Below are positions 1-45,909 of a stretch of 45,909 nt of DNA, piece by piece. The stretch is from Anaerolineae bacterium (GTDB taxonomy: Bacteria > Chloroflexota > Anaerolineae > UBA4142 > SHND01): positions 1 to 45,909 of the forward strand of contig JAJTXZ010000034.1 in NCBI GenBank assembly GCA_021463195.1, given 5' to 3'. Position 1 is the stretch's first letter; every line of letters starts with the position of its first letter. A model generated the notes under the pieces. It had not been told where the DNA came from and ran no database searches. It saw only the letters and a list, made by a program, of their open reading frames with translations. Made by a program: the position numbers and the translations under genes.

Positions 1-189
1 CAAATTATGCAAAAATTCATCCCGTGACCCCTTGACATTCAAGACGGTATCTTTCGGGTTTCCGAAAACCCGAAAGGTCTTGCCCCACAAACGAATCAGG
101 AATTCGCTTTAGGACGTGGATGAACGCGGATTTTTTCCGCGTCCAATCAAGACGGCTTTCCTCCGTCGCTTTCTTTTCCAACCGTTGGC
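1..189. repeat. Repeat-rich edge without a gene
   Basis: No coding region is supported here. Bases 42-80 hold a damaged copy of the 34-bp palindrome family: arms CTTTCGGG and CCCGAAAG around TTTCCGAAAA, closed by GTCT, with the AGAC end displaced by five bases. Bases 88-110 are the reverse complement of the end sequence found at 24299, containing AGCGAATTCCTGATTCG. Bases 124-141 form a small hairpin (ACGCGGA, T run, TCCGCGT) resembling one near 31420. Three dispersed repeat types meet in less than 200 bases. Confidence 0.7.
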
Positions 190-265
190 GGGCCCCTTCA
201 CCAACTGAATTTCTTTGTCAGTCAATTCATGCAATTCATACACCAGCGCGTCAATCTATTTATCT
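190..265 (-). repeat. Decayed fourth copy of the restriction gene 3' end
   Basis: Read on the minus strand this stretch encodes IDALVYELHELTDKEI, closely matching IDALVYELYELTDEEI at the end of the restriction-modification protein (2140-5301). It carries an in-frame TAG just before IDAL, so it is a non-functional remnant. It is the most diverged of four copies of this gene end. Confidence 0.75.
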
Positions 266-269
266 GCGG

Positions 270-519
270 GCTGTCACCAGATTGGCAAGCTGGCGATTAC
301 CCGCATCTCGAAAACGCGGCGGATTTCCAGACCCTAAGGGTTTTCGAAAACCCTTAGGGTCTGGAAATCCGTTCATCATCCGTTGACCGCGCCGCCCTCG
401 ATTATCCGAATCTCCTCCTCCGTCATCTCGTACAATTCATACACCAGCGCGTCAATCAATTTATCCGTCGCGTCAATCTGCCGTTGAAATACTTGTTCGT
501 CGGTTTCCGTTTGCGCGGT
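270..519. repeat. 250-bp direct repeat, left copy
   Basis: This matches 1024-1272 along almost its whole length, so the DUF5678-like gene at 526-990 lies between two direct repeats. It contains a 50-bp perfect palindrome (321-370), whose core is the 34-bp palindrome family member at 329-362. It also contains a copy of the restriction gene 3' end (about 384-519), which reads on the minus strand as TDEQVFQRQIDATDKLIDAL and ends at a stop after GGAVNG. There is no start codon or upstream domain, so this is a repeated gene end and not a gene. Confidence 0.85.
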
Positions 520-525
520 GACGTG

Positions 526-990
526 TTAACGCTCGCGTCGTGCGCGTAATCGCAGCGTCGTTGCGTCATCAAGCAATTCGGATTGCAGCGTGGGCCCGTC
601 GAGCAAGATAGGGAGTTTGTTGAGGACATCGCGCGGACTCTTGAGCGTAAATTCTTGGACCGCTTTTTCGCGAACGAGCGTCACGAGGACTGGCGCAGAG
701 CCGTATGTCTCGCGGATGCGGCGCGCCAACGTCATCGGCTCGGGGTCATGGTCAATCAGTTTGCCCTGATAGATGGCGACATTTTCCCCCAGATATTTGT
801 TCACAAGTTCCGCGTGCATCGCGCGATAATTTGCAAATTCGCGGTCAATGGCTTGACGCCGCGCTTCGGCAAGATATTTCCGCGCCAATCCATCCAACGC
901 TTGTTCGATGGTGATGCCTTGCGCGGTCGTCGCGCGTTTGAGATTTTCTACGAGCTCGGCGTCCAGCTTTACATTCAAGATTGCTTCCAT
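526..990 (-). CDS. DUF5678-like small protein
   Basis: A 154-residue protein. The start is ATG at 990 because AGGAGG (996-1001) sits six bases before it; the reading frame extends a little further upstream without such a site. The first 45 residues look like a short helical antitoxin/ribbon-helix type region (MEAILNVKLDAELVENL). Residues about 55-105 resemble DUF5678: LVNKYLGENVAIYQGKLIDHD, then a helix and APVLVTLV. A usual ending for that family (SPRD) is followed here by about 25 extra residues. Function is unknown; members often sit beside toxin-antitoxin or restriction genes. It is flanked by 250-bp direct repeats, so it could be excised or duplicated by recombination. The DUF5678 assignment is from recognition only. 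Confidence 0.65.
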   Translation of the reverse strand: MEAILNVKLDAELVENLKRATTAQGITIEQALDGLARKYLAEARRQAIDREFANYRAMHAELVNKYLGENVAIYQGKLIDHDPEPMTLARRIRETYGSAPVLVTLVREKAVQEFTLKSPRDVLNKLPILLDGPTLQSELLDDATTLRLRARRER

Positions 991-1023
991 CTGTCCCTCC
1001 TTCTCGCTCATTATCATACCAAT

Positions 1024-1272
1024 GCTGTCAACGGATTGGCAAGCTGGCGATTACCCGCATCTCGAAAACGCGGCGGATTTCCAGACCCTAAGGGTTTTCG
1101 AAAACCCTTAGGGTCTGGAAATCTGTTCATCATCCGTTGACCGCGCCGCCCTCGATTATCCGAATCTCCTCTTGCGTCAATTCATACAATTCATACACCA
1201 GCGCGTCAATCATTTTATCCGTCGCGTCAATCTGCCGTTGAAAAATTTGTTGGTCGGTTTCTGTTTGCGCGG
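1024..1272. repeat. 250-bp direct repeat, right copy
   Basis: Second copy of the repeat at 270-519. It contains a nearly perfect 50-bp palindrome (1075-1124, one terminal mismatch) with the 34-bp family core at 1083-1116. It also contains a copy of the restriction gene 3' end (1130 to about 1285) that keeps an open frame ending IRIIEGGAVNG. This copy lies just after the stop of the DUF6414-like gene. Confidence 0.85.
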
Positions 1273-1310
1273 ACGCGCGCTGCTGGCATGTGAACGACAA
1301 AAAGCCGGGT

Positions 1311-2123
1311 TCATCTATAAATTGCAATGGGAATGACCTGGGCGGCAGGGCCCCTAATGACTTGCTGTAGAAATTCTGGTGGTTTTGTCTTTTTAATTTT
1401 CCTTTTTTGTGCGCGATTCGTCGCCAGTATCTCAACAGCCGAAATCAAATCGAAAAGCTCAATCTTTTCGCCCTTTTCAATTCGTCTCTGTACTTTGCAG
1501 AAAATCGTTACCTCACCGGTCATTCTTTCTTTGGGAACTCGTAATAGACTGGCGTCAAGGTAGCCAACAAACCGAAACTCTGGATTTCCGCGCAATGCGA
1601 AAATTGTCGGAATACCCTTTTCGGATTCTAATTTCCCAAGTGCATTTATGCCATCAATTGCCGCTTGCGATTGACTATCAACAAGCGTATGTCCAGTTAC
1701 GTCCTTATATATTGCCATAAGTTTTTCCATTTGAGAGCTTGCAGCTGTCATTTCACTCAGTTTGGAAAATGTAATTGAGACGCCGAGTTCAAGAAGGTCA
1801 TTTCGTCTTATCTCTAACCAACTTTCAGCGTCCATTGTCTCATAGTAACGAATACCCTTTGCCTCTTCTAAAAGAGAATATAGCCGTTGAAACTTGGCTG
1901 CTGGTGTAAGCTCCATGCGTTTTTCAACCGCTGTGGATTCTTTTGAATCTAACTTGCCACTCCCTTTTAGAACAGAAATTCCACCTTCACCCCCAACAGA
2001 TTTGCTACTTTCTTTGGCTTCGGTTACCTTCTCCTCATATAGGGCACCCTGCATACCCGCCAGATAATCGTCAACTGCCTGCTGATCAAGATATAGAAAG
2101 TTGCGTAGTGCGTATGTAGGCAT
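1311..2123 (-). CDS. DUF6414-like protein
   Basis: A 270-residue protein starting at ATG 2123 with a strong ribosome binding site (GAGGAGG, 2128-2134). The N-terminus (LRNFLYLDQQAVDDYLAGMQG) and the C-terminus (GPAAQVIPIAIYR) resemble the two ends of the DUF6414 family, which has no firm function. No membrane segment or signal peptide is visible. Residues 30-65 are Ser/Gly/Lys-rich and probably disordered. It starts 16 bases after the stop of the restriction-modification gene and is probably co-transcribed with it. A defence-associated role is suggested by context only. Confidence 0.6.
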   Translation of the reverse strand: MPTYALRNFLYLDQQAVDDYLAGMQGALYEEKVTEAKESSKSVGGEGGISVLKGSGKLDSKESTAVEKRMELTPAAKFQRLYSLLEEAKGIRYYETMDAESWLEIRRNDLLELGVSITFSKLSEMTAASSQMEKLMAIYKDVTGHTLVDSQSQAAIDGINALGKLESEKGIPTIFALRGNPEFRFVGYLDASLLRVPKERMTGEVTIFCKVQRRIEKGEKIELFDLISAVEILATNRAQKRKIKKTKPPEFLQQVIRGPAAQVIPIAIYR

Positions 2124-2139
2124 TTTTCCTCCTCGAAAA

Positions 2140-5100
2140 TTATTTCGTTGCGGATTCTATGATCCTTATTTCTTCGTCCGTCAACTCGTACAATTCATAC
2201 ACCAGCGCGTCAATCAATTTATCCGTCGCGTCAATCTGCCGTTGAAAAATTTGTTGGTCGGTTTCCGTTTGCGCGGACGCGCGCTGCTGATGCAAAAGCA
2301 ACATGCGTTCGACGAGCGCAACCATTTTGTCGTGCCGCGTGACATCGGCGGCGTTGGTGAAATCTATCGCGCGGATGGGGAGTTGTTCGACAAATTGCGT
2401 AAAGTACCGAAAGAAACCGCCGCGCAGAGTTGTGCTGACTTTTTTGAGATAGAAATCAAGCAATCTGCTATTGAGCAATCCAAGCACATATTTTGGTGAT
2501 TCGCGGAAATCTTGCCGAAATGTGATGCCGTAACCGCTTGTGAACGCGTAACTGCCCGAATCGTCTAATGCAAACGATGCGCGGTCTGCAATATCAGGCA
2601 CAAGTATTTTGCGCGATTTCATCAGTTCAATGTTTTTTGGATAGATAAATCCATACCACCTGGCGCCACGCATTCTTCCGTTCTCGCGTTCTTCAAGAAA
2701 TTTGCGATTTTCAAGCAGATAAGAGAACGTTTCGGGAAATAGTTGCATGAATTCGGCTTGCGAAATCAATGAGTAGTTACCTTTCTCATTTACGTAGGGA
2801 ATAATCACAACCTTTCCCGAGTGCAAAATTCGATACGGTTTGATCTCGCGCCCTTGAAGAAATAATGAGACGGAATCCTTGTTTAGTCGAACATTCTTTT
2901 CAAGTTGTTTGGAATACGCGGTCAGATATTCTCCTTCAGAAGAAACCACATCCAACACATAAACCTCATTGGCGCTTGTGCGGATACCTTGAGAGATTTG
3001 TTCAACTGCGTTTGCAAGTTTCGTCGGCATCTTGGCGAGCCGTTCAAACAGCGCGGCATTTTCGCCAACGGAAAAATTCCATTCCGCCGCGCTCACGTTC
3101 GCTGCCGCGATTTCGCCGCGCGTTTGCGGTTCGCCCGCGCGCCACGAATCCAAATTCGTCACGCGCACAAAATCAAACGTTTCATTGCCGCGTTGGTCCA
3201 AAAACAAAAGCGTCGTGTAGGTCGTCGCGCCGTCGAAAATTTGTTGGTCGCCAAAGTGAACCACGTGCGCGAGCTGTTTGCCGTTGGCGAGGAGACGGCG
3301 CAGCGGTTCGCCGTATTTCGAATTGAAAAATTTGTGCGGCAAGATAAAACCGAGTCGCCCGCGTTCGTTTAACAAACTCAAGCCCTTTTCGACAAAGACA
3401 ACATAAATGTCATAGTTGCCCGCGCGTGCCGCTATGTATTTCTCTTTATAGATTTCCACTTCCAGCGGCGCCCATTCCTTGAGCGCTTGGATGCGAATGT
3501 ACGGCGGATTCCCAATTACCGCGTCAAAGCCGCGCGTGAGACTTCCGATGTTTCCGGAAACATCGGAAGTCTGGGATGCAAACACCTGCGGAAATTCCAC
3601 GCGCCAGTCAAACGGTTTCACGCGTTTCAATTCGTCGGCGTCGGTGAAAATAAAATCCGCGCCAATGAGCGAATTGCCGCATTTGATATTCGCCGTCAAA
3701 TCGGGCAACACGCGTTGATGAAACAAATCTACCTCTTGATACAATTCCGCGCGGCGCGTGTCCTCCAACGCTTTGAGCGAAAGCGAGAGGCGCGTCACTT
3801 CCACCGCTTGCGGGTCAATGTCCACGCCGAAAAGATTGTTGACCAAAATCTGGCGTTTCAATTTTGCCGTGAGCCGCACGCGTCCATCGTCGTCGAGATA
3901 AAAGGCGTCGGGGGCGGACGGTTGACGGATGACGGACGACGGACGCGATTTCTCTTTCGTCCTCCGTCGTTCGTCGTTCGTCTGGTAGTACTCCTCATGC
4001 CACCGAATCAACGCCTCGTACGCGCCGATGAGAAAACTGCCGCTGCCGCACGCGGGGTCGAGGATTTTCAACTGCGCGACATCATCGGGCGTTTTACATT
4101 CCGCCAATAATTTGCCCACCGTGTTGGCGACAATGTAATTGACAATGTATTGCGGGGTATAAAAGACGCCGCCCGCTTTGCGAACTTCGGGCTTGTCCTC
4201 GATGCGAACTTGCTTTTCCGTCGCGTGAACGACGCGTCCGAGAAAACGTTCGTAAATCGTTCCCAAAATTTCGACGGGCAGCGAAGCAAAATTGTATGGC
4301 GAATTTTCAGGCAGCAGTTCGCCAATGATTTCGCGCACGATTTTGTTGGAAACGTTCACCGCTTCGAGTTCGGGACGCGGCGCGAAAATCGTTCCGTTGT
4401 AAATTTGATTCAGTTTTTGAAAAATGCCGCGCGTCGCCGCGAACCAGCCGAAATTGTTTTCCGCCAAGCCGTCGCGTTCCACGCGTTCCGCCATCTGCGC
4501 GAGATAGTCGTCTTCGATTTCGCGGTCACTCAACACTTTGATAAAAATCAAGCGATCAATCCACAACTGCGTCGCCGCCGTCAATACGTCGCCGCCGAGC
4601 GCGGGATTGTGTTTTTTCATGTCGCGCGCGAGCCGCACGCGCCAACCCGATTTCACATCGTCGAGCGCGGCGAGAAATGCCTTGTCGGGCGGCACGCGAT
4701 TCGCTTTAACTTTTTTCGGTACAAGATAGCGCGTCCACAAACCGGCGTCGCGCGTTTCACTCGCGCGCAAAACATTGTTGCGCTCGAACAATTCCCACAA
4801 TTCGTCAAAGCGCGCGACGTAATCGGGATAACGCCAATCGAGCACGCGAAAATTGTTAATCGCTTCGGGCGCGCCCGCGAGCAAGGTGCAATCGAGGACG
4901 ATAAATTCTTGAAAATCGGTGAGGATGGCGAAATCGGTTTTGCGCGACGGCGCGTCGTTCTGCGTCGAGTAGGCGTAGGCGTACACCTGATTCTGCCAGC
5001 GCGGGTCGTGCATTTCGTACTTTACTTTTTTCGCGTCCATGATGAGGACGCGTCGCCCATCGAGCCACAATTCGTAATCGGGACGCTTGCCGCGTTCGGT

Positions 5101-5301
5101 GCGCTGCAACACAAATTCCCACTGCGCGCGCGCCAGTCCCACATTGTCCACGTTCCAATTCAGATAGCGGAACAGCGGACGCAAAAAATCATTTTCGATT
5201 TGCGCTTCGGGCGCATGATGCAGCGCGCTTTCATTGCGCGCAAACGTTTCGACCAGATTTTCGATTTCGGCGCGCGCGTGCGCGGGTGTAAAAGCGATCA
5301 T
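2140..5301 (-). CDS. Type IIG/Eco57I-like restriction-modification enzyme
   Basis: A 1053-residue single-chain restriction and methylation protein. Residues about 75-95 (RPDYELWLDGRRVLIMDAKK) fit a PD-(D/E)xK-type nuclease core with Asp and an Asp-Ala-Lys. The methylase has the AdoMet motif DPACGSGSF near residue 412 and the adenine-N6 catalytic motif NPPY near 594. The C-terminal third would be the target recognition domain (TaqI-like). Together these predict cleavage outside the site and adenine methylation by one polypeptide. Two repeat-derived inserts keep the frame: a heptamer array at 3924-3979 just after the AdoMet motif region, and a 34-bp palindrome at 3539-3572 shortly before NPPY. 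Its last 50 codons are duplicated three times downstream. No convincing ribosome binding site is seen before ATG 5301. Confidence 0.88.
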   Translation of the reverse strand: MIAFTPAHARAEIENLVETFARNESALHHAPEAQIENDFLRPLFRYLNWNVDNVGLARAQWEFVLQRTERGKRPDYELWLDGRRVLIMDAKKVKYEMHDPRWQNQVYAYAYSTQNDAPSRKTDFAILTDFQEFIVLDCTLLAGAPEAINNFRVLDWRYPDYVARFDELWELFERNNVLRASETRDAGLWTRYLVPKKVKANRVPPDKAFLAALDDVKSGWRVRLARDMKKHNPALGGDVLTAATQLWIDRLIFIKVLSDREIEDDYLAQMAERVERDGLAENNFGWFAATRGIFQKLNQIYNGTIFAPRPELEAVNVSNKIVREIIGELLPENSPYNFASLPVEILGTIYERFLGRVVHATEKQVRIEDKPEVRKAGGVFYTPQYIVNYIVANTVGKLLAECKTPDDVAQLKILDPACGSGSFLIGAYEALIRWHEEYYQTNDERRRTKEKSRPSSVIRQPSAPDAFYLDDDGRVRLTAKLKRQILVNNLFGVDIDPQAVEVTRLSLSLKALEDTRRAELYQEVDLFHQRVLPDLTANIKCGNSLIGADFIFTDADELKRVKPFDWRVEFPQVFASQTSDVSGNIGSLTRGFDAVIGNPPYIRIQALKEWAPLEVEIYKEKYIAARAGNYDIYVVFVEKGLSLLNERGRLGFILPHKFFNSKYGEPLRRLLANGKQLAHVVHFGDQQIFDGATTYTTLLFLDQRGNETFDFVRVTNLDSWRAGEPQTRGEIAAANVSAAEWNFSVGENAALFERLAKMPTKLANAVEQISQGIRTSANEVYVLDVVSSEGEYLTAYSKQLEKNVRLNKDSVSLFLQGREIKPYRILHSGKVVIIPYVNEKGNYSLISQAEFMQLFPETFSYLLENRKFLEERENGRMRGARWYGFIYPKNIELMKSRKILVPDIADRASFALDDSGSYAFTSGYGITFRQDFRESPKYVLGLLNSRLLDFYLKKVSTTLRGGFFRYFTQFVEQLPIRAIDFTNAADVTRHDKMVALVERMLLLHQQRASAQTETDQQIFQRQIDATDKLIDALVYELYELTDEEIRIIESATK
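3539..3572. repeat. 34-bp palindrome inside the restriction gene
   Basis: A perfect 34-bp palindrome: AGAC, arm TTCCGATG, centre TTTCCGGAAA, arm CATCGGAA, GTCT. It shares the constant ends and centre with the palindromes at 329, 6189 and 45849, but its arms are different and complementary to each other. In the protein it encodes a stretch around TSDVSGNIGS, apparently tolerated between FPQVFASQ and the NPPY segment. Confidence 0.85.
3924..3979. repeat. Inverted heptamer arrays inside the restriction gene
   Basis: Three 7-bp units (GACGGAT, GACGGAC, GACGGAC) at 3924-3944 face three inverted units (GTCCTCC, GTCGTTC, GTCGTTC) at 3959-3979. The array is translated as a polar linker (NDERRRTKEK...) in the methylase region. 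It resembles the short tandemly repeated sequences known from cyanobacteria. Confidence 0.8.
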
Positions 5302-5405
5302 ATTTTTAACGTCTCGTCCGCGCCAACAAATTTGCGGCGCTCGCGGTTAAAGGTCGGATGACACGCAAAACGGACAATAAATTTGTAACGCGTCGCCGCG
5401 CGCAT

Positions 5406-6146
5406 CTATAACGAATGAATATCGTACCGCACCGAAGCCATCCGCACGAGAAAGGTGATGGCGACGCAGAGGGTAAAACTGATGCTCGCGTCCGCCCGCA
5501 TCCAAAAAAGAATCGCGTACGTGATCGAGCCAATCGCGGCGCCGGAAGCGTACAATTGCCCACGCTTGAACATGCTCGGCACTTGGGCGAAAAAAACATC
5601 GCGGAGCACGCCGCCGAATCCCGCCGTCATGACGCCAAAGACGGGCGCGACGAGCAGCGACGCGCCCGCTTGCAGCGCGAACGCGGTGCCCAGATATGCC
5701 CACAAACCCAAGCCCAACGCGTCCACCACGATCACCCAGCCGGGCGTGTCGTCGCTTTTCAAAACTTGACGCACCGGACCCACTAACGGTTCGATGGCGG
5801 TAACGCCTTTGGTTGTGCCAGAAATGATGAGCGCGCCGAGCGTCGAGACGAAAAAAATCGTCACGAGATAAATGGGACTCGCGACCCAAAAGAGCGGATA
5901 GCGCGCGAGCAATAAATCGCGCAGCGTGCCGCCGCCGACGGACGCGACAAACGCGATGACGAGCGCGCCAAAAAAATCGAGATCGCGCCGTCGCGCTTCG
6001 GAAACGCCTGCCAGCGCGGTCAGCGCAATCGCCATCCACTGTATCGTGCTTTGAAACACCACAATCGTTTCGGATGTGGTTTCGGGCCCCGCCACTCCGA
6101 AATTAGAAAAAACGGCTCGCAACACTTCAGTCAACTGTTCAAACAT
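5406..6146 (-). CDS. TRIC/UPF0126 (YadS/YicG-like) membrane protein
   Basis: A 246-residue integral membrane protein with about seven hydrophobic segments. It has the family's duplicated Gly-rich signature, GGGTLRDLL near residue 70 and GGVLRDVF near residue 180. Proteins of this family are trimeric intracellular cation (TRIC) channels, permeable to K+. The start is ATG 6146 with GGAAAG upstream. The longer open frame would run through the palindrome at 6189-6222 and is not used. It stands alone on the minus strand, divergent from the large gene at 6475. Confidence 0.85.
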   Translation of the reverse strand: MFEQLTEVLRAVFSNFGVAGPETTSETIVVFQSTIQWMAIALTALAGVSEARRRDLDFFGALVIAFVASVGGGTLRDLLLARYPLFWVASPIYLVTIFFVSTLGALIISGTTKGVTAIEPLVGPVRQVLKSDDTPGWVIVVDALGLGLWAYLGTAFALQAGASLLVAPVFGVMTAGFGGVLRDVFFAQVPSMFKRGQLYASGAAIGSITYAILFWMRADASISFTLCVAITFLVRMASVRYDIHSL

Positions 6147-6188
6147 GATATTCGCTTTCCGCCGCATCCGCCGAGTAAATTTCAAATT

Positions 6189-6222
6189 AGACCCAAAGGG
6201 TTTTCGAAAACCCTTTGGGTCT
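6189..6222. repeat. 34-bp palindrome
   Basis: A perfect palindrome: AGAC, CCAAAGGG, TTTTCGAAAA, CCCTTTGG, GTCT. It lies between the divergent genes at 5406-6146 and 6475-10290. There is no T run on either side, so it is not an obvious terminator. Confidence 0.88.
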
Positions 6223-6440
6223 CTTGCTTGATCCATTAGGAATCTGCCATAATGCGACGCTGCGCTGACAGACGCAAACAGTATAACGTAACCGCAGTCG
6301 CAAGGCAACGCCGCGCGCGCGCGTTCGGATTGCGCGCTGCGCTTTTGGGCGAATGGAATTCGCGCGCGACAAGAACGCGAAACGTCCCTGCGGACGTTCC
6401 CGCGCGCTTTGAATCAGCCAACGCGACGCGCAAGATATGT

Positions 6441-6470
6441 TATAATCGCGGATACTCTACAAGAGGAGAG
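6441..6470 (+). promoter_or_regulatory. -10 box and ribosome binding site for the large Ig/discoidin gene
   Basis: TATAAT lies at 6441-6446, with no clear -35 box. AGAGGAGAG at 6462-6470 precedes GTG 6475 in the open frame. This fixes the start downstream of the earlier in-frame TTG at 6409. Confidence 0.65.
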
Positions 6471-6474
6471 TTGC

Positions 6475-9400
6475 GTGCGTCAGCCAGCGAGTCCCCATCC
6501 CCTTCCTGCCCGCCCAATGCCGAGACCGCCCGCGCCAAAATTCGACGAAGCGCGCGTAACCGGCTTGCCCAACTATATCGCCGGCTTGGTAGATGTCGGC
6601 GGCGAAGCGCATATGCTCGCGGCGGGCAAACCCGGTTGGATTGCCGTGCGCGCCCAAGTCAAAGTTCCCGATTCCAGCGGCGATTATACTCATCTGGCGG
6701 ACCGTGGTCTTGGCGTCATTGTCACGCTCACCAACGGCAGCGCGCCCAATGGCGGTCTGCCCAATTCGATTGAATACGATTTATTCGCGCAGCAGTGCGC
6801 GGCATTCGTAAAAAAATCGCGCGGCGCGCGTTTGTGGGTCATTGGCAATGAACCGAATACGGCGCGCGAACGTCCGGGCTATGACGGCGCGAGCAATTCG
6901 GGCGAGCTCACCACCCCCGAAATGTACGCGCGCGGTTTCAATCTCGCGCGGCGCGCGATTCGCGCGTTGCCCGGCCACGAACACGATTTTGTGATTCCCG
7001 CCGCCGTCGCGCCGTTCAACACCCAGACCACTTATCCCGGTAATCCGTCCGGCGATTGGGTGCGCTATTTCGCGGATCTTCTTTTTCAAATCACCGCGCA
7101 AGGGGGGGGGGCGGACGCGTTGGCGCTGCATACGCACACGCACGGCTATGACGCGAATCTGATTGCGAGCGACGCCAAAGGCGCGAATCAATTTCAAAAT
7201 CGCCACTGGCATTTTCGCGCCTATCGCGATTTTCTTGCCGCCGTTTTGCCCGCCATGCGCGCGCTGCCCGTATTCATCACTGCCGCGTCGCCGCTCGAAC
7301 CCGGTTGGACGAACGCGAATCGCGGCTGGATGAACGCGGCGTTGAATGAAATCAACGCGTGGAACGGCATCGCGACAAATCAACCCATTCAAGCCGTCTG
7401 TTTTGCGCGCTGGCAAAGCATCCCTGGCGACCCGTCTGGCTGGGGCTTTGCCGACAAACCGCAAGTCGTCAATGATTTGCGCGCCGCGCTGCAGCACGAT
7501 TTTCGTTTGCGCTGGCCCGGTTTGCCGCCCACTCCTGATTTCAAAGCGCAGTGGGCTGCGCCGCTGAATGTGCCGCGCAATCAGTTGACGACCAATCAAA
7601 TCGTGAGCGGTCGCGTCGTCGTAAAAAATGTCGGCGCCAAAGCATGGCTCGCCGGCGGCGCCAATCCGATTCGACTCGGCTATCGTTGGTATAACGCGCA
7701 AGCCATCGAGATTCCGCTCGCGCCCGGCGCCGAACATTTTTCACTCGCCCAAAATGTTTTGCCCGGTCAGACCGCGATTTTTGATAATGTGAAATTGCGC
7801 GCGCCGCAGTGGCAGGGCGAATACATTGTCAAATTCGATTTGATTCAAGAGGGCAGCGCATGGTTCAGCGCCTTTAATTCGCCGACATGCGATTTGCCGC
7901 TTACGATCCAGGCGCCGCCGTACGCGCTCGAATGGGAACAGGTGATGCACCCTGACGCCGAAGGCATGGCGCTCAATTCCAGTCTCATCGGCGCGGTCAT
8001 AGTCAAAAATCTTGGCTCGCGCGTTTGGACGAAAAGCGGCCCCGGCAGCGTGCGGCTCGGCTATCGCTGGTTCAACGCGCAAGGGCAGCAAATCCAAGTC
8101 GCGCCCTACGCGGGCAATTTCGAAATGGACGCCGACACGCCGCCGGGCAAAACCGCGACCTTTAGCCATATCGTGCTGCGCGCGCCGTCCGTCGAAGGAA
8201 CGTGCACGTTGCGTTGGGACCTCGCGCACGAAGGCGTCACCTGGTTCAGCCAACAGGGCGTAGAAACTTTTGATCGAGTGATTCGCGTTTATACGCCGAT
8301 TCCCGATTACGCGGTGAAATGGGTCAATCTATTTTTAGATGTGCGCGGCTCGCTTGAACCGAATGAAACCGTCACCGGCACGGTGACGGTGCAAAATATT
8401 GGCGCGAAAACGTGGCGCGCGGTGGATGAGGCGCCGGTGCGGCTCGGTTATCATTGGTACGACGCGAACGGCGATGTGGTGGAACTGACCGCGTATCCCG
8501 GAAATTTTCCGCTGCGTCAGGATGTGCCGCCGCAAGGTTTGGCGACATTTGAAAATGTTGTCGTGCGCGCGCCGATTCCGCAAGCCAAGTACAAACTCGC
8601 GTTTGATTTGGCGCAAGAAGGCGTCACTTGGTTTTCGGCGGCAGGCGCGAAAACGTTCGACGCGCAAGTGGCGGTCAAAACCGACGCGCCGCCATACGCC
8701 GCGCAGTTTCAAGAGATTTTCGCGATTCCAAATCAACAAATCACCGCCGGTGAAAATGTCAGCGGCAGTATTGTGGTTCGCAATGTGGGCGCGGAAATAT
8801 GGGAGCAAACTGGCGCCGCGGCGGTCACCCTCGGTTATCGCTGGTTCAACGCGTTGGGCGCGCCGGTGGACGCGCCCGCGTATCCCGGACCGTTTGCGCT
8901 CGCGCAAAAGGTCGCGCCGCGCGAAACCGCGACCTTTGAATCGGTGAGCGTTGAAACACCGCTGCAGCCGGGCGAGTATACGCTGCGTTTTGATTTGCGG
9001 CGCGGTGACGCGTGGTTTGCCGACAGCGCGGGCGCCGCGGCGGAAACATTGGCGCGCGTCAAAGCGCCGCCGCTCGAATGGGGCGCGGAATTTAGCGCGC
9101 ACAATACGCCCGCGCATCTCACGGCTGGGCAGACGGTGGACGTTGCTTTTCATCTGGTCAACACCGGCAAACGCGCTTGGGAAACGGACGGCGCGCATCC
9201 CGTGCATATCGCGTATCAATGGTTCGCGAGTCGCGCGCTCGGCGCCAAACTCGCGTCCGATAGCTTGGCGGCGGCGCAATTCGACGTGCAAGAATTACGC
9301 ACTGCGCTGCCTTTTGCGGTGCCGCCCGGCGAAGCGGTGGATTTTGTCGCGTCGCTTGCCGCGCCCAATCAACCCGGTTTGTATCAGCTGCATTGGGATT

Positions 9401-10290
9401 TGATTGCGGAAGGACTGGCGTGGTTTGCGGATGTGGCGTTGGATTCCAATGCGAGCAGTCCCGCGCTCGTTTTGCCTGTGAATGTTACGCTCACGCCGAC
9501 GATTAGCTCGTTGTGGCGCGCCGAGGCGAGTCACAACTGCGCGTCCGCGATTTTGGCGATTGACGGCGATCTCGGTTCCTTTTGGACGAGCCAAGCGCGT
9601 CAATCTGCGGGCATGTGGTTCCGCGTAGATTTGGGCCAAGCGCGCTTGATTGATGGTTTGGCGTTTCGCTCGCCGGGACAGGCGTATCCGTCCGCGTACA
9701 CTGTCCGTATTTCGACCGACGGGCTGGTGTGGCGCACCGCGCACGCAGTGGCGCAAGGCAATCAGCGCGATGTGGTCGCCACCTTTGCGCCGTATGCGGT
9801 GCGTTACGCGCAGATTGATTTGCTCGCGTCGCACGATGCTGAATGGATGATTAGTGAAATCCAAATCCATCCTTGTCCGGTTTGGAACGCGACCGCAAGC
9901 AATAATAATGATTACGCGCAAAACGCGTTGGACAACAATCCAAATACGGCGTGGACGACTGTCGAAGCGCAAGCGCCGAATATGTGGTTTCAACTGGACC
10001 TCGGACGCGTCGAGAGTGTGAGCGGGTTGCGCTTGGCGCCGCCCAAAGACGAGGCGCCGCGCGGATATCGCGTCAGTGTTTGGAATCAGCAGGCGGGCGG
10101 TTGGCAAAAAATCGCGGAAAAACAAGATAATACTGAATCGGTCAATCTCAGTTTTGCGCCGGTCCAAACGCAATTTGTCAATATTCAACTGCTGCAATCC
10201 GCCGAAGCGCCGTTCGCCATTCGTGAAGCGCGCGTGACCAAAGCCATGACGGATTGGGCGGGCCCTCTGCGCGCGCCGCAAAAAAATTGA
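6475..10290 (+). CDS. Glycosidase-like barrel with five Ig-like repeats and two F5/8 type C domains
   Basis: A 1271-residue multidomain protein starting at GTG 6475. Residues about 30-345 look like a TIM-barrel glycoside hydrolase, with WVIGNEPN near residue 124 as the acid/base segment. The expected nucleophile strand reads VFITAASP near residue 267, with Ala where Glu is usual, so catalysis is doubtful. Residues about 362-1005 hold five NBR1/FW-type Ig-like repeats (LGYRWYNAQG..., PGQTA, EGxxWFS). Residues about 1009-1260 are two discoidin (F5/8 type C) sugar-binding domains (AIDGDLGSFWTS, ALDNNPNTAWTT). No signal peptide or membrane segment is visible, which is strange for a glycan-binding protein. 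A G10 tract at 7102-7111 lies in frame. Confidence 0.78.
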   Translation: MRQPASPHPLPARPMPRPPAPKFDEARVTGLPNYIAGLVDVGGEAHMLAAGKPGWIAVRAQVKVPDSSGDYTHLADRGLGVIVTLTNGSAPNGGLPNSIEYDLFAQQCAAFVKKSRGARLWVIGNEPNTARERPGYDGASNSGELTTPEMYARGFNLARRAIRALPGHEHDFVIPAAVAPFNTQTTYPGNPSGDWVRYFADLLFQITAQGGGADALALHTHTHGYDANLIASDAKGANQFQNRHWHFRAYRDFLAAVLPAMRALPVFITAASPLEPGWTNANRGWMNAALNEINAWNGIATNQPIQAVCFARWQSIPGDPSGWGFADKPQVVNDLRAALQHDFRLRWPGLPPTPDFKAQWAAPLNVPRNQLTTNQIVSGRVVVKNVGAKAWLAGGANPIRLGYRWYNAQAIEIPLAPGAEHFSLAQNVLPGQTAIFDNVKLRAPQWQGEYIVKFDLIQEGSAWFSAFNSPTCDLPLTIQAPPYALEWEQVMHPDAEGMALNSSLIGAVIVKNLGSRVWTKSGPGSVRLGYRWFNAQGQQIQVAPYAGNFEMDADTPPGKTATFSHIVLRAPSVEGTCTLRWDLAHEGVTWFSQQGVETFDRVIRVYTPIPDYAVKWVNLFLDVRGSLEPNETVTGTVTVQNIGAKTWRAVDEAPVRLGYHWYDANGDVVELTAYPGNFPLRQDVPPQGLATFENVVVRAPIPQAKYKLAFDLAQEGVTWFSAAGAKTFDAQVAVKTDAPPYAAQFQEIFAIPNQQITAGENVSGSIVVRNVGAEIWEQTGAAAVTLGYRWFNALGAPVDAPAYPGPFALAQKVAPRETATFESVSVETPLQPGEYTLRFDLRRGDAWFADSAGAAAETLARVKAPPLEWGAEFSAHNTPAHLTAGQTVDVAFHLVNTGKRAWETDGAHPVHIAYQWFASRALGAKLASDSLAAAQFDVQELRTALPFAVPPGEAVDFVASLAAPNQPGLYQLHWDLIAEGLAWFADVALDSNASSPALVLPVNVTLTPTISSLWRAEASHNCASAILAIDGDLGSFWTSQARQSAGMWFRVDLGQARLIDGLAFRSPGQAYPSAYTVRISTDGLVWRTAHAVAQGNQRDVVATFAPYAVRYAQIDLLASHDAEWMISEIQIHPCPVWNATASNNNDYAQNALDNNPNTAWTTVEAQAPNMWFQLDLGRVESVSGLRLAPPKDEAPRGYRVSVWNQQAGGWQKIAEKQDNTESVNLSFAPVQTQFVNIQLLQSAEAPFAIREARVTKAMTDWAGPLRAPQKN

Positions 10291-10391
10291 CGCTGGCGGC
10301 ACGTCCGCGCGCGTTTTGTAAACTGATTTCCGATAGTGGTATTACAGTTTGCTGACTAGGCGCCTTTGGCGGACTGCGTATAGTCAAGTCG

Positions 10392-10422
10392 TTGAAACAA
10401 CGGACGCGATTCAGTGTATAAT
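10392..10422 (+). promoter_or_regulatory. Promoter of the small secreted protein
   Basis: TTGAAA (10392-10397) and TATAAT (10417-10422) with a 19-base spacer. It is followed by a structured leader and the gene at 10507. Confidence 0.55.
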
Positions 10423-10433
10423 TCTCGCAGATT

Positions 10434-10480
10434 CCAATATTCAATCTTTTTCGCATGTGGGCGAAAAAAGTTGAATATTC
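10434..10480 (+). other. Long hairpin in the leader of the small secreted protein
   Basis: CAATATTCAA and TTTTTCGC pair with GCGAAAAA and TTGAATATT around a six-base loop, giving a stem of about 18 bp with one interruption. It occupies most of the 5' untranslated region and ends before the ribosome binding site AGAGGAGGTGA (10491-10501). It could stabilise the mRNA. Confidence 0.6.
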
Positions 10481-10506
10481 CACTCAACCAGAGGAGGTGA
10501 GACGAA

Positions 10507-10776
10507 ATGAAGCGCGTATTAGTTGTCGTACTGGCGCTGGCGATTCTGTTCACCGTGTTTGCGTCACAGGCGACGCCTGCTAACGCAGGCGGTCCATGGG
10601 GCCCATATCCCGGTTATGTGTTCCAGGGTTCGGGGTACAATCGGGTCTGCATGTATAGCGCATGGAATTGTTCGTATCGCTTTGTGCCGCCGTATCCGGT
10701 ATCGGGCTGGTACTATTATCCGTACAACACGTACTATCGCCCATCGCCGCAGCCGTATTACAATCCGAATTGGTAA
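10507..10776 (+). CDS. Small secreted Tyr/Pro-rich protein
   Basis: An 89-residue protein with a clear Sec signal peptide (MKRVLVVVLALAILFTVF, Ala-rich cleavage region near residue 27). The mature part of about 60 residues is rich in Tyr, Pro, Gly, Trp and Asn (GWYYYPYNTYY) and has two Cys (VCMYSAWNC) that could form a disulfide. The start has an excellent ribosome binding site. It is a single-gene unit with its own promoter, leader hairpin and terminator, which suggests strong expression. I recognise no family; the composition fits a surface, adhesive or matrix protein. Confidence 0.7.
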   Translation: MKRVLVVVLALAILFTVFASQATPANAGGPWGPYPGYVFQGSGYNRVCMYSAWNCSYRFVPPYPVSGWYYYPYNTYYRPSPQPYYNPNW

Positions 10777-10841
10777 GGATTGATTTTGCGGAACGAATCA
10801 AGCGCAAATGTCACTCGCAAGATGTGTTCTAGAGGAACGCA

Positions 10842-10875
10842 GCAACCGCCGAACACCCTCGGCGGTTGTCTTTTT
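10842..10875 (+). terminator. Intrinsic terminator of the small secreted protein gene
   Basis: An 11-bp stem (GCAACCGCCGA with TCGGCGGTTGT, one G-U pair), six-base loop, followed by CTTTTT. Confidence 0.85.
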
Positions 10876-11013
10876 AGCGTTGGAACAAACGACGCGCAGA
10901 TTGCGTCTACTGTCTGTCGGTCCGCGCAACCTTCGCGTCGGCGCGCCGTTTGTGAATAACGATACCTTGATTTTTTGTATCGCAAAATATATTGCCGATT
11001 TGTTGATTTTTGC
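10876..11013. other. Intergenic, no gene seen
   Basis: Lies between the terminator and the riboswitch promoter. It becomes AT-rich towards 11010 and may contain upstream promoter elements. I see no coding region. Confidence 0.5.
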
Positions 11014-11042
11014 TTGACAAGCGCTAGAATTCGTGATATAAA
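11014..11042 (+). promoter_or_regulatory. Strong sigma-70-type promoter for the riboswitch RNA
   Basis: A consensus TTGACA (11014-11019), 17-base spacer and TATAAA (11037-11042). Transcription would begin near 11049, about 30 bases before the riboswitch. Confidence 0.8.
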
Positions 11043-11079
11043 AATTCCGCAATAATTGTTACGCAAAATCGCATAGTTC

Positions 11080-11210
11080 TTGTCAGCCAAATCTTCGGGC
11101 GAGCCGGAGAGCGGAGGAACCAACTCTGGGGTGTGTTCTGCCAAGCAGAAGGGACATCTTTCAGTCCTAACCCGACAGCTAACTTCGTAGGCAGTGAAAG
11201 GGACAGGTCT
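11080..11210 (+). promoter_or_regulatory. Cyclic-di-AMP riboswitch (ydaO/yuaA motif)
   Basis: Conserved blocks of the ydaO motif occur in order: GCC closing helix at 11086, CGGAGGAACCAACTC at 11112-11126, GGGGTG at 11128-11133, a variable hairpin (TTCTGCCAAGCAGAA), and the signature CCCGACAGCTAACTTCGTAG at 11171-11190, followed by GGC (11190-11192) closing the helix. This is nearly the same string as in characterised c-di-AMP riboswitches. These are usually off-switches for K+ uptake and wall-remodelling genes. Here the downstream region holds terminators and no recognisable gene before tRNA-Phe. Confidence 0.88.
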
Positions 11211-11218
11211 GTAGCCGT

Positions 11219-11276
11219 GACCACAGATTTGACCTGTGGTCATTTTCGTCGAAAGACAGTATCGCGCGGACGCGAT
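11219..11276 (+). other. Hairpins in the riboswitch expression platform
   Basis: GACCACAG (11219-11226) pairs with CTGTGGTC (11234-11241), and ATCGCG (11261-11266) pairs with CGCGAT (11271-11276). They lie between the aptamer and the terminator at 11290 and may take part in switching. Confidence 0.45.
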
Positions 11277-11289
11277 GCTTGCATTCGTC

Positions 11290-11325
11290 GGGCTGTGACT
11301 TGGACCAGGTCGCAGTCCGTTTTTT
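11290..11325 (+). terminator. Terminator downstream of the c-di-AMP riboswitch
   Basis: GGGCTGTGACT pairs over 11 positions (three G-U) with GGTCGCAGTCC around a seven-base loop, then GTTTTTT. It is the likely ligand-controlled terminator, about 80 bases after the aptamer. Confidence 0.75.
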
Positions 11326-11367
11326 GTGTTCGTTTTTCCTTGACCCTTCTTCTCCTCCTTTTCGAAA

Positions 11368-11467
11368 GGTTATCTCCTTGCATCGGCGTCTGTGTGGGGA
11401 GATAACCGCGCAGTTGGACCACGCGGTGTTTGTTCATCAATGTTGATGGACAACACCGCGTTTTTTT
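11368..11467 (+). ncRNA. Structured, terminated RNA segment behind the riboswitch
   Basis: After the first terminator come a perfect 10-bp stem (GGTTATCTCC at 11368-11377 with GGAGATAACC at 11398-11407, 20-base loop) and then a very strong terminator. I find no start codon with a ribosome binding site and no coding pattern between 11326 and 11467. The read-through product may be a small RNA, or this is the leftover of a deleted gene. Confidence 0.45.
11421..11467 (+). terminator. Strong second terminator of the riboswitch transcript
   Basis: ACGCGGTGTT pairs with AACACCGCGT and the helix continues through TTCATCA/TGATGGA around a short loop, followed by seven T. Confidence 0.85.
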
Positions 11468-11521
11468 CGAGCGCGCGCGCCCAAGCCGCGCGCGTGAAAT
11501 TTCGAGCAAAGAATGATTTGT

Positions 11522-11549
11522 TTGACATTCGCCACAATCCGCATAGAAT
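11522..11549 (+). promoter_or_regulatory. tRNA-Phe promoter
   Basis: TTGACA (11522-11527), 16-base spacer, TAGAAT (11544-11549); the tRNA begins 14 bases later. Confidence 0.75.
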
Positions 11550-11563
11550 AGCATATCGCTGAC

Positions 11564-11636
11564 GCCGAGATAGCTCAGTTGGTAGAGCATGCGGCTGAAA
11601 ACCGCAGTGTCCGCAGTTCGATTCTGCGTCTCGGCA
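11564..11636 (+). tRNA. tRNA-Phe (anticodon GAA)
   Basis: A 73-base cloverleaf: acceptor GCCGAGA with TCTCGGC and discriminator A, D arm with AGCTCAGTTGGTAGAGC, anticodon GAA at 11597-11599, and T arm with GTTCGATTC. The 3' CCA is not encoded. It is transcribed alone, with its own promoter and terminator. Confidence 0.96.
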
Positions 11637-11645
11637 TTTTTTATT

Positions 11646-11682
11646 GCGTTCGCTTGTAAAAGCGGGCGCAGTTTTTTTTTTC
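11646..11682 (+). terminator. tRNA-Phe terminator
   Basis: GCGTTCGCTT pairs with AAGCGGGCGC (two G-U) around a short loop, followed by a run of ten T. Confidence 0.8.
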
Positions 11683-11830
11683 GAAAATATGGGATAGTAT
11701 AGTCACCGCGCGGTGGATGCGCTTACGCGTAACCTTTGTTATAATCACAGCGTAAGAAATTACAGAATCCGCATGCGCAAGTCGGCGCGCGGATGGGCTA
11801 GCTCGTTTCCGAACTACTAAAGGAGGAGTT

Positions 11831-12574
11831 ATGGAGGTAGGCAAGTCATTTACGTACATGTTCGAGGACAAGGATTGGATTGCCAAAATCGCGATTGGCG
11901 GTTTGATTACGCTGATCCCTGTTGTCGGCTCGTTAATCGTTCTCGGCTATGTGCTGCGAGTGGTGCGTAATACGCGTGATGATGTAACCCCGATATTGCC
12001 CGAATGGAATGATATTGGCGATATGCTGGTCAAAGGGTTCATGGCGGTCTTGGGTTTGTTAATTTGGTCGCTGCCGGTGATTGCGCTTGCCTGCTGCACC
12101 GGGTTGTTGGTTGCCGCGCTCGGCGGCGCCGGAGCGAATTCGGACGATAACAGCATGGCTGCCCTGGCTGGCTTTGTCGCGCTTTGCATGTATGGTTTAA
12201 TGTTTATCGTCGCGCTTGCCATCAGCTTGTTCGTGTATGCGCCGCTCACGAATTTCGCGTTAAATAACCAAATCGCCACCTTTTGGGATTTTCGCGGCAC
12301 GTGGAAATATATTCAAACGAATCCGGGCAATTATTTCATCGCGTTCTTGCTCGCGCTGGTGGCGAACTTTATCGCCGGTTTTGGTATCATCTTGTGCTTT
12401 ATCGGCGTCATCTTTACGTCTTTTTGGGCGATGCTTGTGATGGGACATTTGTTTGGCCAAGTGGCGCGCGCCAATACGCCGCCCGGCGACCCGACTCTGT
12501 TCCCGCCTGCGCCGCCAATGGATGAGCCGCCGGGCATGATGCAGATTCCGATGGACCCCGCGCCGTCGGCATAG
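11831..12574 (+). CDS. DUF4013 membrane protein
   Basis: A 247-residue multi-pass membrane protein with a very good ribosome binding site (AAAGGAGGAG, 11819-11828). It begins with the family's hallmark N-terminus (SFTYMFEDKDWIAKIAIGG) and has LPEWNDIGDMLVKGF near residue 52, typical of DUF4013. About five hydrophobic segments follow. The last 35 residues are a Pro/Met-rich cytoplasmic or exposed tail. DUF4013 proteins have no proven function. TATAAT at 11740-11745 may be its -10 box. It is followed after 61 bases by the DUF4126 gene. Confidence 0.82.
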   Translation: MEVGKSFTYMFEDKDWIAKIAIGGLITLIPVVGSLIVLGYVLRVVRNTRDDVTPILPEWNDIGDMLVKGFMAVLGLLIWSLPVIALACCTGLLVAALGGAGANSDDNSMAALAGFVALCMYGLMFIVALAISLFVYAPLTNFALNNQIATFWDFRGTWKYIQTNPGNYFIAFLLALVANFIAGFGIILCFIGVIFTSFWAMLVMGHLFGQVARANTPPGDPTLFPPAPPMDEPPGMMQIPMDPAPSA

Positions 12575-12590
12575 TTTTTTCGACGAACGT

Positions 12591-12609
12591 ATCACAAAAC
12601 GTTTGTGAT
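12591..12609 (+). other. Small intergenic hairpin
   Basis: ATCACAAA and TTTGTGAT form an eight-bp stem with a three-base loop between the DUF4013 and DUF4126 genes. There is no T run, so it is more likely an RNA-stability or operator-like site than a terminator. Confidence 0.4.
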
Positions 12610-12635
12610 TCATTCGTTTGGTATGAGAGGTAATT

Positions 12636-13247
12636 ATGGGTGGAATCACCGCTATTATTTCCGCGTTTGGACTGTCCGCCGCAAGCGGTTTAAATGCTTA
12701 TATTCCGCTGCTGCTTGTGGGTTTGACCGCGCGCTTTACGGATTGGATTACGCTTGCGGCGCCGTTCGATTTGTTGGCGAATGAATGGGTCCTGGGCGCG
12801 CTGGCGATTTTGCTCGGCATCGAATTTTTTGCCGACAAGATTCCGGTCGTGGACCATGCGAACGACGCGATTCAAACGTTCATTCGCCCCGCTGCCGGCG
12901 CGATTTTGTTTGCGTCCGAAGCGCATGTCATTACTTCGATCCCCCCCGTCGTTGCCTTGATTCTGGGCTTGTTCGTCGCGTTCGGAGTGCATGCGACGAA
13001 AGCGACGGCGCGTCCGCTTGTGACGGTGGCGACCGGCGGCGTTGGCAATCCTGTTGTAAGCGCAGCGGAAGATGTCGCGTCGGTTGGCATGACAATCATG
13101 GCGCTGCTGGCGCCGATCTTGCTGCTGCTCTCGTTTATCGCGCTCTTGTTGGCGGGATTTATGATTTGGACGCGCAAGCGTAAAAAGGCGGTGGCAGTCT
13201 CGACAACGAATTCGGCTTCGAGTCAACCGCTGGATTGGCCCCAGTAA
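12636..13247 (+). CDS. DUF4126 membrane protein
   Basis: A 203-residue protein with a signature of the DUF4126 family: an N-terminal ASGLNAYIPLL segment, FADKIPVVDHANDAIQTFIRP in the middle (residues about 67-87), and a Gly-rich loop (VATGGVGNPVVSAAEDV). Four or five hydrophobic segments are visible, with a basic, Ser-rich C-terminal tail. The family function is unproven. GAGAGG upstream of ATG serves as ribosome binding site. It is probably co-transcribed with the DUF4013 gene and ends at a strong terminator. Confidence 0.82.
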   Translation: MGGITAIISAFGLSAASGLNAYIPLLLVGLTARFTDWITLAAPFDLLANEWVLGALAILLGIEFFADKIPVVDHANDAIQTFIRPAAGAILFASEAHVITSIPPVVALILGLFVAFGVHATKATARPLVTVATGGVGNPVVSAAEDVASVGMTIMALLAPILLLLSFIALLLAGFMIWTRKRKKAVAVSTTNSASSQPLDWPQ

Positions 13248-13260
13248 TCGCATAAAACAT

Positions 13261-13292
13261 GACGCGCGTCCCAAAGGACGCGCGTCTTTTTT
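13261..13292 (+). terminator. Intrinsic terminator after DUF4126
   Basis: A perfect 11-bp stem (GACGCGCGTCC with GGACGCGCGTC), four-base loop and six T. Confidence 0.92.
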
Positions 13293-13308
13293 GTATCCCC
13301 CAAACCTC

Positions 13309-13337
13309 TTTTCATCACGCGCGCGCTATGCTACAAT
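13309..13337 (+). promoter_or_regulatory. Promoter of the cyclase fusion gene, likely leaderless
   Basis: TTTTCA (13309-13314), 17-base spacer, TACAAT (13332-13337). The ATG at 13345 is only seven bases after the -10 box, and no ribosome binding site is present. Confidence 0.5.
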
Positions 13338-13344
13338 TTCACGC

Positions 13345-13524
13345 ATGGACGACGCTGCAGAAAACTCGGACGAACGACGTCCGGTCACCATTTTATTCAC
13401 CGATATTGTCGGTTCGACCGCGCACGCGGAAAAACTCGACGCCGAAGAATGGAAAGAAATCGTCAATGGCGCGCATCGCCGCGTGAGCGAGGCGGTGACG
13501 CGTTACGAAGGCACCGTCGCGTAA
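13345..13524 (+). pseudogene. N-terminal fragment of the cyclase fusion, ended by an internal stop
   Basis: 59 codons starting at ATG 13345 encode the first part of a class III nucleotide cyclase (PVTILFTDIVGSTAHAEKLD), including the first metal-binding Asp of FTDIVGST. The frame stops at TAA 13522-13524, where homologues usually have Gln (VAQLLGDG, here VA-stop-LLGDG). A single C-to-T change from CAA explains it. The following frame continues without a break at 13528. It is a recent nonsense mutation, a sequencing error, or a read-through site. Confidence 0.7.
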
Positions 13525-13527
13525 CTT

Positions 13528-16500
13528 TTGGGCGATGGCGTTCTCGCGTTCTTTGGCGCGCCCCATTCGCACGAAGACGACCCCGCGCGGGCAGTGCGCG
13601 CTGGCTTGGAAATTCAACGCGCGATGTCAGAATACGCGAACGAGTTGCGCGGCTATGTGGAAAATTTTCAAATGCGTGTTGGCATCAATACAGGCGATGT
13701 TGTCGTCGGCGCGGTGGGCAGCGCGGAACATTCCGAGTATCTCGCCGTCGGTGATGCGGTGAATCTCGCCGCGCGTTTGCAGAGCGCGGCGCAACCGGGC
13801 GCCGTTTTGATTTCCGAAAATACAGCGCGTCTCGTGCAAGCATTTTTCGATTTGCGCGACATGGGCGAAATCTCCGTCAAGGGCAAAACGGAATCGCTTC
13901 GTGTGTTTGAGGTGATTCAAGAACGCGCGGGCTTTGCGGGCGGACGCGGCATCGCGGGTTTGAGTTCGCCGCTTGTCGGACGCGAACGCGAGTTGAATGA
14001 ATTGAACGCCGCGTTGAACGATTTGCGCGCGGGACAGGGCCAAATTGTTTTCGTGTTGGGCGAGGCGGGGATTGGGAAAACGCGGTTGGTGGAAGAAGCG
14101 CGGGCGCGGGTAGAAACGGAACCGGGTTCCGTTTCTACCCGCTTTCTCGAAGGTCGCGCGCTTTCGTACGGGCAATCGCTTCCGTTCTGGACAATCACGC
14201 AACTCTTGCAAAATGATTTGGGCATTGTGGACGGCGAACATGAAATCAAAATTCGCGTTGCGCTAAAAAAGCGCGTGCAAGAATTGTTTGCAAAAAAATC
14301 GGATGAGGTGTTTCCGTATCTCGCGCATTTGCTCGGCGTGAAATTAGAGGGCGAACAAGCGGAACGCGTAAAAATTCTCGACGGCGAAACGCTCAAGCGT
14401 CAAGCGTTGCTTTCGATTGCGGAATATTTCTTGAAACTCGCGCAGCGGCAGCCGACCGTTTTGGTGTTGGAAGATTTGCATTGGGCAGACCCGTCGTCAC
14501 TCGACGCGCTGGAGCGACTCTTGCGCGTCACCGAACGCGCGCCGTTGATGCTCATCGCCTTGATGCGCGCGGAAACGGACAAACCCGCGTGGCGCATCCG
14601 CGACCTTGCCGCGCGCGAATATCGGCGGCGTTTTCACGAGCTTGAATTGGAACCATTGGCGGCGAATGAGGCGAATGCGCTCGTGGATAATTTGCTCGCC
14701 CTTGCGGATTTGCCCGACGCGCTGCGGCAAATGATTCTCGCACGCGCCGAAGGCAACCCATTGTTTTTGGAAGAAATTTTGCGCGCGGTGATTGACCAAG
14801 GCACACTCGCCCGCGACGAACATAATCGCTGGCATGCCCAGTCTTTAGTCTCTAGTCTCCACATCCCCGACACCCTCCAAGCTCTCCTCCTCGCGCGCAT
14901 TGATCGTTTGGAAGAGGATGTGAAACGGACGCTGCAACTCGCGTCGGTGATTGGGCGCAGTTTTTTATTCAAATTGCTTGAAGCGATTTCGGATGCGGAG
15001 CGCGAAGTGGATTGGCATCTCGCGCAATTGGAACGCGCCGATTTGGTGCATGAGAAAACGCGTCTGCCCGAACTCGAATACATGTTCAAACATTCGCTTA
15101 CGCAGGAAGCCGCTTACGCATCGCTCGTGCGCGAACGCCGCCAAGAATTTCACCGCCGCGTGGCGAACGCATTGGAAAAAATTTTTGCGGAACGTCAAAA
15201 TGAATTTCTCGGCTTGTTCGCCTATCATTTTGACCGCGCGGGGGAAAAGGAAAAAGCGATTAATTATTTGATTCGCGCGGGCGACAAGACGCGCTTGAGC
15301 GACGCGCATGAAGAGGCGATTGCGCTTTATGAACGCGCGATAGAGTTATTACGCGAAAGCGGAGATGCGGAGCGCAAGGCAAAGACGTGGCTCAAGTTGG
15401 GACTGATTTATCACGCGAATTTCGAATTTGATAAAGCGCACGAGGCGAATGAAAAAGCGTTCGCACTTGAACAAAAAGCGCTCCCGCAAGCACAGCGCAC
15501 GCCGAGTATAAAGAGGGAGGGTGATAATTCGCTACGCGTTTTTCGTTTTAGCGCAGGCCGATACACCACGCTCGATCCAGCATTTCCGTTGTTTACTTGG
15601 GAGACGGACGTTATTCTTGCGCTCTTTGCGGGCTTGGCAGAAATGGACGCGGAATTGAACGTCGTGCCTCATGCCGCGCGTTCCTGGGAGGTTCTGGATG
15701 GCGGAAGGCGTTATGTATTCTATCTGCGCGAGGATGTGTCTTGGACGAACGGGACGCGCGTGACGGCAGAAGATTTTGAATGGGCTTGGAAGCGCAATCT
15801 CGCGCCTTTTACCCATTCCAGCAGTGCGGAACTTTTGGACGAGATTGAGGGCGCGCGGGATTTTCGCGAGGGACGCAATAGTGATCCGAGCGCGGTCGGA
15901 GTGCGCGCGCTCGACGCATTGACTCTGGAGGTGCGACTGGTAAAACCCATTGCTTATTTCCCCTACCTGCTCACACAACCGGTCACTTTTCCGCTGCCGC
16001 GCGCGGTGATCGAAAAATATGGTGATGAATGGTGGAAACCGGAACATGTTGTATCTAATGGCGCGTTCCGCTTGGCGACATTTGAACCCAAACAGATTGT
16101 CCTCGAACGGAATCCAACATATTTTGGCGAGTTCTCTGGCAACCTTGATCGCATCGAAACATGGTATACGGCGGATTCTGGGGAGCAACTGCAACAATAT
16201 GCGCAAGATCGGATTGATATGTGCGTTGTCCCTCAACGCGATATACTGCCGAACTTTGCAGAATTTGTGAGCCAAAAAGAACAGTCCCCTGTCTCCGGTC
16301 TGGGTGGCGAGTTTCTGCTGCTCCTTCCACGTCCACCTCTCGACGATGTGCGCGTGCGCTGCGCGCTAATTCATGCCCTCGATCGCGAGCGCGTGAGCCA
16401 AGTATGGCACGGCGCCGCATTGCCCGCCGCGCGCGGCGGAATCGTTCCGCCGGGGATAGCGGGACACTCGCCCGAAATCGGTTTGACCTTTGATCTCGAC

Positions 16501-17022
16501 CTTGCCCAAATGCTGCTGGCAGAAGCGGGTTATCCCAATGGGCAGAGTTTGCCCCCATTGATTCTAGGCGCTTTTTTCGATGTAGATTTTGACACATTAA
16601 ACGAGATCGCGCGTCAATGGCGTGAGCATCTTGGGATTGAGGTCTCTGTTCAAATCGCCAACTTAGGCGCCCCAGAACTCTACGCACAAATTCGTATGAA
16701 TGGATGGGCTGCCGATTACTCTGACCCTGATACCTTTTTAAGAAATATGCCGGAGTATTGGTCGCTCCGTCGCGCGGGCTGGCAGAATCAACGCTATGCT
16801 GATTTGGTCGAGACCGCCGCCTCAACCCCCAATCGAACCGAACGCATGGCGCTGTATCGGGAAGCGGACCGCCTCTGGGTTGCCGAGGACGCGGTGATTT
16901 GTCCGTTGGTCTATTTCGATAAAGTTACGGAAGTTCGCTTGATCAAACCGTGGGTCAAGCATTGGAGGTCGAATCGCATGGGTAATGTGTTGTATAAACA
17001 TGTGAGGGTCGAGCCGCATTGA
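13528..17022 (+). CDS. Cyclase / AAA ATPase / TPR / peptide-binding protein (SBP family 5) fusion
   Basis: 1164 residues in the same frame as the fragment at 13345. Residues 1-135 are the rest of a class III cyclase, with the second metal Asp (GDGVLAFFGAP) and VGDAVNLAARL with the Asn/Arg pair. A STAND/AAA ATPase follows: GRERELNEL near 150, Walker A GEAGIGKTR near 178, Walker B VLVLEDLHWAD near 312. TPR-like helices cover about 575-660. From about 668 to the end is a family 5 (OppA/DppA-like) solute-binding fold. No signal peptide or membrane segment precedes it, so it should be cytoplasmic, as in SgrR-type sensors. Separate translation from 13528, or from ATG 13624, would lack the first catalytic Asp. 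The ATPase carries a 37-bp palindrome and a heptamer array, both in frame. Confidence 0.8.
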   Translation: MGDGVLAFFGAPHSHEDDPARAVRAGLEIQRAMSEYANELRGYVENFQMRVGINTGDVVVGAVGSAEHSEYLAVGDAVNLAARLQSAAQPGAVLISENTARLVQAFFDLRDMGEISVKGKTESLRVFEVIQERAGFAGGRGIAGLSSPLVGRERELNELNAALNDLRAGQGQIVFVLGEAGIGKTRLVEEARARVETEPGSVSTRFLEGRALSYGQSLPFWTITQLLQNDLGIVDGEHEIKIRVALKKRVQELFAKKSDEVFPYLAHLLGVKLEGEQAERVKILDGETLKRQALLSIAEYFLKLAQRQPTVLVLEDLHWADPSSLDALERLLRVTERAPLMLIALMRAETDKPAWRIRDLAAREYRRRFHELELEPLAANEANALVDNLLALADLPDALRQMILARAEGNPLFLEEILRAVIDQGTLARDEHNRWHAQSLVSSLHIPDTLQALLLARIDRLEEDVKRTLQLASVIGRSFLFKLLEAISDAEREVDWHLAQLERADLVHEKTRLPELEYMFKHSLTQEAAYASLVRERRQEFHRRVANALEKIFAERQNEFLGLFAYHFDRAGEKEKAINYLIRAGDKTRLSDAHEEAIALYERAIELLRESGDAERKAKTWLKLGLIYHANFEFDKAHEANEKAFALEQKALPQAQRTPSIKREGDNSLRVFRFSAGRYTTLDPAFPLFTWETDVILALFAGLAEMDAELNVVPHAARSWEVLDGGRRYVFYLREDVSWTNGTRVTAEDFEWAWKRNLAPFTHSSSAELLDEIEGARDFREGRNSDPSAVGVRALDALTLEVRLVKPIAYFPYLLTQPVTFPLPRAVIEKYGDEWWKPEHVVSNGAFRLATFEPKQIVLERNPTYFGEFSGNLDRIETWYTADSGEQLQQYAQDRIDMCVVPQRDILPNFAEFVSQKEQSPVSGLGGEFLLLLPRPPLDDVRVRCALIHALDRERVSQVWHGAALPAARGGIVPPGIAGHSPEIGLTFDLDLAQMLLAEAGYPNGQSLPPLILGAFFDVDFDTLNEIARQWREHLGIEVSVQIANLGAPELYAQIRMNGWAADYSDPDTFLRNMPEYWSLRRAGWQNQRYADLVETAASTPNRTERMALYREADRLWVAEDAVICPLVYFDKVTEVRLIKPWVKHWRSNRMGNVLYKHVRVEPH
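14106..14142. repeat. 37-bp palindrome inside the ATPase domain
   Basis: Perfect 18-bp arms (GCGGGTAGAAACGGAACC and its complement) around a single G. It encodes RVETEPGSVST, an extra loop about 15 residues after Walker A. It differs in length and sequence from the 34-bp family but has the same character: a palindrome tolerated in a coding frame. Confidence 0.8.
14840..14860. repeat. Heptamer array inside the ATPase gene
   Basis: Three 7-bp units, AGTCTTT AGTCTCT AGTCTCC. The 21 bases equal seven codons, so the frame is kept (SLVSSLH in the protein). Related units lie before typA and inside uvrC. Confidence 0.75.
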
Positions 17023-17031
17023 GAGAGAGGG

Positions 17032-17094
17032 CAGACGACGGACAACAGACGACAGACAGCGGACAACAGACGACGGACAGCAGACGACGGAACA
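17032..17094. repeat. Nine-unit heptamer array between genes
   Basis: Nine tandem 7-bp units of the type CAGACGA / CGGACAA fill the gap after the cyclase fusion stop. The rest of the gap to 17168 has no gene. Confidence 0.85.
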
Positions 17095-17153
17095 ACCTTA
17101 AAAAGATTACGCGCGCGCTTTCCGCGCAGCGAACAGACGTTCGGAAGGTGTGA

Positions 17154-17159
17154 TATAAT
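17154..17159 (+). promoter_or_regulatory. -10 box of the small protein / NTase / uvrC series
   Basis: TATAAT ends nine bases before ATG 17169. No -35 box is clear and there is no room for a ribosome binding site, so a leaderless mRNA is likely if this start is right. Confidence 0.55.
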
Positions 17160-17168
17160 TTTTGTATC

Positions 17169-17417
17169 ATGGCATCGTTATTGCATCCGCCACTGACTAC
17201 ACGCGAAATTATTCGCATGGCGTCGAGTGAAATCGATGTGCAGCAAATGCGCGTGCTGGCGCGGCTTTCCAATGCCGAACGATTGCGGCTCATGTTTGAT
17301 CTGTGCGATTTTCTGCGGGAGCTTGCGCTCAATGTTGCGCGTCAAGAATTTCCTCAAGCCAGCGAAAGCGAACTAGCCGCGCGGGTGAAACAGCAAGTAC
17401 AAAACACGTATGGCTAA
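17169..17417 (+). CDS. Small helical protein paired with a nucleotidyltransferase-fold gene
   Basis: 82 residues, all predicted helical, with no Cys and no membrane segment (ARLSNAERLRLMFDLCDFL...). I recognise no family. Its last codons overlap the start of the next gene by eight bases (ATGGCTAA), the usual arrangement of a partner pair such as antitoxin and toxin. Start at 17169 follows a -10 box by nine bases; ATG 17217 is an alternative but has no ribosome binding site. Confidence 0.6.
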   Translation: MASLLHPPLTTREIIRMASSEIDVQQMRVLARLSNAERLRLMFDLCDFLRELALNVARQEFPQASESELAARVKQQVQNTYG

Positions 17418-18003
17418 AACATTTCACGAGTTTGCAAGCCATATCATCGCGACACTTGACACACTGAACATTCGCTACGCCATTGGCGGCTCGGTGGCGA
17501 GCAGCGCGTATGGCGCGTATCGTTCAACGAATGACATTGACATTTCTATTGAGATGCCCCTCTCTGAATCAGAACGATTCATCAAAGCATTCACAACGCT
17601 TGGCTTTTACGTCTACATAGATGCCATCTTGGATGCGGTGATTTGGCATACGCCTTTTAACGTGATTGATGCGGAAAGCGGGTACAAGGCAGATTTCTTT
17701 CTGGTTGAGCCAACACCACTTCAAGTGTCTCTGTTTGAACGAACTCAGCTCGTTCCGTATGACACTGAATCTGGTGCAGAAGCAATCATGTACTCGATTG
17801 AGGACGTGATTGTCTACAAACTAAAGTATTTTTCAGAAGGAAAAATGCCAAAACATCCACGCGATATATTGGCAATGCTCGACATACATCATCAAACGAT
17901 TGATTTCGAATACATTGCGTTTTGGGCAAATGAAACCGGTGTGATAGAAATTTGGAACGAAATTCTTGAAGAGCATCAAGCGCGCATGAGCAAGAACAAG
18001 TGA
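17410..18003 (+). CDS. Nucleotidyltransferase-fold protein (MNT/DUF6036-like)
   Basis: A 197-residue protein with a minimal nucleotidyltransferase core: IGGSVASSAYGAYRSTNDIDI near residues 25-45, matching the GG-S ... D-x-D pattern, and a later acidic strand KADFFLV (residues about 94-100). Such proteins form toxin-antitoxin-like pairs with small partners (MNT-HEPN, AbiE types), where they can add nucleotides to RNA or protein. The preceding 82-residue gene overlaps it by eight bases. Its stop overlaps the start of uvrC (TGATG). A role as a modification toxin or its antidote is inferred from fold and gene order only. Confidence 0.65.
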   Translation: MAKTFHEFASHIIATLDTLNIRYAIGGSVASSAYGAYRSTNDIDISIEMPLSESERFIKAFTTLGFYVYIDAILDAVIWHTPFNVIDAESGYKADFFLVEPTPLQVSLFERTQLVPYDTESGAEAIMYSIEDVIVYKLKYFSEGKMPKHPRDILAMLDIHHQTIDFEYIAFWANETGVIEIWNEILEEHQARMSKNK

Positions 18004-20036
18004 TGTCCGCAATCAAACCCTCCATCCAGCAAACCCTCGACACGCTGCCGACAAAGCCCGGCGTCTATCTGATGAAGAATGACGACGGGACGATTATTTA
18101 TGTCGGCAAAGCGGTGAATTTGCGCAATCGCGTCCGTTCGTACTTTCACGGCAGCGGATTTGACGCCAAAGTCGCCGCGTTGACGACGTACGTCGAGAAA
18201 ATCGAATTCATTGTCACCGATACGGAACTCGAAGCCCTCGTCCTTGAAAATAATCTCATCAAGAAATATCGCCCCAAGTACAACATCCGACTCAAAGACG
18301 CAAAAACATATCCGTATATCAAAATCACTTGGCAAGATGATTTTCCCAAAGTGTTTATGACGCGGCGGATGGATGATGATGGGGCGCGTTATTTTGGTCC
18401 GTTCACCGCAGTTTGGGCCGTGCATGAAACGCTCGACACACTGCGAAAAATTTTTCCGTACCTCACCTGCGACCGCGACATCACAGGCAAAGATAAACGC
18501 GCCTGTTTGTATTACGACATCGGTTTGTGTCTCGCGCCGTGCATCGGCGCGGTGAATCGCGATGAATATCGCGCGATGATTGATCGGCTGTCGCGATTTT
18601 TGCAAGGACACAGCGAAGAGGTCACGCAGATTATTCACGCTAAATTGCAAAAGGCGGCGGAGAATTTGGAATTTGAACGCGCGGCGGTGTGCCGCGACCA
18701 ATTGCAAGCCATCGCGCGCATCACCGAACATCAAAAGGTCGTTTCGGCGCGAATGGTGGACCAGGATGTCATCGCATTCGCGCAAGATGACGGCAACGCG
18801 TGCGTTCAAGTGTTTTTCATTCGCGCAGGGAAATTGTTGGGGCGCGAATATTTCGTGTTGGAAGGGACGACGCACGCGAATACGGATGATGTGTTGTCGT
18901 CATTCGTCCAACAGTTTTATGACCAAGCCGCGTTTATTCCGCCCGAAATTCTTTTGCCCGAAATGATTGACGAGGCGAAAATTATAGAGTCGTGGCTAAA
19001 ACAAAATAAAGGCGTGACGACGACGCTGCGCGTGCCGCATAACGGCAATGATGGTCGTGAATTGCTCAACTTGGCGGAAGAGAACGCGCGCATCACGCTT
19101 GAGATGATTAAACAGCAATGGCTCGCCGACAAGACGAAACATTTGCAAGCGGTCGAAGAATTGCAGCAAGCTTTGGAAATGGAAAATCCGCCCTTGCGAA
19201 TGGAATGTTACGATATTTCCAATATTCAAGGCACGAATTCCGTCGGCGCGATGGTGGTCTTTGAAAACGGCGCGGCGAAAAAAAGCGACTATCGCAAATT
19301 CAAAATCAAGGCGGTGGAGGGCCCGAACGATTTTGCGAGTTTGCAAGAAATGTTGCGCCGTAGATTCAAACGCTATCAGGATGCGAAAAAGGCGGAACAG
19401 CTGGAGGGAGACTGGGAATTAGAGACTAGAGATTCGGAATTGGCGAGCGAAGATGGATTGGCAGAAACAACGGCGACAGCGCAGTTTCCAATCTCCAATC
19501 TCCAATCTCCAATCTCTGATACCAAATCAAAAATCAAAAATCAAAAATCAAGAGCTCCCCTCTCCAAAGGATTCCGCGCCGCTGAGCGCAAAAACGACGA
19601 ATCATGGGCGCGAATGCCTGATTTGGTGATTATTGACGGCGGCAAAGGACAACTGGGCGCGGCGGAAAAAGTGTTCCGCGAAATGGGTATTGAAGGTGTA
19701 AAATTGATCTCGCTGGCGAAACGCGAAGAAGAGGTGTTCACGCTTCAGGGCGCGGATTCCTTGCGATTGTCGAAAAATTCCGCCGCGCTGCATTTGCTCC
19801 AACGCATCCGCGACGAAGCGCATCGTTTCGGTATCACGTACCATCGTTCGCTGCGCGCGCGCAAAGGGCTGCACTCGCAGCTCGACGCGATTCCCGGCAT
19901 CGGCCCGCGCCGCCGCCGCGCGCTGCTGCAGAAATTCGCTTCGCTCGACGCGATACGCGACGCGAGCGTGGATGAATTGCTTCAGGTTAAAGGCATGACA
20001 AAAAGCGCGGCGCAGAAACTCAAAGAGAGTTTATAG
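18003..20036 (+). CDS. uvrC: Excinuclease ABC subunit C
   Basis: 677 residues; makes both incisions around DNA lesions with UvrA and UvrB in nucleotide excision repair. The GIY-YIG 3' nuclease covers residues about 14-96 (PGVYLMKNDDG, YVGKAVNLRNR). Then come a UVR helical hairpin near 208-244 that contacts UvrB, the RNase H-like 5' nuclease (ECYDISNIQGTNSVGAMVVF) and two C-terminal HhH motifs (IPGIGPRRRRALL). Residues about 467-536 are an insertion rich in Ser, Gln and Lys made from repeat DNA (19412-19560), lying before LVIIDGGKGQL. Start at ATG 18003 overlaps the upstream stop (TGATG), so it is translationally coupled to the nucleotidyltransferase gene, an odd partner. Confidence 0.95.
   Translation: MSAIKPSIQQTLDTLPTKPGVYLMKNDDGTIIYVGKAVNLRNRVRSYFHGSGFDAKVAALTTYVEKIEFIVTDTELEALVLENNLIKKYRPKYNIRLKDAKTYPYIKITWQDDFPKVFMTRRMDDDGARYFGPFTAVWAVHETLDTLRKIFPYLTCDRDITGKDKRACLYYDIGLCLAPCIGAVNRDEYRAMIDRLSRFLQGHSEEVTQIIHAKLQKAAENLEFERAAVCRDQLQAIARITEHQKVVSARMVDQDVIAFAQDDGNACVQVFFIRAGKLLGREYFVLEGTTHANTDDVLSSFVQQFYDQAAFIPPEILLPEMIDEAKIIESWLKQNKGVTTTLRVPHNGNDGRELLNLAEENARITLEMIKQQWLADKTKHLQAVEELQQALEMENPPLRMECYDISNIQGTNSVGAMVVFENGAAKKSDYRKFKIKAVEGPNDFASLQEMLRRRFKRYQDAKKAEQLEGDWELETRDSELASEDGLAETTATAQFPISNLQSPISDTKSKIKNQKSRAPLSKGFRAAERKNDESWARMPDLVIIDGGKGQLGAAEKVFREMGIEGVKLISLAKREEEVFTLQGADSLRLSKNSAALHLLQRIRDEAHRFGITYHRSLRARKGLHSQLDAIPGIGPRRRRALLQKFASLDAIRDASVDELLQVKGMTKSAAQKLKESL
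19412..19560. repeat. Heptamer and octamer arrays inside uvrC
   Basis: Units of the type TTAGAGACTAGAGATTC on one strand (19419-19440 region) face four exact CCAATCT heptamers at 19488-19515, followed by a short repeat of AAATCAAA type to about 19551. All are translated in frame as the linker ISNLQSPISDTKSKIKNQKS. The position between the two halves of the C-terminal nuclease fold suggests a tolerated surface loop. Confidence 0.8.
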
Positions 20037-20059
20037 CGCGCAAGATAGAGTCACACAGC

Positions 20060-21898
20060 ATGGACGCCACAAGTCGCCTGAAAAGCGTTTACTTTTTGGA
20101 ACAACTCTTGCCCGAAGAATTCGAGGCGTTAGCGGAGATGATGGACCTGCGCCCTTTTATCGCGGGCGACAAAATCTTGACGCAGGGCGAAGCGACCACC
20201 AATTTTTATATTGTGGATTCGGGGCATGTCAATCTGCGCTATACCGACAAAGCCGGTTTGGAAAAAGCGATTTCGTCCAAAGGCCCGGGCGAATTTTTCG
20301 GCGTCAAAATGTTCACCACGCAAGAACCGTCCGAATACACTTTTGAAGCGGTGGGGCGAGCGGAAATGTGGGTGGTGGAACGCGCCGACTGGGATGCGCT
20401 GCTCGAAAAATTTCCCAATGTGCTAGACCACATGCCCGAGCTGCAAAGCGAATACAAACGCTTGACGCGCGGCTTGAGTTGGCTCGCGCCCGGCGAAGTG
20501 GTGGAAATGGTGACGCGGCGGCATTGGTGGGGCTTGTTTCTCATGACTCGTTGGGCGCTGCTCAGCGCGATCATTTTTACGATTGCGTTCTTGGTGTCCA
20601 ACTCGCTCGGCGTAACCAAAACTTTGGCGTGGATATTGCCCATATACGGCATTACGCTCTTGTTTTGTTTATTGTGGACGCTCTATGCCGCTGCCGATTG
20701 GTGGAACGATACCTACGTTGTCTCCAACAAGCGCGTCTTGCGTTACAACAAAGTTCTGTTCTTTTCCGATTCGCGCAATGAAATTCCGATTGAAAAAATT
20801 CAAGCGCAAAATATTTCGCGCGGCGGCGCGATTTCGGTGCTGTTGAATATTTCGGATTTACGCATCACCTCCGCCGCCAGCGACGGTATGGGGGTCTCCT
20901 TTAATCAGGTGGGCAATGTCAAAGCGCTGCAGCGCGCGATCGCGATTCAGCAGACGCGCCTCGCAGAGCGTAAAAGCGCCGCCGACCGCGAACGAATGCG
21001 CGCGCTCATCGCTGGCGAGATTCGGCATTATGTTTTTGAACAGCCGACGCCGCCCGTTAAACCCAAAGCGGCGCCGCCTCTGCCATTGTCCATGCGGGCG
21101 CGTCTTGCCAATCTTTGGAAGCCCAAACGCAAAGCCCAAGTCAAAGCTCCGCCTCAGGGCGGTTGGGGTGGTTTGTGGAAATCGCTGTATGGCACCGAAA
21201 TGCGCGAAGGCAATATGGTCACTTGGCGCAAGCATCATTTTGTGCTGCTGCAACAAACTTTGTGGGGCTTGGTCGCGATGTTGATTCTGATTGCGCTGGA
21301 TGTGTTTCTGGCTTGGAGCGGCATTCCGCCGATTTTGACGGCGAATGGCGTGCATGCGGCTTTGGGCGCCATTGCGCTTCCCATCGTGATATATATCGCG
21401 TGGGAGTGGGCCGATTGGCGCAATGATTTGTACAAATTGAGCGAGACCGATATTGTGGATATCGAGAGTCTCCCGTTTGGGTTGCAATACCGCGAAAATC
21501 GCGCCGAACTGACAAAAATCCAAGATATCAAAACGTCGCGCCCGCGCTTTATCAACACGCTATTGAATTTTGGCAATGTCGAAGTGCATGTCGCGGGCAA
21601 TGCCGAACCCTTTATCTTTAGGAGTGTCGAAAAGCCGCATCTGGTCGCGGATGAAATTTCGGAACGCATCGCGATTTTAAAAGTGCGCGCCGCCGATCGC
21701 GCGGCGCGCGATCAGACGCGCCAAATTGTGGACGCCATCGTCGCCTATCATCGTCTCGCTGTCGCCGAACGACATCAAACGAGCGTCGCGGAAAGCGTTG
21801 GCGCGCCAACCGCAATCTCTCCCGCGCGCGATGCGACTGTTACCGCGTTGGCGCGCGAGACGGATGGCGCCGAGAGCGAATTTCCGCCCGAAAACTAA
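20060..21898 (+). CDS. Cyclic nucleotide-binding-domain membrane protein with two PH-like domains
   Basis: 612 residues. The N-terminus (about 10-130) is a CNB fold (PEEFEALAEMMDLRPF, GDKILTQGEATTNFYIVDSGHV). The phosphate-binding cassette reads GEFFGVKMFTTQEPSEYTF and lacks the usual Glu and Arg, so cAMP binding is doubtful. Two copies of a unit follow, each with two membrane segments and a bPH2-like domain: about 160-295 (WWNDTYVVSNKRVLRY) and about 395-550 (WRNDLYKLSETDIVDI). The linker is Pro/Lys-rich. It starts 23 bases after uvrC with no clear ribosome binding site. Role unknown; a membrane-linked sensor or scaffold is plausible. Confidence 0.72.
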   Translation: MDATSRLKSVYFLEQLLPEEFEALAEMMDLRPFIAGDKILTQGEATTNFYIVDSGHVNLRYTDKAGLEKAISSKGPGEFFGVKMFTTQEPSEYTFEAVGRAEMWVVERADWDALLEKFPNVLDHMPELQSEYKRLTRGLSWLAPGEVVEMVTRRHWWGLFLMTRWALLSAIIFTIAFLVSNSLGVTKTLAWILPIYGITLLFCLLWTLYAAADWWNDTYVVSNKRVLRYNKVLFFSDSRNEIPIEKIQAQNISRGGAISVLLNISDLRITSAASDGMGVSFNQVGNVKALQRAIAIQQTRLAERKSAADRERMRALIAGEIRHYVFEQPTPPVKPKAAPPLPLSMRARLANLWKPKRKAQVKAPPQGGWGGLWKSLYGTEMREGNMVTWRKHHFVLLQQTLWGLVAMLILIALDVFLAWSGIPPILTANGVHAALGAIALPIVIYIAWEWADWRNDLYKLSETDIVDIESLPFGLQYRENRAELTKIQDIKTSRPRFINTLLNFGNVEVHVAGNAEPFIFRSVEKPHLVADEISERIAILKVRAADRAARDQTRQIVDAIVAYHRLAVAERHQTSVAESVGAPTAISPARDATVTALARETDGAESEFPPEN

Positions 21899-21947
21899 CG
21901 CGCCACGCGCTAGAAATTTTACGCGACGCCGCGCTGGCGCGGTGTGG

Positions 21948-21983
21948 TATAATCGCGTTTCGACCAGAGCAGGTCGAAACGCG
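21948..21983 (+). promoter_or_regulatory. Sigma-gene -10 box and 5' hairpin
   Basis: TATAAT at 21948-21953 is followed directly by a perfect 12-bp stem (CGCGTTTCGACC with GGTCGAAACGCG, six-base loop). The hairpin would sit at or next to the 5' end of the mRNA, or it is an operator overlapping the transcription start. The leader then runs 80 bases to the sigma gene. Confidence 0.6.
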
Positions 21984-22063
21984 CGGCGCGCGATAGTTGA
22001 ACGCGCGCCACACGCGCGGTAGAGCGTCTGAATGATGGATTTGTCCAAAGGAGAGGTGACGCG

Positions 22064-22747
22064 ATGACATACACGCGCGTCAAACAACGTTCCAACCCCG
22101 AATGGCTCAGCGAGTTGCGCGCCGACGGCACGCCCGAACAGGCCGCGGCGATTGAAGACTTGCGTCAATATTTGCTGCGCGCCGTCCTCTATTTTTTTAG
22201 CGTCAACCCCGGCGACCTGCGCAGTCTCGCGCGTCCCGAGATTGAACAAATCGCCCAAGACCTGGCGCAAGACGCGTTATTGACCATCCTCAAGAATCTC
22301 GACGATTTTCGCGGCGAAAGCAAATTTACGACCTGGGCTTATCGCTTTGCGATTAACATGTCGCTCGTCGAGGCGCGCCGTCAACGCTGGAAAAATGTTT
22401 CTCTCGACCGAATTTTGGAAAATTCTGAAATGCCCGATTTTCAATTTCAAGACAAGGACTCGCCCGATCCCGATCGCGCCGCGCAGCAGCAAGAGATTTG
22501 GAATCAGGTGCGCGAGGTGATTGAAACGGAATTGACGGCGCGACAGCGCGCGATTTTGACGGCGGTGGTGTTTGACGATGTGCCGGTGGATTTGATTACG
22601 CGCGAATTCAAAATGAATCGTAACGCGGTGTACAAGATGGTGCATGACGCGCGCGTGAAATTGAAAAAACGCTTGGAAGAGCGCGGCTTTGAGGTGGACG
22701 AAATCTTGAATTTGTTCGGCAGCGCGCCCGCGCCGCGTCTGGCGTGA
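22064..22747 (+). CDS. ECF-like RNA polymerase sigma factor
   Basis: 227 residues with sigma region 2 at about 65-115 (AQDLAQDALLTILKNLDDFRG, TWAYRFAINMSLVEARRQRW) and sigma region 4 at about 155-205 (LTARQRAILTAVVFDDVPVDLI, then the helix-turn-helix FKMNRNAVYKMVHDARVKLKK). There is no region 1 or 3, so it is an ECF-type factor with a long N-terminus. Ribosome binding site AAAGGAGAGG lies upstream. The following small gene, with a zinc-binding pattern, is likely its regulator. Confidence 0.85.
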   Translation: MTYTRVKQRSNPEWLSELRADGTPEQAAAIEDLRQYLLRAVLYFFSVNPGDLRSLARPEIEQIAQDLAQDALLTILKNLDDFRGESKFTTWAYRFAINMSLVEARRQRWKNVSLDRILENSEMPDFQFQDKDSPDPDRAAQQQEIWNQVREVIETELTARQRAILTAVVFDDVPVDLITREFKMNRNAVYKMVHDARVKLKKRLEERGFEVDEILNLFGSAPAPRLA

Positions 22748-22806
22748 CCGTCGCGCCACGATGTAAGATTGTCGCCTTTGGTGATACCGAGATAGAGGTA
22801 TTGGTT

Positions 22807-23094
22807 ATGCAGATTATCCGCATCAAGATTGAAACATTCTTGTTGAAAATCGCGCAGACGCGCGAAACGGAAGCGTCATGCGACGAGTGCGCCCGGGCGT
22901 CGGCGCAACTTGCCGAAATGCTTGCCGTCGCCCAAGTTACGGATGAGGAATTGCTTGTCATTTTGCATCATTTGCAAGAGTGCATTCCGTGCGCGCAAGA
23001 ATTTGAAGCGTTATGTAATTGCGAACGGATGGAGCGGGAAGAAAATTGGCCCCCGTTGGAAGAAATGTGGGCTCATTTGCAAAACGACGGGTAA
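22807..23094 (+). CDS. Probable zinc-binding anti-sigma-like protein
   Basis: 95 residues with start at ATG 22807, preceded by AGAGG. An alternative is GTG 22744, which overlaps the sigma stop (GTGA), but the extra codons look non-coding. It contains CDEC near residue 21 and HLQECIPC near residue 58. The latter fits Hx3Cx2C, the zinc signature of ZAS anti-sigma factors. There is no membrane segment, so it would be a soluble anti-sigma factor. It lies directly after an ECF sigma gene and before a terminator. Assignment comes from motif and position. Confidence 0.6.
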   Translation: MQIIRIKIETFLLKIAQTRETEASCDECARASAQLAEMLAVAQVTDEELLVILHHLQECIPCAQEFEALCNCERMEREENWPPLEEMWAHLQNDG

Positions 23095-23153
23095 GAATTT
23101 TGATTTGATTCGCACGAATAGATGGATGGGTGAGCGCCCTCCTTCTGGGGTTT

Positions 23154-23220
23154 CCTTCGCCATGTTGACATTCCGGGTTTTACCTCCTTTCCCCGGCGCG
23201 CATGGCGAAGGTTTTTTTTT
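23154..23220 (+). terminator. Terminator of the sigma operon
   Basis: A perfect 11-bp stem (CCTTCGCCATG with CATGGCGAAGG) closing a 36-base loop that holds its own small CCGG-type hairpin, followed by nine T. Confidence 0.85.
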
Positions 23221-23270
23221 GTGACGACGCGGTTTTCCAGATCTTGCTTTATTTTCTATCTTTTCATTGT

Positions 23271-23298
23271 TTGACAAGTCGCAAAAACGGCGTATAAT
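23271..23298 (+). promoter_or_regulatory. Strong promoter upstream of the tyrosine recombinase
   Basis: Consensus TTGACA (23271-23276), 16-base spacer, TATAAT (23293-23298). Confidence 0.85.
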
Positions 23299-23315
23299 AT
23301 TGGCGCATAAGTAAA

Positions 23316-23360
23316 GGCGAGGCGCATTTGCCATGAATCGGCAACGCGGCTCGTCTTTTT
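23316..23360 (+). terminator. Leader terminator (possible attenuator or small RNA) before the recombinase
   Basis: A stem of about 14 pairs starting GGCGAG and ending CTCGTC, then five T, ends only about 20 bases before the recombinase start codon. Transcription from the strong promoter should largely stop here, giving an RNA of about 55 bases, unless termination is relieved. Confidence 0.7.
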
Positions 23361-23381
23361 CTGCCTAGAACTAGTCCAGTT

Positions 23382-24254
23382 GTGCCATCCGTCCAAACTG
23401 CCACAACTTTTGTCGACGCGACGCTACTTGCTCAATTTCAAACGTATCTCGAACGCGCCGAACTTGCCCCCACGACGATTCGCGATTATAGCGCGGACGC
23501 GCGGGGTTTTATGCGTTGGCTTGAGCTCCAACGCGCCGACGGCGCAGCCGCTGTGCCGCAGACGCGCGATTTCGAGACTTTTCGCAGCTATTTGATTCTC
23601 GAGACCGATCAATCTACCGCGACGATTAATCGGCGTTTGCATACGCTGCGCGTGTTGGGGCGTTTTCTCTATACGCAGGGGCTTGCGCCGGAAAATCCCG
23701 CGCAGACATTGCGCTTGGCGCCGCGTGTACATCAAGAGGCGCCGCCGCGTGTTTTGGATACGTACGAAGTCGCGCAGTTGATTGTGGCAGTGCGCGCTGG
23801 CGCCAGCCGCCGTCTGATGCGGCGCGATTACGCCATTATTGAATTAATGCTCCAAGCGGGTTTGCGCGTGAACGAAGTGGCGCAGTTGAATTTACAAGAT
23901 ATTGTGCCGACCGCAAACGGTTTGCGGCTTGTCATTCAAGGCGTGGCGGAGCATCATTTTCGCCAAGCGCCGCTCAATGAAACACTGGCGCGCGCGCTGC
24001 GTGAATATCTTCAGGTGCGACCCAATGTGCCGCAAGTGCAGACGGTCTTTGTGAGTCAACAAGGCAGACCGCTCTCGACGCGTTCGATTCAACGGCTGGT
24101 CGAAGCGTACGCCAAAGCCGCGCAGTTGGAAGAGGTAAACGCCTACAGCTTGCGACATACTTGCGCGAAAAAAATGTTGGATGAAAATTCGCCCGAACAA
24201 GTGGCGAAATGGCTGGGTCATAAAAACGTGGAAGCGCTCAACAAGTATCGGTAG
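23382..24254 (+). CDS. Tyrosine recombinase (XerC/XerD-like)
   Basis: 290 residues, starting at GTG 23382. An N-terminal SAM-like core-binding domain (about 10-95, TTIRDYSADARGFMRWL) is followed by the catalytic domain. Visible catalytic residues are Arg in AGLRVNEV, Arg and His in YSLRHTCAKK, His in LGHKNV, and Tyr in ALNKYR nine residues after that His. The first His of the usual HxLRH is Tyr here, and the protein ends one residue after the catalytic Tyr, shorter than normal XerC. The beta-hairpin Lys is not obvious (VIQGVAEHHFRQAPL). It lies immediately upstream of rpoC. It may be the chromosome dimer resolvase or an element-linked integrase; I see no arm sites. Confidence 0.8.
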   Translation: MPSVQTATTFVDATLLAQFQTYLERAELAPTTIRDYSADARGFMRWLELQRADGAAAVPQTRDFETFRSYLILETDQSTATINRRLHTLRVLGRFLYTQGLAPENPAQTLRLAPRVHQEAPPRVLDTYEVAQLIVAVRAGASRRLMRRDYAIIELMLQAGLRVNEVAQLNLQDIVPTANGLRLVIQGVAEHHFRQAPLNETLARALREYLQVRPNVPQVQTVFVSQQGRPLSTRSIQRLVEAYAKAAQLEEVNAYSLRHTCAKKMLDENSPEQVAKWLGHKNVEALNKYR

Positions 24255-24297
24255 TTTTATAAATTTTGCGCTTTGTAAATCTTGGAACGTTTTATTG

Positions 24298-24406
24298 GAG
24301 CGAATTCCTGATTCGTTTGCGAGCGAGAGATCTTTCGAGTTTCTCGCGAACAACATTCGCGCAACACCGCGAAGGATCTGTCCGCAAGTCAACGTGGAAT
24401 TCGCTC
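24298..24406. mobile_element. Small element with 11-bp terminal inverted repeats
   Basis: Ends GAGCGAATTCC (24298-24308) and GGAATTCGCTC (24396-24406) are perfect inverted repeats 109 bases apart. The left end continues TGATTCGTTTG, which recurs inverted at window base 88-110; a similar AGAGCGAATTC starts at 45726. It has no gene and looks like a MITE or REP-type element in the rpoC upstream region. Confidence 0.65.
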
Positions 24407-24461
24407 TAATGGTCATCTCGAATGAAAACGCTGACATTTCAGAGAATGTAAAGGGGAAAAG

Positions 24462-27400
24462 ATGGAAATCAAAGATTTTTCCGCTGTCCGTATCTCGCTC
24501 GCTTCGCCGGCTCAAATCAAGGCATGGTCGCATGGCGAAGTCTTGAAACCTGAAACCATCAATTATCGCCGCTTGCGCCCCGAACGCGATGGCTTGTTTG
24601 ACGAGCGCATTTTTGGGCCCACGCGCGATTGGGAATGCTATTGCGGCAAATATAAAAAAGTTCGTTACAAGGGCATGGTCTGCGAAAAGTGCGGCGTCCA
24701 AGTCGCGCCGTCGCGCGTGCGTCGCGAACGCATGGGTCACATCGAACTCGCCGCGCCGGTCGCGCATATTTGGTACACGCGCCGCGTGCCGTCCTATCTT
24801 GGTCTGCTGCTCGATGTCTCGCGCCGCAATCTCGACCGCGTGCTTTATTTCGCGCAATATATTGTGACGCATGTGGACGAAGGCGCGCGCAATAAAGCGC
24901 TGCGTAAACTTGAAGAGGAACTGGACCACAAAATCGGCAAAGACACCAAGTCGCTCGCGGACAAGCTCGAAAAACGCGAATACGATTTTGAAGAGAGCAA
25001 AGAAAAACTCGAGAAAAAGACCGAAACCGCCATCGCCAAACTCGATGAACAGCTGCAAGAAAAAACGGACGAAGTGGTTTCGCTCGGCAAACAGCTGGAG
25101 CGTAAACTCGAAGACCGCGGCAAAGAAGTCCGCAAGGCGATTGTGTTCGAGCCGACCGGCGAAACGATTGTCGAAGAGGGCGAAGAAATCGCGCCCAAAC
25201 ATCGCAAGAAACTCGCCGAGGTGATGCAGGCGCACATTGCCGAAATCGAGCGCGATATTCAGGATAAACAATCCACCAAGCGCGAAGATTTGCAAGGACA
25301 TCTTGAAACGCTGCGCGCCGAATTCGAACGCGATGCGCACAGTCTGAATGGACAAATCGAAGATAAATCCAACGCGCTGCGGAGCGAATACGAACCGAAA
25401 TTCGATGAACTGAGCGGAATCGCGGTCAAAGAATTTTTGACCGAATCGCAATATCGCGAGTTGTACGACAAATGGGGGCATGTGTTCAAAGCGACGATGG
25501 GCGCGGAGGCGGTGCTTGAAATCGTCAAGCGCATGAACATGGACGAGATGGCGAAATCTTTGCGCCGCGAAATTCGCGGCACGCGCAGCAAACAGCAGCG
25601 CAAAAAAGCCATCAAGCAGCTGCGCGTCGTCGAATCGCTGCGTAAATCGCAGAATCGTCCCGAGTGGATGATTCTCATCACCTTGCCCGTCATTCCGCCC
25701 GACTTGCGTCCAATGGTGCAGCTCGACGGCGGACGGTTCGCTACGAGCGATTTGAACGACCTCTATCGTCGCGTCATCAATCGCAACAATCGCTTGAAGC
25801 GGTTGTTGGAATTGGGCGCGCCCGAAGTCATTGTCAATAATGAAAAGCGCATGCTGCAAGAAGCGGTAGATTCATTGATTGATAATTCGCAGCGCGGCAA
25901 AGCCGTCAGCCAACGCGGGCAACGCAAACTTAAATCGCTTTCGGATTTGCTCAAAGGCAAGCAGGGCCGTTTTCGCCGCAACTTGCTCGGCAAGCGCGTG
26001 GACTATTCAGGGCGTTCCGTGATTGTCGTTGGGCCGCAGTTGAAACTCAATCAATGCGGGTTGCCGAAACAAATGGCGCTCGAATTGTTCAAACCGTTTG
26101 TGATGCGCAAGTTGGTCGAAAATAATTTCGCGCACAATATCAAATCGGCGAAACGCCTTGTAGACCGCATGTCGCCCGAAGTGTGGGATGTGTTGGAGAC
26201 CATCATCAAAGACCATCCCGTGTTATTGAACCGCGCGCCGACTTTGCATCGGCTCGGCATTCAAGCGTTCGAGGTAATTCTCGTCGAAGGCAGCGCGATT
26301 CAAATCCATCCGCTCGTCTGCGCCGCGTTCAACGCGGACTTTGACGGCGACCAAATGGCGGTGCATGTGCCATTGTCTGAAAGCGCGAAACACGAAGCGC
26401 GCACGCTCATGCTCAGCGCGGCGAATTTGCTCAAGCCCGCGTCGGGCGAGCCGATTGTCGAACCGACCAAAGATATGGTGCTAGGTTGTTTCTATTTGAC
26501 GATGGATCGCGCCGGCGAACGCGGCGAAGGAAAGTTTTTTGCCTCGACCGAAGAAGTCGCGTTGGCGTACGATCTCGGCATTGTCGAATTGCACGCCAAG
26601 ATTAAATTGCAATTCACCAAGAGCAAAACGGGACGCGGCGCGCCGAGCAAAGAAATGATTGAAACCACGGTCGGACGCGTGTTGTTTAATGAAATCGTTC
26701 CCGAAGAAATGCGTTTTGTGAACGATGTGCAGGACAAAAAGAAACTCAAAGAATTGGTCGCGCGTTCGTACCAAGTCGCCGGCCCCGAGCGCACCGCCGA
26801 AGTGGTGGATAAAATCAAAGAAATCGGTTTCAAATACGCGACGCGTTCCGGGCTCACGATTGCCATTGACGATATTACCGTGCCTGAAAATAAACAGGAT
26901 ATCATCAGGGGGGTCGAAGCCAAAGTCGCCGAAGTGGAAAAACAATATCGGCGCGGTTTGATTACCGAAGATGAACAGTACGTCAAGACGGTCGAATTGT
27001 GGACCGAAGCGACGGAAGAAATCACCGATGCGGTGGCGAAATCGTTCGCGCAAGATTCGCCAGTGCGCGTGATGGCGAATTCGGGCGCGACCAAAGGCGG
27101 TTTTACGCCGCTGCGTCAGTTGGCGGGAATGCGCGGTTTGATGGCGGACCCCGCGGGACGCATCATTCCGTTGCCCATTACTTCAAACTTTCGCGAAGGT
27201 TTGACCGCGTTGGAATATTTTATCTCCACGCACGGCGCGCGCAAAGGTTTGGCGGATACCGCGCTGCGCACCGCCGACGCGGGTTATCTCACGCGGCGGC
27301 TCGTGGATGTGGCGCAAGATGTCATTATCAACGAAGACGACTGCGGCACTTTTTCCGGCATTTGGATTAGCGGAGATTCCAAAGAACGCACCGGCGAATC

Positions 27401-28934
27401 GTTTGAAGAGCGCGTTGTCGGACGCGTCACCGCGAGCCCGATCGCGAATCCGAAAACCGGCGAAATCATCGTTAACGCGTTGGAACTCGTCACCGAGCAG
27501 ATGTTTAATCAGATGAAAGCGGCGGGCGTGGATCGCGTCTTTATGCGCAGTCCTTTGACCTGCGGCGCGCGGCATGGTCTCTGCGCAAAGTGTTATGGGC
27601 GCGATTTGGCGCGCGGCGGTTTGATTCGCATCGGCGAAGCGGTGGGAGTTATCGCGGCGCAGTCCATCGGCGAACCCGGCACGCAGCTCACGCTCCGCAC
27701 TTTTCATACCGGCGGCGTGGCGGGCGCCGAAGATATTACGACGGGTCTCCCGCGCATCGAAGAACTTTTTGAATCGCGCGATCCCAAGGGCCAAGCCATC
27801 ATCTCGGACATTGACGGTCAGGTGCATGTGGAAATTCAGGACGGTCAGCGCGTCCTCGAAGTGGTCGCGACGAAAATCGAAAACGACGAATATGAAATGC
27901 CGGCGTACACCAAAGCGTTGGTCAAAGAAGGCGAATTTGCGCCGACGGGCGCTGTCTTGTTTCAAGATAAAGAGGGTAACGAAGTGGTCGCGTTAAACGG
28001 CGGCGAAGTGCTGCGCGACGGCCGCACCTTGACGATTCGGCGCGAGCTGCGCGACGAACATCGTTACGAAATCGCGGCTGCCGCGCGGTTAAAGAGCGGT
28101 ATCGAGGATGGCAAGACGGTCAATGCCGGCGATCCGCTCACCGAGGGTCCGCAGAATCCGCACGACATTTTGCGTATTCTCGGACGCGATGCCGCGCAAA
28201 TTTATCTCTTGGAAGAAATTCAGCGGGTGTACCGCTCGCAAGGCGTCAACATCAATGACAAACATATCGAGATGATTTTGCGCCAAATGTTCCGCCGCGT
28301 GCGCGTCAAATCCACCGGCGACACTGATTTCTTGCCCGGACAGTTGGTGGACCGACTCGCGTTCGAGGATGTGAATGAAAAAATCACCGAAGCGAGCGGC
28401 ATTCCTGCCACAGCCCAACCCATTTTATTGGGCGTCACCAAAGCGTCGCTTTCGACCGATTCATTCTTGAGCGCGTCGTCATTCCAACACACCATCAGCG
28501 TTCTATCGCAAGCCGCCATCGAAGGCAAGCGCGATGATTTGTATGGGCTAAAGGAAAACGTCATCATCGGCAAACTCATTCCCGCCGGCACCGGTTTCCG
28601 CGAACGCAAACGCGCCGACATCGCCGAAATGAAAATCGGCACGATGGGACGGCTCGGCCACAAATTGGACGAAGATATTCGGCTGGAAGATGAAGAACTG
28701 GCTGAAGTGGAAGCGCTCGACGAAGAATTGATCGGCGAAGTGGAGGCCGAAATTGAATCGTCCAACGGCGAACTGGAAGCGGAAGATGTGATTGCCGAAG
28801 CCGAAGGGGCGGAAGAAGAAGAAGAAATCCAAGTCGAGGAAGATGAAGACCTCGACCTCGACGAAGATAGTTCGCTTGAACTCGACGAGGATGAGATGGA
28901 TGAAGAGGAAGAGGAAGAAGGGGACGCGGAATAA
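24462..28934 (+). CDS. rpoC: DNA-directed RNA polymerase subunit beta-prime
   Basis: 1490 residues. The N-terminal zinc ribbon (CYCG ... CEKCGV) is at about 59-79, the catalytic [10 protein letters not shown] near 625, and the second zinc site uses Cys near 961, 1034, 1041 and 1044 (GLCAKCYG). The rudder, bridge and trigger regions read normally. Two features are unusual. A charged insertion of about 170 residues lies at about 145-320, made of two coiled coils around a short beta-like segment ([19 protein letters not shown]). There is also an acidic tail of about 75 residues ([14 protein letters not shown]). Ribosome binding site AAAGGGG precedes ATG 24462. rpoB, the usual upstream neighbour, is replaced by a recombinase and a small repeat element. 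Confidence 0.97.
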
Positions 28935-28946
28935 ATCTGATAAAAA

Positions 28947-28981
28947 AATTTCGGGCGAAGCATTCGCCCGAAATTTTTTTT
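28947..28981. terminator. Bidirectional terminator between rpoC and RNase J
   Basis: A perfect 13-bp stem (AATTTCGGGCGAA with TTCGCCCGAAATT), three-base loop, with A run before and T run after, so it works for both convergent genes. Confidence 0.9.
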
Positions 28982-29018
28982 GTCGCAATCCATTAGGTCA
29001 AACGTTCAGCGCGCCGCG

Positions 29019-30683
29019 CTACAATTCCGTTACCACCGGAATCACCATTGGACGCCGCCGCGTCAATTTGTACAGGTACGCGCTCAAGACTTGCTTTAAT
29101 GTCGCGCTCCAATCTATATCGCGCGCGTTCGCCGCGACGGTTTCGCGGATCACCTGTTTCGCGCCTTCGAGCATACTTTCAGCTTCGGGCGTGTACACGA
29201 AACCGCGCGTTTCGATTTCGGGGCCAAAGACAATTTCACCCGTCTGACTGTTGATGCCTAGCGCCGCGATAAAGAAACCATCTTGCGCGAGTTGGTGCCG
29301 ATCGCGCAAAACGACGCTGCCGATTTCGCCGACGCCAATGCCATCCACCAGCACGTCCGCCGCGCTCACGCTCTGCCGCAGCACGCGCCCGCGCGCATTT
29401 TGGTCAAATTCAATCACGTCGCCATTTTCCACAATGAAAATATTTTCGCGGCGATAGCCGAGCTCTTCCGCGAGATGCGCGTGCATCACCAGATGCCGGT
29501 ACTCGCCATGCACCGGAATGAAAAATTTCGGACGCACCAGATTAATCATCCACTTTTCTTCTTCTTGACTCGCGTGGCCCGAAACATGCACATCGAGAAA
29601 ACGGTCATAATACACCGTCGCGCCCTCGCGGAATAAATTGTTGAGCGTCTTGTTAATCATCTCTTCGTTGCCGGGAATGGCGCTGGCGGAGAGAATAATC
29701 GTATCGCCGGGCCGCAGCGTCACTTGCTTGTGTTCGCGATTCGCCATTTTCGCCAACGCGCTCGTCGGCTCGCCCTGTCCGCCCGTGCAAATAATCGCCA
29801 CCTGATTGGACGTATAGTCATTCACCTGGTCGGCGCGAATAAATTGCTGCGGGTCGGCATTGAGATAGCCGAGTTCGACCGCCATCCGCACATTGTCTTG
29901 CATCGAACGTCCGATGACGCACAGTTTGCGATTAAAGCGCGTCGCCGCGTCAATCGCCTGTTGAATGCGCGAAATGTTGGACGCAAAGGTGGCAATGATG
30001 AGCCGTCCTTCCGCCAGCGCAAAGACGCGCGCAAAGGTATCCGCAATCACTTGTTCGCTCGGCGTATGCCCCGGCGAATCGGCGTTTGTGCTGTCGCTGA
30101 GCAATGCCAATACACCGCGCGCGCCCAATTCCGCAAGTTTGCCAAAATCGGTCATGACGCCGTCCACCGGATTCGGGTCGAATTTGAAATCGCCGGTATG
30201 CACAATCGTTCCGACAGGCGTCGTCACCGCCACGCCCACGCCATCGGGAATGGAATGACTGACGTGAAAGGTCTCGATGGTGAACGGCCCAAGTTGAAAA
30301 GTGGCGCGGTCGGAAATGATTTGAATCGTCGCGTCGCGCACTTTATTGAATCTGAGTTTGACCTCAATCAAACCGGCGGTGAGGCGCGTCGCGTACAATG
30401 GCGCATTGAGGCGCGGCAAAATGTAGGGCAGCGCGCCGATGTGGTCTTCGTGGCCGTGCGTGATGAGAATGCCCAACACCTTGTCGCGATTTTCGAGCAG
30501 ATATGAAATGTCGGGAATAACGAGGTCTACGCCGAGCATGTGCGCTTCGGGAAACATCATGCCCGCGTCAATGACGACAATCGCGTCGTTGACATCGGCG
30601 TCATCATGATATTCAAGCGCGGTCATATTTTTGCCAATCTCGCCGACGCCGCCGAGTGGTATGATACGGAGAGTTTTGGACAT
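29019..30683 (-). CDS. rnj: Ribonuclease J
   Basis: 554 residues from ATG 30683. A metallo-beta-lactamase fold with the zinc motif THGHEDHIGALPY near residue 74, DAGMMFP near 40, and a beta-CASP domain with LSDSTNADSPGHTPSE near 194 and IICTGGQGEP; HxSGHASQEE follows. These mark RNase J, a 5' exonuclease/endonuclease for mRNA decay and rRNA maturation. The start is two bases after the stop of the uracil-DNA glycosylase gene (TGATTATG), so the pair is probably translationally coupled. Confidence 0.94.
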   Translation of the reverse strand: MSKTLRIIPLGGVGEIGKNMTALEYHDDADVNDAIVVIDAGMMFPEAHMLGVDLVIPDISYLLENRDKVLGILITHGHEDHIGALPYILPRLNAPLYATRLTAGLIEVKLRFNKVRDATIQIISDRATFQLGPFTIETFHVSHSIPDGVGVAVTTPVGTIVHTGDFKFDPNPVDGVMTDFGKLAELGARGVLALLSDSTNADSPGHTPSEQVIADTFARVFALAEGRLIIATFASNISRIQQAIDAATRFNRKLCVIGRSMQDNVRMAVELGYLNADPQQFIRADQVNDYTSNQVAIICTGGQGEPTSALAKMANREHKQVTLRPGDTIILSASAIPGNEEMINKTLNNLFREGATVYYDRFLDVHVSGHASQEEEKWMINLVRPKFFIPVHGEYRHLVMHAHLAEELGYRRENIFIVENGDVIEFDQNARGRVLRQSVSAADVLVDGIGVGEIGSVVLRDRHQLAQDGFFIAALGINSQTGEIVFGPEIETRGFVYTPEAESMLEGAKQVIRETVAANARDIDWSATLKQVLSAYLYKLTRRRPMVIPVVTEL

Positions 30684-30685
30684 AA

Positions 30686-31309
30686 TCAAAACATTTTCAG
30701 TTGCTGTGGCGGTTCATCTTGTTGCGGCGGCGCGGGCGGCGGTGTGCGCGGATTATCATAAAGATATTGCGGCAATTTTTTGAAATCCGCTTCGAGCAGC
30801 GGACGCAAATTCACATTGTGCAAGACCGCCGCCGGATGAAACATTGGCACGACGAGCAAATTGTCAAAGCGTCGCGCGCGACCGTGAATCGCCGAAATTT
30901 TTTCATTCGGAAACCAGCGCGCCATCGCAAAGCGGCTGATGGTGATAATAACTTTGGGTTGAATCAACGCGATTTGTTGGTCGAGCCAAACGCGGCACGC
31001 TTCCATTTCTTCGGGCAGCGGGTCGCGATTGTTGGGCGGACGATGTTTGACGACATTGGTGATGAAAATATCGGCGCGTTTGAGATTAATGCTGGCGAGC
31101 ATTTCGTCAAGCACCCTGCCCGCCGGTCCGACGAACGGACGACCCAGCTGGTCTTCTTTGGCGCCGGGGCCTTCGCCAATCATCATGATTTCGGCGTTCG
31201 CGGGCCCCTCGCCGGGCACCGCGTTGATTGCTTGTTTGTACAATACGCAGCGCGTACAGGCGCGCACTTGTTCGGCAATGTGATTTAATTCATCGCTCTG
31301 CATTGACAT
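30686..31309 (-). CDS. Uracil-DNA glycosylase, family 4 (Fe-S type)
   Basis: 207 residues from ATG 31309, chosen because AGAGGAAA lies just before it; the longer frame runs through repeats. It removes uracil from DNA in base excision repair. Motif 1 is GEGPGAKEDQLGRPFVGPAG near residue 45, and motif 2 is FHPAAVL near 160. CTRC near residue 17 and later Cys (MEACRVW) would be ligands of a 4Fe-4S cluster; a fourth Cys is not clear to me. A Pro/Gln-rich tail follows. It lies directly upstream of RNase J in one transcript. Confidence 0.9.
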   Translation of the reverse strand: MSMQSDELNHIAEQVRACTRCVLYKQAINAVPGEGPANAEIMMIGEGPGAKEDQLGRPFVGPAGRVLDEMLASINLKRADIFITNVVKHRPPNNRDPLPEEMEACRVWLDQQIALIQPKVIITISRFAMARWFPNEKISAIHGRARRFDNLLVVPMFHPAAVLHNVNLRPLLEADFKKLPQYLYDNPRTPPPAPPQQDEPPQQLKMF

Positions 31310-31336
31310 CGCGTTTCCTCTTGCAAGAATACGCGC

Positions 31337-31342
31337 ATTATA
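31337..31342 (-). promoter_or_regulatory. -10 box for the glycosylase/RNase J transcript
   Basis: TATAAT on the minus strand, 28 bases before the start codon at 31309. The -35 region is not recognisable. Confidence 0.5.
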
Positions 31343-31498
31343 CTCTATATTTTTTTGTTTCCGCCTAACTCGGACAAGTCGAAACCAAAAGTCGTTTTCG
31401 GACGCAGATTCACACCGATTTACGCGGATAAAAAAATCCGCGTTCAGCCGTATCCAAAATTCTTTGTTTTTTGCGTCAAGACTTTTCGGTAAGGCACT
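31343..31498. other. Intergenic with a dispersed hairpin repeat
   Basis: No gene seen. Bases about 31420-31446 contain ACGCGGATAAAAAAATCCGC, a hairpin similar to the one at 124-141 in the window. Both belong to the widespread type of repeat around the words ACGCGGAT and ATCCGCGT. Confidence 0.5.
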
Positions 31499-31541
31499 AA
31501 AAAAAAGTTCGCGCAGCGTTGACGCTGCGCGAACTTTTTTT
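31499..31541. terminator. Bidirectional-looking terminator
   Basis: GTTCGCGCAGCG pairs with CGCTGCGCGAAC around four bases, flanked by A run on the left and T run on the right. It lies downstream of the minus-strand propeller gene. Confidence 0.85.
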
Positions 31542-31574
31542 CTGCGCGGACGATATACGAAAAGCGTGCGCGTA

Positions 31575-32999
31575 TCACTTGAACGTGACGCGCTGCGGTT
31601 CGCTCCATTCGCTAGCGCCGCCCGCGTAAAGCAATTCGATTTGGTACGTGTACGTTTTCCCGCGCTTGGCTTGGCGGTCGCGCCATACATACGCCGCGCC
31701 GTTGATTTGCCCAATGTTTTTGGCAGGAATTATTTCAGGCGTCAAGTTGCGCCGCGCGCGTTTGCCTTGCGCGCGCCAGACGCGAAAACCAATCAAATTT
31801 ATTTCGGATGCCGTATCCCAATGCAGCGCAACTATTTGCTTTTTTGCGCGCGCCTCAAAAGAGGCGAGCGTGAGCGCCGTTGGAACTTGGGCGCGCAGAA
31901 TCGGTTCGTTGTCGTCATAATACTGATCGGTAATCGCGCAGGGCCCACCGGGATTGTCCGAGTTTGCATCGCAGCGTCCATAGGTAGATTTTTCATTTTC
32001 GGTTTGACCGTTCTCGTTCGTCACAAAGATTTGGCTGCCGCTCTTGATAACAATACCGGACAGAGCGCCATCCGAATCGCCCGTCGGATCCAATCTCAAA
32101 GCGTTCCACAGCGGCGCAATGGTCGCCACCGATGACAAATCATTTTGCTTGAGCGTTGTAATAGTGCGCTGCGCGTACTGTGTCACAAAAGCTTGACTAT
32201 CGTCAAAGGCGAGGTCGAACGCATCCGTGACACTTGTGGAGACTAAACCGGTGCCATCGCTGTTGACGCGAAAAACCAGATCAGCGCCTATATCCGCCAT
32301 CCAAATTTTGCCGGATGGGTCCACTTCAACGCCGCGCATGTCACTCGCTCCGCTAATCGCCATCACCCCATCGTTTCCATCCAAACCGGACAAAGTTGCA
32401 CCTGAGATTGCATCCCCCACGCCTTCGGTCAACACAAAGCGATAGAGCGAATCGGTTGTGCGGTCTGTCGCATACACTACGAGCGCGCCGCTTTCGCGCG
32501 TCACCGCAACGCCTTCGGGTTTGGTCAAACCATAGAGTACGCCTGCTCCAAGACTGAATAATTTGGTCGTTAAATTAGCATTGTAGATATGGATGCCAGA
32601 ACCGTCGAGTGTATCCGTGTCGCTGCCTTCCGCCATATAGACGCGCCCTTTATCGTCGGTAGCGAGCGCTTTGCCGCGATTACCTGACAGAATGGCGACC
32701 GTGGCATCGGTATAATCGGCTTTGCTCAAATCAATTTTGCGGATTTCCCCTCGCAGAGTCGGGCCGGCGCTACCACTGTTGTAACCAGCGTACAAAAATG
32801 CGCCGTCGGGCGAAAGCGCGAGTCCGCGATTATCGCGCGGATACATCGCCTGGCTCTTTCCGTTGACCGTTTGACTTTGGTCAATCAGGTATTGCACCCA
32901 CCAAGCGAGCATGTTGGGATTAATCGCGGCGTGAGCGGGCGCGGCGCTCCCAAGGGTCAGCCCCAAGCCAACAAACAGCGCGGCAAAAAAGAATTTCAT
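31575..32999 (-). CDS. Secreted beta-propeller protein
   Basis: 474 residues with a Sec signal peptide (MKFFFAALFVGLGLTLGSA, cleavage near AHA-A). Residues about 55-345 look like an NHL/SMP-30-type beta-propeller, with repeated GLALSPDG, GKALATDDKGRVYMAE, GVEVDPSGKIWMAD blades. Residues about 375-474 are an Ig/fibronectin-like domain (ALHWDTASEINLIGFRVWRA). Two Cys (GRCDANSDNPGGPC) may form a disulfide. It starts with a strong GGAGGAAAC ribosome binding site. Probably surface-bound or extracellular; substrate unknown. Confidence 0.72.
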   Translation of the reverse strand: MKFFFAALFVGLGLTLGSAAPAHAAINPNMLAWWVQYLIDQSQTVNGKSQAMYPRDNRGLALSPDGAFLYAGYNSGSAGPTLRGEIRKIDLSKADYTDATVAILSGNRGKALATDDKGRVYMAEGSDTDTLDGSGIHIYNANLTTKLFSLGAGVLYGLTKPEGVAVTRESGALVVYATDRTTDSLYRFVLTEGVGDAISGATLSGLDGNDGVMAISGASDMRGVEVDPSGKIWMADIGADLVFRVNSDGTGLVSTSVTDAFDLAFDDSQAFVTQYAQRTITTLKQNDLSSVATIAPLWNALRLDPTGDSDGALSGIVIKSGSQIFVTNENGQTENEKSTYGRCDANSDNPGGPCAITDQYYDDNEPILRAQVPTALTLASFEARAKKQIVALHWDTASEINLIGFRVWRAQGKRARRNLTPEIIPAKNIGQINGAAYVWRDRQAKRGKTYTYQIELLYAGGASEWSEPQRVTFK

Positions 33000-33008
33000 G
33001 TTTCCTCC

Positions 33009-33240
33009 ATAAAATTTGCAATCAAATGAGCGTGTTCAGTGAACCGGCACGCGCAGGAATAAATTACAGCGCGCTCAAGCGATAGGGCGGATGCCTGAAC
33101 TTGATAGACGCGTCCATTTGCAATAGGTTAATGGTACTAGCGTTAATATAGCGGAAAAGCAATTCAACAAGCAAGCATTTCGAGTCATTTTCTTTAAACT
33201 GTTAACAAAGTGCAAGACTAGCGTTTGGGATCTATATACT
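33009..33240 (-). other. Long leader of the propeller gene
   Basis: No gene is seen. On the minus strand TTGCTT and TATATT with an 18-base spacer lie near 33147-33176 and would give a leader of about 140 bases. I looked for known riboswitch cores and recognise none. Confidence 0.35.
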
Positions 33241-33243
33241 TTT

Positions 33244-33530
33244 GGGTTTGATTTTGAAAAATCATAAAGACCCTTTGGGTTTCCAAAAACCCAAAGGGTC
33301 TGTCCCCTAAATCAAATCGGAAACTGGTCTATAGACCTTCAGGTTTGATTTTGAAAAATCATAAAGACCCTTCGGGTTTCCAAAAACCCAAAGGGTCTGT
33401 CCCCTAAATCAAATCGGAAACTGGTCTATAGACCTTCAGATTTGGTTTTGGAAAACTATGCCAAGACCCTTTGGGTTTCCAAAAACCCAAAGGGTCTGTC
33501 CCCTAAATCAAATCGGAAACTGGTCTAGAA
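33244..33530. repeat. Three tandem 97-bp units, each with a 34-bp palindrome
   Basis: Units begin at about 33244, 33341 and 33438 and share the frame GGTTTGATTTTG ... palindrome ... CTGTCCCCTAAATCAAATC. Palindromes lie at 33268-33301, 33365-33398 (one mismatch between arms) and 33464-33497, with arms CCTTTGGG/CCCAAAGG. The same unit type recurs at 45797-45882. There are no unique spacers, so it is not a CRISPR array. Confidence 0.88.
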
Positions 33531-33640
33531 TGCGAAACGCGCGTCGTTTCGGATAGTCATTTCACGTTTTATTCCCCTTGAAACCGCGCGCGCGGTGTGG
33601 TAAGATGCGCGTATTGATTTTCGAGTCCGGAGTCCAAATT

Positions 33641-34594
33641 ATGAAACGAGCGTTTTACGCGTTTATTCTTTTTACTTTATTTCTCGGCGTCGCCGCTTTT
33701 AGCGCTGCTACCGCCGACGCCGCGGGCCCACAGTGGGTTGTGGTCAATCCCGGCGATACGTTATATTCCATCGCCGCGCGCAACGGCACAACCGTCGAAG
33801 CGTTGATGCGCGCCAACAATTTACCGAATCCGAATTTTGTCTATTCGGGACAGCGTCTTTTGATTCCGTTGGGTAATCCGACCTACGGAATGCCCGCGCA
33901 GCCGCAAGTCGCGCCCGCGCAGCCGCAAGCCGCGCCCGCGCAGCCGCAAGCCGCGCCCGCGCAGCCGCAGGTTGCCGCGAGCAGCGTCTATTACACTGTG
34001 CGCCCCGGCGACACCCTCGCCGCGATTGCCCAACGCTATGGCGTCTCATTGTCGGCGCTGGCGCAAGCTAACAAGCTCACGAATTGGAATTTTGTATGGT
34101 ACGGCCAGCGTTTGCTGATTCCCGGCGCGACAAATGTGAATGGCGTTCAAGCGTCCGCGCCGCCCGCCGCGCCCAAGCCGAATAACGCCGCACCCAGCGC
34201 GCCATCCGCCGTGAACGCGCCCACCACTGGCAAATGGATTGACGTGAACGTGACGAATCAAACGATTACGGCGTATGAAGGTAGCACGCCGCTAAAGACC
34301 ATTCTCGTCTCAACCGGTTTACCGCGCACGCCGACCGTTCTCGGCACGTACAAGATTCTGCGCAAATATCCGGCGGTGCGTATGACGGGCGGCACGCCCG
34401 GTTACGATTATTACGATTTGCCGAATGTGCCGTACTCGATGTTCTTTTTTCAGGGTTATGCCATTCACGGCACATATTGGCACAATAACTTTGGGCATCC
34501 CATGAGTCACGGCTGCGTCAATCTGCCCACCGCCGAAGCGAAATGGTTTTACGAATGGGCGCCGCTTGGCACGCCAGTCGTGAGTCATCGGTAA
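33641..34594 (+). CDS. LysM-containing L,D-transpeptidase
   Basis: 317 residues from ATG 33641, with GGAG upstream. Signal peptide to about residue 28 (AFYAFILFTLFLGVAAF, ADAAG). Two LysM domains bind peptidoglycan: about 30-77 (VVNPGDTLYSIAARNGTT) and 117-160 (TVRPGDTLAAIAQRYGV). They are joined by a Pro/Gln/Ala linker of four 24-bp direct repeats (33893-33973). The YkuD domain (about 199-317) has the catalytic HGTYWH ... SHGCVNL with Cys near 292, cross-linking the stem peptides in a beta-lactam-insensitive way. TAAGAT at 33600-33605 may be the -10 box. It ends at a strong terminator. Confidence 0.92.
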   Translation: MKRAFYAFILFTLFLGVAAFSAATADAAGPQWVVVNPGDTLYSIAARNGTTVEALMRANNLPNPNFVYSGQRLLIPLGNPTYGMPAQPQVAPAQPQAAPAQPQAAPAQPQVAASSVYYTVRPGDTLAAIAQRYGVSLSALAQANKLTNWNFVWYGQRLLIPGATNVNGVQASAPPAAPKPNNAAPSAPSAVNAPTTGKWIDVNVTNQTITAYEGSTPLKTILVSTGLPRTPTVLGTYKILRKYPAVRMTGGTPGYDYYDLPNVPYSMFFFQGYAIHGTYWHNNFGHPMSHGCVNLPTAEAKWFYEWAPLGTPVVSHR

Positions 34595-34613
34595 AATAAT
34601 TTTTACGCTGCCC

Positions 34614-34648
34614 CAAAAAACGGACGATTCGTGTCGTCCGTTTTTTTT
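34614..34648 (+). terminator. Terminator of the L,D-transpeptidase gene
   Basis: A-run, ACGGACGA pairing with TCGTCCGT around six bases, then eight T. Confidence 0.88.
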
Positions 34649-34669
34649 GCCCGCCGCGCGCCTCTTTGT

Positions 34670-34675
34670 TATAAT
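34670..34675 (+). promoter_or_regulatory. -10 box of the penicillin-binding protein gene
   Basis: TATAAT; transcription would begin near 34682, ruling out the longer open frame that starts at 34647. Confidence 0.6.
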
Positions 34676-34718
34676 GCGTTTGATCACCGCTTTGCCTCGC
34701 TTGTGTATTTCTTGCCGG

Positions 34719-36899
34719 ATGTTTGATTCAACTCGACACTTTATATCGCGGCGCGCGTTTTTGAAATTCCTCGCGTTGGGCGGCGGCGCCGTCGCTTTGC
34801 AAGCGTGCGATGCCGCCGAGCCGACGGCCGCGCCGACAATCATCAAGCCAACCGTCGCGCGCACCGCGACGCCCGCGCCGCCAGCCGCTGATGTGACCGC
34901 GCGCCTTTTTCTGGATGCCTGGAACAAAGGCAACTATGCGGTGATGTATGCCGCGCTCGCGCCCGCGTCGCAAGCGAAAATTTCCCAAGAAGAATTCGCG
35001 CAGCGCTATCAGGACGTTTTGCAAGAAGCCACGATTACGCGCGTCAACGCGACGCTCACCGCTATCGCCGAAGAGGGCAGCACGGCGAACGCGCAATTTC
35101 GGACGCATTTTGAAACGGCGCTGCTCGGATCGCTTGAACAAGCGAATACCTTTTCGCTGTTGCGCGAACAGGGCAAATGGGGCATTCTCTGGTCGCCGCG
35201 CCTTATTCTCACGCAGCTCGAAAACGGCAACCGCATAAAATTGTATGTGACCAAATCCACGCGCGGCAATATTTATGACCGCGGCGGCGCGCCTATCGCC
35301 ATCGGCGTCAAGGCGCTGATTGTGAATTTGTGGCCCGCCGAAATGCGGCGCAACGGCGTCGAAGCCCAAGTCCTGGCGGAGCTCGAACCCATTCTCGGTT
35401 TATCGCAGAGCGATATCAAAAAACGATACGGCGGACAAAATCCCGAGTGGAAAATTCCGATTCAAACGATTTCGCCCGATGTCGCGCAGGCAAACGCCGA
35501 AGTTTTGGCGCTGCCCGGCATTGTCTTGGAAGAACAGGACGCGCGCCAATATCCGCTCGCGGGCGCGGCGGGACACATCGCCGGCTATGTCGGTCAAATT
35601 AGCGCAGACGAATTGGGCGAACTGTATGGCAAAGGATATCGCGAAGGCGAATACTTTGGGCGCGCGGGCTTGGAGCATTTGGCGGAACCGTATCTATCGG
35701 GCGGACGCGGCGGTAAATTGGTCGCGCTCAATGCCGACGGCGCGGCGGTAGAGACGATTGCGGAACGCGCGGCGGAACAGAGTCAAAGCGTTTATGCGAC
35801 GATTGACGGCGAACTGCAAAAAAAGATTGCCGCGCTTTTGGCGGACAAACGCGGCAGCATCACCGTGATGGACATCAAGAATGGCAACATTTTGGCAATG
35901 TACAGCAATCCCGGTTTCGATTCGAACGCGTTTGTGGATCGCGAGCGCAATCAGGAGCGCGCCAACTATTTGACTTCGCCCAATAAAATCATGCTTAACC
36001 GCGCGACACAGGGCGCATATCCGCATGGCTCGGTGCAAAAAATTATCACCACCGCCACCGCGCTCGAACGCGGCGGCATGTCGCCGCATACTCCGTTTCG
36101 CTGCACCGGCGTTTGGAAAGGGTTGGGTTATCCTAAAGCGTGTTGGATTAACAGCTATGGCAAAACGCACGGCGTCATTTCGCTGCAAAACGCGCTCACG
36201 CAATCGTGCGACATCGCGTTTTATGAAACGGGTTTAATCCTGCACGACAAAGAGCCGCAGCTGCTGACCGATTTTTGCCGCGCGTTCGGACTCGGTTCGG
36301 AAACAGGTATCGGCATTCAAGAAGTCGCGGGCAATGTTCCCGACCCCAAGACGCAAGCATGGCAGCCGACTGACAGCACCGATATGGCAATCGGCCAAGA
36401 TACCTTTCAAACGACGCCGCTCCAAGTGGTGAATTTTGTCGCGGCGGTCGCCAATGGCGGAATGTTATGGCGTCCGAATCTCATCGCCAAAATTCAAGAT
36501 TTTGTGAACGAAACCGAGCAGGACGTTGCGCCGCAAAAACGCGGCGAACTGCCGGTGAGCGCGGAAAATTTGCGAATCGTGCGCGACGCGATGCGCGGCG
36601 TCACCATGTCCAAAGATGGCACCGCCGCGTTTGTGTTTGACAAATTGCCCGTCAGCACAGCCGGCAAAACCGGCACGTCCCAAGTCGCGGGCAATCACGA
36701 CCCGCACGCGTGGTTCGCCGGCTTTGCGCCATTTGAAGACCCGCAAATCGCGTGCTGCGTCATGGTCGAGAATGGCGGCGAAGGTTCCAAAGTCGCCGCG
36801 CCGATTTTTCGCCAAGTGATTGAAAAGTATTTCAACGTGAAACCGCCGACGCCTGCCAAGAGTAACGGCCCTACGCCTACGCCGCCGCCGTCGGAATAG
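34719..36899 (+). CDS. Class B penicillin-binding protein with Tat-like lipoprotein signal
   Basis: 726 residues from ATG 34719. The N-terminus has SRRAFLK near residue 10, matching the twin-arginine consensus, then a weakly hydrophobic stretch and a lipobox-like LQAC near residue 30. This is unlike the usual membrane-anchor of such proteins. Residues about 50-155 resemble the NTF2-like MecA N-terminal domain, and about 165-350 the PBP dimerisation domain. The transpeptidase has SVQK (Ser near 438), SCD near 496 and KTG near 649, so catalysis of D,D-cross-links is expected. The C-terminal tail is Pro/Thr-rich. No ribosome binding site is obvious. It is followed after 17 bases by adenylate kinase. 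Confidence 0.87.
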   Translation: MFDSTRHFISRRAFLKFLALGGGAVALQACDAAEPTAAPTIIKPTVARTATPAPPAADVTARLFLDAWNKGNYAVMYAALAPASQAKISQEEFAQRYQDVLQEATITRVNATLTAIAEEGSTANAQFRTHFETALLGSLEQANTFSLLREQGKWGILWSPRLILTQLENGNRIKLYVTKSTRGNIYDRGGAPIAIGVKALIVNLWPAEMRRNGVEAQVLAELEPILGLSQSDIKKRYGGQNPEWKIPIQTISPDVAQANAEVLALPGIVLEEQDARQYPLAGAAGHIAGYVGQISADELGELYGKGYREGEYFGRAGLEHLAEPYLSGGRGGKLVALNADGAAVETIAERAAEQSQSVYATIDGELQKKIAALLADKRGSITVMDIKNGNILAMYSNPGFDSNAFVDRERNQERANYLTSPNKIMLNRATQGAYPHGSVQKIITTATALERGGMSPHTPFRCTGVWKGLGYPKACWINSYGKTHGVISLQNALTQSCDIAFYETGLILHDKEPQLLTDFCRAFGLGSETGIGIQEVAGNVPDPKTQAWQPTDSTDMAIGQDTFQTTPLQVVNFVAAVANGGMLWRPNLIAKIQDFVNETEQDVAPQKRGELPVSAENLRIVRDAMRGVTMSKDGTAAFVFDKLPVSTAGKTGTSQVAGNHDPHAWFAGFAPFEDPQIACCVMVENGGEGSKVAAPIFRQVIEKYFNVKPPTPAKSNGPTPTPPPSE

Positions 36900-36916
36900 T
36901 TTTGCTTGGAGCTAAT

Positions 36917-37603
36917 ATGGAACATTCGATTTATCACGTGTTATTATTTGGTCCGCCCGGCGCGGGCAAAAGCACCCAAGCCGAATACCTGATGGCGCAT
37001 TGGAACGTTGCCGCGATTTCGACCGGCAAATTGCTGCGCGAACAAATCGCCTCCGGCACGCCGATTGGTTTGCGCGTGCGCGATGTGTTGGCGCGCGGCG
37101 AGTTGGTGGACGACGCGCTGATGATTGAAATTCTCTCCGCTTGGCTCAAGGATATTCCGCGTGGCAAGGGTTTTCTGCTCGACGGTTTTCCGCGCACGAT
37201 TCCGCAAGCGCAGGCATTGGATAAGATTTTGAACGAATTGGCGCGTCCTTTGAGCGCGGTGATTGATTTGCGGTTGAGCGTTTCCGAAGCGGTGCATCGG
37301 CTCGGCGGGCGCCGCATCTGTTACGGCAATGGCCCTGACGAAATTATTCACATTAACGATGAAGCCGCGATTGCGCGTTGTCTCGAACGCGGCGGTCTGC
37401 TGGTGCAGCGCCCTGATGATTTGCCAAATGTGATTGTGAAACGACTCGCGGTCTATGAAGCCGAAACCGAACCGTTGATTAACTATTATCGCGGGCGCGA
37501 CATTGTGCATCATGTAGACGCGTCGGGCGAACGCGAACAGGTTGCGGCGCGCATCATGACCGCCGTCGAAGGGGTTGAGCATTCGCATACTGCGCTGGTT
37601 TAA
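36917..37603 (+). CDS. adk: Adenylate kinase family protein
   Basis: 228 residues from ATG 36917, with TTGGAGC upstream. It interconverts ATP + AMP and 2 ADP. P-loop GPPGAGKST near residue 12, AMP-binding region ISTGKLLREQI, core GFPRT near residue 92, and RRICYG at the start of the LID. The LID (IIHINDEAAIARCLERGGLLVQRPDD) has only two Cys, so it lacks the four-Cys zinc site and also the usual YH-type bacterial sequence. A divergent paralogue with altered specificity is possible. It lies just after the penicillin-binding protein gene. Confidence 0.85.
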   Translation: MEHSIYHVLLFGPPGAGKSTQAEYLMAHWNVAAISTGKLLREQIASGTPIGLRVRDVLARGELVDDALMIEILSAWLKDIPRGKGFLLDGFPRTIPQAQALDKILNELARPLSAVIDLRLSVSEAVHRLGGRRICYGNGPDEIIHINDEAAIARCLERGGLLVQRPDDLPNVIVKRLAVYEAETEPLINYYRGRDIVHHVDASGEREQVAARIMTAVEGVEHSHTALV

Positions 37604-37605
37604 TT

Positions 37606-37633
37606 TTGTAACGCGTCGCGTTAGATGTATAAT
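37606..37633 (+). promoter_or_regulatory. Promoter of a short terminated RNA before typA
   Basis: TTGTAA (37606-37611), 16-base spacer, TATAAT (37628-37633). Confidence 0.55.
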
Positions 37634-37659
37634 ATACGATGCACTCTTGAGGAATGACG

Positions 37660-37685
37660 CCTCGGCAGCCGCCGAGGTTTTTTTT
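37660..37685 (+). terminator. Terminator between adk and typA
   Basis: CCTCGGC pairs with GCCGAGG around four bases, followed by eight T. It ends transcription of adk and also that of the promoter only about 35 bases upstream. Confidence 0.8.
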
Positions 37686-37703
37686 GTCCCAATTAAGTGA
37701 CTC

Positions 37704-37761
37704 GCGACTAGAGATTTTGAATCAATTAGCGAATCTCCAGTCTCCGGTCTCTAGTCTCCAA
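37704..37761. repeat. Heptamer array ending in the typA start codon
   Basis: Four 7-bp units (TCTCCAG, TCTCCGG, TCTCTAG, TCTCCAA) at 37734-37761; the last A is the first base of the typA ATG. An inverted partner GACTAGAGA at 37706-37714 pairs with TCTCTAGTC at 37748-37756. The array takes the place of a ribosome binding site. Confidence 0.82.
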
Positions 37762-39650
37762 TGTATTTTCGTAACGACATTCGTAATATCGCGATCATCG
37801 CGCATGTAGACCATGGCAAGACGACGCTTGTGGACGCGATGCTCAAACAGTCGCATGTTTTTCGCGACAATCAAATGGTGCAGGAACGCGTCATGGATTC
37901 CGGCGATTTGGAGCGCGAACGCGGCATCACCATTCTCGCCAAAAATACCGCGATTACGTATCGCGGCGTCAAAATCAATATTATTGACACGCCGGGTCAC
38001 GCCGATTTTGGCGGTGAAGTGGAACGCGTCTTGAATATGGCGGACGGCGTTTTACTGCTCGTGGACGCGGTGGACGGACCGATGCCGCAGACGCGCTTTG
38101 TGTTACGCAAAGCGCTAGAGCTCGGACACAAGGCGATTGCGGTTATTAACAAAGTGGATCGCCCAAACGCGCGCTTGAATCATGTGGCGAACGCGACGTT
38201 TGATTTATTTGTGGACCTCGGCGCGACGGACGCCCAAGCCGAATTTCCGATTGTGTACACTGACGCGTTGACGGGCCGCGCGACGCTCGATCCGCATCTC
38301 GCGCAACATGCGTTCAAAGACAAACAAGGCAATGTGGTCCCCTCCGATTTGCAGCCGCTTTTCGATACGATTCTGGAATATATTCCCGCGCCCAATATCG
38401 CGCCCGACGAACCGCTGCAAATGCTCGTCACCTCGCTGGCGTACGACGATTACAAGGGGCGCATCGCGATTGGACGCGTGTTTGCGGGACAAATTCGCAA
38501 GGCGCAAGAGGTAATGCGGATTGACGTTCACGGCGTGATGGAAAAAAATAAAATCGCCGAGCTGTTTGTGCATCAAGGGTTGGAACGCATTCCGGCGGAC
38601 CAAGCCGCGGCGGGCGAAATCGTCGCCATCACCGGCATTCCCGAAGTGTATATCGGCGAAACGATTGCGGACGCGCTGACGCCCAAAGCGCTGCCGCCGA
38701 TTCGCGTCGAAGCGCCGACGGTGCGAATGACTTTTGGCGTTAACACATCGCCCTTCGGCGGGCGCGAAGGACAGTTTTCCACTTCGCGTAAATTGCGCGA
38801 GCGCTTGTTCAAAGAACTGGAACACAATGTCTCGTTGACGGTGGACGAGACCGACAGCGCGGATACTTTTATTGTGAGCGGGCGCGGCGAATTGCATCTG
38901 GCGATTTTGATTGAAACGATGCGCCGCGAAGGATACGAGTTTCAGGTCGCCAAGCCCGAAGTGATTTTTCACGCGGGAACGCGCGGCGAAAAATTGGAAC
39001 CGTACGAAGATGTGTTCATCGAAGTCGCGCAAGATTCAACCGGCGCGGTGGTAGAGATGCTCGGCATGCGGCGCGGTCAAATGACCGAGATGCAGCACAG
39101 CGACGACGGCAGCGCGCATTTGCGTTATCGCGTGCCAACGCGCGGCTTGCTCGGTTTCCGCAGCAAGTTCCTCACGGCGACGCGCGGCACGGGCATTATG
39201 CACGCGCTGTTCGCGGGCTATTTTCCGATGGCGGGTGAAATCGCCACGCGTTCGCACGGTTCGCTCGTCGCGCACGAAGGCGGCGTGGCGACAACCTTTG
39301 GCTTGAGCAACGCGGAAGGACGCGGCATTCTCTTTATCGCGCCCGGCGCCGAAGTGTATATGGGCATGGTCGTCGGCGAAAATCCGCGCGAAGAAGATGT
39401 GGTCGTCAATGTCGCCAAGAAAAAACACCTGACCAATATGCGCTCGTCCAACGCGGACGTGGCGGTGCAACTTACGCCGCCCCAAGTCATGTCGCTCGAT
39501 GATTGCATCGAATACATTTCCGAAGACGAGCTCTTGGAAGTGACGCCGCTGAATCTGCGGATTCGCAAAAAGATTTTGAATAATGAAGAACGCGGGAAAC
39601 TAAAGAAATCGGCGGAAAAAGCGCGCGAAGCGGAAAAGGTCATGGCGTAA
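37761..39650 (+). CDS. typA: Ribosome-associated GTPase TypA/BipA
   Basis: 629 residues. The translation-factor GTPase domain has G1 AHVDHGKT near residue 16, G2 ERERGITI near 52, G3 DTPGHADF near 77 and G4 NKVD near 132. Then come domain II, EF-G-like domains III and V ([12 protein letters not shown]), and the TypA C-terminal domain ([12 protein letters not shown]), with a Lys/Glu-rich end. It helps 50S assembly and stress translation. The ATG emerges directly from a heptamer repeat array, with no ribosome binding site. A terminated hairpin also lies between adk and this gene, so its promoter is uncertain. It is followed by a 44-bp palindrome. Confidence 0.95.
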
Positions 39651-39701
39651 CCGCGCGCTACTTTTCAGTTTGCGCCGATTGCGCGCGTTCATCGGGACAA
39701 T

Positions 39702-39745
39702 CAAAGCCGTTTTCAGCCAAACGCGTTTGGCTGAAAACGGCTTTG
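39702..39745. terminator. 44-bp perfect palindrome after typA
   Basis: CAAAGCCGTTTTCAGCCAAA, centre ACGCGT overlapping it, and its full complement. All 44 bases are palindromic. TCTCTTT follows, only a weak T run, so it may be a terminator or a protein/repeat site. Confidence 0.7.
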
Positions 39746-39790
39746 TCTCTTTGGCGCGAAACTATTTTTTGGCTTTATCCTCTGGCGCGC

Positions 39791-39819
39791 TTGCCCCTTG
39801 GCGTCGTCCCGCATAAAAT
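39791..39819 (+). promoter_or_regulatory. Promoter of the DUF58 gene, likely leaderless
   Basis: TTGCCC (39791-39796), 17-base spacer, TAAAAT (39814-39819), with ATG at 39829 only nine bases further. Confidence 0.55.
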
Positions 39820-39828
39820 GAGTGACCG

Positions 39829-41196
39829 ATGTTATTACTCACTCGCCGCGCGCTCGGGCTGATTTTACTCACCGCGCTATTGCTCGCGCTCGGGACGCTT
39901 GAATCTTTATTCGTGTATGTCGCGCTCGTGTATTTGGGGCTCGTCGTCGTCATGTTATTTGCCGACCGCGCGCTGACGCCCGATTCGACTGCATTTCATC
40001 TCGCGCGTGAACATGACGCGCGTCTTTCGCTCGGCGCCAACAATCGCGTCGCCGTCCACATCGAAAATCGCGGCGCGCGCGCGGTGCGCGCCATCGCGCG
40101 TGACGAATATCCGCCCGAATTTCGCGCTGACCGTGTATGGCTCGCCGCGCCCGCGCCGAATTCTCGTGACAAGAATTTTTCGCTCGCGCCGCGCGTTCCG
40201 GTCACTTTGACGTATCATGTGCGCCCGCCGCGCCGCGGCGATTACGTCTTTGGCGATATCAATCTGCGTTGGACGGGCGTGCTGGGATTGATTCAACGCC
40301 AAGCGCGTTTCCCCACCCGCGCGCCCGTCAAGGTTTATCCCAATCTGCTTGACATTCGCAAATACGAATTGCAGGCGCGCAAGGGTCAGTTGCAAGAAAT
40401 CGGTTTGCGCCAAATGCGGATGCTCGGCAGCGGCACCGAGTTTGAGCGCCTGCGCGAATATCAACTGGATGACGAATTTCGCAAGATTGACTGGAAGGCG
40501 ACGGCGCGGCGCGCGAAACCGGTCACGCGCGAATTCGAGACCGAAAAGAGTCAGACCATCATGTCGCTGCTCGACACGGGTCGTCTGATGCGTCCGCCCG
40601 TCGCCGACCCGGATAATCCATCGGGTCAAGGATTGGCGAAATTGGATTACGCCGTGAACGCGGTTTTGATGTTGTCGTATGTCGCCGCGCTGCGCGGCGA
40701 CCGCGTTGGCATGTTGACCTTTGCCGACGCGGTGAACCAATATCTCGCGCCGCGCGCGGGACGCGGCCAATTTTATCGCATGTTGGCAACGCTGTATGCG
40801 GTGGATACGGAACCTGTCGAATCCGATTATGTGCGCGCGTTTGCCTATCTCGGTGCGAAACATAAAAAACGTTCGCTCGTCGTCATCTTTTCCGACATTG
40901 CCACCGGCATCGCCGCCGATACGTTAGTGAAACAAATCGCGCCCATGTCGCCGCGTCATCTCGTTTTGCTCGTCGCTATCGGCGACCCGACAGTTTTGCA
41001 AATCGCGCGCCAAATTCCGCGCGATTCCGTTGGCGTGTACGAACGCGCCGTCGCGGAGCAACTGGTGGATGAACGCGCGTTGATTTTGGAAAAATTGCGC
41101 CAGCGCGGCATCCTTACGCTCGACGTGTCGGCGAATCAACTGACCGTCGCGGTGGTGAACAAGTATTTGGAATTAAAAGCGCGAGGTAGAATTTAA
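39829..41196 (+). CDS. DUF58 membrane-anchored protein
   Basis: 455 residues. Two membrane segments near the N-terminus (about 5-45), a beta-rich region to about 190, then the DUF58 signature near 200-228 (GSGTEFERLREYQLDDEFRK, IDWKATAR) and a von Willebrand A-like fold (IMSLLDTGRLM, VVIFSDIATG). Members usually work with a MoxR ATPase, which is not in this window. The gene follows a -10 box by nine bases and has no ribosome binding site. It is immediately followed by a small anchored protein. Confidence 0.87.
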   Translation: MLLLTRRALGLILLTALLLALGTLESLFVYVALVYLGLVVVMLFADRALTPDSTAFHLAREHDARLSLGANNRVAVHIENRGARAVRAIARDEYPPEFRADRVWLAAPAPNSRDKNFSLAPRVPVTLTYHVRPPRRGDYVFGDINLRWTGVLGLIQRQARFPTRAPVKVYPNLLDIRKYELQARKGQLQEIGLRQMRMLGSGTEFERLREYQLDDEFRKIDWKATARRAKPVTREFETEKSQTIMSLLDTGRLMRPPVADPDNPSGQGLAKLDYAVNAVLMLSYVAALRGDRVGMLTFADAVNQYLAPRAGRGQFYRMLATLYAVDTEPVESDYVRAFAYLGAKHKKRSLVVIFSDIATGIAADTLVKQIAPMSPRHLVLLVAIGDPTVLQIARQIPRDSVGVYERAVAEQLVDERALILEKLRQRGILTLDVSANQLTVAVVNKYLELKARGRI

Positions 41197-41766
41197 ATGA
41201 GTCGTAACACCAAAATCGCCCTCATTGTCATTGGCGCGCTCGTCGTGCTGTGCGCCGGCATTTGCGGAATCAGTTTTCTACTGCTGCCGCGGTTCGCGAA
41301 CAATATCGTTTCGCGGCAGCCGGCGGACGCGAAACGCGTCGGCGCGGAGATTGCCGAATATACGCTGCCCGCAGGATATGCCGAAGTTATGGGCTTGAAT
41401 ATGTTGGTCTATAAAATGGTGGTGATTGCGCCGGAAAATGATCAACGTGATGCCATGATTTTTATGTTGATGGCGACAAACACAAGCGATATTAATCAGG
41501 CGCAGATGGAACGCCAAATGCAGCAATCATTTCAACAACAATTTGGCGCCAGTGGCAGTCAATTACGCGTGGTGGGACAGGAAAGCGTGACGATTCGAGG
41601 CCAAGCGGTGAATCTGTCAGTTGCGGAAAATGACGCGTCGCCGAAATTGCGCCAAGCGATCGGCGCGTTCGATGGAAAAAATGGGCTGACGATTGTGATG
41701 GTGATGGGCGCGGTGGAGCATTGGGATAACGCGTTATTGCGCGAGTTTTTGAGTTCCATCCGTTGA
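41197..41766 (+). CDS. Small membrane-anchored protein of unknown function
   Basis: 189 residues. One N-terminal membrane segment (IALIVIGALVVLCAGICGISF) followed by an extracytoplasmic domain of about 150 residues. ATG directly follows the DUF58 stop codon, so translation is coupled. A Gln-rich helix (QMERQMQQSFQQQF) and a final beta-like segment (GLTIVMVMGAVEHW) are visible. I recognise no family. Its last 33 bases overlap the end of the convergent SpoIIM-like gene. Confidence 0.75.
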   Translation: MSRNTKIALIVIGALVVLCAGICGISFLLLPRFANNIVSRQPADAKRVGAEIAEYTLPAGYAEVMGLNMLVYKMVVIAPENDQRDAMIFMLMATNTSDINQAQMERQMQQSFQQQFGASGSQLRVVGQESVTIRGQAVNLSVAENDASPKLRQAIGAFDGKNGLTIVMVMGAVEHWDNALLREFLSSIR

Positions 41767-42714
41767 ACCGCGTCCGACCAGAAATAAATAGGCGTACAAT
41801 AAAATTCCTGTCAACAGCCCGATACCCAATTTCACAAATGCGGGGATCGAATCCGACGGCGAAATCAATCCTTCAATCGCGCCCGCGACAATGAGCAGCG
41901 GCGCGGTCCCCAACAAAAGCCGAATGGATTTTTGCGCGGCGATAGCCAACGCGTCGCGCCGCGCCAACAAGCCCGGGCGCAGCAACGCGTAACCGAGCAG
42001 CAAACCGCAGCCGCCCGCCATCACGATTTCGCTCAACTCTAAAAACGCGTGGCCCGCGACAAATTCGTACAACGGCAGGTGATGATTATAGTGATGCAGC
42101 AAGCCAAAGACTGCGCCGAATGTAATGCCATTCATCACCAGCACATACACCGTCAATAAACCAAACAACATGCCGCCCGCGTACGCGAGAAAAGACACGC
42201 TCAAATTATTGCGCATGATGAGCGACGCGCCGATGCCGTTGGCGTCGTTCAAATCTTGCCACCAGCGCGTGCCGCTCTCAATATCCGCAATCAGGTACGG
42301 CGGCAAAATATATTGCGCGCCCGACGGATTAAAGTAAATGGCTATGCCCGCGCCGAGCCACGGCGCAAAGAGCAGCAGCGCGGCGACGCCCATGAACGGC
42401 AGCGTCTCGCGGTATAATTGGGGCAAGCCGCGGCGATAAAAATCTTTCAACCGCCGCCAAATCAATGGTTCGCCGCGATATACGATCGGATGCGCGCGTC
42501 CGACCAGTTGATTCAGGTACACCATGACATCGTGATTCGGAAAGTCACGCTGCGCGATCGCCAAATCCGAAGTGGCATGCCGATAGAGCTGTCCGAATTC
42601 GACCAATTCCGCTTGACTGAGCGCGCGCGCTTGTTCGCGTTCGATGCGCTGCACAAGCGCCTCCAGCCGTGTCCATTCGCGTTTGCGTTGTTGAATCAAC
42701 TGCGCCGGTTGCAT
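41734..42714 (-). CDS. SpoIIM-like (stage II sporulation protein M family) membrane protein
   Basis: 326 residues from ATG 42714. N-terminal soluble helices (about 1-95) are followed by about six membrane segments with the family's FVAGHAFLELSEIVMAGG near residue 217. No other sporulation genes are seen; the family is common in non-sporulating bacteria beside RDD and DUF58 genes, as here. It shares a divergent start with the RDD gene two bases away, and its 3' end overlaps the previous gene by 33 bases. Confidence 0.82.
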   Translation of the reverse strand: MQPAQLIQQRKREWTRLEALVQRIEREQARALSQAELVEFGQLYRHATSDLAIAQRDFPNHDVMVYLNQLVGRAHPIVYRGEPLIWRRLKDFYRRGLPQLYRETLPFMGVAALLLFAPWLGAGIAIYFNPSGAQYILPPYLIADIESGTRWWQDLNDANGIGASLIMRNNLSVSFLAYAGGMLFGLLTVYVLVMNGITFGAVFGLLHHYNHHLPLYEFVAGHAFLELSEIVMAGGCGLLLGYALLRPGLLARRDALAIAAQKSIRLLLGTAPLLIVAGAIEGLISPSDSIPAFVKLGIGLLTGILLYAYLFLVGRGSTDGTQKLAQ

Positions 42715-42716
42715 AA

Positions 42717-43493
42717 ATGACTGAACTCTCTTCCGCCGACCGTTTTGTGGTCGAAACACCCGAAAACATTCGTTTTGGCTATGATGTCGCCGACATCGGT
42801 TCGCGATTTTTGGCGATTCTGATTGATTCCCTCATTCAAGGCGTCATCTATGTCGTCTTGTTTTTTTCGCTAGTTGTATTGGCCAATCAGTTGACCGTGA
42901 TCGAGTTACCGTCCGCGATCAATGACGCGTTGGCAATCGGCGTGATTATTGTATTATTTATCATTCAATTCGGTTATTTCATGTTTTTTGAAATTATTCT
43001 GAACGGACAGACGCCCGGAAAACATTTATTCGGTTTGCGCGTCGTCAAAGACAATGGCGCGCCGTTCGCGCCGCTTGATGCCGTGATACGCAATCTTGTG
43101 CGCATTATTGATTTCTTTCCGTTTGCGTATGGCATCGGGTTGGTCGCGATGTTTTTCAATGCGCGCGCGAAACGGCTCGGCGATTTCGCCGCTGGCACGC
43201 TTGTGGTCAAACAGCGTCAACAGGTGCGGCTGCAAGATTTGCAAGTCGTCGTCGCGCCGTCCGCCGCCGCGCCCGCGCCATTGGGTTGGGCGCAGTTGGA
43301 CGCGCAAGATTTGGCGTTAATCGAATCGTTTTTTCAACGTGAAAAAAATCTGACCAACAGCGACGCGCTCGCGCTGCAACTGGCGCAGCGTCTCGCCGCC
43401 AAAATGGGCGCGCCGGCTAATGCCGCGCCGCGCGCCGCCGATGCAGCAAAAGAATTTCTCCGTCATCTTTTGCAAACGGCGCGCCGCGTGTGA
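42717..43493 (+). CDS. RDD family membrane protein
   Basis: 258 residues. After about 25 residues (VVETPENIRFGYDVADIGSR) the RDD fold runs to about 165: Arg in SRFLAILID, the pair Asp-Asp region of LIDSLIQGV, and GQTPGKHLFGLRVVKDNG. Three or four membrane segments. The C-terminal 95 residues are cytoplasmic, helical, Ala-rich. RDD proteins are thought to be transporters or antiporters. The ATG is separated from the SpoIIM-like ATG by two bases, with no room for a ribosome binding site between. Confidence 0.85.
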   Translation: MTELSSADRFVVETPENIRFGYDVADIGSRFLAILIDSLIQGVIYVVLFFSLVVLANQLTVIELPSAINDALAIGVIIVLFIIQFGYFMFFEIILNGQTPGKHLFGLRVVKDNGAPFAPLDAVIRNLVRIIDFFPFAYGIGLVAMFFNARAKRLGDFAAGTLVVKQRQQVRLQDLQVVVAPSAAAPAPLGWAQLDAQDLALIESFFQREKNLTNSDALALQLAQRLAAKMGAPANAAPRAADAAKEFLRHLLQTARRV

Positions 43494-44551
43494 ACGCGTT
43501 AATTGTAATGTGCCTGCGTCTTTTCGCAAACTATCGTATGCGCGCAAACTATCGTATGCGTCGAGTGTTATTGAGCGGATTCATTATCGGAATCCTGTGT
43601 GGCGTTTTTACGCCCGCGCTGCGCGCGCAAGATGGCAAAGCGTTTTTGGAACAGGCGGCGCCGTTTGCGGTTCAATCGCAGCGCGAGTTTGGCGTGCCCG
43701 CGTCGGTGACGCTGGCGCAAGCGGCGTGGGAAACGGGACGCGGCGTTAGTCCGATTGGCGAAGCGAAAAATTATTTCGGCATCAAAGCCGCGGTCGCCGC
43801 CGACGGCGCGGTGAATGTCGGACCGATTGCGGAAGGTTGGGTGTGGGCGTGGACTAAGGAGTGGGACGGCGCGCGCTATGTGACGCGCCGCGAGCGTTTT
43901 CGTAAATATCGTACGATGCAAGATTCGTTTCGCGATCACGGCTTGTTGTTGGCGACCGCGCCGCGTTATGCGGACGCGCGGGGCGCGCTGGATGACCCGC
44001 GCGAATTCACGCGGCGCATCGCGGCGGCGGGCTATGCGACTTCGCCGACCTACGCGGCGGATTTGATTCGGTTGATGGACGCGGAAAATTTGTATCAATA
44101 CGATTTGCCGCGCAACGACGCGCAGCTGCTCGCGCAATCTGAAACGATCACTGTCAAGCCCGGTGAAATTTTTCAAATTTATTTCGATACCCAAAATACC
44201 GGTTTTGGCACATGGAGTCCCACCGCCAATTACGCGCTCGTTAATCTCGCGCGTGAATCTATTTCCACGCCCCAAGCGATTGTCATTGACCAACTTGTTC
44301 CGCCGGAACGCGTTAAACGATGGGCGCTTACGCTGTTTGCGCCGCAAACGGCGGGAACGTTTGTCACCGTGTGGCAGTTGCGGCACGGCGATAACGCGTT
44401 TGGCCCGCGGATGACGATTCAGATTACGGTGCGCGAATCCGCAAACTATACGCTGTGGATGGGTTTGGCTTTTGGGGCGGCGCTGCTGGCGTTAGGCGGC
44501 AGCGGCTATTTTGTTTGGGCGCGGCGCAAAAAAAATAGCGCGCGTCTTTGA
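43490..44551 (+). CDS. Glucosaminidase (GH73/FlgJ-like) with Ig-like domain and C-terminal anchor
   Basis: 353 residues if started at GTG 43490, which overlaps the RDD stop (GTGA); ATG 43538 or 43556 would fit a shorter signal peptide. The hydrophobic segment (VLLSGFIIGILCGVF, ALRAQ) is a Sec signal. Residues about 50-205 are the GH73 fold (VTLAQAAWETGRG with the Glu, NYFGIKA, YVTRRERFRKY). Residues about 215-315 are an NBR1-like Ig domain (NTGFGTWSP). A final membrane helix (about 325-345) with basic tail anchors it. It should cut peptidoglycan at GlcNAc. An 18-bp tandem duplication (43525-43560) in the start region duplicates ANYRMR. Confidence 0.8.
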   Translation: MNALIVMCLRLFANYRMRANYRMRRVLLSGFIIGILCGVFTPALRAQDGKAFLEQAAPFAVQSQREFGVPASVTLAQAAWETGRGVSPIGEAKNYFGIKAAVAADGAVNVGPIAEGWVWAWTKEWDGARYVTRRERFRKYRTMQDSFRDHGLLLATAPRYADARGALDDPREFTRRIAAAGYATSPTYAADLIRLMDAENLYQYDLPRNDAQLLAQSETITVKPGEIFQIYFDTQNTGFGTWSPTANYALVNLARESISTPQAIVIDQLVPPERVKRWALTLFAPQTAGTFVTVWQLRHGDNAFGPRMTIQITVRESANYTLWMGLAFGAALLALGGSGYFVWARRKKNSARL

Positions 44552-44558
44552 CGCGCGC
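44528..44558 (-). terminator. Terminator of the small minus-strand gene
   Basis: On the minus strand GCGCGCGTC pairs with GACGCGCGC around three bases and is followed by TATTTTTTTT. It overlaps the end of the plus-strand glucosaminidase gene. Confidence 0.65.
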
Positions 44559-44585
44559 CGCGCAAGCTTGAGGGCGGATAGATTT

Positions 44586-44789
44586 CTAGTCGCGCTTTTG
44601 CGTGCGGTACCATTCGTTCAGCGCTTCCGAGAGTTCGAATTCAGCCGAACCAATTTCCAACATCGTTGTTTGCTGGTCCTTGGCTTCTTGTGTTCTAGTC
44701 AGCTGCGCGCTGCGTTTCTGGAGGATTTTTTCTTGATACGATTTTGCCGCTTTGGCGACGCGTCGTAACGCATTCAATTCTTTGTCCAT
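44586..44789 (-). CDS. Small coiled-coil protein
   Basis: 67 residues, all helical, Lys/Gln/Glu-rich (KSYQEKILQKRSAQLTRTQE), with an acidic-Trp end (SEALNEWYRTQKRD). AGGAG lies about 10 bases before the ATG and a terminator follows. I recognise no family. Independent single gene; no membrane or secretion signal. Confidence 0.55.
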   Translation of the reverse strand: MDKELNALRRVAKAAKSYQEKILQKRSAQLTRTQEAKDQQTTMLEIGSAEFELSEALNEWYRTQKRD

Positions 44790-44923
44790 GATTTAGCGCT
44801 CCTGTTGGACGAATCGAGTTTGACCAATCAATCGTGTTCGCAGGATACCATTTTCATCGAACGGAAAGCAATGGATTGGGATTGCGATTCGATTACAGTT
44901 GATAACGGCGCAAAATTTGTCGT

Positions 44924-45727
44924 ATGAATGAATTTTCAATGTTGAGTCTCAACACATTCGGGCTGCCCTTTTTTTTGGGTTTGGGGCGTTTGGCGCGTCT
45001 GATACGACAGTTGAATCATTCCGCCGCGCAGCTTTTGTGTTTTCAAGAGATTCAACAAAATTCGTACTTGTCGCTGCTCAAACGCGGCTTGACCGCCTAT
45101 ACCTATCATGCGTTCGAGCGCAATCGTTTTGCGCCCAAAGGCGGTCTCTATATCGCGGGCCGCGTGCCTTTGCAGCGCAGCGAATTTATTCCCTATCAAA
45201 ATCGCGGACGGATGGTCAGTCTCGGCGTGGCGGATTGGGCGCTCAATAAAGGCGTGCTGCTTTCGACGATTGCGGTGGGCGCGCGGCGCGTGATTGTGAT
45301 GAACACGCACTTGCACGCCAATTATTCGGGCGATTGGGCGCCGGATGGCAGCTATTCCAAAATTCAACGCGACCAGACGCGACATCTCGCGACGTTGGTC
45401 AACGCGCAAGCTGCGGACGCGTTGGTCATTGTCTGCGGCGATTTCAATTTTCCGCGCGGCGCTTTTTTGTATGATGAACTGCTGCGCGAAACGGATTTGC
45501 GCGACCCATTGGCGGATGATACGCGCCCGACCTATCGCCCCTTTCTGCCGTCCGCGCGCAAATGGGCGATTCCGATTGATTTTGTTTTGGTTCGATTGCC
45601 GGCGCGTGCGGACATTCTTTTGCAAGCCGACATTCAGCACATTCAAGACGCGCAGCGCGCGCGGCCCTATCAACGGTTTCTGACTGACCACAACGCGCTC
45701 ACGCTCCAAGTGACATGGCGCGATTAG
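44924..45727 (+). CDS. Endonuclease/exonuclease/phosphatase family hydrolase
   Basis: 267 residues with the complete EEP metal-hydrolase set: Asn in SLNTFGLP near residue 10, Glu in CFQEIQQ near 42, NTHLHANYSG near 126, GDFNFP near 172, IDFVL near 221, and TDHNALTL near 257. Such enzymes act on nucleic acids, phospholipids (sphingomyelinase type) or phosphoinositides; the substrate cannot be told from sequence. No signal peptide or membrane segment is visible. ATG 44924 has no ribosome binding site; a CAAAAT box ends eight bases upstream. Confidence 0.82.
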   Translation: MNEFSMLSLNTFGLPFFLGLGRLARLIRQLNHSAAQLLCFQEIQQNSYLSLLKRGLTAYTYHAFERNRFAPKGGLYIAGRVPLQRSEFIPYQNRGRMVSLGVADWALNKGVLLSTIAVGARRVIVMNTHLHANYSGDWAPDGSYSKIQRDQTRHLATLVNAQAADALVIVCGDFNFPRGAFLYDELLRETDLRDPLADDTRPTYRPFLPSARKWAIPIDFVLVRLPARADILLQADIQHIQDAQRARPYQRFLTDHNALTLQVTWRD

Positions 45728-45909
45728 AGCGAATTCTGTTTGGTCTAGCGTCAAAGACCTTTTGGATTTCCGAAAATCCAAAAGGCCTGTCCGCTAGATC
45801 AAATCGGAAACTATAGACCTTCAGGTTTGGTTTTGGAAAGCTATGCCAAGACCCTTCGGGTTTCCGGAAACCCGAAGGGTCTGACAGACCAAAACCTTTT
45901 CTGAACCTC
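45728..45909. repeat. Repeat tract at the window end
   Basis: AGAGCGAATTC at 45726-45736, overlapping the stop of the previous gene, is the TIR-type end seen at 24298. Two 34-bp palindromes follow: 45755-45788 (arms CTTTTGGA/TCCAAAAG, one mismatch in the outer end) and 45849-45882 (perfect, arms CCTTCGGG/CCCGAAGG). Bases 45797-45882 match the tandem unit at 33244-33530. No gene is seen. Confidence 0.85.

Follow-up and report, generated by a model that had tools for sequence, protein, structure and literature searches.

In the window analysed here (the whole 45,909-nucleotide stretch of DNA from an Anaerolineae bacterium), a full-length c-di-AMP riboswitch aptamer is followed not by a gene but by a conserved small RNA (sRNA) at 11346-11467, which comprises an anti-Shine-Dalgarno tract, a covarying hairpin and a strong terminator. 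On the sequence evidence, we consider it probable that an OFF-type riboswitch, acting through transcription termination, controls this RNA, which in turn would act in trans to repress ABC-transporter substrate-binding lipoproteins. What the sequence itself shows is the aptamer with its terminators, an RNA that is conserved and covaries, the retention of that RNA's place behind the riboswitch, and an excess of complementary ribosome-binding sites among substrate-binding-protein genes.

We infer the polarity, the read-through or processing, the pairing in vivo and the repression along the following lines. When c-di-AMP is bound, the outer helix P1 of the aptamer would be stabilised and its 3' flank unavailable for an antiterminator, and transcription would end at the terminator or terminators between 11218 and 11325. 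With little c-di-AMP, the polymerase would continue to 11467, giving a read-through RNA in which the anti-Shine-Dalgarno tract is mostly single-stranded and two stable stem-loops come after it. The sRNA, probably trimmed from its leader, would then pair with AAAGGAGGAGAAG-type ribosome-binding sites on substrate-binding-lipoprotein mRNAs and block their translation.

Layout of the locus

The features of the locus are as follows.

11014-11042 (+): sigma-70-type promoter of the riboswitch transcript, TTGACA-N17-TATAAA, read in the sequence
11075-11208 (+): c-di-AMP (ydaO/yuaA) riboswitch aptamer, Rfam RF00379 match
11199-11214 (+): putative 5' strand of an antiterminator, sharing bases with the 3' flank of P1, the outer aptamer helix, from duplex prediction
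11218-11242 (+): original riboswitch terminator hairpin, GACCACAG...CTGTGGTC, from folding; its U-run is weak in this genome
11289-11325 (+): second intrinsic terminator, from a scan (hairpin 11289-11319 and U6)
11346-11365 (+): anti-Shine-Dalgarno tract CUUCUUCUCCUCCUUUUCGA, predicted sRNA seed; an invariant block, scored by covariance model R2 at 53.5 bits
11368-11407 (+): sRNA stem-loop of 18 bp with a conserved apical GGCGU, from covariation
11422-11467 (+): strong intrinsic terminator of the sRNA, ~18 bp and U7, from folding (hairpin 11422-11460, then U7)
11522-11549 (+): near-perfect promoter of tRNA-Phe itself, from a promoter scan; outside the system, whose 3' limit it sets
11564-11636 (+): tRNA-Phe(GAA), found next to the sRNA throughout the genus and in half of the sister family; outside the system

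The aptamer matches RF00379 on the forward strand with 77.2 bits (E 2.5e-16, gathering score 38, model positions 1-134 of 134). It is the only match to this family in the 4.7-Mb draft genome and is kept in all genus members, where a similar promoter also lies on its 5' side. The region is present as a single copy in the genome, by which a repeat element is rejected. Four main hairpins follow the aptamer (11218-11242, 11289-11325, 11368-11407 and 11422-11467). An earlier sequence-only reading had recognised the consensus promoter, a textbook ydaO aptamer, a G-U-rich terminator at 11290-11325, a hairpin and a very strong second terminator at 11421-11467, and no coding region before the tRNA-Phe promoter; all of these hold, and its list of terminators lacked the hairpin at 11218-11242, which was found by folding.

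The stretch from the aptamer to the tRNA-Phe promoter contains no credible ORF. Short frames between the switch and the tRNA have no ribosome-binding site and are not conserved in relatives, and a candidate antisense gene on the minus strand, using AAAAGGAGGAG, was rejected when its frame past AAAAGGAGGAG proved to be lost in relatives. Control of a downstream protein-coding gene, a usual trait of RF00379 riboswitches although not one that strictly defines the aptamer family, is thus replaced here by a conserved RNA in the place of an ORF.

A conserved and covarying RNA behind the riboswitch

The order of aptamer, terminator, tract and hairpin is kept in 19 loci, namely in all six genus genomes, in every one of the ten sister-family genomes that carry the riboswitch, and at three loci further afield (L003, L005 and L040), where the tract is present and the hairpin is of unrelated sequence. 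In each of the six genus members the aptamer is followed by a CCACAG...CTGTGG hairpin, the pyrimidine tract CTTCTTCTCCTCCTTTTCGA, the hairpin, the second terminator and tRNA-Phe; the sister family shares this order through the hairpin after the tract (10/10), with tRNA-Phe next in five. The other aptamer loci examined in the class have no tract, and where the sequence could be read, almost every one of them carries an ordinary gene that has a ribosome-binding site. When one genome from each of 84,980 species was searched for a composite pattern (aptamer 3' end, 69-99 bases, TCTCCTCCTT), 13 contigs matched, all in the Chloroflexota. A separate pattern search that allowed up to two mismatches gave a sizeable background with the pattern reversed as control, and serves as a lead only.

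Over its first 19 bases the tract does not vary among the genus and sister-family sequences (16 of 16), which share an invariant UCUCCUCCUUU tract. In the same 16 sequences, the stem-loop at 11368-11407 has double compensatory changes at 13 of its 18 pairs, and 92% of the stem-loop cells pair, compared with 46-57% after the partners were shifted by as many as three columns. Class-wide, the alignment fitted to the covariance model gives 12 of 12 covarying pairs. Because MAFFT alignments mis-registered the stem, this model was started from a single family and then remade with the matches it had found, and the class-wide pair counts therefore lean towards structure, a bias from which the 13/18 count is free. 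The fold of 11326-11470 is far more stable than its shuffles (z = -5.3), and relatives have a terminator-like hairpin at the position of the sRNA terminator (11422-11467).

As in sRNAs of the AbcR/NfeR1 type, the invariant anti-Shine-Dalgarno motif is predominantly single-stranded, with a mean unpaired probability of 0.71 in the sRNA alone; the value in the full leader is 0.49, so that only about half of the tract is predicted to be unpaired there, which counts against the proposed mechanism. When the RNA at 11326-11467 and its relatives were compared with Rfam, only RF00379 and tRNA attained the gathering score, and a relaxed threshold gave chance-level matches only.

The sequence-only reading had offered two interpretations of the gene-less leader. 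The first, loss of the regulated gene, finds no support: the tract and hairpin are conserved, and since the gene-less arrangement itself is conserved in relatives, the product is better taken to be an RNA than a missing protein. Neither a conserved short reading frame nor an intact gene behind the same leader type was found when relatives were searched for them. The second, c-di-AMP control of a small RNA, is strongly supported at the level of sequence because 11346-11407 is conserved with covariation across the class and is gene-less in the relatives read.

In the sister family, a second hairpin lies ~70-130 bases after the tract (L010-L020), with the conserved sequence GATGCGCCGCTT...TCAGCGCGGATCA...AAGCGGCGC and an odd internal repeat. 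In two of these loci (L011 and L012), the next gene 3' of the sRNA is not tRNA-Phe but an ORF assigned by eye as caspase-like (MARKALCVGINHFKNYPNNGLNGCVNDVNDM...).

Distribution in the Anaerolineae

A search of genomes of the class Anaerolineae (Chloroflexota) with the covariance model of tract and hairpin, against which the window copy scores 53.5 bits, detected the RNA in 267 of 396 at E<=1e-3, and in about 228 at E<1e-6. Away from the riboswitch, the sRNA occurs as a stand-alone gene elsewhere in the class. In family f16, for example, the stand-alone RNA is ~70 nt long, and its tract is flanked by a 5' stem-loop (AGAGAUGGCAAUCUCU) and a GC-rich 3' stem-loop. The promoters of 33 of 38 stand-alone loci carry CGTAGGG-type boxes with an exact 11-bp period upstream of a TATACT-like -10 element, and such boxes also occur at most of another 20 loci, which come from many other families and were detected by the model alone. 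The boxes lie ~50-120 bases 5' of the tract (L345-L364, L108-L136), outside the covariance model, and so validate it independently.

An 11-bp period resembles the sites of OmpR/PhoB-type response regulators, which would be candidate binders of these boxes. The riboswitch loci have no CGTAGGG-type boxes, and since the stand-alone genes elsewhere in the class do, the riboswitch lineages appear to have a different input. In families f3, f14 and f8 (L123, L124, L125, L127 and L234), a long stem-loop lies between promoter and tract (GGCATGGTTCTT...AGGAACCATGCC in f3), possibly a further kind of control of the same sRNA.

Predicted targets

The complement of the tract, AAAAGGAGGAGAAGAAG, is an extended Shine-Dalgarno sequence, and potential targets were sought by pattern searches. 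The window's own genome contains 30 AAAGGAGG-N4-12-ATG sites, three of which continue with AGAA; all three precede ABC-transporter substrate-binding lipoproteins, as do none of the other 27, and two further sites with one mismatch precede sugar-binding proteins. Predicted duplexes with these five substrate-binding-protein leaders are the strongest and range from -22.0 to -28.8 kcal/mol, compared with -20.5 kcal/mol or weaker for all 27 others. Over 20 genomes of the window's order, AAGGAGGAGAAG-N0-8-ATG leaders precede 47 usable ORFs. Lipoproteins account for 42 of these 47 and for none of 22 control genes with an equally strong Shine-Dalgarno core and another extension (p = 1.4e-13). By Pfam family the 47 include SBP_bac_1 (15), Peripla_BP_6 (7), SBP_bac_5 (6), Peripla_BP_4 (3), SBP_bac_3 (3), Bmp (2), Phosphonate-bd (2) and OpuAC (1), with no substrate-binding family among the 22 controls; about eight such families being represented, shared ancestry of one gene family does not explain the result. 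In 20 genomes in which the sRNA was not detected there are nine such sites in total, about four of them on binding-protein genes.

The extended complementarity is thus concentrated on the ribosome-binding sites of substrate-binding proteins, and more weakly so outside the window's order. Where the sequence-only reading had imagined an RNA acting in trans on envelope genes, naming the TRIC-like, L,D-transpeptidase and GH73 genes of the window, that idea is refined rather than confirmed, with extended complementarity to substrate-binding-lipoprotein genes elsewhere in the genome and not to those named.

Several observations count against this target assignment. Exact AAGGAGGAGAAG sites, as a 12-mer, are rare and unenriched in most sRNA-bearing families outside the window's order, where only f12, and G030 with its variant tract, look similar; the target rule is accordingly supported mainly in the window's order and f12. 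Such sites on substrate-binding-protein genes also occur in two genomes in which the sRNA was not detected (G008, from the sister family, and G028), perhaps because the drafts are incomplete or the sRNA was lost in filtering. A highly expressed substrate-binding-protein gene could also acquire a very strong ribosome-binding site with no sRNA involved.

These points bear on an alternative that we regard as unlikely yet deserving of weight, namely that the RNA is real and controlled by c-di-AMP but acts mainly by some means other than blocking translation of substrate-binding proteins, for example by binding a protein via its pyrimidine tract, by mimicking the ribosome or by binding Shine-Dalgarno sequences in general. 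The tract does resemble the anti-Shine-Dalgarno sequence of rRNA, which is CCUCCUUU, and its conservation is stricter than pairing with mRNAs alone may need; the rarity of exact complementary sites beyond the window's order points the same way. Against it stand the concentration of extended complementarity, within that order, on substrate-binding-protein genes of unrelated families and the case of G030, whose tract differs (CCGTTTTCTCCTCCTTTTGG; CCGTTTTCTCC...): four of its five AAGGAGGAGA genes encode binding proteins, and two of the sites continue with AAAACC or AAACG, matching the changed tract.

Expression platform and proposed coupling to the riboswitch

The hairpin at 11218-11242, directly 3' of the aptamer, is by comparison with relatives the original riboswitch terminator, as most relatives have a counterpart with U5-U7. 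The second terminator (11289-11325 in the window) is present in five of six genus members and missing from L021. In the window and in L023, both of which have this extra terminator, the U-run of the first hairpin is weak or lost, as if its role had moved to the extra terminator. An antiterminator that would exclude the terminator is predicted to draw on the P1 3' flank, which reads GGGACAGGUCUGU in the window and AAGGGGACAAGUCUGUGG in the sister family, and duplex predictions give this pairing in most relatives. From this predicted use of the P1 flank, and by analogy with known ydaO switches, the ligand-bound RNA should terminate.

The extra terminator that separates the switch from the sRNA in five of the six genus members, the window included, counts against control by read-through and is what one would expect if the sRNA came from its own promoter or from processing, independently of c-di-AMP, with the riboswitch only a terminated leader and its proximity incidental. 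The stand-alone copies elsewhere, which have their own promoters, would fit such an origin as well. We nonetheless consider it improbable, as a scan found no sigma-70-like promoter between 11050 and 11346, the periodic boxes of the stand-alone promoters are lacking at the riboswitch loci, and the arrangement has been kept in 19 loci.

Neighbouring genes

That the riboswitch instead regulates transcription of the downstream tRNA-Phe in cis is very improbable: the tRNA is next in 6/6 genus members and about half of the sister family, but it has its own near-perfect promoter behind a strong terminator, and the RNA is kept at loci without tRNA-Phe close behind (L010, L011, L012, L014, L022, L003, L005 and L040). 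An orphaned leader, decaying after loss of its regulated gene, is hardly credible despite the lack of an ORF before the tRNA and the weakened U-run of the first hairpin in this genome, because among the 16 sequences from genus and sister family the hairpin covaries and the tract's first 19 bases never change, and because the relatives that share this leader type all lack a gene at that position.

Upstream of the locus, 10507-10776 (+) encodes a predicted secreted protein of 89 residues, rich in Tyr and Pro and with no Pfam match, which is conserved beside the riboswitch in the genus and also lies upstream in L016, L021 and L024. On the 3' side of tRNA-Phe are genes for DUF4013 and DUF4126 membrane proteins (11831-12574 and 12636-13247, both +); the ribosome-binding site of the DUF4013 gene, AAAGGAGGAGTT, is a partial complement of the sRNA tract (-20.5 kcal/mol). 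One long frame follows at 13291-17022 (+), with domains of a class III nucleotide cyclase and an AAA ATPase, TPRs, and a solute-binding SBP_bac_5 domain that is complete; the cyclase domain is cut off from its N-terminal part by a stop codon in frame (13522-13524), reflecting a broken gene or an assembly error.

Relation to known systems

The locus shares with ydaO/yuaA riboswitches (RF00379) the platform of aptamer and transcription terminator, and differs in that an RNA, rather than an adjacent protein-coding gene, would be controlled. In enterobacteria, the sRNA GcvB likewise acts on several ABC-transporter binding-protein mRNAs, but it has a G/U-rich seed and protein regulators. The nearest mechanisms are those of EutX and Rli55, of AbcR1/2 and NfeR1, and of the streptococcal csRNAs, and none of them unites the features described here.

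EutX of Enterococcus faecalis and Rli55 of Listeria are trans-acting RNAs controlled by B12 riboswitches (PMC7602753). There, the ligand-bound riboswitch terminates and prevents synthesis of a downstream gene-less, trans-acting RNA; the present locus likewise places a riboswitch terminator ahead of a non-coding RNA that has a terminator of its own, but whereas EutX and Rli55 sequester EutV through an ANTAR site (PMC7602753), the ligand class here is c-di-AMP and the RNA is predicted to be a base-pairing anti-Shine-Dalgarno sRNA. AbcR1, AbcR2 and NfeR1 are anti-Shine-Dalgarno sRNAs of alpha-rhizobia, NfeR1 being needed for osmoadaptation, and they resemble the Anaerolineae RNA in their single-stranded anti-Shine-Dalgarno motifs and in their targets, mRNAs of periplasmic ABC-transporter substrate-binding proteins (PMC8844928). 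They belong to another phylum, differ in sequence and architecture and have no riboswitch.

The csRNAs of Streptococcus, members of the CiaR regulon, are short RNAs with an unpaired anti-Shine-Dalgarno segment beside stem-loops, and a response regulator binds a direct repeat in their promoters (PMC3091779). The stand-alone Anaerolineae copies are like them in layout. The repeats differ, however (TTTAAG-N5-TTTAAG in csRNA promoters, CGTAGGG-type boxes with an 11-bp period in the Anaerolineae). Unlike csRNAs, the Anaerolineae tract has no CAU anti-start motif, its predicted targets are different, and csRNAs are not under a riboswitch. In searches of an open-access library we found no report of a sRNA, or of any trans-acting base-pairing RNA, controlled by a c-di-AMP riboswitch; on that basis the RNA would represent a new sRNA family under a riboswitch class unreported as controlling one.

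Implications

c-di-AMP is tied to potassium and osmotic balance (PMC7266159), which makes a link to solute import plausible. On balance, though with less assurance than for the locus itself, we favour a broader reading of these sequence comparisons, in which a class-wide and previously undescribed anti-Shine-Dalgarno sRNA of the Anaerolineae dampens the binding proteins of nutrient uptake and, in the order to which the window belongs, a c-di-AMP riboswitch has taken over its control from a promoter bearing response-regulator-type repeats, such that c-di-AMP would control solute import in trans. One sRNA with two quite different inputs, compared between lineages, would offer a case for studying signal change in regulatory RNAs, and the parallel with AbcR and NfeR1 in alpha-rhizobia would be one of convergent evolution on the same target class. 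The Chloroflexota, a major and mostly uncultured phylum, would gain a sRNA that is spread across a whole class and whose target rule can be tested directly. If the proposed mechanism is true, c-di-AMP control extends from single adjacent genes to a whole class of importers, suggesting a previously unreported way for bacteria to couple c-di-AMP to nutrient import.
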